Shown here piece after piece: positions 1 through 64,000 of a stretch of DNA of 64,000 bases. Position 1 is the first letter of the stretch. Every line of letters begins with the position of its first letter. The position numbers were made by a program, and so were the translations under genes. The notes under the pieces were generated by a model. It had not been told where the DNA came from. It ran no database searches and saw only the letters and a list, made by a program, of their open reading frames with translations. The stretch covers positions 62,001 to 126,000 of the forward strand of contig NZ_VYQF01000007.1 of the NCBI RefSeq assembly GCF_008710285.1, written 5' to 3'. This stretch comes from Ginsengibacter hankyongi. Its GTDB lineage: Bacteria; Bacteroidota; Bacteroidia; Chitinophagales; Chitinophagaceae.

Positions 1-540
1 CACTACATTGATGTAATGTGCCAGATGACACGTTCGAAGCCGACACAGGTATATGCTATTGGAGCAAGGCTTACTGAAGAAATTCCTGCGGGAAATTATA
101 ATTATGGACAGTTGCAAATACGTTTTGAAGACGGCTCCGTTGGATGGTATGAAGCGGGGTGGGGTCCCATGATCAGTGAAACAGCGTTCTTCGTGAAAGA
201 TGTTATCGGACCCAAAGGTTCTGTATCCATTGTGGCTAAAGAAGCCGGAGGCTCCGGGAAATCTTCTTCCATTGAATCGCACACGAAAACAGAATCACTG
301 CGCTTTCATCATGCCGATCTGGGTGAAAATGGAAAGTTTGCTAAAGAGGATACATGGATCAACCTTGAGGACGAACCTGATCACCAGGAACTTTGTAATC
401 GCGAACAAAGGTATTTTCTGAAATCAATTATAGAAGATATCGATCTCAGTGCCCATGCCGAAGATGCAGTAAATAGCCTTCGAATAGCCTTTGCATGCGA
501 TGAATCGGTAAGGACCGGGAAGGTGGTGTCATTACTTTAA
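1..540 (+). CDS. Gfo/Idh/MocA family oxidoreductase, C-terminal fragment
   Basis: The open frame enters from the left edge (reads HYIDVMCQM from base 1), so only the last ~179 residues are present and the start is outside the window. The fragment matches the C-terminal alpha/beta domain of NAD(P)-dependent Gfo/Idh/MocA sugar oxidoreductases: a HYIDV helix, a central sheet (FEDGSVGWYEAGWGP, GPKGSVSI) and the closing helix ending ...EDAVNSLRIAFACDESVRTGK, typical of the family. The NAD-binding Rossmann half is missing here only because of the window edge. A GH95 gene follows 36 bases downstream on the same strand, which suggests a shared sugar-processing operon. The substrate cannot be told from this part. 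Confidence 0.82.
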   Translation, partial: HYIDVMCQMTRSKPTQVYAIGARLTEEIPAGNYNYGQLQIRFEDGSVGWYEAGWGPMISETAFFVKDVIGPKGSVSIVAKEAGGSGKSSSIESHTKTESLRFHHADLGENGKFAKEDTWINLEDEPDHQELCNREQRYFLKSIIEDIDLSAHAEDAVNSLRIAFACDESVRTGKVVSLL

Positions 541-576
541 TTCACAACTATAATATTACTGACACGCTTATACGAA

Positions 577-3021
577 ATGCCTAAATCTTTTTCAATGAAA
601 CGTTTTTTCTTTCTGATTACATTCACTGTTATTTGTTTATTTACCGTTAATGCACAGCAAAACCTGCGGTTGTGGTACGATCATCCTGCAAACACATGGC
701 AGGAGTGTGTCCCTTTAGGCAATGGCCGTCTTGGGGCAATGCCCGATGGTGGAGTGTTACATGAAAATATTGTATTGAATGATATAACGCTTTGGTCGGG
801 CGGCCCACAGGACGCGGATAAAGAAGGCGCTGTAAAATATTTACCTGAAATAAGAAAATTATTGTTTGAAGGGAAAAATGACGAAGCAGAGGCAATGGTT
901 AATAAAGCTTTTATCTGCAAAGGAGCCGGCTCAGGCAACGCCAACGGCGCCGATGTGCCGTACGGAAGTTACCAGGTATTGGGAAACCTTCACCTGGATT
1001 ATAATTACGGCATAGATACCACTACCCTAAACCCCAAAAACTATATAAGGGAATTATCATTGGACTCCGCTATAGCAACATGCAGTTATCATCTCAATGG
1101 AGCAATCTATACCCGTGAATATTTTACCAGCTTTGCCGGTAATGTAATTATCATTCGCCTTACTGCAAACCAACCTGGAAAAATAAGTGTTACGTTAGGG
1201 CTCGACCGGCCTGAAAAATACCAACCTACTGTGCATAATAATGAGCTGCAGATGGAGGGCCAGTTAAATAACGGAACAGATGGGGAAGGCATGCGTTATC
1301 TAACCAGGGTTAAAATGAAACGAGACGGTGGAAAATTAATTAGCGGTGATAGTACTTTGCAAGTTCAGAATGCTAATTCAGTAATTATTTATATTTCTTC
1401 GTCTACGAGTTTCCGTGGGGTTCCTTATAAACAAAAATCATTGTCCTTACTGAATACTGCTATCAGCAAAACGTACCAAACAGAAAAGGCGGCACACATA
1501 AAATTTTATCAAAATCTTTTTCATCGTGCATCGATTTCTTTAAATAATAAGAATGCGGAACAGGCAGCATTGCCCACCGATGAAAGGTTGATAGCATTTA
1601 CCAAAGACTCTTCTGATAATGACTTGCCGGTACTGTATTTTCAATACGGGCGCTATTTATTGATCAGCAGCACAAGGCCTGGATTGTTACCGCCTAATTT
1701 ACAGGGACTATGGGCCAACACTATACAAACACCGTGGAACGGAGATTATCATCTCGATATAAATATCCAGATGAATCATTGGCCGCTGAATGTTACCAAT
1801 TTACCCATGCTAAACGAACCATTTTATTCTTTGGTGAAAGGGCTGGTGAAAACGGGCGAAAAGACAGCTAAGGTATATTATGATGGCGACGGATGGGTAG
1901 CGCACGTAATCACCAATGTTTGGGGGTATACCTCCCCCGGTGAAAGTGCTTCCTGGGGCGCCACCAATTCAGGTTCCGGCTGGTTGTGTGAAATGCTTTG
2001 GCAGCATTATCTGTATACGCTTGATGATGAATACCTGAAAAAAATATACCCCATCATTAAAGGGTCCGCGGCATTTTATGTAAGCACATTGGTAAAAGAC
2101 CCCAACAACGGCTGGCTGGTAACAGCGCCTTCCAATTCACCGGAAAATGCTTTTCGCCTGGCCAATGGAAAAACAGCACATGTGTGTGCAGGGCCCACGA
2201 TCGATAATCAAATCATCAGGGAATTATTTACACATGTTATTGAGGCTTCAAAAGTTTTAAAAAAAGACGATACTTTCCGGCAACAATTATTGGATGCAAA
2301 AAGGCAATTGCCTCCCAACCAAATTGATAAAAACGGAAGGCTGATGGAATGGTTACAACCTTATGAAGAAGTGGAGCCGCAGCATCGGCACGTATCGCCC
2401 CTTTGGGGAATGTACCCCGGCAATGAAATTACTTTGCAGGGTACCCCTGGCGTAGCCGAAGCAGCTAAAGCTTTGCTGATAAGAAGAGGGGATATCAGCA
2501 CCGGTTGGTCGTTAGCCTGGAAAATAAATTTATGGGCGAGATTAAAAGACGGAAATCACGCCTTCAGTTTATTAAAAGATCTGTTACGGCCAACAGCGCA
2601 AAAAGGATTTAATATGGTAAACGGGGGTGGCACCTATCCTAATTTGTTTGATGCACATCCGCCATTCCAGATTGATGGTAATTTCGGCGGCACTGCAGGT
2701 ATCGCTGAGATGCTGTTGCAAAGCCATGAAGGGTATATTGACTTGTTGCCTGCGCTTCCTGATGAGTGGGCTGGCGGTAGTTTCAGCGGATTATGTGCCA
2801 GGGGAGGCGGAGTATTAAACCTGCAATGGAAAAATCATCACATCAAATCTTTGGAAATAACAGCCACGGCAAAGAATCAATTCAAAATAAAAACCCCGCA
2901 TTATGTAACGAAAGTTAAGTTGCAATACAGAAATAGTTCTACGTTTTTACAATCATCGGATGGCTTTATTACTATTTCTTTGCAGAAAGGTGAACGGGCA
3001 AAAATGGAGTATTATGAATAA
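577..3021 (+). CDS. Glycoside hydrolase family 95 (alpha-L-fucosidase type), secreted
   Basis: An 814-residue protein of normal GH95 length. It has a signal peptide (residues 1-26, cleavage near NA|QQ) and the N-terminal GH95 start [24 protein letters not shown]. The (alpha/alpha)6 barrel carries [10 protein letters not shown] (394-403), [10 protein letters not shown] with the probable acid E523, and [21 protein letters not shown] with the probable base-side D700. GH95 enzymes are inverting and mostly release alpha-1,2-linked L-fucose; some act on L-galactose, so the exact sugar is an inference. The start at 577 is followed by a second in-frame ATG at 595 that would give an equally good signal peptide. 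The upstream oxidoreductase ends 36 bases before. No SusCD gene directly adjoins. Confidence 0.92.
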
Positions 3022-3161
3022 AGTAACCCGCTTCACAGGATTGTCGTGTAATTGTTGCTGAATGGGTTGGCAGTTAAGAGGGGAACATTAAAGAGCGTAT
3101 TTACAAAGCAATTAAGTACAACAAAGCCTGCAATAAATAGTAAATGATATGAGATGAATTA

Positions 3162-3287
3162 TCTCAAATTTACTACCACCTGTTGTATTATAAGTGTGGT
3201 TACGACTTAACCCAACACCTGATTGACCAGGGTTGTAGATGTATAGTGGTTTTCACTGCTGATCTGGGCAGCAATGTTTATTTTTAA
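3162..3287 (+). pseudogene. Possible IS110-type transposase remnant in a 406-bp gene-poor gap
   Basis: The 3022-3427 gap has no intact gene. One frame from about 3162 to a stop at 3285 reads ...YYKCGYDLTQHLIDQGCRCIVVF..., which resembles the N-terminal DEDD-domain segment of IS110/IS116 transposases (CGY-x-L...G-x-x-C-x-VV). It then breaks down; downstream GTRAVP/ADALRDA-like pieces appear in other frames. No ends of the element are visible. This is a weak call from pattern only. Confidence 0.35.
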
Positions 3288-3427
3288 CGGCACAAGGGCT
3301 GTGCCGACGCCTTAAGGGATGCTGGAATTTCCTATAATAATGACTTAGTCATTGTAACTAAGTAGTATCCCATTAAATTTTCTTAATTTATTATTTGTTC
3401 TAATTTAAGAAAAATGTACATTTAGTT

Positions 3428-3991
3428 TTGATTTTGAAAAAACTTTCTGCGATATTATTAATCATTTTATTTCTATTCAACTTGTTTGGATATAGAGTTC
3501 TATTTTATTATGCCCAGCAGCAATCGGATATAACTCTTGAACACAACCTCGACCAAAATAACTATAATGAAAATGAGCTTATCGCATTAACCATTCCGCT
3601 TTCAATGCCTTACCAGCACAACTCTGATGGGTTTGAACGTTTCGATGGAGAAATAACCTTAAATGGCAAAATTTATAAATATGTGAAGCGTAAATATTGT
3701 GATGGCAAAATAACATTTTTATGCCTGCCCGATTATAATAAAATGCACCTTGAGGCTGCAAAAAATAATTACGGTACAAATATTAATGGTATCCAAAATA
3801 ATGGCACAAATAATCATGATAATTCAAAATCTGCTATAGGGAAAAATCTTTCCACCGATTACGAACAAAACGTATCGGATTATGCAATTGTTCATTATAA
3901 AAGCATAAATAAATATAGTCTCTTAGATAAGGCTTTCCCTCTCACTACTGCTATTGTAAATTCCCCCGAACAACCGCCTGAATTAACTTAA
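3428..3991 (+). CDS. Conserved-looking hypothetical membrane/secreted protein
   Basis: A 187-residue protein starting at TTG (3428), chosen because it gives a complete hydrophobic N-terminus (ILKKLSAILLIILFLFNLFGYRVLFYY) and no in-frame ATG precedes it. The middle reads LDQNNYNENELIALTIPLSMPYQ, then FERFDGEITLNGKIYKYVKRKYCDGKITFLCLPD, followed by an Asn-rich low-complexity stretch (about 112-136). I have an impression of similar small proteins upstream of TonB-dependent receptors in Chitinophagaceae, but I cannot name a function. The gene lies 131 bases upstream of the AhpD/MFS/SusCD cluster, on the same strand, and may belong to it. The palindrome at 4019-4040 lies between. Confidence 0.6.
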   Translation: MILKKLSAILLIILFLFNLFGYRVLFYYAQQQSDITLEHNLDQNNYNENELIALTIPLSMPYQHNSDGFERFDGEITLNGKIYKYVKRKYCDGKITFLCLPDYNKMHLEAAKNNYGTNINGIQNNGTNNHDNSKSAIGKNLSTDYEQNVSDYAIVHYKSINKYSLLDKAFPLTTAIVNSPEQPPELT

Positions 3992-4018
3992 CAGGCAAGT
4001 CTTACAATTTATTTTATA

Positions 4019-4040
4019 AAGTAATACTTACGTATTACTT
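4019..4040. promoter_or_regulatory. Perfect 9-bp inverted repeat, candidate operator
   Basis: AAGTAATAC and GTATTACTT are exact inverted repeats separated by TTAC, 83 bases before the first AhpD-like gene. No T-run follows, so it does not look like a terminator. A second, shorter dyad (AGTAT...ATACT) follows at about 4050-4066. It may bind a dimeric regulator of the cluster; this is an inference from symmetry and position. Confidence 0.4.
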
Positions 4041-4122
4041 ATCGTGCTTTAGTATTCCTGTATACTATATGGAATAAATAATATGACATAAAGCATTTAC
4101 ATTCTTAATCAAAAATTTTACG

Positions 4123-4695
4123 ATGGCTTATATCCCACTTGAAGCGCATTTACCAGGCATTACGGGCCTATTGGAATACAGAAAAGATTCTGCCGCACCC
4201 ATTCGGGAATTGACGCAAATTTTACTGCGCGGTCCCTCTACTTTAACCGAAGGCGAACGCGAATTAATTGCCACTGTTGTATCAAATAAAAATGAGTGCA
4301 GGTTTTGTACTGCTGCGCATACGGCCGCTGCTAATATATTATTGGGCGAACAAGAAACATCTGCAAAGGTAAAAGAAGATCTTCTGAATGCACCTGTAAG
4401 CGAGAAGATGAAAGTATTATTAACTATTGCATCCCAGGTGCAGGTAAGCGGAAAGAATGTAACTGTTGCGGCTATACGAAAAGCAAAGGATGAAGGGGCT
4501 ACTGATATTGAAATTCATGATACGGTTTTAATTGCTGCATTGTTTTGTTTATACAACAGGTATGTTGATGGGCTGGCTACAGTAACACCAACAGACGCTT
4601 CTTTTTACAACAGCCTTGGTGAAAGGTTAAAGCAACATGGATACAATCGGTTGCCACAAGGATATGATCATTTAAAAAAACAAAGTGCCGAATAA
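4123..4695 (+). CDS. AhpD-like / carboxymuconolactone decarboxylase family protein, copy A
   Basis: A 190-residue all-alpha protein of the AhpD/CMD superfamily (peroxidase-related branch). It keeps the AhpD-type signature: E in GERELIA, then C59-x-x-C62-x-x-x-H66 (ECRFCTAAH), which in AhpD forms the thiol relay reducing an oxidised partner. The C-terminal half has the family helix IHDTVLIAALFCLYNRYVDGLA. First gene of the cluster; its stop codon overlaps the next start by one base (TAATG), implying translational coupling with the MFS transporter. Three paralogues lie just downstream. Whether it is a thiol oxidoreductase or a CMD-like isomerase/decarboxylase is unknown; the intact CxxC favours redox. 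Confidence 0.88.
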   Translation: MAYIPLEAHLPGITGLLEYRKDSAAPIRELTQILLRGPSTLTEGERELIATVVSNKNECRFCTAAHTAAANILLGEQETSAKVKEDLLNAPVSEKMKVLLTIASQVQVSGKNVTVAAIRKAKDEGATDIEIHDTVLIAALFCLYNRYVDGLATVTPTDASFYNSLGERLKQHGYNRLPQGYDHLKKQSAE

Positions 4696-5996
4696 TGGAA
4701 CCAATAGCAATAAATAAAAATCAACCGTCAATGAATTCAGCGGTCGTTCCTTCTCAAGAGAGGTACCACCTTGCTGCCGCGTTTATTATATGCTTTATCA
4801 GCATCATGTTCAGTGGTATTGCATCTATGCTTATGTCTGTTTATTTGCCTGTGGTAGTACGGGATCTGTTGGGGAATGTAACCGAAGAGAAGATGAATAA
4901 CGTGGGCGCCTATATTAATTCCGTGTTTATTTTCGGCAGTATGTTTGGCGGTTTTGCGTGGGGATTTATTTGTGATAAAATCGGCCGGGCAAAAGCAGTT
5001 ATATTTTCCACCGCATTGTTTGGTTTGTTTACAGTGCTCACGGCACTTTCATCTTCCTGGTTAGTGGTGGGTATTTACCGGTTTATAACCGGGTTTGGTG
5101 TTGGTGGCGTAATAGTAACAACTAATATACTTATTGCTGAATTATGGCCTGAGAAGAAACGGGCAGTCGCGTTGGGTATTGTATCAGCAGCTATGCCTAT
5201 CGGTTTTATTGCTGCCGGCGCAATGAATAATATATTATCGGACTGGCATATGGCTTTTTTAACCGGTTTTGTTCCTATAGCTGTAGCCATAATAGCCATA
5301 TTAGTGTTACCGGAATCATCAAGTTGGAAAAGTAATAAACACAAACCCGGTATCAACAATAATCTCAGTGATAAATTATTTGCTCCCGGCCATAAGAAAA
5401 ACCTGGTGACAGGTTCAGTAGTGTTTGGCACTATGCTTATTGGTTTATGGGCTGTTTTTTCATGGGCACCCACCTGGATACAAAGTATTACGGGTGATGA
5501 TGCAAAAGCGAAAGACCTGCGTGGATTAACCATGATGATATTAGCTATTTCAGGTTTAGTTGGCAGTATTGTATCGGGATGGATTGCAAATGCCATTGGC
5601 CTGCGCAAAACAATGATGATGTGCTTTGCAGCATGTTTCATCATGACGTTTGTTGTATTTAAATTAAACACCGCTGTTTCTTCTTCCACATTTATTGAAA
5701 TGGGAATCCTCGCTTTTTTCTTTGGCATAAGCCAGGGTGCATTATCCGTGTATATACCCCATTTATTCCCAACCGTTATCCGGGCTTCGGCAACAGGATT
5801 TTGTTTTAATATAGGCAGGTTATTTACAGCAACGGTTGTTTTCTTTATAGGTGCGCTGGTCAGCTTTTTAGGCGGATATGGCAATGCTGTTTTTATTTTC
5901 TCATTCATTTTTTTAATAGGGCTGGCAACAACTTACTTTTCCAAATATCAAACGAAAGCTGAAGCAGCCGCATTGAATACCGCTTTTGCCGAATGA
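4695..5996 (+). CDS. MFS transporter
   Basis: A 433-residue inner-membrane protein with about 12 hydrophobic segments. The cytoplasmic loop-2 signature is present (WGFICDKIGRAK, after TM2), with the TM4 pattern YRFITGFGVGGVIVTTNILIAELWPEKKRA, characteristic of the sugar/aromatic-acid symporter branches of MFS. Its start overlaps the stop of AhpD copy A, and AhpD copy B starts 25 bases downstream, so it is embedded in the AhpD gene array. It probably carries the substrate or product of that pathway across the inner membrane after SusCD uptake. The substrate cannot be predicted from sequence alone. A long antisense frame inside this gene is a codon shadow. Confidence 0.9.
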   Translation: MEPIAINKNQPSMNSAVVPSQERYHLAAAFIICFISIMFSGIASMLMSVYLPVVVRDLLGNVTEEKMNNVGAYINSVFIFGSMFGGFAWGFICDKIGRAKAVIFSTALFGLFTVLTALSSSWLVVGIYRFITGFGVGGVIVTTNILIAELWPEKKRAVALGIVSAAMPIGFIAAGAMNNILSDWHMAFLTGFVPIAVAIIAILVLPESSSWKSNKHKPGINNNLSDKLFAPGHKKNLVTGSVVFGTMLIGLWAVFSWAPTWIQSITGDDAKAKDLRGLTMMILAISGLVGSIVSGWIANAIGLRKTMMMCFAACFIMTFVVFKLNTAVSSSTFIEMGILAFFFGISQGALSVYIPHLFPTVIRASATGFCFNIGRLFTATVVFFIGALVSFLGGYGNAVFIFSFIFLIGLATTYFSKYQTKAEAAALNTAFAE

Positions 5997-6021
5997 TAAT
6001 TATTAATCTAAAAATTTAAAT

Positions 6022-6570
6022 ATGGCACATATACAAGTTCCTGAAGACGTTCCGGGCATAAGAAGCCTGGTAATGTTTCGTCCTGAAACAGGTAAGCCTT
6101 TATACGACTTAGCCCAGGTTTTATTAAGAGGTGAATCACCTTTAACCCAGGCAGAAAGGGAATTGATCGCTGCTTATGTCTCCAATCGTAACGAGACTAT
6201 GTTTTGCATGATGAGCCATGCCGCAGCATCCCGGCATTTGTACGGTAATGATAAAAATATAGTAGATGATGTATTGAAAGATTTACAGCACTCACAGGTG
6301 AGCGATAAACTGAAAGCTCTGCTGAATATTGCCGGTAAAGTACAGATACTCGGTAAAGAAGTGACAGAAGAAGACATTGCGGATGCAAGAAAACAGGGTG
6401 CTAACGACAGGGAGATACATGATACCGTCCTGATAGCTGCAGCTTTTAGTATGTATAACCGCTATGTAGATGGGCTTGCGAGTTTTACTCCCACCGATGA
6501 AAAAGAATATGAAGCCATGGGAAAAAGAATGGCAGAAAATGGATATGTATTACCTAATAATCAAAAATAA
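6022..6570 (+). CDS. AhpD-like protein, copy B, with degenerate active-site motif
   Basis: A 182-residue paralogue of copy A with the same start (DVPGIRSLVMFRPETGKPL) and C-terminal helix (IHDTVLIAAAFSMYNRYVDGLASFTPTD). The signature reads NETMFCMMSH: the first cysteine is replaced by T59, while C62 and H66 remain. The reading frame, length and flanking conservation are intact, so this is not a pseudogene. Without the cysteine pair it cannot form the usual intramolecular disulfide; it may use C62 alone, pair with a paralogue as a hetero-oligomer, or have a non-redox role. It ends 5 bases before copy C begins, so co-expression is near certain. Confidence 0.87.
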   Translation: MAHIQVPEDVPGIRSLVMFRPETGKPLYDLAQVLLRGESPLTQAERELIAAYVSNRNETMFCMMSHAAASRHLYGNDKNIVDDVLKDLQHSQVSDKLKALLNIAGKVQILGKEVTEEDIADARKQGANDREIHDTVLIAAAFSMYNRYVDGLASFTPTDEKEYEAMGKRMAENGYVLPNNQK

Positions 6571-6575
6571 ATTTT

Positions 6576-7127
6576 ATGGCATATATCGATTTACAAAATG
6601 ATCTTCCTGGCATACGTGGCCCGATGGCTTATAGCCCGGAAACAGGCAAAGCTTTAAATGAGCTTGCAGAAATTTTATTGCATGATGAAAACAATACTCT
6701 TACACGTGGTGAGCGGGAGTTGATAGGCGCTTTTGTATCATCCGAGAACGATTGTTTCTTTTGCCAGAATGTACATGGAGCTATGGCACAGTATTATTTT
6801 CAAAGTGATATGCAATTCATTGATGATATAAAAAAGGATTATCATTCAACTCCAATTTCAGATAAATTAAAATCATTATTAACCATAGCAGGAAGTGTGC
6901 AAAAGGGTGGCAAGTATGTTACAACTGAACAGGTAGATTATGCCAAAAGTCTTGGTGCTACTGATAAGGAGGTACATGATACCGTTTTAATAGCTGCTGC
7001 CTTTTGTATGTTTAACCGCTATGTAGATGGATTAAACACGTGGGCTCCCCAAGACAGGCAGGTATATGTTGAGCGTGCAAAGATGCGTGCTGAAGACGGT
7101 TATGCAAATATGAATCTCAATAAATAA
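6576..7127 (+). CDS. AhpD-like protein, copy C
   Basis: A 183-residue AhpD/CMD paralogue. Signature NDCFFCQNVH gives C60-x-x-C63-x-x-x-H67, with the upstream glutamate in RGERELIGAF. The second half (SVQKGGKYVTTEQVDYAKSLGATDKEVHDTVLIAAAFCMFNRYVDGLN) is nearly the same as in copy D, so C and D are the closest pair. Only 5 bases separate it from copy B and 16 from copy D. It has the same expected role as the others: a thiol-based oxidoreductase or related CMD-fold enzyme, probably oligomeric. No partner peroxiredoxin (AhpC) is encoded nearby. Confidence 0.88.
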   Translation: MAYIDLQNDLPGIRGPMAYSPETGKALNELAEILLHDENNTLTRGERELIGAFVSSENDCFFCQNVHGAMAQYYFQSDMQFIDDIKKDYHSTPISDKLKSLLTIAGSVQKGGKYVTTEQVDYAKSLGATDKEVHDTVLIAAAFCMFNRYVDGLNTWAPQDRQVYVERAKMRAEDGYANMNLNK

Positions 7128-7143
7128 ATTTTAAAACAAAAAT

Positions 7144-7716
7144 ATGCCACACATTAATGTCGATGAAAACTTACCAGGAATCCGGGCCTTAATGGCTTTT
7201 AGTCCTGAAACGGCAACGCCCATGGGTGAACTCGCAAACGCACTGTTACGGACAAACGAAGTTCTGAGCATGGCAGAAAGGGAGTTAATTGCAGCGCATG
7301 TTTCTTATTTAAATGATTGCTTTTATTGCCAACAATCGCATGGCGCCATTGCTGTTTGTTACCTGGATGGAAATAATGATTTGGTTGAGCAGGTAAAAAG
7401 AGATTATGTAAATGCAGATATTCCAGATAAACTAAAGGCTTTATTAGCTATTGCAGGAAGTGTGCAAAAAGGCGGGAAATATGTAACTCCTGAACAAATA
7501 GAAGTTGCGAGAAAACTTGGAGCTACTGATAAAGAAATACACGATACAGTGCTCATTGCTGCTGCATTCTGCATGTTCAACCGTTATGTTGATGGGCTTG
7601 CAGCTAATACACCAACAGATCTTGCCAGTTATCCATTACGGGCAAAACAGATTGCGGAGAAGGGTTATGGCAATCATATTTTTTCATCCAAACAACCCGT
7701 TCCTGAAAATGCATGA
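7144..7716 (+). CDS. AhpD-like protein, copy D
   Basis: A 190-residue AhpD/CMD paralogue with intact NDCFYCQQSH (C59, C62, H66) and the IHDTVLIAAAFCMFNRYVDGLA helix. It is most like copy C. A short extra C-terminal tail (SSKQPVPENA) is unique to it. It is the last of the four; the SusC gene starts 62 bases downstream on the same strand, with no terminator-like hairpin between, so the array and the outer-membrane pair are likely one transcript. Tandem duplication within the operon is the simplest origin of the array. Confidence 0.88.
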   Translation: MPHINVDENLPGIRALMAFSPETATPMGELANALLRTNEVLSMAERELIAAHVSYLNDCFYCQQSHGAIAVCYLDGNNDLVEQVKRDYVNADIPDKLKALLAIAGSVQKGGKYVTPEQIEVARKLGATDKEIHDTVLIAAAFCMFNRYVDGLAANTPTDLASYPLRAKQIAEKGYGNHIFSSKQPVPENA

Positions 7717-7778
7717 ATATAAATTATGCAGATCATTTCTTCAAAATAAAAAATTCACATTAAACCAAGATAATTACA

Positions 7779-10727
7779 ATGAGACAAAGATTGATTTTTG
7801 TAACAGGATGGTTATTTATAATTATTATTCCTGTTTCACTTTTAGCGCAAAATAAAACCGTAACCGGGCAGGTTACCGAAAGAAATAATTTACCGGTTGT
7901 CGGTGCCACTATTGCAGTAAAGAATTCTACAAGGGCCATAGTTTCTGATGCTAATGGAAAGTTTAAATTGTCTATCCCGGATAATGCCGTTTTAATTATC
8001 AGCGCTGCAGGTTATAAAACCCAAACAATAAATACAGAAGCCACAACAGATTTCCAGGTTAAATTACAAGAAGATGTATCCAAGCTTGATGAAGTGGTTG
8101 TTACCGGATTATCAACATCCATTAAAAGAAGAAACCTTGCAAATGCGGTTGCTACTATTTCTGCTAAAGAATTAGATGCAACCTCACCAGCGCAAACTTT
8201 TGATGCTGCCCTGGAAGGAAAAATTCCAGGTGCCTACATTAATGCAAACTCAGGCGCCCCTGGAGGAGGTATTTCTGTAAAATTAAGAGGAGTGACTTCT
8301 GTGTATGGCAATACGCAACCTTTGTATGTTGTAGATGGCGTATTTGTTGATAACACCTCCACATCTGCGGGATTAAATGTTGTTACTTCTGCCCTTGCCA
8401 ACGGGGCCACCACCTCTAACCAGGATAATCCTTCCAGCCGTATTGCAGATTTAAGAGCCGAGGATATTGAAAATATTGAAATACTAAAAGGCGCGTCTGC
8501 CGCGGCGGTTTATGGTTCCAAAGCTGCAGGCGGTGTGGTTATTATTACAACTAAAAGAGGGAAAGCCGGGAAGACAAACATTACTTTTTCACAAGACATT
8601 GGTTTTATTAAAGCCAGTAAGTTATTAGGTGTAAGAGCTTTAACAGCTGACAGGGCTGCAAGTTTATCAAGAGATAGTGCTACATCAGCTGCGTTACGTC
8701 AGCAATTTACGGATGCGCAATCCAAGGGACAGATCTATGATTATGAAAAGGAATTATATGGCAATACTGGTTTCGCAAGAAATACGTTCCTCGGGGTAAG
8801 CGGAGGAAGCGATAATACAACCGTTTATTTTTCTGTTGCACTAAAAGCTGAAGGTGGCATTGTTAAGAGAACAGGATATAATAACACCAGCATTCGGCTG
8901 AATGTAGATCATCGGGTTAATGACAATATTAAAATAGGAATCAGTACAAATTATATTAATTCGTCAGCAGACAGGGGTTTATTCGGCAACGATAATGCAG
9001 GTGTAACAACTGGTATAGCACTTTCATCTACACCCAGCTTTGCACAATTACATCCTGATGCAAACGGGAACTATCCTAATGATCCGTTTGCTGCGTCTAA
9101 CCCTTTACAAACGGTGGCGCTTATGCGAAATAATGAATCAGTGAACCGCTTTATAACGGGAGCGAATCTTGAAGTTATTTTGCAAAAGAACAGCACCAGC
9201 ACTACTAAATTTATCGGCAGGGGAGGATTTGATTTTTATAATCTCCAAACCAGTGTACTCTTCCCTGGTACGCTTCAATTCCAGGCAGTAAATAAAGGCA
9301 CTTCCATCCAGGGCTTTACAAAAAACCTGAGTACTAATTACATCCTTTCTTTGGTAAATACGTTTACTCCTTCTGATAAATTATCACTCATAACATCCGG
9401 AGGTATCACACAGGAAACCGGCGATTATAATAATCTACTAAACATTGCTACGCAGATTATCGCAGGCCAGTCAAATGTTGACCAGGCAGGCGCATTAAAC
9501 GCAACACAATTACGGACCAAATTCCTGAATGGAGGAATTTTTATACAGGAAGAAGCTAATCTTATCGATGCGATAACGTTAACTGCAGGCGTACGTTTTG
9601 ATCGCTCAAGCAATAATGGAGACGTTGGTAAATATTATACTTATCCAAAGGCGGGTATTTCTTGGAACCTAACTAACATGGGTATTCTAAAAGGAGGCTT
9701 TTTTGAAAATATTAAATTGCGTGCAGCTTACGGCCAGGCAAATAATGTTCCTGCTTATGGAAGCAAATTTACTTCAATGGTTGTATCAAACATTACTGGA
9801 TTTCCGGGCTTAATAGTAAATACACAGGAAGGCCATGCAAACATAAAACCTGAAAGACAAACAGAGTTTGAAACCGGTTTGGATTTTAGTATTTTAAAAG
9901 GCCGACTGGGATTTGAACTGACTTATTATAATAAAAATATTGATGACTTTTTAATGTTGACCAATTCACCCGCGTCTTCCGGTTATTCTACCAAGTGGCT
10001 GAATGCCGGTAACCTGAGAAACCGCGGTGTGGAGTTAGGAATGAATGCAAGACCCATTCAATCAAAAAATATAACCTGGAATACTTCGGTAAACTTCTGG
10101 ACAAACCGTTCATTGGTAACTAAATTCATTATACCTCCGGTTCCCCAGGGTTCTTTTGGTTTTGTATTAGGTTCTTTCCAGATTCAGCAAGGAAAATCTG
10201 CAACGCAAATTCTCGGTCTTGACGGCACAGGTGGTGTATCTAAATTAGGTGACGCAGAACCAAAGTTTCAAATGAATACTTATAATGAAATTACTTTTTT
10301 TAATAAGCTAAGCTTGCGCTTTTTGCTGCACTGGAAATACGGAGGACAAAATGTAAACTTAACAAGTCTTGAAAACGATTTTGGCGGCACAAGCCCTGAT
10401 TATGATAAAGTAACTAATAAGCTAGGTGTACCCGATGCTGTCTACCGTCTCATGCAGATAGGTTCAGATGCACATGAGTTTGTACAAAGTTCTTCTTATC
10501 TAAGATTAAGGGAAATCGGATTGTATTATACGTTTACCAAATTGCCTGTTTCTTACATAAAATCAATACAGGTTGGGGTATCTTTCAATAATTATGTAAC
10601 CATTACAAAGTATCATTCATACGATCCTGAAGTATCCAATTTTGGAACCGGATTTTCTTCAGGTATAGATGTCGATCCTTACCCTGCAAGCAAACGTGCC
10701 AACTTTCATGTTTCATTTGATTTTTAA
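7779..10727 (+). CDS. SusC/RagA-type TonB-linked outer-membrane receptor
   Basis: A 982-residue protein. It has a signal peptide (about 1-24, ending SLLAQ), a CarboxypepD-regulatory-like domain (KTVTGQVTERNNLPVVGATIAV, about 25-105), then the SusC plug with LDEVVVTGLSTSIKRRNLANAV, ALEGKIPGAYI, QPLYVVDGVFVDN and IENIEILKGASAAAVYGSKAAGGVVIITTKRGK. The 22-strand barrel follows, ending in the aromatic NFHVSFDF. There is no STN domain, so it is not expected to signal to a FecR anti-sigma factor, in contrast to the second SusC in this window. It forms a lidded importer with the SusD encoded 19 bases downstream. Because the neighbours are AhpD-like enzymes rather than glycosidases, the ligand need not be a glycan. 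Confidence 0.95.
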   Translation: MRQRLIFVTGWLFIIIIPVSLLAQNKTVTGQVTERNNLPVVGATIAVKNSTRAIVSDANGKFKLSIPDNAVLIISAAGYKTQTINTEATTDFQVKLQEDVSKLDEVVVTGLSTSIKRRNLANAVATISAKELDATSPAQTFDAALEGKIPGAYINANSGAPGGGISVKLRGVTSVYGNTQPLYVVDGVFVDNTSTSAGLNVVTSALANGATTSNQDNPSSRIADLRAEDIENIEILKGASAAAVYGSKAAGGVVIITTKRGKAGKTNITFSQDIGFIKASKLLGVRALTADRAASLSRDSATSAALRQQFTDAQSKGQIYDYEKELYGNTGFARNTFLGVSGGSDNTTVYFSVALKAEGGIVKRTGYNNTSIRLNVDHRVNDNIKIGISTNYINSSADRGLFGNDNAGVTTGIALSSTPSFAQLHPDANGNYPNDPFAASNPLQTVALMRNNESVNRFITGANLEVILQKNSTSTTKFIGRGGFDFYNLQTSVLFPGTLQFQAVNKGTSIQGFTKNLSTNYILSLVNTFTPSDKLSLITSGGITQETGDYNNLLNIATQIIAGQSNVDQAGALNATQLRTKFLNGGIFIQEEANLIDAITLTAGVRFDRSSNNGDVGKYYTYPKAGISWNLTNMGILKGGFFENIKLRAAYGQANNVPAYGSKFTSMVVSNITGFPGLIVNTQEGHANIKPERQTEFETGLDFSILKGRLGFELTYYNKNIDDFLMLTNSPASSGYSTKWLNAGNLRNRGVELGMNARPIQSKNITWNTSVNFWTNRSLVTKFIIPPVPQGSFGFVLGSFQIQQGKSATQILGLDGTGGVSKLGDAEPKFQMNTYNEITFFNKLSLRFLLHWKYGGQNVNLTSLENDFGGTSPDYDKVTNKLGVPDAVYRLMQIGSDAHEFVQSSSYLRLREIGLYYTFTKLPVSYIKSIQVGVSFNNYVTITKYHSYDPEVSNFGTGFSSGIDVDPYPASKRANFHVSFDF

Positions 10728-10746
10728 TGTTAAAAAATTAATTATA

Positions 10747-12048
10747 ATGCAAAAGATTATCACCATAAGTATCATAATGTTACTGTGCATGATCCTGTTC
10801 TTTACTTCGTGTAAAAAGGATTATGGCAACTTAAACAATGCAACCGTTGAGTCTTTTTTGAAAGATGCTTCGCAAAGCGAATTAAATAACCTGGTAAGTG
10901 GTACCGAATCAGGAATGCGGAATGTACTTAATTTATATCTTGATGATATAGGTTCTATCGGAAGAGAAGGATATCATTTCTCAGGTTCAGAGCCACGGTA
11001 TGTAACCGACTTGCTGGGCGCAAGCAATGCAACATTAAGCGGAAGTAATTTTTATATTGTCAACCCCTGGGCAGCACGATATAGGGTTATAAAGAATTGT
11101 AACGTTCTAATACAGGCTGCTACAAACTCTACACATATTACGGCTGCCCAAAAAAGCGGCTATATAGGTTTTGCAAGAACTATTAAGGCTTACCAGCTTT
11201 TAATGAATCTTAATCTCACAGATTCAAACGGTATAAGAATAGATGTTTCAGATCCTGATCATCTCGGTCCCATTGTAAATTATAGTGATGGTTTAACATC
11301 GATCGCTTCTTTGCTCGATTCTGCTAAGGCAGATTTCAGTAATGCTTCCATTGCTTTCACGCTCGCAGGTTTTAATAACTTTAGTGATGCGGCAGGCCTA
11401 GTCAAATTCAACAGGGCGATCGCAGCAAGAGTTAGTGTGTATCAACAAAAGTGGCAGGGCGCATTAGATAATCTGAGTGGATCTTTTTTTGGATTGAATA
11501 CTGGTTTCAACGTGGGCGTTTACCACGTTTTTGGTACGGGATCGGGTGATCAATTAAATCCTATGTTTATCCCGCAAAATCAAACGGGGGAAGTAAGACT
11601 TGCACACCCGTCTTACGCTGCAGATATTGAAGCAGGTGATGACAGGATTAATAAAGCCACTTTGCGAAATGCGGCTGCATCATTGAGTGGGTTGAGCAGC
11701 AACAGGGATGTGTGGGTATATACCTCTGCTACAGCCCCTATACCTGTTATAAGAAATGAAGAATTAATTCTTATCTATGCCGAAGCCAACATTCAACTTA
11801 ATAATTTAAATGAAGGTGTTAAAGCAATAAATGTTATAAGGAATGGTCACGGGCTGGCTGATTACAGTGGTGCAGTAACCCAGTCTGCTTTAATAACTGA
11901 AATGCTTAAGCAGAGAAGATACTCATTATTTTTTGAAGGGCATCGGTGGATTGATATGCGCAGGTACAACCTTTTAAATACTTTACCACTTGACAGGCCG
12001 GGAGATGATGTATGGACAGAATTTCCATTACCTGTTACGGAACAATAA
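10747..12048 (+). CDS. SusD/RagB-type surface lipoprotein
   Basis: A 433-residue protein. The ATG at 10747 is preferred because it gives a proper lipoprotein signal (lipobox FFTSC, Cys22) 19 bases after SusC; an earlier in-frame ATG at 10669 lies inside the SusC gene. It keeps RagB/SusD hallmarks: an N-terminal TPR-like helical region, RNEELILIYAEANIQLNNLNEGVKAINVIR and the closing LFFEGHRWIDMRRYNLLNTLP. It is short for the family (commonly 450-550), which suggests trimmed loops. It should act as the ligand-capturing lid on the SusC upstream. The DUF3179 gene follows 43 bases later. Confidence 0.93.
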   Translation: MQKIITISIIMLLCMILFFTSCKKDYGNLNNATVESFLKDASQSELNNLVSGTESGMRNVLNLYLDDIGSIGREGYHFSGSEPRYVTDLLGASNATLSGSNFYIVNPWAARYRVIKNCNVLIQAATNSTHITAAQKSGYIGFARTIKAYQLLMNLNLTDSNGIRIDVSDPDHLGPIVNYSDGLTSIASLLDSAKADFSNASIAFTLAGFNNFSDAAGLVKFNRAIAARVSVYQQKWQGALDNLSGSFFGLNTGFNVGVYHVFGTGSGDQLNPMFIPQNQTGEVRLAHPSYAADIEAGDDRINKATLRNAAASLSGLSSNRDVWVYTSATAPIPVIRNEELILIYAEANIQLNNLNEGVKAINVIRNGHGLADYSGAVTQSALITEMLKQRRYSLFFEGHRWIDMRRYNLLNTLPLDRPGDDVWTEFPLPVTEQ

Positions 12049-12091
12049 TATATGTAAGGCTAACGGCTTTATTCATGGTTAAATTATTTTT

Positions 12092-13267
12092 ATGAAACTA
12101 TTGCTTTTGATCACGGGATTACTGCTATTATTTGCTACGGAAATATTACGGGTATATTTTATAATGCCATTCCCCGGAAGCCAGCATAAGAATACGATTG
12201 GGTTAGCATACTGGATCAGCAATAATATCAGTTGGATAAGAATACTGGCCTTAGCCTTAGTTGTTTTTCCCCTTATCTATATTTTTAAAAACGGAAAGAC
12301 CTGGATGAAGATCATTTTGTCTTTGATTCTTATTTTCTATGGATTTGTGTTCTTCTTTTTTAATTACCGCTTCGAGGCTGATAAAATGTTTTACCAGCCC
12401 AAACAAAAATTATTTGTAGCTGCAGCAAATGATACTACCAATAAAAATAAACTGGTCATCGGTGTTGCTATCAATGGAGAAGCGAAAGCCTACCCAATTC
12501 AGATTATAGGATATCATCACCAGGTGATGGACACTATTGGCAGTATACCTGTAATGGTAACTTATTGCACTGTATGTAGAACGGGCCGGGCGTTCAGCCC
12601 TTTTGTGAATGGGAAGATAGAAACGTTCAGGCTGGTAGGTATGGATCATTTCAATGCAATGTTTGAAGATGCCACTACCAAAAGCTGGTGGCAGCAGGCG
12701 ACGGGTAAAGCTATAGCTGGCCCTTTAAAAGGAACCGCATTAAAGGAAATTGCGTCTAGGCAGCTGACGTTAGAAGCATGGTTGCGTGAATATCCCAACT
12801 CATTTGTTATGCAACCGGATACTTCTTTCAAAAAAGATTATAAAGACCTTGCAGGTTATGATAAAGGAACTCTTAAAAGCGGCCTGGAGAAAAGAGATTC
12901 AGCATCATGGAAACCCAAGTCGTGGATAATTGGTGTGATACATAATTATACTGCAAAGGCTTATGACTGGAATGAATTGGTAAAAAACAAAGTAATCAAC
13001 GATTCAATAGAAGGCTTGCCTGTTTTGCTTGTTATTGAAAAAGATACCGCTTCCTTTCATGTTTACGACAGGCGTATAAACGGAACGGCACTTAATTTCA
13101 AGGAAGAAAGCAAGGATCAATTTAGCGATCAAAACACAAACTCTACCTGGAATATGGAGGGTCTGTGTATTGGCGGGACATTAAAGGGGGAAAGATTAAA
13201 TCCCGTACAGGCATACCAGGAATTCTGGCATTCGTGGAGCACCTTTCATCCTAACACAACAAAATAG
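12092..13267 (+). CDS. DUF3179-containing membrane protein
   Basis: A 391-residue protein with three N-terminal membrane segments (about 1-25, 48-66 and 72-90) followed by a DUF3179 domain. The family signature is clear: GVAINGEAKAYPIQIIGYHHQVMDTIG, then PVMVTYCTVCRTGRAF with a CxxC-type pair, and later STWNMEGLCIGGTLKGERLNPV with the final FWHSWSTFHP. DUF3179 has no established function; the conserved C-x-x-C and histidines suggest metal or thiol chemistry, which is inference. It is 43 bases from SusD on the same strand and probably ends the AhpD/MFS/SusCD operon. The soluble domain most likely faces the periplasm. Confidence 0.88.
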   Translation: MKLLLLITGLLLLFATEILRVYFIMPFPGSQHKNTIGLAYWISNNISWIRILALALVVFPLIYIFKNGKTWMKIILSLILIFYGFVFFFFNYRFEADKMFYQPKQKLFVAAANDTTNKNKLVIGVAINGEAKAYPIQIIGYHHQVMDTIGSIPVMVTYCTVCRTGRAFSPFVNGKIETFRLVGMDHFNAMFEDATTKSWWQQATGKAIAGPLKGTALKEIASRQLTLEAWLREYPNSFVMQPDTSFKKDYKDLAGYDKGTLKSGLEKRDSASWKPKSWIIGVIHNYTAKAYDWNELVKNKVINDSIEGLPVLLVIEKDTASFHVYDRRINGTALNFKEESKDQFSDQNTNSTWNMEGLCIGGTLKGERLNPVQAYQEFWHSWSTFHPNTTK

Positions 13268-13639
13268 GATTAAGTTATTTTTAATGACAAGCTTATGAAT
13301 ATATTGCTTAAATATTAATTGCTGTTTACAAAGCGGGAGCGCATTTACCGATATTAGAGAAGAATGCAGGGCAAAGCTTTTAGTTTACGATACAACCGAA
13401 AAGCATCGAAAATTAATGGAAATTTTACGATTGCAGTTATAAATCCATTTTACCCATTTATCTCGATGAAGGTTATTACAAAATCATTGCAGAAAATTTC
13501 CAGGGAAAAAAGGAAAGAAAATATTTACAAAAAGCAGATATGCGATGACGTTAGATGTGGAGTTTTGAAGAACGTAGTATTTCGTCAGATTAACTTTTGG
13601 TAATACCAAGCCACGTTCTATTTTCTTTTTTCAATATTT
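13268..13639. other. Intergenic stretch, no supportable gene
   Basis: After the DUF3179 gene the sequence holds only a 79-codon plus-strand frame (13364-13603) with no recognisable product, no leader and unlike codon use. Short peptides in other frames (for example YYKIIAENFQGKKERKYLQKADMR) hint at an eroded gene that I cannot identify. Confidence 0.4.
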
Positions 13640-13819
13640 TCAATGTAAATGCCTTTTCTTAAAGTCTCTATCTAACTCGACCATTATCAAACTGATTATC
13701 TCCTTTAGATGACCAATATTATATTCTTCAAACAACTTATTGTAATAAGTTACTGGTCTATTATCTAACCGGCATTTGAAGATTTCGCGGTTTTCAGAAG
13801 CCAATTTAATAGCAAATCG
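13640..13819 (-). pseudogene. Unidentified gene remnant (C-terminal piece)
   Basis: A minus-strand open stretch of about 59 codons with no start reads RFAIKLASENREIFKCR... and ends ...LIMVELDRDFKKRHLH before a stop at 13640-13642. The composition looks coding (charged helical segments), but upstream it runs into a TAG and then the recombinase remnant. I do not recognise the family. It lies at the end of a row of minus-strand mobile-element fragments. Confidence 0.35.
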
Positions 13820-14070
13820 CTACCTAAATATTGTTGATCGACACAATGGTTGACAGGCAGATATAGTTTAGGGATAAGTGTGCCTTGCCATGTGAAAGGT
13901 GAGCTCTCTAGTAATTCCACACGCTGCAGCAATTTCTTTGAGGTATGCATTCATTTTTGGTTGGATGGAACTGGTAATAATTTTCTGCCTGATACTGCAG
14001 CAGGAGTTGAGCTAGATAACAGCTTACTCAAAAAAGCAGGCTGGGTGCCAGCGGTAATAAAATGCCAGGT
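13820..14070 (-). pseudogene. Tyrosine recombinase (integrase) remnant
   Basis: Minus-strand translation gives LLPVPSNQK, a one-base frameshift, then MNAYLKEIAAACGITRELTF and HMARHTYP before a stop. The intact integrase at 28639-29886 has LLPVPSNQRMNSYLKEIAAICGINKKLTFHVARHTF at the same place, and the DNA of the two is visibly similar over this segment. Only the catalytic-domain middle, including the H-x-x-R box, survives; the tyrosine end has decayed. Its upstream end joins directly to the HTH-protein remnant at about 14070, so a deletion fused two genes. Confidence 0.8.
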
Positions 14071-14072
14071 GA

Positions 14073-14822
14073 TTGCCAATTTTTACCCTGGTTGTAATAA
14101 AAAAATTTCTGCGCTTCTTTAAGAGGATATTGATTTTGTTTGAAAAACGCTTCGACTTCGATTAGTTTTATGTGTCCCATATTTGATACACGGTGCTTTT
14201 CGTTTACTGCTTCCCGTTGGTTGCTTTCTTTAAAGGAAGGCGTGTTGATTTTTTTTTATATTTCTTTATTCTTTTCAAAAATTTTAATGGGTGTTTTCTG
14301 CACACTGTTTTCTTGTTTTAAGTTTTGTTTTAAAGAGTGTCCCACTTTTGATACTGTATCGGTACATTATCGGTACCAGATATGATACCCGGGCCTTCTC
14401 CTAAATTTTGGTGTGGCCTGATCCGCCCTTCGGGCACCTTCTCCGAAGGGAGAAGGGCAGCTGAGACAAGGTTTTTAGGACAATCTGATGCAAAGAGATC
14501 CAATTGACGAAATTTGCTTTCTTCTTCATTAATGTCCAGGCGTAACATGCTAATCTTAACCGGATGGAACTTTGAATGGGACGGTTGATAAATAATGTTA
14601 CCCGTTTACATGTAATTCTTTTAAGCATTTATGGTAGGTGTTCTTTGAACCAATTCTGCTTAACTGCATTATGTTGTGGCGGTACACCGGAAATGGATTT
14701 TGAAAGCGGTTAAAATTCCAGTATTGAAATAAAGCCAAATAGAGGCTCACGTGAGAACTCGTAAGCCTGTTATCACTACGAACGAAGGAAAAGAAGGCGT
14801 TGAGGTGCCTTATATAGTTCAT
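14073..14822 (-). pseudogene. Bacteroidota mobile-element HTH protein, frameshifted remnant
   Basis: The minus strand opens at 14822 with MNYIRHLNAFFSFVRSDNRL, then VSLYLALFQYWNFNRFQNPF and IGSKNTYHKCLKELHVNG. This is the N-terminal winged-helix region of a protein I know from integrase-bearing elements of Bacteroidota. After a frame change near 14600 come MLRLDINEEESKFRQLDLFA, QKWDTLS/VSKVGHSLKQNLKQENSV, and finally VSNMGHIKLIEVEAFFKQ and YPLKEAQKFFYYNQGKNWQ, its usual C-terminal motif. At least two frame shifts, a palindromic insertion and a 3' deletion make it non-functional. It was probably a replication or regulatory protein of a mobile element. Confidence 0.72.
14425..14456. repeat. REP-like double hairpin inside the HTH-protein remnant
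   Basis: Two adjacent perfect dyads: GCCC-TTC-GGGC (14425-14435) and CCTTCTCC-GAAG-GGAGAAGG (14437-14456). The block is much more GC-rich than its surroundings. It falls between LDLFA and the VPIQYQKWDTL-like part of the degraded gene, where homologues have no such segment, so it looks like an inserted palindromic element. In the frame used by that part of the gene it is open. Confidence 0.55.
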
Positions 14823-14932
14823 ACAGCATGCTTTTTACCGGTGATTAAACTGCAATGCTTTTTTAAGAATTTCCAATTAGGAAAAATGTTTAGTAAGTAC
14901 CTGGCTTTTTTCCTTCTTCGCTTTTCAGGAAC

Positions 14933-15228
14933 CTAGCGAAATTTTGCAGAACAAAGAATGCTGAAAATCCTTCTCCAAGCAGCATGCTTAATAAAAGTTA
15001 TGTTGCTGAAAGGAACAATAAGAAAGCTGCGATTAACATTCTGCATGAAATGATCAAGAACATCAACAGATATTGCTTTATACCTTTCTGCCTTTATTGC
15101 AATTTTTTGGATGATATAATGGATATGCTGTTTGTCGGATAGAGTACTGACTAATTGATAGATTATATCATTTATGAGATTCCTTATTGAAGTAAGAGAA
15201 TCAAATTTTCAATTCTTGTAATTTTCAT
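14933..15228 (-). pseudogene. Possible unidentified pseudogene
   Basis: On the minus strand an ATG at 15228 (MKITRIENL...) is followed after one frameshift by a ~90-codon open stretch: SIRNLINDIIYQLVSTLSDK, IIQKIAIKAERYKAISVDVL, FSNITFIKHAAWRRIFSILC, ending at 14933. It looks coding in composition, but I cannot assign it. It is collinear with the mobile-element remnants to its left. The remaining 15229-15310 stretch shows nothing. Confidence 0.3.
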
Positions 15229-15310
15229 CTGTAAATCAAATCAGCATTTGTTTCTATAATTTTTGAATCATATACAGACTATCCTCTTGCTGATTAAAAA
15301 ATAATTTACC

Positions 15311-15378
15311 TAAGGAGGTTTTAATTTGTGGATAATATTTATTTTTATTTTTCATGCCGAAAAACGATTGTAATATGA
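15311..15378 (+). promoter_or_regulatory. Strong Shine-Dalgarno with a short leader ORF coupled to the sigma gene
   Basis: TAAGGAGG at 15311-15318 is a near-perfect anti-16S match, rare in Bacteroidota. It is 36 bases from the ATG at 15354 but 7-9 bases from a TTG (15326) and a GTG (15328). The TTG frame encodes 15 residues and stops at 15373, one base before the second in-frame sigma ATG (15375). The GTG frame encodes 16 residues and its TGA overlaps that ATG (ATGA). Either would couple leader translation to the sigma factor. Whether the leader is translated is an inference. Confidence 0.4.
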
Positions 15379-15977
15379 TTGACCATGAGTTATTATGGAC
15401 CAGGTTCAAAGAGGGCGATGCAGATGCATTTGGTTTAATTTTTAGAACCTTTTATCAGGATATGTATAATTATGGCAGCAGATTTACCAAAAACACAGAA
15501 CTTATAAAAGACTGCTTACAGGATTTGTTTTTGACACTGTGGAAAAATCGGGAAACTATTAATAATACAGCTTCAGTGAAAAATTATCTGCTGAAATCGG
15601 TGCGCAGGAAACTTAACAAAAAGATCAACAATAATAAGCTTTCAATATACTTTAATGAATCAAGTTTTGATGCAGGTTTCAATATAGTTTTGCCTGTTGA
15701 AAATAACCTGATTTTACAAGAACAGCTAACAGAACTAACTTACAAAGTCAGAAATGTTGTAGAAAGACTTTCTAAGCGTCAGCAAGAAATAATATATCTG
15801 CGCTTTTATATGGATATGGATGTAGAGCAAATTGCTGAAATAATGACTCTTAATCGTCAGTCCGTGTATAATCTTATGTATGACGCACTAAAACAGTTTA
15901 AATCTCTCGCAGGACCTGATTATTTTTCCATTCCTTTTAGTGTATTTCTTTTGATTGGATTTTCCATCCGTTTATAA
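15354..15977 (+). CDS. ECF-type RNA polymerase sigma factor
   Basis: A 207-residue (or 200 from the ATG at 15375) sigma-70 family protein. Region 2 includes DADAFGLIFRTFYQDMYNYGSRF and IKDCLQDLFLTLWKNRE; region 4 includes LSKRQQEIIYLRFYMDMDVEQIAEIMTLNRQSVYNLMYDALKQFK. The tail is hydrophobic (PFSVFLLIGFSIRL). Bacteroidota ECF factors of this kind sit upstream of fecR and an STN-bearing SusC, as here. They are held by the anti-sigma factor until the receptor binds its ligand, then transcribe the susCD operon. The start at 15375 (MIDHELLW) may be the true one because of the leader coupling. Confidence 0.93.
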   Translation: MPKNDCNMIDHELLWTRFKEGDADAFGLIFRTFYQDMYNYGSRFTKNTELIKDCLQDLFLTLWKNRETINNTASVKNYLLKSVRRKLNKKINNNKLSIYFNESSFDAGFNIVLPVENNLILQEQLTELTYKVRNVVERLSKRQQEIIYLRFYMDMDVEQIAEIMTLNRQSVYNLMYDALKQFKSLAGPDYFSIPFSVFLLIGFSIRL

Positions 15978-16117
15978 TTTTCATTTTCCATAAGTTCAGT
16001 CTTTGTTCCGCTATTGATTTCATATGCTTCCCAACTATTTTCGATTTATTTTCTTAAAGACCAGTAGATTTTTATAGATGGTCACTATAGTATATAGTAA
16101 AGGTAATTTTTAGCATT

Positions 16118-17254
16118 ATGGAAAGGCAGTTTAACTCTATAGAAGATTTGGTATTTAATAAATCATTCCGGGAGTGGATATTAAATAACGAAAGCAGCAA
16201 TGCCGTTTATTGGGAAAAATGGGTACTTGAAAATCCGGATAAAAAGGAAATTCTCAATCATTCTAAAGCTATCATGTATGCGCTATCTGTTAACCACAAT
16301 AAATTATCGGAAGAAGAAATTAGCACAGAAATAAATAAAATTCTTCAAAAATTAGATAATACTACCGACACAATACCTGTTGAGACTTTTTATGGTGATA
16401 AAAATATTATACCTATTAAACAATTCTTTTTACAAAGAAGATTGTGGGTAGGGGCGGCCGCAATCTTATTAATTTTTTTCCTTTCATTATACACAATATT
16501 TTATAGGCATAATAATAAAATGGGAAATTCTGCTTATTATGAATTGCCCGATGGAAGTAATTCTACCGCATCTATTGAGCGGGTAAATAACTCAGACAGT
16601 GTACAGCAGGTGAATCTTTCTGAGGGAAGCAAAGTTTCATTATTTCCAAGGAGTAAACTTACTTTTTCTGAAGACTCTGCCGGTAGCAAAAGAGAAGTAT
16701 ATCTCACGGGTCAGGCATTTTTTCAGGTTGCCAAAAATCCATTAAAGCCCTTTTTTGTATTTACAAAAAACATGGTTACCAAAGTCCTTGGTACGAGTTT
16801 CTTGATAAGGGCTTACGATAATGATAAAGCGGCCTCTGTTGAAGTCAGAACCGGGAAAGTTTCTGTATATAAAAAAGAGAATTTTACAGATTCGAATATC
16901 AGATCCAAAAGATTAGATGGAATAATTGTGACACCCAATCAGAAGATGGTCTATGATTTTAAGAGCGATCAGTTAACCAAAACCATTATTGAAAAGCCAG
17001 TGCTGTTAGAACCTGCTGTTCAGAATAATTTCGTTTTTGATGGCACGCCGGTTAAAGATGTTTTTAAGTTATTAGAAGATGCATATGGTATAAGGATTAT
17101 GTATGATGATGATTTATTATCATCCTGTTCTCTTACTGCTACTTTTGGTAGTGAAGGCTTCTATGACAAAATAAGTCTTATCTGCAAAGCTATAAACGCT
17201 TCTTATGAAATAATTGATGGAAATATTTTTATAACATCCAAGGGCTGTAAATAA
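16118..17254 (+). CDS. FecR-family anti-sigma factor
   Basis: A 378-residue single-pass inner-membrane protein. The cytoplasmic N-terminus (1-107) has the helical FecR_N-type anti-sigma part, with the W-rich FREWILNN...VYWEKWVLENP. A membrane segment lies at about 109-128. The periplasmic FecR domain includes LSEGSKVSLFPRSKLTF, REVYLTGQAFFQVAKNPLKPFFVFT and VLGTSFLIRAYDNDKAASVEVRTGKVSVY. The C-terminal STN-like DUF4974 segment contains FDGTPVKDVFKLLEDAYGIRI. It relays receptor occupancy from the STN domain of the next gene's SusC to the sigma factor encoded 140 bases upstream. Confidence 0.95.
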   Translation: MERQFNSIEDLVFNKSFREWILNNESSNAVYWEKWVLENPDKKEILNHSKAIMYALSVNHNKLSEEEISTEINKILQKLDNTTDTIPVETFYGDKNIIPIKQFFLQRRLWVGAAAILLIFFLSLYTIFYRHNNKMGNSAYYELPDGSNSTASIERVNNSDSVQQVNLSEGSKVSLFPRSKLTFSEDSAGSKREVYLTGQAFFQVAKNPLKPFFVFTKNMVTKVLGTSFLIRAYDNDKAASVEVRTGKVSVYKKENFTDSNIRSKRLDGIIVTPNQKMVYDFKSDQLTKTIIEKPVLLEPAVQNNFVFDGTPVKDVFKLLEDAYGIRIMYDDDLLSSCSLTATFGSEGFYDKISLICKAINASYEIIDGNIFITSKGCK

Positions 17255-17310
17255 TTTAAATAACTCTAAATAAATAATTATGATAAAAATATAAACAGGA
17301 TAAAAAGCAA

Positions 17311-17382
17311 AAGCTGACAATGTTTGCGCATTGGCAGCTTTCGATGAACCCGCCACAAAAATGACTAATCTCCAAAGCGGGT
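17311..17382 (+). terminator. Two hairpins between fecR and susC (attenuator candidate)
   Basis: Hairpin 1 pairs AAGCTGaCAATG (17311-17322) with CATTGgCAGCTT (17329-17340), one mismatch, six-base loop. Hairpin 2 pairs ACCCGC (17348-17353) with GCGGGT (17377-17382) and is followed by GGTTTTG, a weak U-run. They sit in the 170-base gap before the SusC start at 17425. They may partially terminate fecR transcripts or stabilise the susC 5' end. Confidence 0.45.
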
Positions 17383-17424
17383 GGTTTTGACATTATTATT
17401 AAATCCCAAAACGATTACAAATTT

Positions 17425-20400
17425 ATGAAAAAAATTCTGACGAGATCAGTAGTGATTGGAATTATGAAATTTTCTATGCTTTCTACATTTTTGCTGTCAT
17501 TTGTATTATGCTCCTATGCTAAGTACGCAACTGGTCAAGATTTGCTGTTGAAAAAAATTACTCTTAAAATCAAATCTGAGAATATCAAAAGTGTTCTAAC
17601 GGAAATAGAAAAAAATTCAGAACTTAAATTTATGTATAGCCCGGAGCTTATAAATTCTTCACGGAAAGTATCTATATCAGCCAAAAATGAAGAAGTCTCC
17701 AAAATATTAAACCGTGTTCTTCAGCCATTAGGAATAAGGTATGAGGTGGTAAACAGTTACATTATATTAATCAGAAACAGGGAAGGGGATAGTTTATATA
17801 TACCCGAACTAAACAGTTTGTTTAATGAAAAAGTACTTCTTAAAGTAATCACAGGGAGTGTTTTAACAGAGGAAGGGCAACCGTTGCAGGGTGTTAGTGT
17901 TACTGCAAAGGGAACGCAGATAGGCACTTCCACAGACGCTAAAGGAAATTTTTCCCTCAATGTTGATGAATCTGCCACTACTCTGGTTTTCACTTATGTG
18001 GGTTACATAAGCAGTGAAGTTTCAATTGTAAACCGACAAACGGTAAGCATTGTACTTCATGCCGAAACAAAGGGCTTAAATGAGGTAGTGGTAATTGGCT
18101 ACGGAACCCAGAAAAAATCCAATTTGACAGGATCGGTATCTTCTATTTCAGAAAGGGATATAAAGGCAGTCGCCATTACATCACCTGACCAGGCTTTAGA
18201 AGGCAAGGCCCCTGGAGTACAGGTAACACAGAATTCTAGTGCTCCTGGTGGTGGAACCACGATCAGAATAAGAGGCGGTAATTCTATACAGGGAGGTAAT
18301 GAACCCTTATATGTAATTGATGGTGTTCCTGTTTATAATGATAATGGAAATAGCGGAGCGTCATTAAATGGCCTAAGTTCAATAAGTCCGGGTGATATAG
18401 CTTCAATTGAAATTCTAAAAGATGCTTCTGCAACCGCGATTTATGGTTCCAGGGGAGCAAATGGAGTTGTTTTAATTACTACTAAGAGAGGGAAGTCGGG
18501 CCAGGCAAATATTAATTTTGAGGTGTATCATGGTATTCAGAATGTCAGAAGGAAATATCCATTGTTAAACGGATCTGAGTTTGCCAAGTTGGTGAATGAA
18601 GCAAATACTAATGTTGGTAGTAATCCCGTATATACGCAGCAGCAAATTGATTCGATAGGAGTGGGCACCGACTGGCAAAATCAAATTTTCAGGACTGCCC
18701 CGATAAGCAATTATTATCTGTCGGCAAATGGAGGGGATGAAAAAACTCAATATGCAATTTCCGGAAGTTATTTTAAACAGGAAGGAATCGTTTTAAACTC
18801 TGATTTTGAAAGATCTTCTTTTCGATTAAATTTAGATAGAAAGCTAACTTCTAAACTTAAAGTTGGAAATAGTTTGACTTTCAGCCACTCAATGTCAAAC
18901 AGATCTAGCACCGATGGATTTTTAGGCTCACCAGGTCAGGTTATTTCCAATACACTCCAAATATCCCCTACAGTTCCAGTTTACAACTCCGACGGTAGTT
19001 ATACTTTGCAAAACATATCTGGCGGACAATTGACAGATAATCCGGTAGCATTAGCAAAGGATTCTAAGAGTCTAATAAATGTTAATAGAGTTTTAGGTAA
19101 TGTATATGGGGAATATGATATCATCCCTGGACTTAGATTAAAAGTATTAGTTGGAATAGATGGTGTCTTTCAAAAGGGTAACAACTATTTGCCTAAATCT
19201 GTTTTAAGTGGTTTTCAACAAGGAGGTTTGGCCTCTATTTCTAATACCCAAAGTATCTCCTGGTTAAATGAAAATACGCTTACTTATGATAAAGATTTTA
19301 ACGAAATACATCATCTTACCTTTTTAGCTGGCTATACGCAACAGGCCAACCGTACCGAATATAGTTATGCAGCTTCAAGAAATTTCATTAACGATAATCT
19401 TGGATACAATAACCTGGGGGCCGGTTCCGTGGCATTATCTCCAAATTCAGGTGTTGGAACCTGGGGCTTGACTTCTTATTTAGGCAGAATAAATTATGGC
19501 TATAAAGATAAATATCTCTTAACGCTCACAGGACGTGTAGATGGCTCTTCAAGATTTGGAGTAAACAATCGCTATGGCTTTTTCCCTTCGGGTGCCGCTG
19601 CCTGGCGCATGAATAAAGAAGATTTTATAAAAAATTTACACATTTTTAGTGATTTAAAGTTGAGAGTAAGTTATGGATTAACCGGTAACCAGGAAGGTAT
19701 TGGCAACTATCCTTCTCTAGCTCTTTTATCTGTTCAAAATTATGTGCTCGGAAATCAAATAAGCAGTGGTGTTGGTCCCTCTCAGATCGCGAACCCTGAT
19801 CTTAAATGGGAATCAACTTCTCAATCTGACGTAGGTCTGGACATCTCTTTCTTTAATAACAGGCTATCGCTGACAGCAGATGCTTATATAAAGCATACTA
19901 AAGATTTATTATTGAATATTACTATTCCAGGAACTTCAGGTTATTCCAGTGCGCTGAAAAATATAGGAGAAGTAGAAAACAAAGGAGTAGAATTCGGGAT
20001 AAATTCAGAAAATATAGCTGGCGCCTTTAAATGGACCACCGATTTTAATATTTCCTTTAATAAAAATACCGTTTTAAATATTGGCAATGTATCGCAAATT
20101 TTTGCTGGCCAGACAGCCAATATTGCCCAAAATGTAAGTTCCGGTATTATTGAAGTAGGAAAACCTTTAGGATCATTTTATGGATATGTAACGGATGGGG
20201 TTTTTCAAGCCAGCGATAAGATTGCCAGTTCTGCCCAACCAAGCGCTAAACCAGGCGACAGAAGGTATAAGGATCTGAACGGTGACAATAAAATCAATGA
20301 TAATGATCGTACCATCCTAGGCCAGGCACAACCAAAGTTTTTGGGAGGCATTACCAATAACTTTAGTTTCAAAGGTTTTGAGTTATCAGTATTTCTGCAG

Positions 20401-20826
20401 GGCGTTTATGGTAATAGTATTCTCAATGCCAACAGATTTGAACTGGAATACTTAAGTGGAACGACCAACCAAGATAGGGATATGCTAAACCGATGGACAC
20501 CAACTAATACGAATACTGATATTCCAAGGGCTTCTGTAAACAGACCAGCAAACGTAATTTCAAACAGGCAGGTAGAAGACGGCTCTTATTTAAGATTAAA
20601 AAATATCCAGTTAGCGTATAATCTTCCTGAGAACGCATTAAAATTAGCTAAAATAAGGTCTCTGAAAATATATGTAAGCGCACAAAATTACATAACCTGG
20701 ACCAGATACTCAGGATACGATCCTGAAGTTAACCGCTACGGGCAGGATAACGTTAGCCAGGGATTTGACTATGGAAGTTATCCGGCAGCAAAAACGATTT
20801 TATTTGGCCTCAATCTAGGCTTATAA
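17425..20826 (+). CDS. SusC-type TonB-linked receptor with STN signalling domain
   Basis: An 1133-residue outer-membrane protein. After the signal region (1-37) comes an STN domain (about 40-118: LKKITLKIKSENIKSVLTEIEKNSELKFMYS...SYIILI). A carboxypeptidase-like domain follows (VITGSVLTEEGQPLQGVSVTAKG, about 138-212), then the SusC plug (LNEVVVIGYGTQKKSNLTGSVSSI, EPLYVIDGVPVYND, IASIEILKDASATAIYGSRGANGVVLITTKRGK) and the barrel ending TILFGLNLGL. The STN domain makes it a transducer: substrate binding should signal to the FecR protein upstream. It pairs with the SusD encoded 67 bases downstream. The ligand is unknown; the locus encodes no glycosidase. Confidence 0.96.
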   Translation: MKKILTRSVVIGIMKFSMLSTFLLSFVLCSYAKYATGQDLLLKKITLKIKSENIKSVLTEIEKNSELKFMYSPELINSSRKVSISAKNEEVSKILNRVLQPLGIRYEVVNSYIILIRNREGDSLYIPELNSLFNEKVLLKVITGSVLTEEGQPLQGVSVTAKGTQIGTSTDAKGNFSLNVDESATTLVFTYVGYISSEVSIVNRQTVSIVLHAETKGLNEVVVIGYGTQKKSNLTGSVSSISERDIKAVAITSPDQALEGKAPGVQVTQNSSAPGGGTTIRIRGGNSIQGGNEPLYVIDGVPVYNDNGNSGASLNGLSSISPGDIASIEILKDASATAIYGSRGANGVVLITTKRGKSGQANINFEVYHGIQNVRRKYPLLNGSEFAKLVNEANTNVGSNPVYTQQQIDSIGVGTDWQNQIFRTAPISNYYLSANGGDEKTQYAISGSYFKQEGIVLNSDFERSSFRLNLDRKLTSKLKVGNSLTFSHSMSNRSSTDGFLGSPGQVISNTLQISPTVPVYNSDGSYTLQNISGGQLTDNPVALAKDSKSLINVNRVLGNVYGEYDIIPGLRLKVLVGIDGVFQKGNNYLPKSVLSGFQQGGLASISNTQSISWLNENTLTYDKDFNEIHHLTFLAGYTQQANRTEYSYAASRNFINDNLGYNNLGAGSVALSPNSGVGTWGLTSYLGRINYGYKDKYLLTLTGRVDGSSRFGVNNRYGFFPSGAAAWRMNKEDFIKNLHIFSDLKLRVSYGLTGNQEGIGNYPSLALLSVQNYVLGNQISSGVGPSQIANPDLKWESTSQSDVGLDISFFNNRLSLTADAYIKHTKDLLLNITIPGTSGYSSALKNIGEVENKGVEFGINSENIAGAFKWTTDFNISFNKNTVLNIGNVSQIFAGQTANIAQNVSSGIIEVGKPLGSFYGYVTDGVFQASDKIASSAQPSAKPGDRRYKDLNGDNKINDNDRTILGQAQPKFLGGITNNFSFKGFELSVFLQGVYGNSILNANRFELEYLSGTTNQDRDMLNRWTPTNTNTDIPRASVNRPANVISNRQVEDGSYLRLKNIQLAYNLPENALKLAKIRSLKIYVSAQNYITWTRYSGYDPEVNRYGQDNVSQGFDYGSYPAAKTILFGLNLGL

Positions 20827-20893
20827 ATAAAAGGTGCCATCAGACAATTCCTACATTAACAGTTAGAATACTAATAATCTAAACATTTGAATC

Positions 20894-22315
20894 ATGAAAC
20901 ATATTATAACCATATTATTCGTTGGTCTGATCTTTACTTCTTGCAGTAAAGTGTTGGATAAAAAGCCGGAAGCAGTATTTTCACCAGCTAATTTTTATAA
21001 AACTTCTGCAGATGGTATCGCTGCTGTAAGTGCCGTATATAGCCCTCTATTCTCACCTAATTTATACAACCAGGTGATGTGGGTTTTTCAGGACCAGAGC
21101 ACTGATGATGCTGAATGGGGCAACGGAAGAAATACTGCCAACCAGGCAAAAAACGATTTAGATAAATATACTTTTACCCCATCTACAGTTTATTTTTATG
21201 CCCTTTGGACAACCTGTTACCAAGCTATTAACCGTGCCAACACGGCCATTGACAATATCCCGGGAATTACTATGGATGCAACTCTAAAAAGCAGGTTAAT
21301 AGGAGAAGCCGCCTTCTTGAGAGCATTTTATTATTTCACATTAGTCAGGTTATACGGGAAAGTACCCCTTATAACCAAGGCAACTAAAGATTTATCCAAT
21401 TTAAATGTACCACGCAGCCCAGTTGATTCAGTTTATACTCAAATAATCAAAGATTTTACAGTCGCTGAAAATTCCTTGCCCTTAAGTTACTCCGGCACAG
21501 ATAAGGGAAGAGCCACAAAGGGCGCCGCAAAAGCGTTCGTGGCTTCCGTTTATTTAACACTGCAACAATGGGATAAGGCATCTGCTAAAGCAAAAGAAGT
21601 AATTGATCTGGAATCACAAGGAATTTATGGGCTATGGACTAATTATTCAGATGCATTCCTGGTTGCAAATAAAAACGGCAAAGAATCTATATTCGAAATC
21701 CAGGCGTTGGGAGGGGGTTTTGGGCAAGGTAGCTTTATGCAGGGATATATGCGGGCACCTTATGATCGGGGAGGCTATGGTGATGACCCTCCTACCAAAA
21801 ATATTTATGACTCTTATTCAACGTCAGATAAACGCCGTGATGTAAATCTAAAGTTATTTACCTCTCCACCTGCCCCTTCGAGTATTCTTTTTCCATGTTA
21901 CGTGGGTAAATATCAGGATCCTGGAGCTACTGCTAATGGTGAAGGGAATAATAACTACCCTATATTTCGGTATGCAGAGATTCTTCTTATTTATGCCGAA
22001 GCGTTGAATGAGCAAGGATCAAATAACCCGGATGCTTATGCGGCTATCAACAGAATTAGAAACAGAGCCGGGTTGAATGACCTTACACCAAATTTATCCC
22101 AGGGCCAATTCCGCGATTCTGTTTATCTTGAAAGGAGACTGGAGTTAGCTTTTGAAGGCCATCGTAGGTATGATTTGATCAGAACCGGAAAGTTGGCAGA
22201 AGCTGTGAATGCACAGAATCCAAGTATAATAATCAAACCCTATCAGGTTCTGTTTCCGATTCCTCAAAGTGAGAGAGATGCAAATCATATGCTGGACCAA
22301 AATCCGGGTTATTAA
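20894..22315 (+). CDS. SusD/RagB-type surface lipoprotein
   Basis: A 473-residue lipoprotein (lipobox IFTSC, Cys17) with standard SusD features: VLDKKPEAVFSPANFYKT at the N-terminus, TPR-like helices with CYQAINRANTAIDNIPGI and RLIGEAAFLRAFYYFTLVRLYGKVPLI, then RYAEILLIYAEALNEQG...INRIRNRAGL, and the C-terminal LERRLELAFEGHRRYDLIRTGK with LFPIPQSERDANHMLDQNPGY. It is expected to bind substrate on the cell surface over the SusC encoded 67 bases upstream. The SGNH hydrolase gene follows 69 bases downstream. Confidence 0.96.
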   Translation: MKHIITILFVGLIFTSCSKVLDKKPEAVFSPANFYKTSADGIAAVSAVYSPLFSPNLYNQVMWVFQDQSTDDAEWGNGRNTANQAKNDLDKYTFTPSTVYFYALWTTCYQAINRANTAIDNIPGITMDATLKSRLIGEAAFLRAFYYFTLVRLYGKVPLITKATKDLSNLNVPRSPVDSVYTQIIKDFTVAENSLPLSYSGTDKGRATKGAAKAFVASVYLTLQQWDKASAKAKEVIDLESQGIYGLWTNYSDAFLVANKNGKESIFEIQALGGGFGQGSFMQGYMRAPYDRGGYGDDPPTKNIYDSYSTSDKRRDVNLKLFTSPPAPSSILFPCYVGKYQDPGATANGEGNNNYPIFRYAEILLIYAEALNEQGSNNPDAYAAINRIRNRAGLNDLTPNLSQGQFRDSVYLERRLELAFEGHRRYDLIRTGKLAEAVNAQNPSIIIKPYQVLFPIPQSERDANHMLDQNPGY

Positions 22316-22384
22316 ATTTTAATATCCGCAATTGCTAATCAAAGACTTGTGGATGATTAGGTCATTTAAATAATATTTTACGTT

Positions 22385-23110
22385 ATGTTTTATTATCGAA
22401 ATATAAAAAGCGTCCTCATTTTTATAGGTATTTTAATGATTACTTGCTGCAAGAAAACCTATGCCCAGCAATCCGCTCAACCAATAGTAATTAATGCAGG
22501 AATCGGAGGAAATAATACAAAAGATCTGTTGGAAAGAATAGACAAAGATTGTTTGGCTTATAAGCCGGATTTGACAGTATTGATGGTGGGGACGAATGAT
22601 ATGAACAGCATGAAATATATACCCATCGAACAGTATGAAAAGAATCTTCGAAGGATCATTAATCTTATCCTGAAATCAAAATCACAGGTTTTAGTAATGA
22701 ATATCTTACCCAACTATGAACCTTACCTGCTAACCCGCCACCCAAGAAAATTTTATGGTGAAGAAGGGCCATCGGGAAGGATGGCCGAGGTAAATGCAGT
22801 TATAAAAAAAGTTGCGGCAGAAAAGAAAGTTTATTTTTTGGATATGCATCACATTTTTAATAAGGTTGGGAATATAGGTTTAGACAAAAGCAGCCTTATA
22901 CAAAACCAAGCCAATAGCAACAATACGGACGGTTTACATCCCACCCCGGAAGGATACCGGGTTATGGGAATCGTGGTCTATGAATATATTATGAATAAAA
23001 AATTGCCGCACCATAAGGTTGTTTGCTTTGGTGATAGTATTACTTATGGCGATGGAAGCATGGACAAAGAAAGTTATCCGGCGTATTTGAAAAAATTATT
23101 GAGCGAGTGA
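22385..23110 (+). CDS. SGNH/GDSL hydrolase with circularly permuted motif order
   Basis: A 241-residue exported protein (hydrophobic 9-20; ITCC at 19-22 could be a lipobox, or cleavage after TYA). The motif order is unusual: mature protein begins at block II (VINAGIGGNNT, 35-45), then block III GTND (69-72) and block V DGLHPTPEGY (D182, H185). Only then comes block I, KVVCFGDSITYGDGS (211-225, nucleophile S218), followed by YPAYLKKLLSE and the stop. In ordinary members GDS is at the N-terminus and YPAYL leads into VINAG, so this is an exact permutation. No second GDS exists upstream. The family cleaves esters, often acetyl groups on glycans. Gene lies between susD and an FAD oxidoreductase. 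Confidence 0.85.
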   Translation: MFYYRNIKSVLIFIGILMITCCKKTYAQQSAQPIVINAGIGGNNTKDLLERIDKDCLAYKPDLTVLMVGTNDMNSMKYIPIEQYEKNLRRIINLILKSKSQVLVMNILPNYEPYLLTRHPRKFYGEEGPSGRMAEVNAVIKKVAAEKKVYFLDMHHIFNKVGNIGLDKSSLIQNQANSNNTDGLHPTPEGYRVMGIVVYEYIMNKKLPHHKVVCFGDSITYGDGSMDKESYPAYLKKLLSE

Positions 23111-23226
23111 TTTAAAACAAGGGTAATAGATAGTCAATCAGATAATTAAAACAGGGGAGAAAAAACAAGCATTACGTTTATATCTATACCATAATTAAAA
23201 TATTTAATTTAAGATAGAAGTAATAC

Positions 23227-25224
23227 ATGAAGAAGAAAATTATCAATAGTATCATACTCTTATTACTATTTATTAGTAACGAAGGGCATGCTCAACAGGT
23301 TTATGATATAGTTGTATATGGTGCTACTTCCGGTGGTGTAATAGCGGCATACACCGCAAAGAAAGAAGGCAAGTCAGTTTTATTGATTGAGCCAGGTAAA
23401 CATGTAGGTGGGTTAACAACCGGTGGATTAGGATACACTGATATAGGAAATAAATATGCCATTACGGGCATTTCTAGGGATTTTTATCGCCGTATAGGGC
23501 AGCATTATGGAAAATTTGAACAGTGGATTTTTGAACCGCATGTGGCAGAACAAATTTTTCTTGGTTACCTGAAGTCTGCTAAAGTGAACGTACTGTACCA
23601 ACACCGGCTAGTATCCGTAAAAAAGAAGAGTGGTTTTATTAAAGAAATAACAATAGAAAATTCAGATAAACCGGGCAGGTCCTCCTATAAAATTATTAGA
23701 GCAACAATTTTTATTGATTGTTCTTATGAAGGCGACCTGATGGCGAAAGCAGGTGTATCCTACGTTACCGGGCGGGAAGCTAATAGCATGTACAATGAAA
23801 CTTACAATGGTGTTCAGTTACGCGAAAGACATCAGTTTCCTGATAGCATAGATCCATATAGAGTTCCCGGATATCCGCAAAGTGGTTTGCTGTGGGGTAT
23901 CAGTGCCGCACCGTTAGATTTTCAAGGGGCAGGCGATAAAAAAATACAAACCTATAATTTCAGGATCTGCCTTACTAATAACCCGTCGAACCGAATAACC
24001 ATCACAAAACCGAATGATTATAATGCCTCGCATTACGGATTGCTTTTGCGTTATCTGGAAAAAAAGCCTGCAAAAGATTTAGAGTCATTTTTGAACATTA
24101 ACTTATTACCTAACCATAAAACAGACATTAATAATAATGGTCCTTTCTCAACAGATATGATCGGGATGAATTATGCTTATCCTGCGGCCGATTATGCAAC
24201 CCGGGGGGAAATACAACAAGCCCATGAATCTTATACAAAAGGACTTTTGTATTTTATAGGGCACGATGAACGGATGCCTTTGCACTTACGTAAGTTGATG
24301 CTACAGTGGGGGTATCCAAAAGATGAATATACGAATAACGGAAACTTTTCTCCGCAAATGTATGTGCGTGAAGCGAGACGCATGAAAGGTGAATATGTGA
24401 TGACACAGGCCAATTGCGAATCTAAAGAAGTGGTGAGTGATGGTATTGGAATGGCTGCCTATACTATGGACTCACATAATTGCCAGCGAATTGTTGTAAA
24501 TGGCATGGTAAAAAATGAAGGTAACGTTGAAATTGGAGGTTTTGGGCCTTATCCCATTTCATATAGGTCAATCATACCTAAGGCAAATGAATGCAAAAAC
24601 TTACTAGTACCGGTTTGTTTATCTGCTACTCATATTGCTTATGGTTCTATCCGAATGGAGCCGGTTTTTATGGTGTTAAGCCAATCTGCGGCTATGGCTG
24701 CTGTGTTAGCATCTGATACTAAAAAAACGGTTCAGCAAATTGATATAAACAAACTGCGGCAAATACTTAAAACAAATCCCCTGGCAGATAATAGTACACC
24801 GGAAATATTGGTGGATAATGACGATGATGCGCACGTTGTAAAAACAGGTATTTGGTCCACTATTCACCAGAAATGTTATGGGCCTTCAGCATTTACTGCA
24901 GATGGCAAAACTGATTCAATAAAATCGGTACAGTTTATACCAACGATCGTCAAATCGGGTAAATATAAAGTGTATTCTTATTATCCAAAATTAGAGAATG
25001 AAACATCAGTGACCAGCATTATAGTTTTTGATGGAAAAACAAAAAAAGAAATAGTAGTAAGAGAATCAGATATTCAGGTGGAAGGACAGACTTCAGGTGA
25101 ATGGGTGGATTTGGGCACTTACAGTTTACCATCAGGAAAGAAATCACTTGTGGAGATCACAAACAAACACTCAGACGGTGTTGTCGTTGCGGATGCCATA
25201 TTATTTGTGCCCGAAAATAAATAA
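23227..25224 (+). CDS. FAD-dependent oxidoreductase with golvesin/xanthan-lyase-like C-terminal domain
   Basis: A 665-residue exported protein (signal peptide 1-22, ending GHAQ). The FAD_oxidored (PF12831-like) part has the dinucleotide fold VYDIVVYGATSGGVIAAYTA (25-44) and VLLIEPGKHVGGLTTGGLGY, plus IDCSYEGDLMAKAGVSYVTGRE, MYVREARRMKGEYVMT and HIAYGSIRMEPVFMVLSQSAA. The final ~140 residues (from about 525: ILVDNDDDAHVVKTGIWS) form a beta-sandwich like the golvesin/xanthan-lyase C-terminal domain, which may bind carbohydrate or cell surface. These enzymes occur in Bacteroidota SusCD loci; the reaction is not established. The paralogue at 25478 lacks the extra domain. Confidence 0.88.
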   Translation: MKKKIINSIILLLLFISNEGHAQQVYDIVVYGATSGGVIAAYTAKKEGKSVLLIEPGKHVGGLTTGGLGYTDIGNKYAITGISRDFYRRIGQHYGKFEQWIFEPHVAEQIFLGYLKSAKVNVLYQHRLVSVKKKSGFIKEITIENSDKPGRSSYKIIRATIFIDCSYEGDLMAKAGVSYVTGREANSMYNETYNGVQLRERHQFPDSIDPYRVPGYPQSGLLWGISAAPLDFQGAGDKKIQTYNFRICLTNNPSNRITITKPNDYNASHYGLLLRYLEKKPAKDLESFLNINLLPNHKTDINNNGPFSTDMIGMNYAYPAADYATRGEIQQAHESYTKGLLYFIGHDERMPLHLRKLMLQWGYPKDEYTNNGNFSPQMYVREARRMKGEYVMTQANCESKEVVSDGIGMAAYTMDSHNCQRIVVNGMVKNEGNVEIGGFGPYPISYRSIIPKANECKNLLVPVCLSATHIAYGSIRMEPVFMVLSQSAAMAAVLASDTKKTVQQIDINKLRQILKTNPLADNSTPEILVDNDDDAHVVKTGIWSTIHQKCYGPSAFTADGKTDSIKSVQFIPTIVKSGKYKVYSYYPKLENETSVTSIIVFDGKTKKEIVVRESDIQVEGQTSGEWVDLGTYSLPSGKKSLVEITNKHSDGVVVADAILFVPENK

Positions 25225-25228
25225 TGAG

Positions 25229-25357
25229 TTGTATCAAAATTTGAACATTAATAAAAAATTGCCACACCAACAGGTCGTTTGTTTTGGAGTCAGTATTACT
25301 AATGGAGACGGAAGTATAGACAAAGAAAGTTATCAGCCTTATCTGAAAAATTACTGA
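25229..25357 (+). pseudogene. Decayed copy of the SGNH block-I tail
   Basis: Directly after the first oxidoreductase a frame reads LYQNLNINKKLPHQQVVCFG then VSITNGDGSIDKESYQPYLK, matching the last ~43 residues of the upstream SGNH protein (YEYIMNKKLPHHKVVCFGDS...). The catalytic GDS has become GVS, and there is no start or signal. DNA runs such as aataaaaaattgcc and gacaaagaaagttatc are identical in both copies. The similarity continues through the leader into the signal peptide of the next gene, so it marks a segmental duplication. Confidence 0.8.
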
Positions 25358-25477
25358 GCAAATAACTGAAAGCAAAGTAAAATGAAAGTGGATAGGATAA
25401 TTAAGATTCATGGGGAAAGAACAAAGCTCCTCGCTTATATCACAAATTAAAATTTTCAATTAAGATAGAATTAATAC

Positions 25478-27133
25478 ATGAAAAAAATCATTAACAATAG
25501 TGTTATACTCTTATTACTATTTGTGACTAAAGAAGGCCAGGCACAAAAGATTCACAAGGCTTACGATGTAGTAATATATGGCGCCACTTCAGCAGGTGTA
25601 ATGGCAGCAGTTGCAGCCAAACAAAATGGAACATCTGTGATGCTACTAAGTCCTGAAACGCACATAGGAGGCCTTACCAGTAATGGGTTGGGGTGGACCG
25701 ACATAGGAAATCAAACGCATCAAAAAACAATTGGCGGGCTTACCCTAAATTTTTTTCACAGGATACACAGGTACTATCAGAACGCCAAAGCCTGGAATCA
25801 GGAAACTTTGGCCAATTACCGGGAAAAGGTAACAAATTCCATTTATGAACTCACCGATAGCCTTATGTGGACCTTTGAGCCGCATGTAGCGGAAAAAGTC
25901 TTTAACAATTTTATCAGGGAGAATAAAATAACGATGAAGTTAAATCAGTGGCTGGACCGGCAGCATGGCGTTAAAAAAGAAAACGGGAAAATTGTATCCA
26001 TTACAATGTTAAATGGTGATACCTATAGTGGCAAGGTTTTCATAGATGCTACTTATGAAGGCGACTTGATGGCCGCCGCAGGCGTATCTTATACCATTGG
26101 CCGGGAACCGAATAGCAAGTATGGCGAAACAATTAATGGTATAGAAACACAATTGACCAAAGGCAATAACTTGCCACGGGGCATTGATCCTTATTTACAA
26201 AAGGGAAATGCCACAAGTGGACTTTTGCCCGGTATAAACGCTGATGCCGGTGGCAAAGACGGTGAGGGAGATAAAAAAATACAGGCCTATTGCTACCGGG
26301 TATGTCTTACAGATGCAACTTTGAACAGGGTCATGGTTGCTAAACCGGCCAACTATAAAAAAGAGGATTTTGAATTAATCATAAGGGCTGCACAAAAGGG
26401 TGTAAAAACATTTTGGAAACTCTCTCCTTTGCCCAATCGTAAAACGGATTCTAATAATGATGGCGGAGTCTCTATGGATTACATCGGTATGAATTATGAT
26501 TACCCTGAGGCCTCTTATTTAGAAAGAAAAAAAATGGATGAGGCGCATTTGTATTGGACCAAAGGTTTAATATGGACAGTGCAGCATGATCCCGGAATAC
26601 CAGCGGATGTGCAAAAAAAATACGCTTCATGGGGATTGGCGAAAGATGAATTTAAAGAAAATGAGCACATGCCATACAAGTTATATGTTAGGGAAGCCAG
26701 GCGTATGGTTAGTGATTTTGTAATGTCAGAAAGTTATTTAAAAGGAGATAAGACCGTTCCGGAATCAATTGCTATGGGAAACTATAATATGGATAGCCAT
26801 AATGTTCAACGGCATGTGACGGCAGAAGGTGATGTTCAAAATGAAGGGGATGTACAAATTGCTGTAGAGCAACCTTATCCAATATCATATAAAGCCATTA
26901 TTCCTAACGTTAAAGAATGTACGAATTTGCTAGTGCCGGTATGCTTATCTGCATCGCATATTGCTTATGGTTCCATTCGTATGGAACCAGTGTTTATGAT
27001 GTTGGGCCAATCATCCGGAATAGCTGCTTCCATCGCAGTAAAAAATAGGAAGGATGTAGAGGATATCAATTATACTGAATTGGAAAAAAAACTGTTAAGC
27101 AGTGGCCAGATATTGTCACACTCTCAAAAATGA
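25478..27133 (+). CDS. FAD-dependent oxidoreductase, second copy
   Basis: A 551-residue exported FAD_oxidored (PF12831-like) protein. Signal peptide 1-22 (ending GQAQ), Rossmann start YDVVIYGATSAGVMAAVAA (29-47), HIGGLTSNGLGWTDIG, FIDATYEGDLMAAAGVSYTIGRE, LYVREARRMVSDFVM and HIAYGSIRMEPVFMMLGQSS. It lacks the C-terminal beta domain of its neighbour and has an insertion after TDIG (KTIGGLTLNFFHRIHRYYQN). The leader and signal-peptide DNA are strikingly like those of the first copy, while the enzyme bodies are more diverged. It overlaps the MFS start by four bases (ATGA), so the two are translationally coupled. Confidence 0.9.
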   Translation: MKKIINNSVILLLLFVTKEGQAQKIHKAYDVVIYGATSAGVMAAVAAKQNGTSVMLLSPETHIGGLTSNGLGWTDIGNQTHQKTIGGLTLNFFHRIHRYYQNAKAWNQETLANYREKVTNSIYELTDSLMWTFEPHVAEKVFNNFIRENKITMKLNQWLDRQHGVKKENGKIVSITMLNGDTYSGKVFIDATYEGDLMAAAGVSYTIGREPNSKYGETINGIETQLTKGNNLPRGIDPYLQKGNATSGLLPGINADAGGKDGEGDKKIQAYCYRVCLTDATLNRVMVAKPANYKKEDFELIIRAAQKGVKTFWKLSPLPNRKTDSNNDGGVSMDYIGMNYDYPEASYLERKKMDEAHLYWTKGLIWTVQHDPGIPADVQKKYASWGLAKDEFKENEHMPYKLYVREARRMVSDFVMSESYLKGDKTVPESIAMGNYNMDSHNVQRHVTAEGDVQNEGDVQIAVEQPYPISYKAIIPNVKECTNLLVPVCLSASHIAYGSIRMEPVFMMLGQSSGIAASIAVKNRKDVEDINYTELEKKLLSSGQILSHSQK

Positions 27134-28413
27134 TAAAGTTTGCACTATTGAAATTGCGTCCGAAACTGCTGCGTTACTGTTCCCCTTACGCCTTTAGGGG
27201 ATACTCATCAAAAATTATGCTCCTTCTTATCGTCGCTGCCCTCGGTTATTTTGTTGACATCTATGATCTTCTTTTATTCAGTATCGTTCGTATTCCAAGT
27301 TTGCAATCATTGGGTTTACATGGGCAGGATGTAACAGACAATGGGATTTTTCTATTGAATGTTCAAATGGTCGGGTTGCTGGCAGGTGGGATTTTTTGGG
27401 GTATTCTAGGGGACAAGAAAGGACGGCTATCTGTTTTATTCGGTTCAATATTTTTATATTCCTTAGCTAATATAGCCAACGGGTTTACCCACTCGGTAGA
27501 AGGCTATTCCGTATGGCGTTTCATTGCGGGGTTTGGGCTGGCAGGAGAACTTGGCGCCGGCATTACACTGGTTGCCGAAATTATGCCAAGAGAAAAACGA
27601 GGGTACGCCACCACCATTGTAGCGGGCGTGGGCGTGAGCGGAGCTGTAGCAGCATTCTTTATTGCCCGGTTTTTTGACTGGCGAACCTCGTTTTTTATAG
27701 GGGGCGGCTTAGGGCTTTCACTACTGCTGTTGCGAGTCGGAATTGCTGAATCCGGAATGTTTGCAAAATCCAAAAAAGGAAACACCCGTCATGGTGATTT
27801 TTTCTCGTTGTTTACAAATAAGCAACGGTTTTTTAAATACATTAGATGTATCCTCATTGGTGTGCCTCTTTGGTTTGTGGTAGGTATTTTAATTACACTA
27901 TCTCCTGAATTTGGTAAAGTATTAGGAGTAAATGGGGATGTGAACGCTGGTGAAGCTGTGGCCTGGTGCTATGGGGGCCTGGTATTAGGAGACATTGTAA
28001 GCGGACTGCTTAGCCAGTATCTTAAAAGCAGAGTCAAAGTAGTATATATTTACCTGTTTTTATCTATCATTGCAATTTCATCCTTTTTATTTCTGCGTGA
28101 TATCAGCCTGGTATCTTTTTATTTCATCTGTTTATGCCTTGGCTTTTCTGTGGGTTATTGGGTAATCTTTATGACAATAGCTACAGAACAATTTGGAACC
28201 AATATCAGGGCAACGGTAACTACTACTGTCCCCAATTTTGTACGTGGAGCAGTCGTGCCCCTGTCCTTGCTTTTCCAATATCTTAAAAGTTTTTTTCGAG
28301 GCTCGATTATTCATGCCGGCATTGCAGTGGCGGTCTTAAGCCTTGGACTTGCTTTTTGGGCTTTAAGCAAAATGCAGGAAACATTTTTCAAGGACCTTGA
28401 TTATGTAGAATGA
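27130..28413 (+). CDS. MFS transporter
   Basis: A 427-residue inner-membrane protein with about 12 hydrophobic segments. Signature loops are FWGILGDKKGRLSVLFGS after TM2, and WRFIAGFGLAGELGAGITLVAEIMPREKRGYATT in TM4/5, typical of the metabolite:H+ symporter-type MFS branch (sialate/shikimate/aromatic-acid-like). The start overlaps the end of the second oxidoreductase (ATGA). It closes the sigma/FecR/SusCD locus and probably imports the small product made by the periplasmic enzymes. It is clearly distinct from the MFS gene at 4695 and not a close duplicate. Confidence 0.9.
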   Translation: MIKFALLKLRPKLLRYCSPYAFRGYSSKIMLLLIVAALGYFVDIYDLLLFSIVRIPSLQSLGLHGQDVTDNGIFLLNVQMVGLLAGGIFWGILGDKKGRLSVLFGSIFLYSLANIANGFTHSVEGYSVWRFIAGFGLAGELGAGITLVAEIMPREKRGYATTIVAGVGVSGAVAAFFIARFFDWRTSFFIGGGLGLSLLLLRVGIAESGMFAKSKKGNTRHGDFFSLFTNKQRFFKYIRCILIGVPLWFVVGILITLSPEFGKVLGVNGDVNAGEAVAWCYGGLVLGDIVSGLLSQYLKSRVKVVYIYLFLSIIAISSFLFLRDISLVSFYFICLCLGFSVGYWVIFMTIATEQFGTNIRATVTTTVPNFVRGAVVPLSLLFQYLKSFFRGSIIHAGIAVAVLSLGLAFWALSKMQETFFKDLDYVE

Positions 28414-28638
28414 ACACATGAATCGTTAAATGCTTTTCAAACCCGGCTCGTTGTAAAGTAAATTTAAAATAAATGCTCTTTATTAATTTAGAATTGATAA
28501 CTACCTGATCAACAAAATAAATATAAAGGATATTAAATATTCTCATAATCGTGTTGTAAACACGTTCCGGGGATCGTTTCTACTCTCCCTGTTTTTTTAA
28601 TTCATTTTATCAAAATTCGCGGTTGGATAATTCTTTCA

Positions 28639-29886
28639 TTAGCCGATTTTCTTGTCTATAATCTTTGATGAAACCTGAAACTTACGGCGGAGCGCCTGCA
28701 TGTCATTGCTTACTTTCTTATCCAGGATCTTGGCATAGATCTGGGTTGTTTGAATTTTTGTATGTCCCAACATTTTACTTATTGACTCAATCGGTACACC
28801 GTTAGTAAGTGTAACTGTGGTTGCAAAAGTGTGACGGGCCACGTGAAAGGTTAGTTTTTTATTAATTCCACATATGGCGGCAATTTCTTTGAGATATGAA
28901 TTCATTCTTTGATTGGATGGCACAGGTAATAATCTTTTACCGGCTACAGCTACGGGATGATTTGAATATTGATCGAGAATATCCAAAGCCGGCTGTAATA
29001 ATGGAATACGTGAAGGAGTCTCCGTTTTTTGCCTGTGTGTAAAAATCCATTTTTCGCCATCTATGCCGATGGAAATATTATTTGCTGTTAAATTATAAAT
29101 ATCGATGTAAGCAAGGCCCGTGTAGCAACTGAAAAGAAACAGGTCTTTTATATGTTGTAATCTTTCAATAGTAAATTCTTTTTCGTGGATCGTCTGTAGT
29201 TCCAACTCTGAAAGAAATTCTCTGTCTGTTTTCTTTGCCTTGACTTTATAAGCCATGAAAGGGTCTTTATCCAACCAGTTTTTTGAAACACATTCTCTAA
29301 CTATCTTCTTAATGTTTTTGATGTACTTGGCATTGGTATTTACATCAATATTTTTTTGGGACTTCAAATAAAATTCAAAGTCGGTAATGAATTCAAAATT
29401 TAGTTTCTTTAAATTGATATCCGCGATGTTGAATTTCCATTTCAGGAATTCTCGTATATGCCTGTACGTTGTATTATATTTTACCCAGGTTGCTTTTGAA
29501 TAGCCTTTATCGATTAATGTTTTAATATCGTTGTTGTGTTGTTGGATTATTTCCATCAACATCCGGGGCCTTTCGACTACGCCGGCATATTCTTTTTTGA
29601 AGGATTCAATTGATACAATTTCATTTCTTGCTTCAAGCCTGCTTCGGCAACTCAAAATCTTTGTCTTGATAAAAGCAAGATCGTTATTTATCATATTTGC
29701 TTCTGCGGATTTTCCTCTTACTTTTTGAGAACCCGGATTCCATCCAACAACTGATATTTCTCTTTGTGCTGAAATTTCCAATCTATTGCCGTTAATTGTT
29801 ACTCTGGCATAAATTGGAGCTTTGCCATTTTTCATACGGTTTTTCTTAATCCAGAAAAGGATTGAAAATGAGAGTTGTGTTTGCAT
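28639..29886 (-). CDS. Site-specific tyrosine recombinase (integrase)
   Basis: A 415-residue protein of normal length for Bacteroidota element integrases. It has an arm-binding N-terminal domain (about 5-90: FWIKKNRMKNGKAPIYARVT...), a SAM-like core-binding domain (about 105-210) and the catalytic domain (about 225-400) with H348-x-x-R351 (HVARHTF), H375 (GHTKIQT) and nucleophile Y384 (TQIYAKI). The box-I position normally holding arginine reads CYTGLAYIDI (A259), an alteration also known in IntDOT-type enzymes. It is transcribed away from tRNA-Asp, whose 3' end faces it, the classic position for a tRNA-targeted island. A decayed relative lies at 13.8-14.1 kb. Confidence 0.95.
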   Translation of the reverse strand: MQTQLSFSILFWIKKNRMKNGKAPIYARVTINGNRLEISAQREISVVGWNPGSQKVRGKSAEANMINNDLAFIKTKILSCRSRLEARNEIVSIESFKKEYAGVVERPRMLMEIIQQHNNDIKTLIDKGYSKATWVKYNTTYRHIREFLKWKFNIADINLKKLNFEFITDFEFYLKSQKNIDVNTNAKYIKNIKKIVRECVSKNWLDKDPFMAYKVKAKKTDREFLSELELQTIHEKEFTIERLQHIKDLFLFSCYTGLAYIDIYNLTANNISIGIDGEKWIFTHRQKTETPSRIPLLQPALDILDQYSNHPVAVAGKRLLPVPSNQRMNSYLKEIAAICGINKKLTFHVARHTFATTVTLTNGVPIESISKMLGHTKIQTTQIYAKILDKKVSNDMQALRRKFQVSSKIIDKKIG

Positions 29887-29983
29887 TGTGGTGACTTTTA
29901 AAATGAAAGAATTTTAAAGCACCTCAGACCTTCTTTATATTCGTTCGTAGCAGCGGAGAGAGCCGTGAGCCAGTTTGGCTGCA

Positions 29984-30033
29984 TTCGGTTACCCAAATAT
30001 CGGAGGTATTCAGGTAACCGAATTGCTAACCGA
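29984..30033. repeat. Inverted 11-bp repeats upstream of the integrase (att/arm-site candidate)
   Basis: ATTCGGTTACC (29984-29994) and GGTAACCGAAT (30013-30023) are perfect inverted repeats 18 bases apart; a third copy of the TAACCGAA core follows at 30026-30033. They lie between the integrase start and the tRNA-Asp 3' end, where recombinase arm-type or excisionase sites are expected. They could also be an autoregulatory operator. Confidence 0.5.
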
Positions 30034-30134
30034 ACACCTTGATCTATTTTGGTTCACCTTTGACGGTTTTAAAAGAAAAAGCCGCTAAAAACTTGCATTT
30101 TAAGCGACTTTTGTAAAGATTGTTCAAGTAGAAG

Positions 30135-30208
30135 CGGACCGGACGGGACTCGAACCCGCGACCTCTGCCGTGACAGGGCAGCATTCTAACCAACTGAACT
30201 ACCGATCC
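30135..30208 (-). tRNA. tRNA-Asp(GUC)
   Basis: The minus strand folds as a 74-nt tRNA. Acceptor GGATCGG pairs with CCGGTCC (one G-T wobble), the D-arm is AGTTCAGTTGGTTAGAATGCT, the anticodon loop is CTGTCAC with anticodon GTC, and the T-arm has GGTTCGAGTCC. The discriminator base is G73, as expected for Asp. CCA is not encoded. The 3' end faces the integrase gene, making this the probable integration target. A protein frame running across it is spurious. Confidence 0.97.
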
Positions 30209-30440
30209 ATTTTGTAATTCGGGAGCGCAAGATAATAAAATTTCAATTGAAGCAAACATCAAATCTGCTTTTCTGAAAAAATCTTTTATAATAATGGAAA
30301 TTATTTCCTCGTATTATTATTATTTCTCTGGTATTATTATTTCAATTGTGTTTGTAATAATAATTATATTTTAATTTTCACTGCGTAACTTTAGCGCCTC
30401 AAAAAATGGAACTAATTATTTTCTAATTGATAAACTTACT

Positions 30441-31415
30441 ATGTCAGTAAATTTAACCCGACAATTTTTAAATTTTGAACAGCCTATAAAAGAACTTTAT
30501 GAACATATTGAAGAAAATAAAAAATTGGCTTCAAAAAATTCCAGTTCAGAATATGATTCAATAATAGCAAAGCTCGAAGAAAGCGTACTTCAAAAAAGAA
30601 AAGAAATTACACAACATCTTACTCCATGGCAAAAGGTGCAATTAAGCCGGCATCCTGACAGGCCCTATACGCTGGAATATATTTTAAAGGTCTTCACCAA
30701 CTTTATAGAATTGCATGGCGACCGTAATGTGAAAGATGATAAAGCTATGATTGGGGGTTTCGCACAACTTGATGGCGAAACAATTATGGTAATAGGCCAG
30801 CAAAAAGGTACGAATACAAAAATGCGTCAAATGCGCAATTTCGGTATGGCAAATCCTGAGGGTTACCGCAAAGCGCTCCGTTTAATGAAACTTGCAGAAA
30901 AGTTTAATAAACCTGTTATTACGCTTATTGATACACCGGGGGCTTATCCAGGTCTCGAAGCTGAAGAGCGGGGGCAGGGTGAAGCAATAGCCAGGAATAT
31001 TTATGAAATGTTGCGGCTAAGCGTTCCCGTTATATGTGTAATAATTGGAGAAGGGGCAAGTGGTGGCGCCTTAGGAATCGGGGTTGGCGATAAAGTGCTT
31101 ATGATGGAAAATACGTGGTATTCGGTAATATCACCGGAAAGTTGCAGCAGTATTTTATGGCACAATTGGGATAAGAAAGAGGTGGCCGCAGAACAATTAA
31201 AATTAACTTCTGATGATATGCTAAAGTTTGGTCTGGTAGACGGAATAATTTCCGAGCCGGTTGGCGGAGCCCACTGGAACTATGATGAAGCCGCCGCCAA
31301 TCTTAAATCTTTTATAAAGCCGGTTCTTGAAGACTTAAAGAAAATAGAAGCAGGCGAAAGAATAAAACAAAGAATTGAAAAATTTCGCAAAATGGGATTT
31401 TGGGATGAGGAATAA
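30441..31415 (+). CDS. accA: Acetyl-CoA carboxylase carboxyltransferase subunit alpha
   Basis: A 324-residue protein of normal AccA length. With AccD it transfers the carboxyl group from biotin-carrier AccB to acetyl-CoA, giving malonyl-CoA, the first step of fatty-acid synthesis. Family landmarks are [69 protein letters not shown] and the oxyanion/CoA region [27 protein letters not shown], with [15 protein letters not shown]. No accD is adjacent, as is common in Bacteroidota. It begins the core block to the right of tRNA-Asp, and dapA follows 105 bases later. TAACTTTAG near 30388 could be a -7 box, though no good TTG is spaced upstream. Confidence 0.97.
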
Positions 31416-31520
31416 TATTATAATTATTTCAAAAAACTTTTGCTTCAAACCCCATCAATATTGTAATTTGCCAATTACAACAAGCTTTGACTTTATATCA
31501 AAGTAAATACTGAATAATTT

Positions 31521-32408
31521 ATGTCATTAAAAAATACATTGCAGGGCACTGGAGTTGCATTGGTAACGCCTTTTAGAAAAAATTTTGAAGTTGATTATGA
31601 TGCATTGGAAAAACTTATAGATAATCTTATAAAAAATGGCGTTGAATATCTTGTAAGTTTAGGAACCACCGGCGAAACTCCCACACTCAATAAAACCGAG
31701 ATGGTGGATATTATAAATTGTACAGTCGATAAGGTAAATCATCGTGTACCCGTGGTAGTTGGTATAGGTGGCAATAATACTGAAGAGTTGTTGAAAAGTA
31801 TTGACTTGTTTCCTTTAGATAAAACCGTTGCTGTATTAAGTTCAAGCCCAAATTATAATAAACCCTCGCAGGAAGGCATTTTTCAACATTATAAAAAATT
31901 TGCTGAGGCATGCCCTAAACCTGTTATACTATATAATGTACCCGGCAGAACCGGCAGCAATATTACTGCTGAAACAACGGTAAGACTTGCACATGAATGC
32001 GAAAATATTGCTGGAATAAAGGAGGCGAGTGGTAATATGATTCAATGCATGCATATTTTAAAAGACAGGCCGGAGGAGTTTTTGGTAGTTAGCGGAGATG
32101 ATCATCTTGCGCTTCCCTTAATTGCGTGCGGAATGGATGGGGTAATAAGCGTTGCGGCCAATTGTTTCCCGAAAGATTTTTCTGAAATGATACGTTCTGC
32201 TTTATCACTAAGCCTACACCGGGCAAGAAAACTACAATATAAATTGTTAGTTGGGATGGATCTTTTGTTTGCCGAAAATAATCCTGCCGGCGTAAAATGT
32301 TTCCTTACAGAAATGGGGATGATAGAAAATGTATTGAGACTTCCGTTAGTTCCCTTAAGCCCACAGTTTCATCAGAAGGTGAAAGAGTTTATTGTAAAAA
32401 ATTTATAA
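31521..32408 (+). CDS. dapA: 4-hydroxy-tetrahydrodipicolinate synthase
   Basis: A 295-residue TIM-barrel aldolase that condenses pyruvate with aspartate semialdehyde, the first committed step of the lysine/diaminopimelate pathway feeding peptidoglycan. Active-site features are present: GTTGETPTL (48-56) for pyruvate carboxylate binding, Y138 in YNVPGRTGSN, the Schiff-base lysine K167 in GIKEASGN, and GDDHLALPLIACGMDGVISV. The length matches the family (about 290-300). It follows accA on the same strand and faces the minus-strand rnz. Confidence 0.97.
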   Translation: MSLKNTLQGTGVALVTPFRKNFEVDYDALEKLIDNLIKNGVEYLVSLGTTGETPTLNKTEMVDIINCTVDKVNHRVPVVVGIGGNNTEELLKSIDLFPLDKTVAVLSSSPNYNKPSQEGIFQHYKKFAEACPKPVILYNVPGRTGSNITAETTVRLAHECENIAGIKEASGNMIQCMHILKDRPEEFLVVSGDDHLALPLIACGMDGVISVAANCFPKDFSEMIRSALSLSLHRARKLQYKLLVGMDLLFAENNPAGVKCFLTEMGMIENVLRLPLVPLSPQFHQKVKEFIVKNL

Positions 32409-32451
32409 TTCTTTATAGAAGGGTTATCACCCTATTTAGTATTGTAAAATG

Positions 32452-33354
32452 CTACACAAAATAGCAGACGCCTTCTTCCGCAATATCAGTATTTTCGAAG
32501 ACTTCGCGAGCTTCTGTTTTAAAGTCATCGAGCTTTTCATACATAGAGGAGAAATGGCCGATTAATAATTTTTTTACACCTGCTTTTTCCGCAATCATTG
32601 CAGCCTGTTTAGCTGTAGAATGAAACCTGTTTACCGCTTTTTCTTCAAGCGCATGGAGGTAAGTAGCCTCATGGTAAAGTAAATCCACACCGCTTATTTT
32701 ATCAATTATCTGTTCGAAATAAGTGGTATCCGCAGAATAAGCATAAGATTTTGGTGGCCTAACCGGAACAGTCACCCATTCATTTTTAATTAACTTATTA
32801 TTTTCGGTAATGTAATCCTTCCCTTCATGAAGACTTTCATAAAATGTGGTGGGGATGTTATAATTTTTTATTTTTTTGGGATCAATTTTTCTAAGATTTT
32901 TTTTCTCCCTGAATAGAAACCCCCAGCATTCAATACGATGATTTACTTTGAAACACTCCACTGCCATTTTTTTATCCTCAAATATTATTTCTTCACTGTT
33001 AATACTATGAAAGTTTAAAGTATAAGGGAGATTTGCATTACAAACATCTAACTGCAGGTTGATAATTTCTTTCAATGCTGCAGGGCCATAAACATGCAGA
33101 TCGGCCGTACGGTGATTAAGGCCTAAAGTCGTAAGCAGCCCGATAAGCCCAAAATAATGATCGCCATGTAAATGCGAAATGAAAATTTGATTGATTTTGC
33201 CGCGCTTGATTTTGTATAAATTCATTTGCATTTGAGTGCCTTCACCGCAATCAATTAAAAAAGTATGATCTAAAGTTTGCAATACCTGCGCAGTCGGATG
33301 CCGGTCGTGCGTTGGAACTGCAGAATTATTTCCCAAAATGGTTACTGAAAACAA
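32452..33354 (-). CDS. rnz: Ribonuclease Z
   Basis: A 300-residue metallo-beta-lactamase-fold endonuclease that trims tRNA 3' trailers. It begins with the typical TILGNNSAVPTHDRHPTAQVL and has the zinc motif HLHGDH (61-66) in IFISHLHGDHYFGLIGLL. Further ligands are in YSADTTYFE and in IGHFSS, with HEATY in between, as in bacterial short-form RNase Z. The length is normal. It shares its strand with the STAS-domain gene 78 bases upstream, an arrangement I believe is recurrent in Bacteroidota. It converges on dapA, with 43 bases between. Confidence 0.96.
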   Translation of the reverse strand: MFSVTILGNNSAVPTHDRHPTAQVLQTLDHTFLIDCGEGTQMQMNLYKIKRGKINQIFISHLHGDHYFGLIGLLTTLGLNHRTADLHVYGPAALKEIINLQLDVCNANLPYTLNFHSINSEEIIFEDKKMAVECFKVNHRIECWGFLFREKKNLRKIDPKKIKNYNIPTTFYESLHEGKDYITENNKLIKNEWVTVPVRPPKSYAYSADTTYFEQIIDKISGVDLLYHEATYLHALEEKAVNRFHSTAKQAAMIAEKAGVKKLLIGHFSSMYEKLDDFKTEAREVFENTDIAEEGVCYFV

Positions 33355-33432
33355 CGATAGCTATGTTTTTTAGTTTCAACAATATTGTTCTTAAGAAGCT
33401 GGTTAAGTGTCTACAGTTTCCTGCCAAATCAA

Positions 33433-33798
33433 CTAATTAAATTCTCGCTCAATCTCTTCCATTTGCACAATATCCCAGGCTTCGCTCTCGGTAACTGTTA
33501 CATTCATTAATTCGAGCAACTCTTTTTCATCAAGAAATTTTTCAACTTCGGGCTGAATATTACAAATTACCATTGAACTATTTGCCTCGTAAAATGTTTG
33601 TTGAATGGTAACGAGTGCGTTGGCAACAGATTCATCAATATCATTTACATAAGCCAGGTTGATTATAATATTTTTAATTGGTTTATTTAGAAAAGAAAGA
33701 AGGGTTTCCTTAACGTCTTCTGTCATATTAGCAGGTAAAATTGGTTCTTCTATATTAATGACGTGAAATCTTTCTTTGGTATCAATTTTGACTTTCAT
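33433..33798 (-). CDS. STAS-domain-like protein (anti-sigma factor antagonist type)
   Basis: A 121-residue single-domain protein. The beta-alpha pattern fits STAS/SpoIIAA folds: FHVINIEEPILPANMTEDVKETLLSFL, then IKNIIINLAYVNDIDESVANALVTIQQTFYEANSSMVICNIQPEVEKFLDE. The serine in NDIDESVANAL is at the loop where regulatory phosphorylation occurs in SpoIIAA-like proteins, although the canonical DSSG is not kept. The partner kinase or target is not encoded nearby. It lies upstream of rnz on the same strand and divergent from clpC. Confidence 0.78.
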   Translation of the reverse strand: MKVKIDTKERFHVINIEEPILPANMTEDVKETLLSFLNKPIKNIIINLAYVNDIDESVANALVTIQQTFYEANSSMVICNIQPEVEKFLDEKELLELMNVTVTESEAWDIVQMEEIEREFN

Positions 33799-34154
33799 GC
33801 TTAATCAGTTTTTGAATTCTAATGATTTTAAATAAGTTTGATAGTAAATTTGTGTAAGACATTCAAAGTTATTAAAAAGAAAAAGTGTTGTAAGATTAAA
33901 TTGTGTAACGTTGAATGAGGTTTTTTGTTTGGAAAAAGCGTAACGGGATAAACAATAAAATAAGTTGTAATTAAGTAAGCCGGTTATTTAAATTTAGTTT
34001 CTTTACTTTTATCAGCAATCGAACGGCTTTTTTGTATTTAAATTTCCTTTCTTTTTAACCTTTTATTATATTGTTTTCAACACGCTGTGCATTGTTTTTA
34101 AGAACTGGTAATAGAATTTATTCGTTATTATTGTAAAGTATTAAATTGTTTTAA
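33799..34154. other. Divergent promoter region between the STAS gene and clpC
   Basis: This 356-base gap is very AT-rich and carries no gene-like frame or stable hairpin that I can see. It must contain the promoters of both the minus-strand STAS/rnz unit and the plus-strand clpC, but I find no box pair good enough to place. Confidence 0.5.
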
Positions 34155-36692
34155 ATGGACAACAATTTTTCAGCCCAGGTAAAGGAAATTATTTCTTACA
34201 GCAGGGAAGAGGCATTGCGCCTCGGCAACGATTTTATAGGCACCGAACACCTTGTTTTGGGTCTTATAAGAGATGGTGAAAACACTGCAATTAAGATATT
34301 AAAATCTCTTAATGTAGATCTCTATGAACTCCGCAAGGAGATAGAGCTGGCCGTAAAAGACAAAACAGGTAAGAACATTGCCAACATTAACTCCCTGCCG
34401 CTAACCAAGCAGGCAGAGAAGGTAATCAGGATAACAGTTCTGGAAGCTAAAGCTAATAAGAGCCCTTTGGTTGAAAGCGAGCATCTCATGCTTTCCATTT
34501 TAAAAAATAAGGAAAACATAGCTACGCAAATTCTTAATCAGTTTGATGTGGATTATGATATGTTTAAAAATGAATTAGGCTACGTAAAAACAGATCCTAA
34601 AGCGGAATTCCAGGATGATGAAGGCGAAGAATTTGATGAAGAAAGAAAATCATATTCACAACAACGTTCGTCAAAAGGCGCAGCTGCACAGGCTAAATCC
34701 AAAACTCCGGTTCTCGATAATTTTGGAAGAGATATAACCAGATTAGCAGAAATGGGAACACTCGATCCCATAGTTGGTCGTGAAACCGAAATAGAAAGAG
34801 TTTCGCAAATTCTCAGTCGTCGCAAAAAGAACAACCCAATATTAATAGGCGAACCGGGCGTGGGTAAAACGGCAATTGTGGAAGGGCTTGCTTTAAGAAT
34901 TATCCAAAGAAAAGTAAGCAGGGTTTTATTCGATAAAAGAGTGGTTTCTCTTGATCTTGCGGCTTTAGTTGCAGGAACAAAATACCGTGGTCAGTTTGAG
35001 GAAAGAATGAAGGCAATCATGAATGAGTTGGAAAAAAATCGTGATGTTATTCTATTCATTGATGAAATACATACCATCGTTGGCGCAGGCGGGGCAAGTG
35101 GTTCATTGGATGCCTCAAATATTTTTAAACCGGCGCTTGCAAGAGGTGAACTACAATGTATAGGTGCGAGTACCCTGGATGAATATCGCATGTATATTGA
35201 AAAAGATGGTGCGCTGGATCGTCGCTTTCAAAAGGTAATGGTAGAGCAGCCAAGTGTTGAAGAAACTATTGAAATTCTTACCAACATAAAAAGTAAATAC
35301 GAAGATTATCACAACGTGACTTATAGCGTGGACGCTATTGATGCCTGTGTTAAGCTCAGCGACAGGTATATGACAGACAGGCTACTTCCTGATAAAGCAA
35401 TTGATGTATTAGATGAAGTAGGCGCACGTGTTCACCTGAAAAATATAAATGTTCCTGAAGAAGTAATTGCTTTAGAAAAAAAAATAGACGATATTAAGCA
35501 CGAAAAAAATAAAGTCGTAAAAAGTCAACGTTTTGAAGAAGCTGCTTCTTTACGAGATACTGAAAAAAGATTGCAGGAAGAACTTGAAAAGGCTAAATCT
35601 GACTGGGAAGAAGAAAGTAAACACAAACGGTATCCCATAGACGAAGAGGCAATTGCAGAAGTTGTAAGTATGATGACCGGCATTCCTGTAAAAAGAATGG
35701 TGCAGGCCGAAACTGAAAAACTTCGTAAGATGGCGACAGATCTCACTGGTGCAGTTGTGGGCCAGGATGATGCTATTCAAAAGGTTGTTAAAGCGATTCA
35801 AAGGAACAGGGTAGGGTTGAAGGATCCTAAAAAGCCGATAGGAACATTTATCTTCCTGGGACCAACAGGGGTTGGTAAAACCGAACTTGCAAGGGCTTTA
35901 GCGAGATATATGTTTGACAGCGATGATGCACTCATAAGAATTGATATGAGTGAATACATGGAAAAATTCACCGTATCCAGGTTAATAGGAGCGCCTCCCG
36001 GCTATGTTGGTTATGAAGAAGGTGGCCAGCTAACTGAAAAGGTTAGACGCAAGCCTTATTCTGTAATTCTTTTGGATGAGATTGAAAAAGCGCATCCTGA
36101 TATTTATAATATTTTATTACAGGTTTTAGATGATGGTATTTTAACAGATGGTCTGGGAAGGAAAATAGATTTTAAAAATACCATGATCATTATGACATCA
36201 AATATTGGTGCAAGGCAATTGAAAGATTTCGGTGACGGAGTTGGTTTCACCACTGCATCACGGACGCTAAATGCTGAAGAAAATAATAAAGCGGTAATTG
36301 AAAAAGCATTGAAGCGTACATTTAGCCCCGAGTTTTTGAACAGGATAGATGATGTAGTGATATTTAATTCACTCACCGAAGATGACATTTTCTCTATCAT
36401 AGATATTTTAATGAAAGGCGTAACGAAGCGCTTAAATAATCTTGGACTAACGCTTGAACTTACGGAAGACGCCAAGAAATTTATTTCAGAGAAAGGATAT
36501 GATTCGCAGTTTGGAGCAAGGCCGTTACACAGGGCAATTCAAAAATACCTTGAAGATCCGCTGGCAGAGGAAATTCTGAATATGAATATTAAAAATGGAG
36601 ATGTGCTGATAGCAGGACTCGATAAGGAAAATGCAAAAATCATTTTTGAAATTAAAGGCGGAGTTGTAAAAGAAGAAGCTCCAAAGGCCTGA
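34155..36692 (+). CDS. clpC: ATP-dependent Clp protease ATP-binding subunit ClpC
   Basis: An 845-residue Hsp100 unfoldase. Two N-terminal Clp_N repeats (about 5-145) include [21 protein letters not shown] and [19 protein letters not shown]+ module 1 has Walker A GEPGVGKT (232-239) and Walker [20 protein letters not shown]-containing middle coiled coil covers about 435-490 ([20 protein letters not shown]), which distinguishes ClpC from ClpB. Module 2 has Walker A GPTGVGKT (569-576) and [13 protein letters not shown]. It feeds substrates to ClpP, which is not in this window. A strong terminator follows at 36721. Confidence 0.96.
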
Positions 36693-36720
36693 TGAGATCA
36701 ACAAATAATTGAGGAATTTA

Positions 36721-36746
36721 TGCCACCGTACGGTGGCATTTTTTTA
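36721..36746 (+). terminator. Rho-independent terminator after clpC
   Basis: TGCCACCGTACGGTGGCA (36721-36738) is a perfect palindrome followed directly by a run of eight T, 29 bases after the clpC stop. This is a strong intrinsic terminator that insulates cmk from clpC. Confidence 0.88.
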
Positions 36747-36761
36747 TTAGCGCTTCAAATT

Positions 36762-36791
36762 TTGTACTTCTTTTTTTTTGTTCCACTTTTG
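36762..36791 (+). promoter_or_regulatory. Bacteroidota-type promoter for cmk, apparently leaderless
   Basis: TTG (36762-36764), 19 bases, then CACTTTTG (36784-36791) matches the Bacteroidota consensus TTG-N19-TAnnTTTG except for the first base of the -7 box. The ATG at 36796 lies only five bases after the box, about where transcription should begin, so the mRNA may have almost no 5' leader. Confidence 0.5.
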
Positions 36792-36795
36792 CAAA

Positions 36796-37494
36796 ATGAC
36801 AGATAAAATAATTATTACAATAGATGGCTGGTCATCTTGCGGCAAAAGTACTTTGGCCAAGCAGCTTGCAAAAAAATTAGGCTATCTGTATATTGACAGT
36901 GGTGCAATGTATAGAGCCATCACTCTTTATTTTTTGAGGAACAATATTGATATTGCTGATGAACATAAAATTAAGCAAGCACTTAAAAATATAACGCTGG
37001 AGTTTAGAGTGAATGAATATTCTCACCAGTCAGAAATTTTTTTGAACGAAGAAAATGTTGAATACATTATTCGCGATTTAATCATTGCAGAAAAGGTAAG
37101 TGAAATAGCCGCCTTAAAAGAGGTAAGGTCTTTTGCGGTAAAGGCTCAGCAGAAAATTGGTAAAAATAAAGGAATAGTAATGGATGGGCGGGATATAGGC
37201 ACGACTGTTTTTCCGCATGCGGAACTTAAAATATTTATGGTTGCCGATGAGACTGTAAGAGTGGAACGAAGGTTTACGGAAATGTTTGACAAAAATCCTA
37301 ACATTACTTTGGACGAAATAAAAGCAAATATTGAAATGAGGGATTACATCGATTCCCACCGGGAAATAAGCCCGCTCCGCAAAGCTTCTGATGCAATAGT
37401 AATTGATAATACCCATCTCACCGAAAAAGAACAGCTGGAGTTTGCTCTCGGCTTGTTGAAGAAAAGAAAAAAGGCTGTAGGTGCTGAGAAATGA
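36796..37494 (+). CDS. cmk: Cytidylate kinase
   Basis: A 232-residue (d)CMP kinase. The ATG at 36796 is preferred over an upstream TTG because the protein then starts MTDKIIITIDG just before the P-loop GWSSCGKS (11-18), and the earlier codons overlap the promoter. Other landmarks are YIDSGAMYRAITLY for CMP binding, VMDGRDIGTTVFPHAELKIF, and the lid/NMP region RRFTEMFDKNPNITLDEI...RDYIDSHREISPLRKASDAIVIDNT. It supplies CDP for nucleic-acid and phospholipid synthesis. It converges with ispH, the two stops being only 15 bases apart. Confidence 0.96.
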   Translation: MTDKIIITIDGWSSCGKSTLAKQLAKKLGYLYIDSGAMYRAITLYFLRNNIDIADEHKIKQALKNITLEFRVNEYSHQSEIFLNEENVEYIIRDLIIAEKVSEIAALKEVRSFAVKAQQKIGKNKGIVMDGRDIGTTVFPHAELKIFMVADETVRVERRFTEMFDKNPNITLDEIKANIEMRDYIDSHREISPLRKASDAIVIDNTHLTEKEQLEFALGLLKKRKKAVGAEK

Positions 37495-37509
37495 TATTGA
37501 AGTTTATAG

Positions 37510-38736
37510 CTAATTGAACTCCGCGATAATTTCCTTTAGAGTCTTTGTTACCTTATAAAAAGAAATCAATTTCTTAATCACGTTTTCAACAACGGCATCA
37601 GGGCAACTCGCCCCACTCGTTAATAATATTTTTACCGGTTTTTTTTCAGGCAAAAAAGAAATTGTTGTAACCTCTTCTTTCTTATGAAGATTGTAGTGTT
37701 GAATTTCTTTTGAGGAAATAATATCTTCTTCGGACCTTATAAAATAAGTTGGATATTTTTCTTCACATAATTCAACCAGGTGTGAAGTATTGGAACTGTT
37801 ATAACCACCAACCACTATGGCAAGATCGGCCTCAGCTTGCAAGAGTCCATAAACAGCACTTTGGTTTTCATAAGTTGCATAGCAAAGCGTATCCCGCGTG
37901 TCAGCAAATCTTTCGGCAATATTATTTTCAGAAAGTTTATACTTGCTTATCATCACATTTTTCAGGTAATCTGCAATCGCTTGTGTATCGCTTGCCAACA
38001 TGGTTGTTTGATTTACTACACCAATTCTCTGCAAATCTTTTTCAACATTAAACCCATCAGAAAACTTGCCTTCAAATTCTTTATAAAAATTCTGTAACGG
38101 CTTTTCTTCCTTTATATATTTAGCCAGTTCAATTGTTTCATTCATATCAGTAACAACTACGGTTGCAGTGTTGATAGCGCTATGGCTAAACGTGGCCTTC
38201 GTCTCTTCATGTTGCGGCTTGCCATGTACAATTATTGAATAATTATTTTTTGCAATTGCTTCAGCACGGTTCCAAACTTTTTCAACAAAGGGACAGGTAG
38301 TATTATATTTTTCTATTTTAATACCAATATTTTTTAATTTTTCTTCAATCTGTAATGTAGTGCCAAATGCAGGTATAATAACAATATCATCCGCTGACAG
38401 ACAGCTGAAAGGTATGACCATGTTACCTTTTGGATCCATTAAAAATTGCACGCCTCTTTTTTTAAGATCGTCATTTACTAAAGGATTATGGATCATTTCA
38501 CTTAGCAAATAAATTTTCTTACCCGGATTTTCTTCTACTGTTTTAAAAGAGATTTCAATGGCATTTTCCACGCCATAACAAAATCCAAAATGGCGGGAAA
38601 GATAAATTTGCACGTCACCCAAATTTAGAAAACTTGGTGTAAAATCTTTTTTAAGCTTATCTTCTTGTTTACGTTTATTCTTAATGGCACTTATTAAAGG
38701 GCTACGGTAAACCAGCGGAACGTTAAATTTTTTCAT
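37510..38736 (-). CDS. ispH: 4-hydroxy-3-methylbut-2-enyl diphosphate reductase (long Bacteroidota form)
   Basis: A 408-residue [4Fe-4S] enzyme that makes IPP and DMAPP in the last step of the MEP pathway. Start chosen at 38736 (MKKFNVPLVYRSPLISAIKNKRK), the typical Bacteroidota N-terminus; a GTG/TTG-like extension upstream is unlikely. Cluster ligands are visible: C53 in HFGFCYGVENA, Cys in TTCPFVEKVW, and Cys in GASCPDAVVENVI. It has the His of MIHNPLVN and an E in the AFGTT/SHxE-type region. It is ~90 residues longer than the E. coli enzyme because of the N-terminal segment and an insert around LQNFYKEFEGKFSDGF. Confidence 0.95.
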   Translation of the reverse strand: MKKFNVPLVYRSPLISAIKNKRKQEDKLKKDFTPSFLNLGDVQIYLSRHFGFCYGVENAIEISFKTVEENPGKKIYLLSEMIHNPLVNDDLKKRGVQFLMDPKGNMVIPFSCLSADDIVIIPAFGTTLQIEEKLKNIGIKIEKYNTTCPFVEKVWNRAEAIAKNNYSIIVHGKPQHEETKATFSHSAINTATVVVTDMNETIELAKYIKEEKPLQNFYKEFEGKFSDGFNVEKDLQRIGVVNQTTMLASDTQAIADYLKNVMISKYKLSENNIAERFADTRDTLCYATYENQSAVYGLLQAEADLAIVVGGYNSSNTSHLVELCEEKYPTYFIRSEEDIISSKEIQHYNLHKKEEVTTISFLPEKKPVKILLTSGASCPDAVVENVIKKLISFYKVTKTLKEIIAEFN

Positions 38737-38828
38737 GTGTTGATGCACCAAAGTTACAAACACGAAGCCAGCGTACAAGCCAATAAAAGATTAAATGATT
38801 AATTTTAATTTTTTACAAGAATTAAATT

Positions 38829-40133
38829 ATGTCGAACAAGCACAAACCTTTTGAACATCCGAAATGGAGTTATCCTGCAAACATATACGAAGTGAATCTC
38901 AGGCAATATACGCTTGAAGGAACCTTTGACGCTTTTGGAAAACACTTGCCACGCCTGAAGGATATGGGCGTTAAAATTTTATGGTTCATGCCGGTAACTC
39001 CGATTAGTGAATTGGGCAAGTTAGGAACGCTGGGCAGTTATTATGCTGTAAAAGATTACACAGCTATTAACCCGGAATTTGGAACTATGGACGATTTTAA
39101 AAAATTAGTTAATGAAGCCCATGAACTTGATTTTAAAGTGATAATTGATTGGGTTGCTGACCATTCAGGCAACGACCATCCATGGACAGTTGACAACCCG
39201 GAATATTATTGTTATGATGCCAACAACGAATTGCATCATCCGCACGGATGGAGTGATGTTGCGCAATTGAATTATGAAAATCCGCAGTTGCGCGAAGCAA
39301 TGATTGAGGCAATGAAATTCTGGATAAAAGAATGTGATATTGATGGATACCGCTGCGATATGGCTCATTTGGTTCCTTTGGATTTCTGGATACAGGCAAA
39401 GAAAAAACTTTCAAAATATAAGGACAATCTTTTCTGGCTGGCCGAATGTGAAAAGCCCACTTATCACGCGGTTTTTGATGCAACATATACATGGCGATGG
39501 ATGCATGCTTCAGAAGAATTTTACCACGGTAGAATGAATCTGCATGCATTACTAACGGTGTTATATAAATCCGTTACCGAATTTCCTTATGATGGCTTTC
39601 GAACTTATTTTACAAGTAACCACGATGAAAATAGCTGGAACGGAACGGAGTTTGAAAAGTATGGGGACGCTGCAATGCTAATGGCTGTTTTTTCGTGTAC
39701 ATGGAATGGCATTCCAATGATTTACAGCGGGCAGGAAATGCCAAATAAAAAGCGATTGAAATTTTTTGAAAAAGACCCGATTGAATGGAATGGAAAATTT
39801 GAATTACATGATTTTTATAAAACATTGCTTTTGCTTCATTCTTCCAGCAGATGCCTGCGACCGGGCGACCCGAATATTTTAACGAAGATTGTTTCTCATC
39901 CCGATGATCACCAGGTATTTGCTTTTGCAAGAAGAAACGGGGACGACCAGGTTCTGGTAATTTTAAATTTTTCACCGGCAGAAATGAATTTCCAGGTTAA
40001 GAGTATCCATGGAGTTTTTAGAAACGTATTTGGAGGTAGAGACATTAATTTTGATATGGAAGATCATGCATATCTAAAGCCATGGGATTATCTCGTTTTT
40101 GAAAAACTACCCATGTTTACAGAAAGGATATAA
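38829..40133 (+). CDS. GH13 alpha-amylase-family glycosidase, cytoplasmic
   Basis: A 434-residue protein without a signal peptide. The GH13 regions are all present: region I DWVADHSG (107-114), region II GYRCDMAH with nucleophile D177, region III WLAECEKP with acid E206, and region IV FTSNHDENSW with D266. A short C-terminal beta domain follows (VFAFARRNGDDQVLVILNFS). Small GH13 proteins like this cleave maltodextrin-type alpha-glucans; exact specificity is not determinable. It stands alone, divergent from ispH, and converges on htrA across a bidirectional terminator. Confidence 0.92.
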   Translation: MSNKHKPFEHPKWSYPANIYEVNLRQYTLEGTFDAFGKHLPRLKDMGVKILWFMPVTPISELGKLGTLGSYYAVKDYTAINPEFGTMDDFKKLVNEAHELDFKVIIDWVADHSGNDHPWTVDNPEYYCYDANNELHHPHGWSDVAQLNYENPQLREAMIEAMKFWIKECDIDGYRCDMAHLVPLDFWIQAKKKLSKYKDNLFWLAECEKPTYHAVFDATYTWRWMHASEEFYHGRMNLHALLTVLYKSVTEFPYDGFRTYFTSNHDENSWNGTEFEKYGDAAMLMAVFSCTWNGIPMIYSGQEMPNKKRLKFFEKDPIEWNGKFELHDFYKTLLLLHSSSRCLRPGDPNILTKIVSHPDDHQVFAFARRNGDDQVLVILNFSPAEMNFQVKSIHGVFRNVFGGRDINFDMEDHAYLKPWDYLVFEKLPMFTERI

Positions 40134-40149
40134 CGGAATGAAATAAAAA

Positions 40150-40177
40150 AACCCCGGTTCAATGCCGGGGTTCTTTT
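40150..40177. terminator. Bidirectional Rho-independent terminator
   Basis: AACCCCGG and CCGGGGTT pair around the loop TTCAATG (about 40150-40172), with an A-run on the left and TTCTTTTT on the right. It sits between the convergent GH13 and htrA genes and serves both. Confidence 0.88.
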
Positions 40178-40189
40178 TAAGTTTATTAT

Positions 40190-41731
40190 TTATTCTGCTG
40201 AATCATCTAAAACTAACGGGTATTCAAAAGGTTCGCTATAGCCGGGATAAACACCGGTAATAGTAACCTGTTTATTGTTGCCAATTACATTTTTCAAATC
40301 ATCCACTGATTTTATATCTTTTCCGTTTGCTTTTGTAATTATAAACCCATCCCTCATTCTTGTTTGATCATTGATGGCTCCTTCATTTATTTTCCTTACT
40401 ACCACACCACCGGTTAGTCCATAATCTTTTGCCTGTTTGGGGTCAAGGGTTTGAAGTTCCGCACCCAGTTTGTCAATCATACCTGCAGGTTTTACGATTG
40501 AATAAGTGCCTGCATTATTTTTTAGAGTTACCGGGTAAGTGCGGTCAGTTCCATTTCTGTTAATCGTTACGTTTATTTTATCGCCCGGCTTGTAATTGCT
40601 AAGTTGTTCCTGTAATTCTGAACCCGAATTAATAGAATAATCATTAATCTTTTTTATAACGTCGCCTTTTTGTATTCCGGACTGCATAGCTGCCCCATCT
40701 TTAGTTAAGTCGGTAATATATATACCATCAACACTGGCAGGAATATTTTCTTTCTTCTTCTCCTGATCTGAAAGCATGCCTGCATCAATATACATGGCTC
40801 CTAAAAATCCTCTCTGCACACTGCCATATTTTACGAGGTCGTTAACTACTTTTTTAACAATGTCCACAGGTATTGCATAAGAATATCCGTTGTAATAACC
40901 CGTTGGAGATGCAATCGCCGAATTGATGCCAATTAATTGCCCGTTGGTATTTATTAAAGCCCCACCGCTGTTACCCGGATTTACTGCAGCGTCCGTTTGT
41001 AAAAAAGATTCTACTGCCATCGACTGGCCGCCCGTTCTGTCATGATTTAGCCCTAATCTTCTTGACTTTGCACTGATGATACCTGCTGTAACCGTGGCAT
41101 CAAGATTTAATGGATAACCTAAAGCGAGTACCCACTGCCCGATTTTTACATCGGCTGAATTACCGTATAACATGAACGGTAACTTTTTAGCATCAACTTT
41201 TACAACAGCAAGATCATAAGATGGATCAGACCCTATAACTTTTGCCTTATAAGTCTTTCTGTCGCTCAAGGTAACGGTTACCTCGTCTGCTCCAGCTACA
41301 ACGTGGTTATTGGTAACTATATAACCGTCGTCACTTATAATTACACCTGAGCCCGAACCCATTTCAGGGTACATGTGTTGCTGTCTCCCGTTTCCAAAAA
41401 ACTGGTTAAACAAATCATTATCACCAAACATGTCGGAGAAAGGATTTTTTTGATTGGGAAGATTATTGCTCACCTGGCGTGGATTTGTGGTGGTCTTGAT
41501 ATGAACCACTGTTGGGATCGCCGCATTAGCCGCTTCGGTAAAATCTGCAGGCCCGGGAGTTGGATTTCCTTTGTCATCAAAAAATCCGGCATACTTATAA
41601 TTTGACGGGATGTTTACTGCCTGGAAATTGGGATTGTTACTGTTATGTTGGTATTTATTATATCCAAAAATAACAGCCATCGTGGTTAGTGCACTTATAA
41701 GCACCGTGAGTAAAATGTTTTTTGTTTTCAT
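40190..41731 (-). CDS. HtrA/Deg-type periplasmic serine protease
   Basis: A 513-residue S1C protease anchored or exported by an N-terminal hydrophobic segment (about 5-24). The catalytic triad is H143 (IVTNNHVVAG), D173 (SYDLAVVKVD) and S255 (NPGNSGGALI). Two PDZ domains follow: PDZ1 about 300-395 (GAAMQSGIQKGDVIKKINDYSINSGSELQEQL) and PDZ2 about 415-505 (GAINDQTRMRDGFIITKANGKDIKSVDDL). A Gln/Asn/Phe-rich LA-loop (about 88-120) precedes the protease core. It degrades or chaperones misfolded envelope proteins. The 239-base region upstream is AT-rich and holds no gene. Confidence 0.95.
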   Translation of the reverse strand: MKTKNILLTVLISALTTMAVIFGYNKYQHNSNNPNFQAVNIPSNYKYAGFFDDKGNPTPGPADFTEAANAAIPTVVHIKTTTNPRQVSNNLPNQKNPFSDMFGDNDLFNQFFGNGRQQHMYPEMGSGSGVIISDDGYIVTNNHVVAGADEVTVTLSDRKTYKAKVIGSDPSYDLAVVKVDAKKLPFMLYGNSADVKIGQWVLALGYPLNLDATVTAGIISAKSRRLGLNHDRTGGQSMAVESFLQTDAAVNPGNSGGALINTNGQLIGINSAIASPTGYYNGYSYAIPVDIVKKVVNDLVKYGSVQRGFLGAMYIDAGMLSDQEKKKENIPASVDGIYITDLTKDGAAMQSGIQKGDVIKKINDYSINSGSELQEQLSNYKPGDKINVTINRNGTDRTYPVTLKNNAGTYSIVKPAGMIDKLGAELQTLDPKQAKDYGLTGGVVVRKINEGAINDQTRMRDGFIITKANGKDIKSVDDLKNVIGNNKQVTITGVYPGYSEPFEYPLVLDDSAE

Positions 41732-41970
41732 TTATGGAAATTTTTAATTGTAAGAAATTTAATTAAAACAAATGCTCAAATCATATGCCTTAATATTTTT
41801 TATAATGCTTAAAATTAGAACAACTGTTTAAAACAAGTAATACCGCTTATTTACCTTTAACAAACTATTAGTAAGGATTTCGTAGATGTAAATTTAATCA
41901 TTTTAAAATAAGCAAAACTGTCAAAAATGTGTGACATCTTTTATACAGCTTAATGAAAAAATTTCAGCAG

Positions 41971-42966
41971 TTACAACGCCAATAAAAATTCCATAACATC
42001 TACTCCGTCTGCATAATCAAATAATCCTGGTTGTTGGGCTTTACCAAATGGTATTAATTCATCACCAACAATGCATTGAACATTTTCATTTTCATTGAGA
42101 TCATTAATGATAACGTTTTTATCGTTATAGAAATTATAATGAAGCTGGCTTACCGGCGTAAAAATATTATCATCTTCCAGTAATATGATGTTCTCGTTTG
42201 CCATGTACATTTTATTGTTCATAATAAGCAATGCAAGATTATAATCATAATTGTTTTTGTACTTGGTATGATTCTGGAAATAATCGTATTTCCTGAACAC
42301 ATTCAGGAGCGGAATAAAATCATAATAATGAGGTACATATAATTTAGTAACATTTCTGCATCCTAAACCAAAGAAAGTATACACATCGTCTGCCAGCAAA
42401 CTTAAGTCTTCAATTGTTTCGTTCCCTGATAGTATGGCCACGGAAGTTTTATTACCACGGATTATAGATGGATATTTTCCAAAATAATATTTAAAATACC
42501 TGGACGAATTATTACTGCCAGTCGCAATGTATGCTTCGCAATTTTTAAGAAGATCGTTAACCTGCACAATGTGGGCAACCTCGATATCCCATTCACTCAA
42601 TTTGTTAATAATATGTGCCATAAGCACATTATCCTTTTGAGAAAGTTTAATGTTTTGTTTATGCCCTGATATAAACACACATAAAAAATCGTGAAAGCCT
42701 ACCAACGGAATATTACCAGCCATTACAATCCCTACGTTTTTTGAGTCTATGTTATCATCAACATGGTAATAATTTATCCATTCTTCAAGCTTACTCCTGT
42801 TAAGAAATTGCGATGAAATATTTTGCAGCGAGATATTTATAAATTCTTCAGTAAACCACTTGTTTTTCTCAAAGGCTTTTTGCTTAACTGAGTTTAATTT
42901 TTCGCTATCACTTAGCAAATAATTTCCTAACTTTTCGAGTAAATTAATTCTTTGAACTAAATTCAT
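41971..42966 (-). CDS. Acyl-CoA reductase (LuxC-like)
   Basis: A 331-residue protein of the LuxC/aldehyde-dehydrogenase superfamily acyl-CoA reductases. Landmarks are VGIVMAGNIPLVGFHDFLCVFISGH (about 78-102) for nucleotide binding, YIATGSNNSSRYF, and the catalytic-cysteine motif FFGLGCRNVTKLYVP with C203. It is shorter than LuxC (about 480), as usual for this Bacteroidota clade. It reduces fatty acyl-CoA to aldehyde, or a related thioester; no other lux gene is near. It is divergently arranged with a dicluster ferredoxin (107 bases between), a pairing I believe is conserved in Bacteroidota and may reflect electron supply. Confidence 0.88.
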   Translation of the reverse strand: MNLVQRINLLEKLGNYLLSDSEKLNSVKQKAFEKNKWFTEEFINISLQNISSQFLNRSKLEEWINYYHVDDNIDSKNVGIVMAGNIPLVGFHDFLCVFISGHKQNIKLSQKDNVLMAHIINKLSEWDIEVAHIVQVNDLLKNCEAYIATGSNNSSRYFKYYFGKYPSIIRGNKTSVAILSGNETIEDLSLLADDVYTFFGLGCRNVTKLYVPHYYDFIPLLNVFRKYDYFQNHTKYKNNYDYNLALLIMNNKMYMANENIILLEDDNIFTPVSQLHYNFYNDKNVIINDLNENENVQCIVGDELIPFGKAQQPGLFDYADGVDVMEFLLAL

Positions 42967-43073
42967 TTTGATTAAATAATTATCTGGTATATCTATTATA
43001 TTTGTGAGAAATTAAAACACGCAAAATTCGTTCATTATTGGTTTGTGTGTTGTGAATAATTAAATAAAAAAAG

Positions 43074-43421
43074 ATGGCAATAAAAATTACTGATGAATGT
43101 ATTAATTGCGGTGCCTGTGAGCCCGAATGTCCTAACAATGCAATTTACGAAGGGGGTGTTGAATGGGCTATGGCTGATGGCACAACCGTTAAAGGAGATA
43201 TAACATTATTAGATGGTTCTGTTATGGATTCAGACCAGCGTAATCCGCCAATTTCGAGCGACATCTATTATATTGTTCCCAATAAATGTACAGAGTGCCA
43301 GGGTTTTCATGAAGAGCCGCAATGTGCCGCTGTATGCCCGGTTGACTGTTGCGTACCCGACGAAATGTACCAGGAAACTGTAGAGGAACTTCTTGCAAAA
43401 AAAGAGAAGTTACACGTTTAA
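43074..43421 (+). CDS. 4Fe-4S dicluster ferredoxin
   Basis: A 115-residue soluble electron carrier. The first cluster motif is C9-I-N-C12-G-A-C15-E-P-E-C19-P. The second is [22 protein letters not shown], with a longer spacing as in YfhL-like ferredoxins. An insert between them ([22 protein letters not shown]) is typical of the Bacteroidota form. It starts 107 bases from the divergent acyl-CoA reductase. Confidence 0.94.
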
Positions 43422-43526
43422 AATATTCAAGGCTACGGCCTTATCAGGCAGGTGATATTTCCTGTTTTGGCGAGGGTATTGAAAAATACTTTCGCCTTTT
43501 TTCTAAAATAAAAAAGCCGGAAACGT

Positions 43527-44003
43527 TTGAAAAAATTACTATTTATTTTGCCTGCTTTTGCATCCTTTTTGTTGATATCAATTTCCTGTAAACAAAAAAA
43601 TAATCTTCCGAAAAAAAATTCAACGCTGGAAATAATAAAAGCAGATGAAGCTTTTTCTGACCTTAGTAAAAAAGAAGGAATGAAGAAAGCGTTTATTGAA
43701 TATATAGACAATGATGGAGTATTGTTACGGCCCGGTCGTCCGCCCATTATCGGAGCCAATGCTATTGATTTTTTAAGCCAGGTAAATGATTCATCTTATA
43801 CACTTACCTGGAGCCCTGCCGGGGCAGGAATTGCAGCTTCTGATGACATGGGGTATTCTTATGGAATTTATAAACTAGAATTAAAGGATACTGTTTTAAG
43901 AGGAACTTATGTAAGCGTTTGGAGAAAACAAAAAGATGGTAAATGGAAATTTGTATTGGACAGCGGCAATGAAGGAATTGGTACGAAACTAAATACTCAA
44001 TAG
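43527..44003 (+). CDS. Lipoprotein with SnoaL/DUF4440-like (NTF2-fold) domain
   Basis: A 158-residue protein. The TTG start at 43527 is accepted because it supplies a complete lipoprotein signal (LLISISC, Cys21); the next ATG is far inside the domain. The mature part fits NTF2-like proteins: EIIKADEAFSDLSKKEGMKKAFIEYIDNDGVLLRPG, then the closing TYVSVWRKQKDGKWKFVLDSGNEG. These often act as ligand-binding or unknown periplasmic factors. No specific role can be given. It is 105 bases after the ferredoxin and 77 bases before ddl. Confidence 0.82.
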   Translation: MKKLLFILPAFASFLLISISCKQKNNLPKKNSTLEIIKADEAFSDLSKKEGMKKAFIEYIDNDGVLLRPGRPPIIGANAIDFLSQVNDSSYTLTWSPAGAGIAASDDMGYSYGIYKLELKDTVLRGTYVSVWRKQKDGKWKFVLDSGNEGIGTKLNTQ

Positions 44004-44080
44004 CCAATTGGCAATAACTTAATTCCATATTAGCCAATTCGAAACCGCTTTTAAATTATTTTTAAAACATCAATAAATAA

Positions 44081-45067
44081 ATGAAACCAAAAATTGCATT
44101 TGTAACAGGTGGGTTTTCCGGCGAAGCGGAGATATCATATAAGTCTGCTATTACTTTTGAAAAAAATATTGATAAGGAAAGATATGAGTTGTATAAAATT
44201 GATATAACTATTGACGGGTGGTTTTACGAATTAAAGAACGGTGATAAAATTGAAGTGAATAAAAATGATTTCTCTATTTTAATTGAAGATGAAACAATAA
44301 CTTTTGATGCGGTGTTAATTGGTATTCATGGTACTCCCGGCGAAGACGGAAAGCTGCAGGGGTATTTTGATATGCTTCACATTCCTTACACCTCATGCGA
44401 TTGTGCTACCTCAGCGCTTACTTTTAATAAAAGATATACAGTTGCTGTTGCGGGCGCAAGCGGAATTAATGTTTCAAATTCAATCTTGTTATTTAAACAA
44501 AATTTTCAAAGCCCCGATGAATTGGTAAGAAATTTGAAGTTTCCTGTTTTTGTAAAACCGAATAATGGCGGCTCAAGTATTGGAATGTCAAAAGTAAATG
44601 CACCATCCGAAGAACTAGGTAAGGCGATCGAAAAAGCATTTAAAGAAGATGACCAGGTATTGGTGGAAGAATTTATAGAAGGCAGAGAATTTACTATTGG
44701 TGTATTTAAAGCTAAAGGAGAAATTATTGCGTTACCAATTACCGAAGTGATTTCTAAAAACGATTTTTTTGACTTCGAAGCAAAATACCATGGCGCCAGT
44801 AATGAAGTAACGCCTGCGAAAATTGATGATTCTGTTTCACAACTGGTAAGGGATAATGCAATTAAAGTTTACCGGGTATTTAATTGCAAAGGAATTATAA
44901 GAATTGATTTTATTTATAACGAAAAAGAACAAAAACTTTATATGCTGGAAATAAATACGGTTCCCGGTCAGAGTGAAGCAAGTATTGTTCCCCAACAATT
45001 AAAAATACTGGGATGGAGCCTGAAGGAATTTTATACCGCATTGATAGAAGAATGCCTGCATAATTAA
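44081..45067 (+). CDS. ddl: D-alanine--D-alanine ligase
   Basis: A 328-residue ATP-grasp ligase that makes D-Ala-D-Ala for peptidoglycan. Features are the N-terminal GGFSGEAEISYKSA, VLIGIHGTPGEDGKLQGYFDMLHIPYTSCD, ATP-binding FPVFVKPNNGGSSIGMSKV and VLVEEFIEGREFTIGVF, and the metal/product site IIRIDFIYNEKEQKLYMLEINTVPGQSEASIVPQQL. Its length is normal. The PASTA-protein gene starts 48 bases downstream and fits a cell-wall context. Confidence 0.96.
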   Translation: MKPKIAFVTGGFSGEAEISYKSAITFEKNIDKERYELYKIDITIDGWFYELKNGDKIEVNKNDFSILIEDETITFDAVLIGIHGTPGEDGKLQGYFDMLHIPYTSCDCATSALTFNKRYTVAVAGASGINVSNSILLFKQNFQSPDELVRNLKFPVFVKPNNGGSSIGMSKVNAPSEELGKAIEKAFKEDDQVLVEEFIEGREFTIGVFKAKGEIIALPITEVISKNDFFDFEAKYHGASNEVTPAKIDDSVSQLVRDNAIKVYRVFNCKGIIRIDFIYNEKEQKLYMLEINTVPGQSEASIVPQQLKILGWSLKEFYTALIEECLHN

Positions 45068-45115
45068 ATCTTATTATATTGCATTGCTAAAATCTTTTAA
45101 CCTATACATTTTATT

Positions 45116-45943
45116 GTGTTTAAATTTATTTCCAAACAACCTTTCTGGGTAAATCTTCTGGCAGCAGCTTTACTAATTTTCCTTCTTGGATTTTTATTCC
45201 TGCAATCGCTTAGCTGGTTTACCAACCATGGCAGTTATCTCCAGGTACCTTCAGTAACGGGTAAGAAAGTAGATGATGCTGTCAAGTTCCTGGAAGACCA
45301 GGGCTTTGATGTTGTTATAACTGATTCTTTATATAATGATACCCTTCCCCTTAATACAGTAAAAAAACAATTACCGGATGCAGGAGCAACCGTGAAAGTG
45401 AACAGAACTGTATTTCTTAATGTAAATCCTGTAGTGCTGCCGATGGTTGAAATGCCAAAAATAGAAGGGCTTAGTTTTAGGTTTGCTTTGGAAAGATTAA
45501 CTAAAAATCATTTAAAATTAGGGGATACTTCTTATCGTCCCGATTTTATGAAGGGGACAGTACTTGAGCAGAATTATAATGGTTCTAAAATATTATCGGG
45601 TACAAAACTTCGTTGGGGCTCTGCCGTTAGTTTGGTAATAGGCGGTGGCCTTGCCCAGCAAGAAATACTGGTACCCGAATTGTATGGCCTTACACTTGGC
45701 GAAGCAAAATCGGAATTGGAAGCGAAAGGAATTACGCTGGCAGCAATACTACCAACAGGCCCAATTACAGATACTTTAAAAGCTTTTATTTATAAACAAA
45801 ATCCTGAAGCGAAGAATGAGGAGAGCCAGCCCAATTTAATACAACCAGGACAAACGATGGATGTATGGATTTCGGCTACGCCACCGGCACCAGATAGCAC
45901 AAAGATTATAGGTACGGGAGATAGTTTAAAGCTTAATAATTAA
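45116..45943 (+). CDS. PASTA-domain membrane protein
   Basis: A 275-residue protein starting at GTG (45116). It has one membrane anchor (about 12-34, NLLAAALLIFLLGFLFLQSLSW) followed by three PASTA repeats: about 40-107 (QVPSVTGKKVDDAVKFLEDQGF), 112-180 (EMPKIEGLSFRFALERLTKNHL) and 185-255 (LVPELYGLTLGEAKSELEAKGI). PASTA domains bind peptidoglycan-like ligands or act as spacers; no kinase domain is present. It is 48 bases downstream of ddl, so an envelope role is likely. Confidence 0.92.
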   Translation: MFKFISKQPFWVNLLAAALLIFLLGFLFLQSLSWFTNHGSYLQVPSVTGKKVDDAVKFLEDQGFDVVITDSLYNDTLPLNTVKKQLPDAGATVKVNRTVFLNVNPVVLPMVEMPKIEGLSFRFALERLTKNHLKLGDTSYRPDFMKGTVLEQNYNGSKILSGTKLRWGSAVSLVIGGGLAQQEILVPELYGLTLGEAKSELEAKGITLAAILPTGPITDTLKAFIYKQNPEAKNEESQPNLIQPGQTMDVWISATPPAPDSTKIIGTGDSLKLNN

Positions 45944-45950
45944 TTTAATT

Positions 45951-45983
45951 CTTAATTCGTGTAATTCGTGAATTAAATTCGTG
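45951..45983. repeat. ATTCGTG-type intergenic repeat, left copy
   Basis: CTTAATTCGTGTAATTCGTG followed by AATTAAATTCGTG contains three ATTCGTG units. An inverted relative lies at 46319-46346 on the other side of the rhodanese gene. This looks like an interspersed repeat in this genome. Confidence 0.45.
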
Positions 45984-46002
45984 TTACCAAAATAAAATTA
46001 CA

Positions 46003-46311
46003 ATGACAAATATATCTCCTGAAGAAGTAAAGCAAAGACTTGATAAAGGTGAAACGCTTAATCTTATTGATGTAAGAGAACCTCACGAAAATGCTCAATT
46101 TAATATCGGTGGTAAATTACTCCCATTGGGTAAAATTCAATCTATGCAAATTGAAGATATTGAAGGCCTGCGTGATAAAGAAGTGATTCTCTATTGCCGC
46201 AGCGGCAACCGGAGTGGCATTGCAGCAATGACCTTAGATCAATTGGGGTTTACAAATACTAAAAACCTTACCGGTGGAATGCTTGCATGGCAGGAAAAAT
46301 TTAAGAGCTAA
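46003..46311 (+). CDS. Rhodanese-like domain protein
   Basis: A 102-residue single-domain rhodanese (GlpE/PspE type). Features are LNLIDVREPHENAQFNIGG, then the active-site loop VILYCRSGNRSG with catalytic C65, and the closing GFTNTKNLTGGMLAWQEKF. It can carry a persulfide for sulfur transfer, probably in the cytoplasm since no signal is seen. It stands alone between two copies of an intergenic repeat. Confidence 0.94.
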   Translation: MTNISPEEVKQRLDKGETLNLIDVREPHENAQFNIGGKLLPLGKIQSMQIEDIEGLRDKEVILYCRSGNRSGIAAMTLDQLGFTNTKNLTGGMLAWQEKFKS

Positions 46312-46318
46312 GGATTCA

Positions 46319-46346
46319 CTAATTTCTACAAATTACACGAATAAAG
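46319..46346. repeat. ATTCGTG-type intergenic repeat, right (inverted) copy
   Basis: CTAATTTCTACAAATTACACG followed by AATAAAG is the reverse complement of an ATTCGTGTAATTTGTAG element and matches the left copy in its ATTCGTGTAATT core. It starts eight bases after the rhodanese stop. Confidence 0.45.
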
Positions 46347-46407
46347 CTTTTTACAGGCTGTGATAATTCATGTAATTAGTTATTATTCGTATAATAATAA
46401 AAATAAA

Positions 46408-46427
46408 AGCGGACAAGAATGCCCGCT
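46408..46427 (-). terminator. Weak hairpin downstream of the TonB receptor
   Basis: On the minus strand AGCGG...CCGCT pairs and is followed by TTTTATTTTTATT. It lies about 130 bases past the stop of the minus-strand receptor gene and may end that transcript. The stem is short, so confidence is low. Confidence 0.3.
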
Positions 46428-46558
46428 CGGAATGTGCTAAAACTAAAAAGCACATGAGAAAATTTAATGTGCAATGTATAGGACAATAAGAATTGAAAAA
46501 AATTGGGATTACTGAAACGTGAAATAAAGGAATTGATCAGTGAAAAAGAACAGCTTAG

Positions 46559-48727
46559 TTATAGCTTGATATTTATTGCTGCTAAAAAATTAGTTCCCGC
46601 CATAGGGAAATAATAATTCTCAACAGTTAACTCGCCCCCATAAAAATAATTATACGTGTAGCCGTTAGATTCGTATTTCTTATTGAACATATTGTTAACC
46701 TTAAAAATAAAGTCAACCGCTTTAAAAATATGTCTTGTGCTTAGCCTGTATGATAATTTTAAATTTTGTACATAATAGGGATCAATGCTCCTGGTTACAT
46801 GAGAGGTATTATCAAGGTATTGTCTTCCTACATATTTAGATTGAAAGCTTATTTCACTGTTTGAAAATGGAATAATATTTATCATTGCTGCAGCAACTTC
46901 ATCCGGTGAAAAAGATATGTTCGTATTATGATATTGATTCTTGATCTGGCCACCATTATCATAATCATCCACATACTCATTAAAGTTTTTTATTTTGTTT
47001 TTGCTGAAAGAAATATTTCCTGAAGCATTGAGCCATTTCGTAAATGTTTCTGCCGCCTGTAGCTCAACCCCAAGCCTGTAACTCTCCGGCGCATTGGTTC
47101 TTGTGTAAGCGCCAACGTCATTTATTTTACCCGTAGATACTAACTGGTTGTGATAATTCATATAATAGAATGTAATGCCATAAGTAAATGGGGTATTTCT
47201 TCTTTCTGCGCCCAACTCCATGTCGTATAATATTTCAGGTTTGGGTAATTCACTTGCGGCTGCTTCAAAATCATCACGATTGGGTTCTTTAGCCCCTATT
47301 GAATAAGAAGCATAGGCCTGGAAATTAGTTTTATTAAATGAGATGCCAATTTTTGGGTTAAAGAAGGAATAGTATTTATTAATTCTTAAACCGGGATTGT
47401 CTTCAAAGCCTTTTATATCGTAATTCACAAATCGTCCCTGTACATCTGCAAATGCTGAAAATCCTGAGCCAAGTGTTTGTAACAATTTTCCATACAAATT
47501 AAGGTCGTGTTTGTTGGCCGGCACATTCGTGTACACGTAATCGTTAGGGAAGCCGCCCTGCTGGGCCCATGTTACAACATCGTAATGTTTTCCATCATAT
47601 TCATCCCATCCGCCGCCAAATGTTACATGCGTTTTATTTTTTTGAAACTGCAGAGAAAAAATTCCGCCATAAAAATAATTATCCAGCCATAAGCGTCTTA
47701 TTAAATCTGTTGAGGTAATTGTATCTGTTCCACTGATGTAATCAGGTAGGCCATAATCGCTGTAAAGCTGGCCAGCCCGGTATTCTTCGTAATATCCTTT
47801 TCCTCGTGAAAGAAATACGGCTGTATTAAAACTTAGATTAGAATTTATTTTTTTATCATAAAAAAGCTGGTAATGGGTTTGCGTATAATTGTCTGTTTCA
47901 TTGGCATAAGGCGAGCCAGGTTTTTCAGTTCCCGCAGGGTTATAAGTCCTGTCGCTATCCAAATAATTCTCGGGTACACCATACCATGCCTGGTACGTTT
48001 TTTCTTTTCCGCTTAAAATATTAAATCGCAATGAGCTGTTTTTATTTATATAAGCTGCACTTATAAAAAAAGATTTAAGATTCGACTTTGCCCTGTCAAT
48101 ATATCCATCACTGCTTATTGCTGATGCACGGGCATCTACTGTAAAATGATTTCCTAATAAACCTGTTCCGGCTTTGATGGTATTTTTCCATGTATTAAAT
48201 GAACCATACGTATTATTTAGTTCAACATATTTTTCTTTATTTACTTCATTGGTTGAAAGATTTATAGTTGCACCAAAAGCGCCTGCCCCGTTAGATGACG
48301 TGCCGACACCGCGTTGCACCTGTATAGAACTTAACGATGAAGAAATATCGGGAATGTCAACAAAATAAGTTCCCTGGCTCTCGGCATCGTTATAAGGAAT
48401 ACCATTTAAAGTAACATTTACTCTTGAGGCATCTGAACCACGAATACTGATTCCAGTATATCCAACCCCGTTGCCTGCATCGGAATTTACTACAACTGAT
48501 GGCAACTGGTTTAAAACAAATGGGAGATCCTGCCCCAGGTTATTTTTTTCAATTTCAGCTTTACTGATATTGGTTTTTGTAAACGGCGCTTTATCTGTTG
48601 CTCTTATTGAAGTTACTTCTATGTTTTCGAGCATAAGTGTGTCGGTTAATTTATGCCGCATAGTGTCTTGCGCAGGTACAATAAAATAAAAGCTTAATAC
48701 AATGGCGGTAAAAATTATTTTTTTCAT
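46559..48727 (-). CDS. TonB-dependent receptor, probably for thiamine
   Basis: A 722-residue outer-membrane receptor. Start taken at 48727 (MKKIIFTAIVLSFYFIVPAQ), which gives a clean signal peptide; the longer frame begins inside the riboswitch. The TonB box/plug region is LENIEVTSIRATDKAPFTKTNISKAEIEK, with QLPSVVVNSDAGNGVGYTGISIRGSDASRVNVTLNGIPYND. The barrel ends FPMAGTNFLAAINIKL. There is no STN or SusC-type regulatory domain and no SusD partner. A TPP riboswitch lies directly upstream on the same strand, so import of thiamine or a precursor is the likely role; this is inferred from regulation, not sequence. Confidence 0.93.
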   Translation of the reverse strand: MKKIIFTAIVLSFYFIVPAQDTMRHKLTDTLMLENIEVTSIRATDKAPFTKTNISKAEIEKNNLGQDLPFVLNQLPSVVVNSDAGNGVGYTGISIRGSDASRVNVTLNGIPYNDAESQGTYFVDIPDISSSLSSIQVQRGVGTSSNGAGAFGATINLSTNEVNKEKYVELNNTYGSFNTWKNTIKAGTGLLGNHFTVDARASAISSDGYIDRAKSNLKSFFISAAYINKNSSLRFNILSGKEKTYQAWYGVPENYLDSDRTYNPAGTEKPGSPYANETDNYTQTHYQLFYDKKINSNLSFNTAVFLSRGKGYYEEYRAGQLYSDYGLPDYISGTDTITSTDLIRRLWLDNYFYGGIFSLQFQKNKTHVTFGGGWDEYDGKHYDVVTWAQQGGFPNDYVYTNVPANKHDLNLYGKLLQTLGSGFSAFADVQGRFVNYDIKGFEDNPGLRINKYYSFFNPKIGISFNKTNFQAYASYSIGAKEPNRDDFEAAASELPKPEILYDMELGAERRNTPFTYGITFYYMNYHNQLVSTGKINDVGAYTRTNAPESYRLGVELQAAETFTKWLNASGNISFSKNKIKNFNEYVDDYDNGGQIKNQYHNTNISFSPDEVAAAMINIIPFSNSEISFQSKYVGRQYLDNTSHVTRSIDPYYVQNLKLSYRLSTRHIFKAVDFIFKVNNMFNKKYESNGYTYNYFYGGELTVENYYFPMAGTNFLAAINIKL

Positions 48728-48782
48728 GTTTAAATTCTTTAAACTGATGAGAATAAAACATGAAAGAGAGATAGGAAAGATG

Positions 48783-48868
48783 TTCAACCTCCCTTCGCAG
48801 GCATTATCCTGATCAGGTTTGCGGGTATTATCTCAGCCTCCTTTTAAGTTGGAAGCACCCCGGTGACA
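48783..48868 (-). promoter_or_regulatory. TPP riboswitch (thi box)
   Basis: Read on the minus strand the region has the conserved TPP-aptamer elements in order: CACCGGGGTGC, GGCTGAGATAATACCC, ACCTGATCAGGATAATGCC and TGCGAAGGGAGGTTG. It ends about 55 bases before the receptor ATG. TPP binding is expected to shut off the receptor. Confidence 0.95.
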
Positions 48869-48965
48869 AATGATTTTTAGAATGCAAATGTAAACTTCTT
48901 CTGAATTTAATTTCAAAAAAAATGTAACTTTTATTTTTCACAACCGTTACAGACAAAAGCTTTAT

Positions 48966-49676
48966 ATGAAATATCTTTTTATTTTCCTGTTTATTATAAT
49001 TTCTTTCCCGGTATTTTCCCAGGAAACTGTAATCAATGATGCAAATGCAACGGGAAGAGACGTTACTCCTTTTGCTGGGATAAAAGTTTCAGGTGGTATC
49101 GATGTGTATTTGTCTCAGGCCGATAGCTATTCATTAGCTGTAAGTGCAAGTGAAGAAAAATATCGGGACAATATTAAAACAGAAGTGAAGAACGGAATAT
49201 TGGTTATTTCGTATAACGATCATTTCGGAAGAAATTACGGGGATAAAAAATTAAGAGCCTACATATCTTTCAAAACACTTGAAAGCCTTGAAGGTTCAGG
49301 TGCAAGCGACATTATGATAAATGGAACACTTACATTAAGCAGTGTGAGGGTAAAACTTTCCGGTGCAAGCAATATTAAGGGATCTGTAAAAATAACCAAC
49401 TTTAGCCTTGACTTAAGTGGCGCTTCAACGGTAACAATTAATGGAACTGCACAAAATTTAAAACTCGATGCGTCCGGTGCCAGCGATATTAAAAATTATG
49501 ATTTGCAAGTCGAGAATTGTGTTGCAAAACTTTCCGGTGCCTCAGATGTAAGATTAACAATAAGCAATTCCATTTCCGCAAGTGCAAGCGGTGCAAGCAC
49601 TTTATATTACCAAGGCAATCCCGATAAAAAAGATGTAGCAACAAGTGGAGCAAGTTCTGTTTCACAAAGAAATTAA
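48966..49676 (+). CDS. Head-GIN / DUF2807 domain protein
   Basis: A 236-residue exported protein (signal peptide 1-18, ending PVFSQ). It has the DUF2807 start FAGIKVSGGIDVYLSQADSYSLAV and then a right-handed beta-helix marked by SGAS tetrads about every 18-22 residues: GSGASDIM, LSGASNIK, LSGASTVT, ASGASDIK, LSGASDVR, ASGASTLY, TSGASSVS. The function of DUF2807 is not established; the proteins are thought to be envelope-associated. The paralogue at 58942 has the same layout with SGSG tetrads. Confidence 0.9.
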   Translation: MKYLFIFLFIIISFPVFSQETVINDANATGRDVTPFAGIKVSGGIDVYLSQADSYSLAVSASEEKYRDNIKTEVKNGILVISYNDHFGRNYGDKKLRAYISFKTLESLEGSGASDIMINGTLTLSSVRVKLSGASNIKGSVKITNFSLDLSGASTVTINGTAQNLKLDASGASDIKNYDLQVENCVAKLSGASDVRLTISNSISASASGASTLYYQGNPDKKDVATSGASSVSQRN

Positions 49677-49920
49677 CAAGCTGGAAATAATTTTAGGTAT
49701 CGTTTCATTGCATAATTTATGATTCCCTGTAATTTTTTTTACTTGTATGATTTCGGCTTGGCATCGTTGCTAATTAAATTTTCTAAACTTTCTACACAGT
49801 TGAAATAAAAAGTATCTGGAATAAGATTTTATTTAAAAAAATTCTTTTAAAAAATGTGTTTAAGCTGCGTCTTTTTGATATGTGTATCGTCATGTTAAAA
49901 GCTATCAAAAAGTTTTATAT

Positions 49921-50517
49921 ATGACTACTATATTATCCTCATTTATTTTTGGTATCACACTGGCTATCTCTATTGGTCCAATTGCAATGCTTATTATAAA
50001 CAGAAGTATTAATTGCCGGTTACAAGCCGGCATTCTTACCGGGTTAGCTGCTGCTTTTGCAGATTTTACTTATTGTATCATTTCGTTCGTTGCCGGAGCA
50101 GCTATTTCTGCCTTACTAATTCACTACGAAGTGTTGCTTAAGGATTTTGCATCTATAACATTAATATTATTTGGAGGCTGGATGCTGTTAAATGCAATTA
50201 AAAGCGGAGACAATGTAGTTAATAATTCAGGCTCTTCATGTAACAAGCCATTTATTTCAACTTACGCTCTTACTATGGCGAATCCTTTAACAATCGTCGC
50301 CTTTTCTGGCTTTGCGGCACAATCGGCAGTTAGAAGTTTTAATGTAATTGTATTTAGTTCTATTGCTTTATTTGCCGGCAGCTTTCTTATCCAGGTATCA
50401 TTAGCCCTTTTTGGAACTGCTTTGAAGAAATTTATCAGCAATCGATCTATCGTCTTTTTTCTCAATATTATTAACAGTAGCTCAATCATTGGGATGGGAT
50501 TGCTTAAATTATTTTAA
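49921..50517 (+). CDS. LysE/RhtB-family transporter
   Basis: A 198-residue inner-membrane protein with about six hydrophobic segments. The ATG at 49921 is preferred over 49882 because the family starts at the first helix: MTTILSSFIFGITLAISIGPIAMLIINRSI, with the conserved GP in ISIGPIAM. Later segments include LTGLAAAFADFTYCIISFVAGAA and FISTYALTMANPLTIVAFSGFAAQ, with the TxxNP motif of LysE exporters. It probably exports an amino acid or related solute. It stands alone. Confidence 0.88.
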   Translation: MTTILSSFIFGITLAISIGPIAMLIINRSINCRLQAGILTGLAAAFADFTYCIISFVAGAAISALLIHYEVLLKDFASITLILFGGWMLLNAIKSGDNVVNNSGSSCNKPFISTYALTMANPLTIVAFSGFAAQSAVRSFNVIVFSSIALFAGSFLIQVSLALFGTALKKFISNRSIVFFLNIINSSSIIGMGLLKLF

Positions 50518-50653
50518 TACAAATTTTAAACAACTAAACGTAGAATAAAAAAAGGATACCGTAAAATATTTCCACATATACAAAACAAATCCAATTACTA
50601 TTCGTGGTAGTGCTACATACACAAATTCTTTAATATAATTTAATAACGAAAAA

Positions 50654-51052
50654 ATGGAAATAACTTATAAGCTTGACATAATACCCTATGCTGAAAAAAT
50701 TATTGACCTTTACAAAAGTTCGGGAATAAACAGGCCAATAACTGACAAAGAACGAATTGCAAAAATGTATGCTAATTCAAATCTCATAATTACTGCCTGG
50801 GATGTATCGAAACTTGTTGGCATTTCACGATCACTAACGGATTTTTGTTACTCTTGTTACCTGTCAGATCTTGCGGTAAGAAAAGAATATCAAAAGCACG
50901 GTATAGGCAAAAAACTAATTGCTTTAACTAAAGAAAAAATTGGTGAGCATACGATGCTTTTACTTCTTGCCGCGCCTGCAGCTATGGATTATTATCCGAA
51001 AGTTGGCTTTGAAAATGTTGAAAATGGTTTTATAATCAAACGAACAAAATAG
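50654..51052 (+). CDS. GNAT-family N-acetyltransferase
   Basis: A 132-residue GNAT fold. The acetyl-CoA-binding motif A is DLAVRKEYQKHGIGKKLIALTKEKI (Q-x-x-G-I-G-x), followed by LLLLAAPAAMDYYPKVGFENVENGFIIKR. The substrate is unknown. It lies 38 bases upstream of the SigZ-like gene on the same strand, so the two may be co-transcribed. Confidence 0.92.
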   Translation: MEITYKLDIIPYAEKIIDLYKSSGINRPITDKERIAKMYANSNLIITAWDVSKLVGISRSLTDFCYSCYLSDLAVRKEYQKHGIGKKLIALTKEKIGEHTMLLLLAAPAAMDYYPKVGFENVENGFIIKRTK

Positions 51053-51090
51053 TAAATGATATAATTGAATAAGGAAAGAAAAATATCAAA

Positions 51091-51690
51091 ATGCAAGCTC
51101 CTGATAATTTGAAAACCAATTGTGATGTTCCCGCTTTATGGCTTGAGCACAAAGAAGCATTGAAACATTTTATATATAAAAGAGTGAAAGATCACGATAC
51201 AACTAACGATATTTTACAGGAAGTGTTATTGAAAGTCTATAAATTTTGTCTTTCAAAATCAGGCGCGAGAAATGTGCGCAGTTGGTTATTTCAAATTGCA
51301 AATAATACTATTATTGATGACATCCGAAAAAAACAACACGTTATTCATGCAGCAGAAATACCTGAGATAACCGATAATAATGAAGACAGTGCTTATAAAG
51401 ACGCAGTTGAGTTCATTCTCCCTATGATAAAATTATTACCTTTTGAATATGCTGAACCTCTAAGGCTTTCGGACATTGTTGGTATAAAACAAAGTGAAAT
51501 TGCTAAACAATTAGATTTAGAATTGTCCGCTACAAAGTCAAGGATACAACGGGCAAGAAAAATGCTTAAGGATATATTTATAGAATGCTGTGTTATGGAA
51601 ATCGGAACTGATGGTAAATTAATTTCTTTCGATATTAAGGAAGGGTGCAAGCCGTTACAGGAACATAAAAAAAATCCCAAAAGTTATTAA
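51091..51690 (+). CDS. SigZ-like ECF sigma factor with cysteine-bearing tail
   Basis: A 199-residue ECF sigma factor. Region 2 is LWLEHKEALKHFIYKRVKDHDTTNDILQEVLLKVY, and region 4 is LLPFEYAEPLRLSDIVGIKQSEIAKQLDLELSATKSRIQRARKMLKD. The C-terminal extension IFIECCVMEIGTDGKLISFDIKEGCKPLQ, with a Cys-Cys pair and a third Cys, matches SigZ-type factors. No anti-sigma gene adjoins, so the tail may sense metal or redox state directly (inference). The GNAT gene precedes it by 38 bases. Confidence 0.88.
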   Translation: MQAPDNLKTNCDVPALWLEHKEALKHFIYKRVKDHDTTNDILQEVLLKVYKFCLSKSGARNVRSWLFQIANNTIIDDIRKKQHVIHAAEIPEITDNNEDSAYKDAVEFILPMIKLLPFEYAEPLRLSDIVGIKQSEIAKQLDLELSATKSRIQRARKMLKDIFIECCVMEIGTDGKLISFDIKEGCKPLQEHKKNPKSY

Positions 51691-51937
51691 AAAATCCTGC
51701 GTCTTTAAAACACCGTTTTCGTCATATTATAAGAACTGAAAATTAAAAATATTGAAACAAGAAAACGAAGAGGGTCAATGTTGGGGAAAGAATCTAGCGA
51801 GTTAGTAGAAACCACTAAATTTTATACGCTTAAAAGTGGACCAGGCGATGCCGATCTTTCGTATCCTGGGGTTTTTACCTCCTTTTTTCACGTGTAAAAA
51901 TCCGACAACTTCCGTGAATTTTTTCTAAAGAAAAATA

Positions 51938-52063
51938 TTATTCATTTATTTTATTTAATAAAGCAGCGTTGTCGTTAGTTTTTATATCATCAATATAAGG
52001 ACCATAATCAAACCCGCCTGAAAAAATAAAAAATCCAAACCACTTATAATTGAATTTTACCAT
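51938..52063 (-). pseudogene. Small ORF in a 498-bp gap; possible WG-repeat remnant
   Basis: The gap 51691-52188 holds no plus-strand gene. On the minus strand a 41-codon frame (MVKFNYKWFGFFIFSGGFDYGPYIDDIKT...LLNKINE) continues an open stretch that begins near 52150 without a start (FCEIKFRFQNYPHTLLWNSK). The VK-x-N-x-KW-GF pattern recalls WG/beta-repeat proteins. It may be the eroded end of one, or chance. Confidence 0.25.
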
Positions 52064-52129
52064 GAAAACAAATTTGCTATTCCATAACAGCGTATGCGGA
52101 TAGTTTTGAAACCGGAATTTGATTTCACA

Positions 52130-52158
52130 AAATTCATGGCTTATCGATGAAATTCATG
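52130..52158. promoter_or_regulatory. Direct repeat upstream of the LytS/LytTR operon
   Basis: AAATTCATG occurs at 52130-52138 and again at 52150-52158, a 20-base period (two helical turns), 30 bases before the kinase start. LytTR regulators typically bind pairs of ~9-bp direct repeats with about this spacing, so it may be an autoregulatory site. Confidence 0.4.
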
Positions 52159-52188
52159 ATTTCAAATAAATCTTAACCCAGGGCTGCT

Positions 52189-53208
52189 ATGATCAAGGAT
52201 AAATATTTAAGATTGGTCTTTATTCCATTGTTGGGGATAGTAATTCCTTTTTTCTCTGGAATTATAACCTATAGCGATTATTCAATATTGGAGCTGATTT
52301 CAATTAATTTATATTTTATTTTACTTTCTTTTTGCATCTGGACAGGAGCCAGCTGGGTGCATCGCAAAATGCGGTCTTTTTCCAAAAGTCTACGCAACCC
52401 CATTTTGAAAGTATTTTCTGTTTCTTTAATAGGAGGTTTATTTGGAGCTGCCATTTCGGGCATGTTTTCTATAGCATGGTATAAAATATCAAAGGAAAAC
52501 TTTAACTGGGCGCCTGTTTTCAGATGTATTGCTTTTTCTTCCCTCGCTGTTTTATTGTTTACGCTGCTTTATGAAATTTTATATTTAAGTACGCAGCGGG
52601 TTCTATATACAAAAATAGTAGACCAGTTGGACTGGGAGCGCTCTAAAGCAGAAATGTCCGTATTGAAAAATGAACTCGAACCCCATTTTATTTTCAATTC
52701 ACTAAATACGCTTTCCTATCTTATTTTAAATGATCCCCAAACTGCCCATGAGTTTAACAGTAAGCTTGCTTCTGTATATAAATATTTTTTGATTAATAAA
52801 GACCGGGAACTGATTACGCTGCAGGGCGAGCTTGAGTTTATCGAAAATTATTTTTTCGTGTTGCAGGTACGCCACGATAATAAGCTTCATTTATCGACTG
52901 ACCTGAGTAATCATCATGAAGGTACTTTAATGATACTGCCTTACGCTTTGCAGGTTCTCGTGGAAAATGCAATAAAGCATAATGAGTTCAGTGATGCAGA
53001 CCCTTTGTATATAAAAGTTGTATTGAATGGAGAATATTTGCAAATAAAAAATAATAAAAAGCCAAGGCCGTACGCAGTTAATTCAACAGGTATTGGCTTA
53101 CGTAATCTCAGCTCACGTTACAGGCTCGTGTGCAATAAAGATATACTTATAGAAGCCACCGATAATGAATTCACAGTTAAACTCCCATTAATAAAATCAA
53201 ACCCATAG
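52189..53208 (+). CDS. LytS-type sensor histidine kinase
   Basis: A 339-residue kinase. Four N-terminal membrane segments (about 7-27, 33-55, 73-97 and 112-133) form a sensor without a large extracytoplasmic domain. The His_kinase (PF06580-type) domain has the phospho-acceptor H166 in NELEPHFIFNSLNTLSYL. The HATPase part follows, with VLVENAIKHN and GIGLRNLSSRYRL. It pairs with the LytTR regulator encoded 2 bases downstream. The input signal is unknown. Confidence 0.94.
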   Translation: MIKDKYLRLVFIPLLGIVIPFFSGIITYSDYSILELISINLYFILLSFCIWTGASWVHRKMRSFSKSLRNPILKVFSVSLIGGLFGAAISGMFSIAWYKISKENFNWAPVFRCIAFSSLAVLLFTLLYEILYLSTQRVLYTKIVDQLDWERSKAEMSVLKNELEPHFIFNSLNTLSYLILNDPQTAHEFNSKLASVYKYFLINKDRELITLQGELEFIENYFFVLQVRHDNKLHLSTDLSNHHEGTLMILPYALQVLVENAIKHNEFSDADPLYIKVVLNGEYLQIKNNKKPRPYAVNSTGIGLRNLSSRYRLVCNKDILIEATDNEFTVKLPLIKSNP

Positions 53209-53210
53209 CC

Positions 53211-53978
53211 ATGCTTAACGCCCTTATAATTGAAGACGAAAAACCAGCGATGGAAGTGCTGGTAAAAAAACTTTCAGAAGTATCAATACCCGTAAACATT
53301 AAAGCCCGGTTAAATTCCGTTAAAGAAAGTATTGAATATATGTCAATACATCCTGAAGCTGATATAATATTCAGCGATGTTCAGTTAGCTGATGGCTTAT
53401 CGTTTGATATATTTAGCCAGACAGGAGTTCAGTCACCTGTAATTTTTATTACAGGATACGACGACTATATGATGATGGCGTTTGAAAATAACGGTATCGA
53501 CTACCTGCTGAAACCTGTTGACATAGCTGACCTTGAAAAATCTCTTTTGAAGTATAATAAATTGCAGGAACATTTTTCCACCTCGAATGTGCAGGCCCCG
53601 GTTGAAAATCTTTTAAAGTTTGTTAGCCAAAGAAAAAAAACAAGGCTGCTCGTAAAAAAAGGCCTGGAAAATATTGCCTTGCGGCTTGAAGACATTGCAT
53701 TAATTTATACGCAAAACAAACTAGTATATGTAATTGATAATTGCTCCAAGAAGTATATTGCGGATAAAACATTGTCTGAACTTGAAGATGAACTTGATGA
53801 TACAACGTTCTTTCGGGTAAACCGTCAATATATCATTAATATAAACTACGTAAAAAGTTTTAAAACTTTTGAAAAGGTAAAGCTGTTAATCGACATTGCC
53901 ATTCCCGATATAAATCATTCTATAGTAATCAGCCAGGAAACTGCGCCCGCATTTAGAAAATGGATGCATGATGCTTAA
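53211..53978 (+). CDS. LytTR-family response regulator
   Basis: A 255-residue regulator. The receiver domain (1-~120) has acidic E8/D9/E10 in ALIIEDEKPAM, phospho-acceptor D56 in IIFSDVQLADG, and the conserved K in YLLKPVD. The LytTR DNA-binding domain (about 145-250) has FVSQRKKTRLLVKKGLENIALRLEDIALIYTQNKLVYVI...FFRVNRQYIININYVKSF. It is translated nearly without gap after the kinase (2 bases). The direct repeat at 52130-52158 is a plausible target. Confidence 0.95.
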   Translation: MLNALIIEDEKPAMEVLVKKLSEVSIPVNIKARLNSVKESIEYMSIHPEADIIFSDVQLADGLSFDIFSQTGVQSPVIFITGYDDYMMMAFENNGIDYLLKPVDIADLEKSLLKYNKLQEHFSTSNVQAPVENLLKFVSQRKKTRLLVKKGLENIALRLEDIALIYTQNKLVYVIDNCSKKYIADKTLSELEDELDDTTFFRVNRQYIININYVKSFKTFEKVKLLIDIAIPDINHSIVISQETAPAFRKWMHDA

Positions 53979-54021
53979 TAATATTTGGCGCTAAATTGCT
54001 GAATAATTAACCGTAAATACG

Positions 54022-54318
54022 ATGATCAAAAAGCACTTCTTTTTGAAACTAAATCCGCCAAGGACAACTTTTACTCTTGATATGACAGCTGAGGAAAGGG
54101 CCGTTATGCAAAAACATGTAGCTTATTGGCAACCCTATGTTGAAAATGGAACTGTAATAGTACTTGGGCCGGTTGCAGACCCGCAAGGCGGGTATGGCAT
54201 CGCAGTTGTTGCTGTTGAAAATGAAGAAGAACTCAACACTTTAATTGCTGCTGACCCTGCTAACGGATTAAATAAATATGAGGTTCATCCAATGAGGGCA
54301 GTTACCAAACAGAAATAA
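54022..54318 (+). CDS. YciI-family protein
   Basis: A 98-residue small protein of the YciI/dimeric alpha-beta barrel (YCII) family. It has FFLKLNPPRTTFTLDMTAEERAVMQKHVAYWQPYVENGTVIVLGPVADPQGGYGIAVV, with the His of KHVAYW and the Asp of ADPQG in the usual pocket positions, then ELNTLIAADPANGLNKYEVHPM. Family members may be small hydrolases; the substrate is unknown. It follows the LytTR gene by 43 bases and may be co-transcribed. Confidence 0.9.
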   Translation: MIKKHFFLKLNPPRTTFTLDMTAEERAVMQKHVAYWQPYVENGTVIVLGPVADPQGGYGIAVVAVENEEELNTLIAADPANGLNKYEVHPMRAVTKQK

Positions 54319-54426
54319 ATTATTTCGTTTCGATTTATAAACAGGATAGGTTTCCATTCAATATTTAAGCCGACGCCATAAAAATTTTATTTCAGCTAAC
54401 ATATCAAAACAAAATTTGATAGTTTT

Positions 54427-55323
54427 TTAAGAAGTGCTCAATTCTTCAAAAGCGGCTTGCAGCGGGCGTTGTATGCCATCGCCTTTCCATTCCGGGGACC
54501 CGGGTATTTCGGTAGCTTTTAAAATTTCTTCGTTTGTTTTACCCGCTTTCATTTCATCTCCTACGAATTTTAAAACATTGCCGAGGTAATCACGAAAAGC
54601 AACAAGGTCATCTTTCGGGCCTGCAACATCATAACCATCTGCAGCATGCCCATAAATAAATTTTGTTTTATTACTGAATTTTTTCATTGCCATATCCAAT
54701 ACATTTATCCAGCTTTGAATATTGGCGCCGGCACTTCGGTCAACAAAAGGATGGCGGCGGTTGAAGACAAGATCGCCCATATGAACAATGTTTGCGTGTT
54801 GTAAATGTATTATCCCATCGCCATTAGTATGGCCTGCTCCAAAATAGTGCAAAGCAATTCTTTCGTTGCCTGCTTTTTCCTCCCAAACTTTTCCAAAAGT
54901 ATTATTGGGATAATATTGTTTGTCTTCAGTTTTATTTTTGATCGCCACGTTCTTTTGATTGGCCAGCGAATTTTCGTGTGCGAGTACCCGTGAGACAATT
55001 TCTTTAAATGCAATATTACCTGAAGTATGATCGCCATGATGATGGGTATTTATCAACAGCCGGAATGGTAGATTATTTCTTTTCTTTAATTCTGCAATTA
55101 AATGCGGCGCTGTATCCGGAAACTGTGCATCAATAACCGTTATTCCGTCTTTTGAAAAATGAAAAGCAATAGTTCCGCCTTTTTCGGTAAATACACCAAT
55201 GTTGTCTGTGAGCATTGTTATCTTCCAGGGATCATCCGTAAACATTTTAAAAAAGTTTTTTTGGCCAACAGATATTGCTCCAAATGTAAAAGCAGAATTT
55301 TGTATAAAAGAGCGACGATGCAT
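54427..55323 (-). CDS. MBL-fold metallo-hydrolase, exported
   Basis: A 298-residue metallo-beta-lactamase-fold protein. The N-terminus MHRRSFIQNSAFTFGAISVG is Tat-like (RR followed by a hydrophobic stretch). Zinc motif HHHGDH is at 94-99 (INTHHHGDHTSGN), with further ligands in FGAGHTNGDGIIHL, HMGDLVFNRRHPFVD and IYGHAADG. It belongs to the large SoxH/glyoxalase-II-like group; the substrate is unknown. It converges with the YciI gene, 108 bases apart. Confidence 0.9.
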   Translation of the reverse strand: MHRRSFIQNSAFTFGAISVGQKNFFKMFTDDPWKITMLTDNIGVFTEKGGTIAFHFSKDGITVIDAQFPDTAPHLIAELKKRNNLPFRLLINTHHHGDHTSGNIAFKEIVSRVLAHENSLANQKNVAIKNKTEDKQYYPNNTFGKVWEEKAGNERIALHYFGAGHTNGDGIIHLQHANIVHMGDLVFNRRHPFVDRSAGANIQSWINVLDMAMKKFSNKTKFIYGHAADGYDVAGPKDDLVAFRDYLGNVLKFVGDEMKAGKTNEEILKATEIPGSPEWKGDGIQRPLQAAFEELSTS

Positions 55324-55430
55324 AATTACGTATTTAAATTTTAAAGTACAACATCACAAACAATTTACGTTAAGGAGCGAATTAGTTTTGTTTATTAAAA
55401 GGACAAACAAGTAAATACTGATGATTTATA

Positions 55431-56009
55431 TTATTCTTTTATAATCCTTTTTTCAATTCTCTTGTCTGGAATTAACCATATGCCTGCGACACTTGCGTAA
55501 AGAATTAAGCTGATTGCAGCGTTGAAAAAAGCTGCAAAGATTGCCACGATGTATATCACCACAGAAATAATTCCCTTTTTATCTTTTCCTATTGCAATTG
55601 CTAAAGTAGAGTTTTTACCGTGGAGTTTTATGAGCGCTTGCGCCAAAATATAGTAAGCTACTCCACTCATGCATAATGCAATGCCATATAATATTACCGG
55701 CCATTTTGTAAAATGGTTTTCACCCATCCAACCTGATGCGAATGGAACTAAAGAGAGCCAAAAAAGTAAATGTGTGTTGGCCCACAATACTGCACCGTTT
55801 ACATGTTTTACGCTATACAACATATGGTGGTGATTGCTCCAGTAAATTCCTATGTAAATAAAACTAAGTATGTAGCTAAGGAACACCGGCAATATTGCTT
55901 TTAAAGAATTTAAATCGTCGCCGTGTGGAATTTTCATTTCCAAAAGCATGACCGTAATTATAATTGCAAGAACACCATCGCTAAATGCCTGTAATCTTTC
56001 TGTTCCCAT
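55431..56009 (-). CDS. TMEM175-family (DUF1211) potassium-channel-like protein
   Basis: A 192-residue integral membrane protein with about six segments. The start at 56009 is preferred (MGTERLQAFSDGVLAIIITVMLLEM), because the conserved FSDGV motif of the first helix should lie near the N-terminus. Further helices contain FLSYILSFIYIGIYWSNHHHML and NTHLLFWLSLVPFASGWM. Bacterial TMEM175 proteins conduct K+ as tetramers. It is 79 bases before a periplasmic-binding-protein gene's stop and on the same strand. Confidence 0.9.
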   Translation of the reverse strand: MGTERLQAFSDGVLAIIITVMLLEMKIPHGDDLNSLKAILPVFLSYILSFIYIGIYWSNHHHMLYSVKHVNGAVLWANTHLLFWLSLVPFASGWMGENHFTKWPVILYGIALCMSGVAYYILAQALIKLHGKNSTLAIAIGKDKKGIISVVIYIVAIFAAFFNAAISLILYASVAGIWLIPDKRIEKRIIKE

Positions 56010-56088
56010 AATTGTAGGAGTTGATCTGCAAAAAAATTTATAAAAATATAAATCTGAAGTAACGGAATATCGAAAAATCATTTTTTAC

Positions 56089-57273
56089 TTACCATTCTCT
56101 CACAATATCTCCGTTTAAAATTTGCATAATAAAAAGGTGTTTGTTTTCATAATAGTCAGGAACGTTATTTTGCTTTTGATTATATACCGGCCTGAAGTTA
56201 TAAGCATGATAAGCGGATAAATCACTGTCATTCAAATGAGACATAATTTCGCCGGGATATTTGAGCAGGAGGTTTGTAAAATACCAGGTTATCCCAAAAC
56301 CTTTGTAAGCCATTTCAGAAGGCCTTGTCCTGTACAGTTGAAAATATTTTTTTATCAGAATGCTGTCAGCAGTGGAACCTTTTGCATCGTAATGCGGGGT
56401 AGTATAGCGAATAGGGAAATCTTTATAAACATCTTTTTGGTAAAGGCTTTTAAATCCATCCCAGTTGGGCATTCCTATTAAAACAAGAGGGTGTTTTTTT
56501 TGGATCGGATAACATGCATCAGCTAAGCTTTTTGCAAAATCCTCGTCGAGGCTCGCCCCAATTACAACGGCTGTATGTAATGTATCAATCTTGTTCATTA
56601 ACCTATAAGTTGACATGGTGCTATCCACCATTATAGTTCTTATATTTAAAAGCGGTTTCCCTTCAGCAGAATTTATAATTCTGAAATAATTGTCGACGCG
56701 ATCATCACCTTTTCTTTTAACGAGATAAATTTTATCGGTACCATGCTTTTGTAAAAGATAACTGAAAATTCCCTCACAGTTAGCCTTTAAGGTGGAGTTA
56801 ACAATGATTAAAAAAGGATTTGCGAGTATGCCACCATCGTTAGGATAGGTGGCAGACACAAATGGAATATTTTTTTTTAAAGCAAAATAAGCAAGTTCAT
56901 GATAATCGGGATCTTTTACGGAGCCTATGATCAGGTCTACGTTATCCAGTTTTCTATATTTTATAAGCCAGGGTATAGGTTGTGTGTTTGATTTGGAATC
57001 GTAAATAGTTACGTCAACTGAGTTTCCATTAAGCGATAAAGTATCAAGAGCAATGTGTGCGCCCTGTACAAAGTCAACAGCCGGCATAATAAATTTCGGT
57101 ATCGAATTTCCATCGATCATTTGTCCGTTAGCAAATGCAGAATCAAGGTATAATGGAGCAAATAATGCGATATGATGCGTTTTGGATGCGGATGCTAATT
57201 CATTTTGCCCAAATAAAAATTGTGTCCACGCAACCATTAATGCCACAGTTAAAAACAAAACATTTTTTTTCAT
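56089..57273 (-). CDS. Periplasmic binding protein type 1-like protein
   Basis: A 394-residue exported protein. Start chosen at 57273 (MKKNVLFLTVALMVAWTQFLFGQ) for its signal peptide. The fold is that of ABC-type amino-acid/Leu-I-V binding proteins: HHIALFAPLYLDSAFANGQ, DFVQGAHIALDTLSLNGNSVDVTIYDSKS, NVDLIIGSVKDPDYHELAYFALKKNIPFVSATYPNDGG, and YRTRPSEMAYKGFGITWYF. No ABC permease or ATPase is nearby, so it may be a stand-alone receptor-like protein. It follows guaA (69 bases upstream on the same strand). Confidence 0.8.
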   Translation of the reverse strand: MKKNVLFLTVALMVAWTQFLFGQNELASASKTHHIALFAPLYLDSAFANGQMIDGNSIPKFIMPAVDFVQGAHIALDTLSLNGNSVDVTIYDSKSNTQPIPWLIKYRKLDNVDLIIGSVKDPDYHELAYFALKKNIPFVSATYPNDGGILANPFLIIVNSTLKANCEGIFSYLLQKHGTDKIYLVKRKGDDRVDNYFRIINSAEGKPLLNIRTIMVDSTMSTYRLMNKIDTLHTAVVIGASLDEDFAKSLADACYPIQKKHPLVLIGMPNWDGFKSLYQKDVYKDFPIRYTTPHYDAKGSTADSILIKKYFQLYRTRPSEMAYKGFGITWYFTNLLLKYPGEIMSHLNDSDLSAYHAYNFRPVYNQKQNNVPDYYENKHLFIMQILNGDIVREW

Positions 57274-57341
57274 AAAATACATCCAATTAGCAATTAACGA
57301 TAAGCAAATCAGCAATTAACTAATGAACCAATTAACTGTTT

Positions 57342-58874
57342 TTACTCCCATTCAATAGTTGCAGGTGGTTTACTGCTTATATCATAAACAACCCTGTTGA
57401 TTCCTTTTACATTATTAATTATTTCATTCGACACATAGGCAAGAAATTCGTAAGGCAAATGTGCCCAGTCTGCGGTCATTCCATCTACGCTCGTTACCGC
57501 TCTTAAAGCTACAGTAAATTCATACGTTCTTTCATCCCCCATTACTCCCACACTTTTTACAGGAAGTAAGATAGCACCTGCCTGCCAAACAGTTGCATAT
57601 AAATCAAATTTTAATAAAGCTTTTGTATAAATCGCATCCGCCTGCTGCAACAACTGTACTTTTTCTTCTGTTACTTCTCCCAAAATTCTTATAGCAAGCC
57701 CGGGCCCCGGAAAGGGATGGCGATTTAAAAGCGCAGCAGGAAGGCCAAGTTCAGCACCAACTTTTCTCACTTCATCTTTAAACAAAGAACGTAAAGGCTC
57801 AACCAGCTTTAGCTTCATGTAATCAGGGAGCCCACCAACATTATGATGAGATTTAATAGTTTGCGATGGACCATGAACCGACATGGATTCAATCACATCA
57901 GGATAAATAGTTCCCTGGCCTAAAAATTCTATCCCTTCAATTTTATGAGCTTCTTCATCAAAAATTTCGATAAAGCATTTGCCAATAATTTTCCTTTTTT
58001 CTTCAGGGCTTACTTTGCCGGCAAGCTTGGTGTAAAAATGATCTTTTGCGTCTACGCCCTTTATATTTAAACCAATGCTGTTACATGAATCGAGCACTTG
58101 TTGAAATTCATCTTTTCTCAATACACCATTATCAACAAAAATTCCGTAAAGATTTTTTCCGATTGCTTTATGAATTAATGTTGCAGCAACTGTTGAATCA
58201 ACACCGCCACTTAAAGCCATGATTACCTTTTTATCTCCTATCGTTTCTTTGATAGCATCAACGGTCTCATTAATAAAGTGAGCCGAAGTCCAGTCCTGTG
58301 CGCACCCGCACACATTTAATAAAAAGTTTTTTATAATTTTTTTGCCTTCGGCAGAATGATATACTTCAGGATGAAATTGTAATCCAAATAATTTTACATT
58401 TTCGTTTTCATATTTAAAAGCAGCAACCGGAATACTATGCGTCGTTGCAGATAAAGAAAAATTTTCCGGAAGTTTTACGATGGTATCGCTATGGCTCATC
58501 CATACATCCGAATCATCTTTTACCTCTTTTAATAATTCATGATTGTCTTTAATTTGAAGTTTAGCTCTTCCATATTCGCGTTTATCACTTTTTTCAACAA
58601 CACCTCCATATAATTTTGCGGTAAGTTGTGCTCCATAACAAATTCCTAATACGGGCACTTTTGCTGCGATTAATTTTACATCAACTGATGGAGCATTTTG
58701 TTCATTCACCGAAAAGGGCGAACCGGAAAGTATTACACCTTTAAGCTCTGGTGTAAATTCTATTTCTTTATTAAAAGGAATTATTTCGCAGAATACGTTT
58801 GCTTCTCTTACAGCCCTGCCAATTAATTGTGTGTATTGCGAACCGAAATCGAGGATCAGAATTTTTTGGGTCAT
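57342..58874 (-). CDS. guaA: GMP synthase (glutamine-hydrolysing)
   Basis: A 510-residue enzyme converting XMP to GMP. The class-I glutamine amidotransferase domain (1-~190) has [18 protein letters not shown], nucleophile Cys in [10 protein letters not shown] and the His/Glu of [13 protein letters not shown]. The ATP-pyrophosphatase domain has the P-loop [19 protein letters not shown] (about 219-237). The dimerisation domain ends with the invariant [14 protein letters not shown]. Its length is normal. Confidence 0.97.
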
Positions 58875-58941
58875 GGCTGCGAAGTTAAAAAGTTTATTGA
58901 AGTTTGTATCTTGCTAAGTAATAATCTTTAAAATAACTGTT

Positions 58942-59655
58942 ATGAAATTTTTTTTAATTGTAGGAGCACTTGTAGTCATCAGTTCCTGTAATATCATAAA
59001 CGGGCACATGGTAACCGGAAATGGTAATATTCGCACAGAAAAGAGAAATACGAGCAATTTCAGGGCTGTAAAAACTTCAGGGTCAATTGATGTGGAGATC
59101 AATAGTGGAGACACTTACGCGGTATTAGTAGAAAATGATGATAACCTGCTTCCTTACGTTGTTACTGAAGTAAATAGTGGCACTTTAAATATTCATTATG
59201 AAAATAACACTTCAATTAATAATGATCATGCAAAAGTGTATGTAACCGTACCATCACTTGATAAAGTAGTTGCGTCAGGTTCTGCCGATATAACCATTCG
59301 TGATGTGCTGAAAAATTCACAAAAAATTGAATTCGGTGTTTCAGGTTCAGGAAATATAAAAGGTGCATTAGATGCTCCGGCGGTTTCAATTGGAGTTAGT
59401 GGTTCTGGCAATGTAGATTTAAAAGGACGTACGAAGGATTTTGAATGTTCGGTTAGCGGAAGCGGCGATGTTAATAGCGGCGGTCTTCAATGTGAAAATG
59501 CAACAGTAAAAGTCTCAGGAAGTGGTAATGTTCATGTGTTTGCAAGCGTAAGCTTAAACGCGTCAATTTCCGGAAGCGGCGACGTATATTATGGAGGTAG
59601 TCCCAAAACTGAAATTCATTCATCTGGCAGCGGTAGTGTGCAGCCCGAGAAATAA
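58942..59655 (+). CDS. Head-GIN / DUF2807 domain lipoprotein
   Basis: A 237-residue lipoprotein (lipobox VISSC, Cys16). DUF2807 features are FRAVKTSGSIDVEINSGDTYAVLVENDDNLLPYV, followed by beta-helix turns marked by SGSG tetrads: VSGSGNIK, VSGSGNVD, VSGSGDVN, VSGSGNVH, ISGSGDVY, SSGSGSVQ. The paralogue at 48966 is exported but not lipidated and uses SGAS instead. The function is unknown. It lies divergent from guaA and 76 bases before htpG. Confidence 0.9.
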   Translation: MKFFLIVGALVVISSCNIINGHMVTGNGNIRTEKRNTSNFRAVKTSGSIDVEINSGDTYAVLVENDDNLLPYVVTEVNSGTLNIHYENNTSINNDHAKVYVTVPSLDKVVASGSADITIRDVLKNSQKIEFGVSGSGNIKGALDAPAVSIGVSGSGNVDLKGRTKDFECSVSGSGDVNSGGLQCENATVKVSGSGNVHVFASVSLNASISGSGDVYYGGSPKTEIHSSGSGSVQPEK

Positions 59656-59731
59656 GAGCGCGAGCCTTTGCCATCCTGTCAGCAAAAATATTGTGGCATT
59701 TTTTTTGAAAACAAATGCAAAAAATACCACA

Positions 59732-61585
59732 ATGCAAAAAGGAAGTATAAGAGTACAGACAGAGAATATTTTTCCCATCATTAAAAAGTTTTTGTACAGC
59801 GATCACGAAATTTTTATTCGCGAACTGGTAAGCAACGCGGTGGATGCCACGCAAAAATTGAAAACCTATTCTTCTTTGGGAGAAGTAAAGGGAGATATTG
59901 ATAATATAGACATCAATATTTCAATTGATAAAGAGAAAAAGACCTTAACTATTTCGGACAAAGGTGTTGGTATGACCGCTGAAGAAGTGGATAAATATAT
60001 TAACCAGGTTGCTTTCAGCGGAGCCGAAGAATTTTTAGAAAAATATAAAGGAAAGAATGAAGCCAATATTATTGGCCATTTCGGTTTAGGATTTTATTCT
60101 TCGTTTATGGTAAGTGATAAAGTAGAAATTATTACCAAAAGTTACCAGGAAGGTGCCAAGGCTGTTAGATGGGAATGTGATGGAAGCCCGGAATATACAT
60201 TAGAACAGACCGAAAAGGAATCCAGGGGAACGGACATCGTTTTATATATTAATGAAGAAAGCGCCGAATTTTTAGAAACAGAGCGCATTCAACATATACT
60301 GGAAAAATTCTGTAAGTTTTTACCCGTTCCAATAAAGTTTGAGGATAAGCAAATAAATAATATCAATCCAGCCTGGACTAAAAAGCCCGCCGATCTTACG
60401 CCGCAGGATTACCAGGATTTTTATAAAGAATTATATCCATTTAGTGAAGCGCCATTATTCTGGATTCACTTAAATGTTGATTATCCTTTTAACCTTACCG
60501 GCATATTATATTTTCCTAAAGTAAAACAACGGTTCGAAATTCAAAAAGATAAAATACAATTATACAGTAACCAGGTTTTTGTTACAGATGAAGTAAAGGA
60601 TATTGTTCCTGAATTTTTAATGTTGTTACATGGTGTAATTGATAGCCCGGATATTCCTTTAAATGTTAGCAGGAGTTATTTACAAGGCGATCCGAATGTC
60701 AAGAAAATAAATTCTTACATCACCAAAAAAGTTGCTGATAAACTGGATGAGATTTTTAAAAGCGATCGTAAGTCATTTGAAGAAAAATGGGAAAGCCTTG
60801 GATTATTTGTTAAGTATGGAATGATAACCGATGATAAATTTTTAGAGAAAGCCAATAAGTTTAATTTATTTGAAGATGCTGATGCCGGAAAGTTTTATAC
60901 ACTTGATGAATATCGTACCGCAACAGAAACTTTGCAAAAGAATAAAGAAGGTAAATTAGTAATGTTGTATACAACAGATCCTGTACAGCAAAACAGTTAC
61001 ATTCAGGCAGCCAAGAAGAAAGGTTTTGTGGTTGTAAAGCTTGAAACCATTGTGGATGCCGCATTTATCAACAACATGGAAATGAAATGGAACGATGTTC
61101 AGTTTGTACGCGTAGATGCAGATATCACCGATAATTTAATTGACAAGGGAGATCATGTTGACAGTGTTTTAAGTAAAGATGATCAATTGAAATTAAAGGA
61201 TATGTTTCATTTAGAAATACCCGAATTGCATGTTACAGTAGAGGTGAAAGGATTATCCACCGATACACTACCAGTAATAGCTACACGCCCGGAATTTATG
61301 AGGAGGATGAAAGATATGGCGATGAATGGCGGCGGAGGAATGGGAAGTTTCTATGGGAATTTACCGGAAGAAGTAACTCTTACAGTGAATGGTAATCATC
61401 CTGTTTATCAAAAAATATTGCAGGAAGAAAACAAAGACAAACAGGAAAAGGAAGTTAGAAATTTAGCAGACTTAGCTTTGCTTTCTCAAGGACTATTGAA
61501 AGGCAATGAGCTTACCAACTTTATTAACCGCAGTGTTGAAATGATGGAAGGGAAAGAGAAAAGTAAAATAATACTGGAAGTTTAA
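59732..61585 (+). CDS. htpG: Chaperone protein HtpG (Hsp90)
   Basis: A 617-residue Hsp90 of normal bacterial length. The ATG at 59732 (MQKGSIRVQTENIFPIIKKF) is the typical start; a longer in-frame extension overlaps the upstream gene and is rejected. The GHKL ATPase motifs are RELVSNAVDATQKL, ISDKGVGMTAEEVDKYI and IGHFGLGFYSSFMVSDKVEI. The middle-domain catalytic loop has DIPLNVSRSYLQGDPNVKKI. The C-terminal dimer region is shorter than in eukaryotes. A terminator follows at 61606. Confidence 0.97.
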   Translation: MQKGSIRVQTENIFPIIKKFLYSDHEIFIRELVSNAVDATQKLKTYSSLGEVKGDIDNIDINISIDKEKKTLTISDKGVGMTAEEVDKYINQVAFSGAEEFLEKYKGKNEANIIGHFGLGFYSSFMVSDKVEIITKSYQEGAKAVRWECDGSPEYTLEQTEKESRGTDIVLYINEESAEFLETERIQHILEKFCKFLPVPIKFEDKQINNINPAWTKKPADLTPQDYQDFYKELYPFSEAPLFWIHLNVDYPFNLTGILYFPKVKQRFEIQKDKIQLYSNQVFVTDEVKDIVPEFLMLLHGVIDSPDIPLNVSRSYLQGDPNVKKINSYITKKVADKLDEIFKSDRKSFEEKWESLGLFVKYGMITDDKFLEKANKFNLFEDADAGKFYTLDEYRTATETLQKNKEGKLVMLYTTDPVQQNSYIQAAKKKGFVVVKLETIVDAAFINNMEMKWNDVQFVRVDADITDNLIDKGDHVDSVLSKDDQLKLKDMFHLEIPELHVTVEVKGLSTDTLPVIATRPEFMRRMKDMAMNGGGGMGSFYGNLPEEVTLTVNGNHPVYQKILQEENKDKQEKEVRNLADLALLSQGLLKGNELTNFINRSVEMMEGKEKSKIILEV

Positions 61586-61605
61586 TTTAGATGATACGGT
61601 TTTTA

Positions 61606-61637
61606 TAGCCCTGAAATTTTTCAGGGCTATTTTTTTG
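61606..61637. terminator. Rho-independent terminator
   Basis: TAGCCCTGAA (61606-61615) pairs with TTCAGGGCTA (61620-61629) around ATTT, followed by a run of eight T. It ends htpG; the convergent methyltransferase gene stops 10 bases later, though its A-run side is weaker. Confidence 0.88.
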
Positions 61638-61646
61638 AAAATAATT

Positions 61647-62303
61647 TTAAAGAAATATTTCATTTTCTTCATCTGGCTCTTTTGATAAAATACTCAATTC
61701 CAGGTATTGTAATTTTTTTAAATAATACTCTTCTTCAAAACCTGCACTTAAAAAAATTTCTTTATGAACAGGATTTGCATACATGATGTAAATTTTTCTA
61801 TCTTTTTCTTTAAGAGATGAAAGAATGTTTTTAACCACTTTGAGCATTATTGCTTCATCAAATGGATTAAAGAAAAAGAAAACTGTTTGCTCATTTGCTA
61901 TTTTATAATTAACAACATCATCGCAAATAATATTGAATTTTACTAAGGGGGAAAGCAGGTGTGTTTCCAGCATATTTTTCTCTGCCGATAAACATAAAGC
62001 TTTGGCAAAATCAATTCCGGTAATATTATTAAAGCCGTAATGAGCAGCAACAATCATCGCACGTCCTTTGCCACATCCAAAGTCTGTAATGTTTTTATTT
62101 TCGTTTATGCTTCGCAGGTAGTTAAATCCTTTTTCAAGTATAAAATAATTGCAGGCCTGGTAAATGGATGCATGTTCGAGGTTATTTCCGGTTATGGTTA
62201 TTGTTTTCAGCCGGTCTAATTCTATTGTATCCAGATTATATTTTCTTTCACCTTTTATTTCATGATAAATACTAAAAAATGCAAGAGGGAAATTCCAGTT
62301 CAT
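61647..62303 (-). CDS. Class I SAM-dependent methyltransferase
   Basis: A 218-residue Rossmann methyltransferase. SAM motif I is ITDFGCGKGRAMIVAAHYG (72-90), with the acidic loop ITGIDFAKALCLSAEKN; the motif IV region reads VVNYKIANEQTVFFFFNPFDEAIMLKVV, an NPF-type motif. A leading segment (HEIKGERKYNLDTIELDRL) matches class I enzymes of unknown target in Bacteroidota. The substrate is unknown. It shares the strand with recJ, whose stop is 58 bases upstream. Confidence 0.88.
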   Translation of the reverse strand: MNWNFPLAFFSIYHEIKGERKYNLDTIELDRLKTITITGNNLEHASIYQACNYFILEKGFNYLRSINENKNITDFGCGKGRAMIVAAHYGFNNITGIDFAKALCLSAEKNMLETHLLSPLVKFNIICDDVVNYKIANEQTVFFFFNPFDEAIMLKVVKNILSSLKEKDRKIYIMYANPVHKEIFLSAGFEEEYYLKKLQYLELSILSKEPDEENEIFL

Positions 62304-62360
62304 TCCAATAAAAAACCAGTATCTTATATAGTAAATAAACTTTTTTATAAAGATTAGTAT

Positions 62361-64000
62361 TTAATTGAGTTCATTTTCAGAAAGCCTGAAATCTATAACT
62401 TTTAACTGAAGAGTTGTTTCTCCATTCCATTCATTTTCATCAATGGTGTAAACTATATCAATTGGCTTTTGCATTTGAAGCAGATGAAATTTTTCAGCCA
62501 TATTAAAACCTATTCCTGTTATAACAATATTATCCTGTTTTAACACGAAACGTATATGAAGTTCTTTTACAATTTTTGACCAGGAAGTATCAAATATATT
62601 TTTTGAAATAAAAACAGGACGGAGGTTTTCAGGGCCGTAAGGCTCCATTTGTGTAAGTATATTATAAAAGCTTTTAGTTATATTTTTGAAACCTATTTCT
62701 GCATCAATAACAATCTCCGGAATAAGAAGATGTGGCGCTATCACAGAAGAAACAACTTCCTCAAACTTATTGCTAAATGCGGTTACATTTTCAGGTAACA
62801 TGGTCATTCCTGCTGCTGCAAAATGCCCGCCATAACCAATTAAATATTCCCTGCATTCATGAATGGCTTCATATAAATTAAAACCCGGTACGCTGCGTGC
62901 ACTGCCCCCAACGTATTCACCACTTTGTGCAAGCACGACTGTTGGCCGGTAATAAGTTTCTATAAGCCTGCTGGCTACAATTCCTACAACACCTTTGTGC
63001 CAATGCGATTTAAATACAACAGTAGATTTGCGGTTTATTAAATTATCGTCACTTTCAATAATTGCCAATGCTTCTTCAGTAATATTTGTATCAGCTTCTT
63101 TACGATCTGTATTATCACTATGCAACATTTCGGCATATTCTTTTGCCTTGGTAAAATCATCTTCTATAAACATCATAACGGCCTTGGTTGCATCGTCCAT
63201 CCGGCCCGCGGCATTTACTCGTGGAGCAATAATAAAAACCACGTTATTAATCGAAAACTTTTTTTTAAGGCCACTTAATTCTATCAATGCCCTTATTCCA
63301 GGTAAAGGATTGCTGTTTAGTTTTTGCAAACCGTAATATGCTAATATCCTGTTTTCTCCGGTAATCGGAACTATATCTGCACCGATAGCCGTTACAACAA
63401 GATCAAGATAACAGGTATATTCTTCTTCGGGTAACCCTAACCGTTTGGAAAGAGCTGTAATAAGTTTATAGCCAACTCCACATCCACAAAGTTCTTTATA
63501 AGGATAGTTACAATCTTTTTGTTTTGGGTTTAATATGGCAACAGCAGGAGGAAGTTCATGATCGGGAAGGTGATGGTCGCATACAATGAAATCAAGGTCT
63601 AACTGCCTGGCATACCCGATAAGTTCAACAGATTTTATTCCACAGTCAAGAGAGATAATAAGTTTAAAGCCGTTTTCTTTTGCAAAATCAATCCCCTGCC
63701 TGCTTACGCCATAACCTTCCCGGTACCGGTGAGGCACATAGAAATCAATATTTTCTTCTTTATATACTTTTTTAAGAAACCGGAACATGCATGCAACAGA
63801 AGTTGTTCCATCTACATCATAATCTCCAAAAACCAGGATTTTTTCTTTTTCATCAAATGCTTTTAAAATTCTTTCCACTGCTTTATCCATGTCTTTCATC
63901 AGAAAAGGATCATGAAGTTGCGAAAGCTGTGGCCTGAAATAATCTTTGGCTTTTTCAAAAGTATCTATATCTCTTTGCACAAGAATTTTACAAAGAGCAT
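62361..64000 (-). CDS. recJ: Single-stranded-DNA-specific exonuclease RecJ (N-terminus cut by window)
   Basis: A DHH-superfamily 5'-3' exonuclease used in recombination and mismatch repair. The frame stays open to the right edge (…ALCKILVQRDIDTFEKAKDYF), and the residues before QRDIDTF match the family, so the start lies beyond base 64000; an apparent GTG start at 63980 is internal. Motifs are FGDYDVDGTTSVACMFRFL, LDCGIKS, VCDHHLPDHELPPAVAILNP (DHH) and, in DHHA1, GIVASRLIETYYRPTVV with GYGGHFAAAGMTM. The C-terminal OB domain is present. About 546 of ~570 residues are in the window. Confidence 0.95.
   Translation of the reverse strand, partial: ALCKILVQRDIDTFEKAKDYFRPQLSQLHDPFLMKDMDKAVERILKAFDEKEKILVFGDYDVDGTTSVACMFRFLKKVYKEENIDFYVPHRYREGYGVSRQGIDFAKENGFKLIISLDCGIKSVELIGYARQLDLDFIVCDHHLPDHELPPAVAILNPKQKDCNYPYKELCGCGVGYKLITALSKRLGLPEEEYTCYLDLVVTAIGADIVPITGENRILAYYGLQKLNSNPLPGIRALIELSGLKKKFSINNVVFIIAPRVNAAGRMDDATKAVMMFIEDDFTKAKEYAEMLHSDNTDRKEADTNITEEALAIIESDDNLINRKSTVVFKSHWHKGVVGIVASRLIETYYRPTVVLAQSGEYVGGSARSVPGFNLYEAIHECREYLIGYGGHFAAAGMTMLPENVTAFSNKFEEVVSSVIAPHLLIPEIVIDAEIGFKNITKSFYNILTQMEPYGPENLRPVFISKNIFDTSWSKIVKELHIRFVLKQDNIVITGIGFNMAEKFHLLQMQKPIDIVYTIDENEWNGETTLQLKVIDFRLSENELN

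Follow-up and report, generated by a model that had tools for sequence, protein, structure and literature searches.

Evidence for a naturally circularly permuted SGNH hydrolase with a C-terminal block I in Ginsengibacter hankyongi

The window, i.e. the whole stretch of 64,000 nucleotides of Ginsengibacter hankyongi DNA analysed here, contains a gene whose sequence strongly supports its identification as a naturally circularly permuted SGNH hydrolase. Along the 241-residue chain the conserved blocks run in the order II-III-V-I (G-N-H-S). The S-G-N-H order typical of the SGNH superfamily, departed from by the AlgX group, is absent. Taking the evidence jointly, we are confident in reading the product as a probably secreted SGNH hydrolase permuted between blocks I and II, its tail predicted to take the place of strand beta-1, with a likely role as a glycan O-acyl esterase.

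Results

Block order and profile matches

An earlier note on this DNA had described the order II-III-V-I at 22385-23110; the blocks, their residue numbers and the C-terminus were all found again on re-reading the open reading frame (Table 1). The translation starts with a hydrophobic leader, followed by VINAGIGGNNT; judging this leader by eye, the protein is probably secreted. At the other extremity, 21 residues lie between the end of block I and the C-terminus, and the chain closes in YPAYLKKLLSE.

Table 1. Features of the permuted SGNH gene and its neighbourhood (window positions).
Feature	Position	Strand	Basis
Sigma-70-type factor	15354-15977	+	Pfam
FecR-type protein	16118-17254	+	Pfam
Presumed SusC-like gene, upstream	17425-20826	+	ORF
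Presumed SusD-like gene, upstream	20894-22315	+	ORF
Gene of the permuted SGNH hydrolase (241 aa; blocks II-III-V-I)	22385..23110	+	ORF, motifs, Pfam
Probable signal peptide region, ~residues 1-28, strand beta-2 next	22385..22468	+	by eye; low pLDDT 13-30
Block II NAGIGGNNT, residues 37-45, predicted oxyanion Gly39	22493..22519	+	sequence; Gly39 35/35
Block III GTND, residues 69-72, predicted oxyanion Asn71	22589..22600	+	sequence; Asn71 35/35
Block V DGLHPT, residues 182-187, Asp182 and His185	22928..22945	+	sequence; both 35/35
Canonically N-terminal segment, here relocated (beta-1 and alpha-1), residues 207-241	23003..23107	+	profile, model, dN/dS
Block I GDSIT at residues 216-220, Ser218 as predicted nucleophile	23030..23044	+	sequence; Ser 35/35, Asp 34/35
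FAD_oxidored (PF12831) protein with Golvesin_C, 665 aa, next downstream gene	23227..25224	+	Pfam
Relic copy of the permuted gene's 3' end plus following spacer; GVS instead of GDS, body missing	25247..25404	+	repeats D3/D6, alignment, translation
Second FAD_oxidored (PF12831) protein, 551 aa, no Golvesin_C match	25478..27133	+	Pfam
MFS transporter	27130..28413	+	Pfam

In its native order the protein matches the Pfam profile Lipase_GDSL_2 (PF13472) with 102.7 bits, against a curated cut-off of 32.9, and the match is split into two stretches. Deprived of its tail, the body reaches 83.1 bits, with a match that begins at profile position 35 and leaves the first 34 positions uncovered. Once the last 34 residues are put in front, a single match covers positions 1-178 of 178 with 110.9 bits; a doubled copy of the sequence, the check proposed in the earlier note, likewise gives the full 1-178 match across the junction. 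Such restoration of a full-length match by reordering is the expected signature of circular permutation.

Strict motif patterns sorted 55 ORFs into 29 with block I exclusively C-terminal and 26 with it exclusively N-terminal; none carried it at both ends, as an intermediate would. We also considered the in-frame letters after the stop codon, FKTRVID, as a canonical continuation of the chain. This resemblance is attributed to chance, since by eye none of 23 other after-stop translations (two of them one locus taken twice) shows a continuation resembling an SGNH body.

All 35 members, i.e. the window gene and 34 other loci, retain the catalytic Ser, Gly, Asn, Asp and His, which together with the profile matches and the homologues bears out the identification. 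To enter this set, a sequence had to score >100 bits with a profile of permuted members, reach its C-terminal part and contain the block I motif; the motif filter cost no row, as 34/34 loci with an intact match passed it. Invariant are Ser218, Gly216, Thr220, Gly39, Gly69, Asn71, Asp72, Asp182, Gly183 and His185, the block I residues Gly and Ser having belonged to the motif used for reordering the rows, and Asp217 is kept in 34/35. An earlier alignment of 23 members likewise preserved the catalytic residues. The fragmentary loci L064 and L065 were excluded, L033 is identical to L004 and was counted once, and the second permuted gene of genome G947 stands outside both the tree and the context counts given below.

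Genomic context and proposed function

In many relatives, homologues of the upstream pair, whose SusC-like and SusD-like names are presumed from the sequences, lie near the permuted gene. The MFS transporter has a homologue there in four fetched relatives (L050, L053, L054 and L056), and selected neighbours in relatives include GH92, GH88, GH2-like and GH63-like proteins. Beyond the transporter, a minus-strand frame at 28639-29886 resembles by eye a tyrosine recombinase/integrase.

The G. hankyongi genome yielded only four PF12831 genes, two of them at this locus. A FAD_oxidored-like gene lies within ~2 kb in 21/34 permuted loci (22/35 counting the window) and is absent in 13/35; the link holds for 17/18 loci of the Chitinophaga-type clade and 5/17 outside it. 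All five positives outside the clade are PF12831 by Pfam: four belong to three other Bacteroidota families and one to Planctomycetota. No such neighbour was seen at 20 canonical SGNH loci, drawn from 74 canonical matches (the first 18 listed plus those of G009 and G027); this control is narrow, because all 20 come from the host's own family and from one canonical subgroup. Two loci with a FAD_oxidored gene contain degraded permuted SGNH genes, L064 (genome G143) and L065 (7764-8171), and in the latter the body that would separate block II from the C-terminal region is lacking.

From this context the likely role of the protein would be that of a glycan O-acyl esterase of a polysaccharide-utilization locus: a serine esterase that may remove O-acyl, probably O-acetyl, groups from glycans taken up by the SusC/D pair, and that may work together with the neighbouring PF12831 FAD oxidoreductase.

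Canonical Lipase_GDSL_2 esterases (e.g. 1yzf, 4iyj and 3p94) are among the best PDB matches of the window protein in both sequence and fold; in the alignments inspected their block I is N-terminal, whereas here it is C-terminal. Partial matches were obtained with the acetylxylan esterases AxeA1 and Axe2, which are SGNH carbohydrate esterases too. Membership in the AxeA1 family itself is not indicated: the match to NCBIfam NF042968 has 47.5 of 700 bits, far under the curated cut-off.

Circular permutation of the SGNH fold is known. The earlier note knew of no standard description of such an arrangement, a statement that has to be withdrawn for permutation as such: according to a 2022 review, AlgX and AlgJ are circularly permuted with the order H-S-G-N, and the core of PatB1 is permuted as well (PMC9487903); the order of AlgJ is given as H-S-G-Y in another paper (PMC4148444). 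The AlgX/AlgJ/DHHW (PatB1) proteins thus share a circularly permuted SGNH fold with the window protein (PMC9487903, PMC4148444). However, the chain of the AlgX/AlgJ group is cut between blocks III and V and that of the window protein between I and II, and the blocks of AlgX, AlgJ and PatB1 are altered while those of the window protein are canonical. No AlgX or DHHW profile appears among its Pfam matches at E up to 1.

This comparison also raises the question of whether the permuted fold is right and the esterase assignment wrong, the protein being instead an O-acyltransferase or a binding protein like those of the AlgX/PatB1 group. The members of the known permuted group (AlgX/AlgJ and PatB1) are described as acetyltransferases, with weak esterase activity in AlgJ/AlgX (PMC9487903). 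Yet the hydrolase blocks are kept here and altered in AlgX and PatB1 (PMC9487903), and glycoside hydrolases neighbour the gene in relatives. We therefore regard this alternative as rather unlikely and retain an esterase as the likely role.

Predicted structure

An AlphaFold2 prediction of the window protein from a five-row alignment has a pLDDT of 76.8 and a pTM of 0.77. It contains five predicted strands, at 34-40, 63-68, 101-106, 150-153 and 211-217, the last of them in the tail, followed by a C-terminal helix at 231-240. This is the element list of an SGNH fold, with beta-1 and alpha-1 coming last. Confidence is low at residues 13-30, and the loop 222-225 falls below 50.

In a Foldseek search, the first rank was taken by 9hi6, a designed scaffold, and the best natural match was the SGNH lipase/acylhydrolase 1yzf (E 2.4e-05, probability 1.00); the top 38 matches at E <=0.001 are mostly SGNH hydrolases. 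TM-scores are moderate for most top matches, ~0.5 by query and 0.5-0.6 by target. As the Foldseek alignment follows chain order, the permutation itself is not scored by it.

We propose that the chain was opened between blocks I and II, so that it starts at strand beta-2 and passes through blocks II, III and V; a linker of ~6 residues (~205-210) would then connect the last helix to beta-1 and alpha-1, now the C-terminus. The tail strand would occupy the beta-1 place and bring Ser218 to His185 and Asp182, while Gly39 and Asn71 would provide the oxyanion hole. This predicted convergence of the catalytic residues is based on their conservation and on the predicted secondary structure.

Removing the tail lowers the number of residues at pLDDT >=90 from 78/241 to 30/206 and the pTM from 0.77 to 0.70. 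The mean confidence of the body (residues 31-200, averaged block means) is ~81 with the tail and ~80 without it, and strand beta-2 is still assigned in the tail-less prediction; a need for the tail can therefore not be read from these models.

The same model bears on domain swapping, in which the C-terminal segment would complete the active site of a neighbouring subunit and the protein would be obligately oligomeric instead of a permuted monomer. The shortness of the linker from the last helix to the tail strand (~205-210) speaks in its favour, and a single-chain model is blind to swapping. Nevertheless, the tail strand and helix are formed in that single-chain model, with pLDDT block means of 81 and 91, respectively, and two members of the family sit in large proteins, where swapping is less natural. 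We consider it quite improbable and keep to the permuted monomer.

Distribution, selection and origin

A search of 394 host-family genomes gave matches at E 1e-10 or better in 38. In 20 of the 394, the G. hankyongi genome included, the permuted gene is intact: the query is covered through residue 239-241 and the ORFs read II-III-V-I. The 18 other matching genomes hold fragments (G143 and G277) or matches short of the tail, several of which were read, and seen to be canonical. None of the nine same-genus genomes among those listed matched, and the distribution is patchy. Using a profile of permuted members, with only the best candidates scored per genome, we found permuted genes in 12/298 genomes of the order, 4/395 of the phylum and 3/345 of the class, these samples overlapping. 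Three further Bacteroidota families hold the gene, i.e. four with the host family; the block order was read in the sequences of the genomes concerned (G497, G548, G926, G947 and G1271). In Planctomycetota, 5/199 sampled genomes contain 6 permuted genes. The homologues with a C-terminal GDS that the earlier note had suggested looking for thus exist in four Bacteroidota families and in Planctomycetota, and its reservation that all homologues might have an N-terminal GDS did not materialize: the permuted order recurs in independent genomes.

In the order sample, permuted members score at least 197 bits and reach profile position 238-239; canonical matches score at most 79 bits and mostly end near 205, and one incomplete gene (G143) scores 102.7 bits with the permuted profile. 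Among 147 family genomes, no close unpermuted sister was seen, the best canonical-order match having only 103.4 bits with the reordered profile. The permuted profile matches 43 PDB sequences, but no best stretch crosses from body to tail: these stretches end by 208 or, in 4rw0, comprise 208-221 alone.

Several members deviate in their architecture. In the Planctomycetota genome G1403, the permuted unit is N-terminal in two proteins of 1162 and 1346 aa (L128:244-3729 and L129:4019-8056), and the chain continues past block I and helix alpha-1 into other regions, which include DUF6259 at 686-976 in one protein and CBM_4_9 at 274-390 in the other; L129 has GAS where others have GDS. A permuted gene of G1346 (L125, ~7953-8585) has a stop codon immediately after block I and may be a decaying copy. 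In L019/L058 no leader precedes block II, given the start chosen. A 723-aa open frame of another Planctomycetota genome (G1276:C301:1495-2607) contains two tandem SGNH-like matches.

Compared with an 84% identical relative, dN/dS is 0.59 in the leader, 0.03 in the body and 0.06 in the tail; these values are rough, because the stretches are short and dS exceeds 1 for body and tail. By this sequence comparison, the tail is under purifying selection. Within the window, repeats at ~2250-2330 base spacing connect the sequence from 22991 onwards with the sequence from 25247 onwards, a tandem duplication that takes in the FAD-oxidoreductase gene and the 3' end of the permuted gene. Between the relic and the intact tail, dS is ~0.97, dN ~0.09 and dN/dS ~0.09 over 33 codons, which suggests that the second duplicated unit formerly carried a working permuted SGNH gene.

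That the gene is a local rearrangement, an assembly error or a pseudogene, with a broken tandem SGNH pair read as a single ORF, can be virtually dismissed: the locus does hold a tandem duplication and a relic tail, but the identical order is found in other genera, families, a second phylum and independent genomes, which argues against an assembly error, and the tail is under purifying selection. Nor did the permutation originate in the local tandem duplication, the natural route envisaged in the earlier note: its presence in relatives from other families and from a second phylum makes it older than that event.

When 35 permuted and 24 canonical sequences were placed in one tree, all permuted rows fell on one side of a single branch (75/93; 78% of bootstrap trees). 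A smaller tree of 30 and 10 rows, whose strict patterns missed several known rows, has the same split (70/88). Support is modest, and the grouping is compatible with one origin without proving it. The permuted order may go back to a single ancient event.

Discussion

While circular permutation of SGNH proteins is known, its G-N-H-S variant looks new: searches of the open PMC literature brought up no description of it. More speculatively, and less likely than not, the permuted genes could represent an undescribed ancient family, common to Bacteroidota and Planctomycetota and of an origin separate from the AlgX permutation, that forms a two-enzyme module with PF12831 proteins: deacylation of the glycan would come first, and the flavoenzyme would then oxidise the exposed sugar. 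The PF12831 link is in any case a lead towards a candidate glycan-modifying step.

If the permutation is true, a very large hydrolase superfamily would have a second circular permutation, cut at another place and here with the canonical catalytic blocks kept. It would offer a natural test of which SGNH loops tolerate opening, and annotation rules that want block I first can miss such enzymes.
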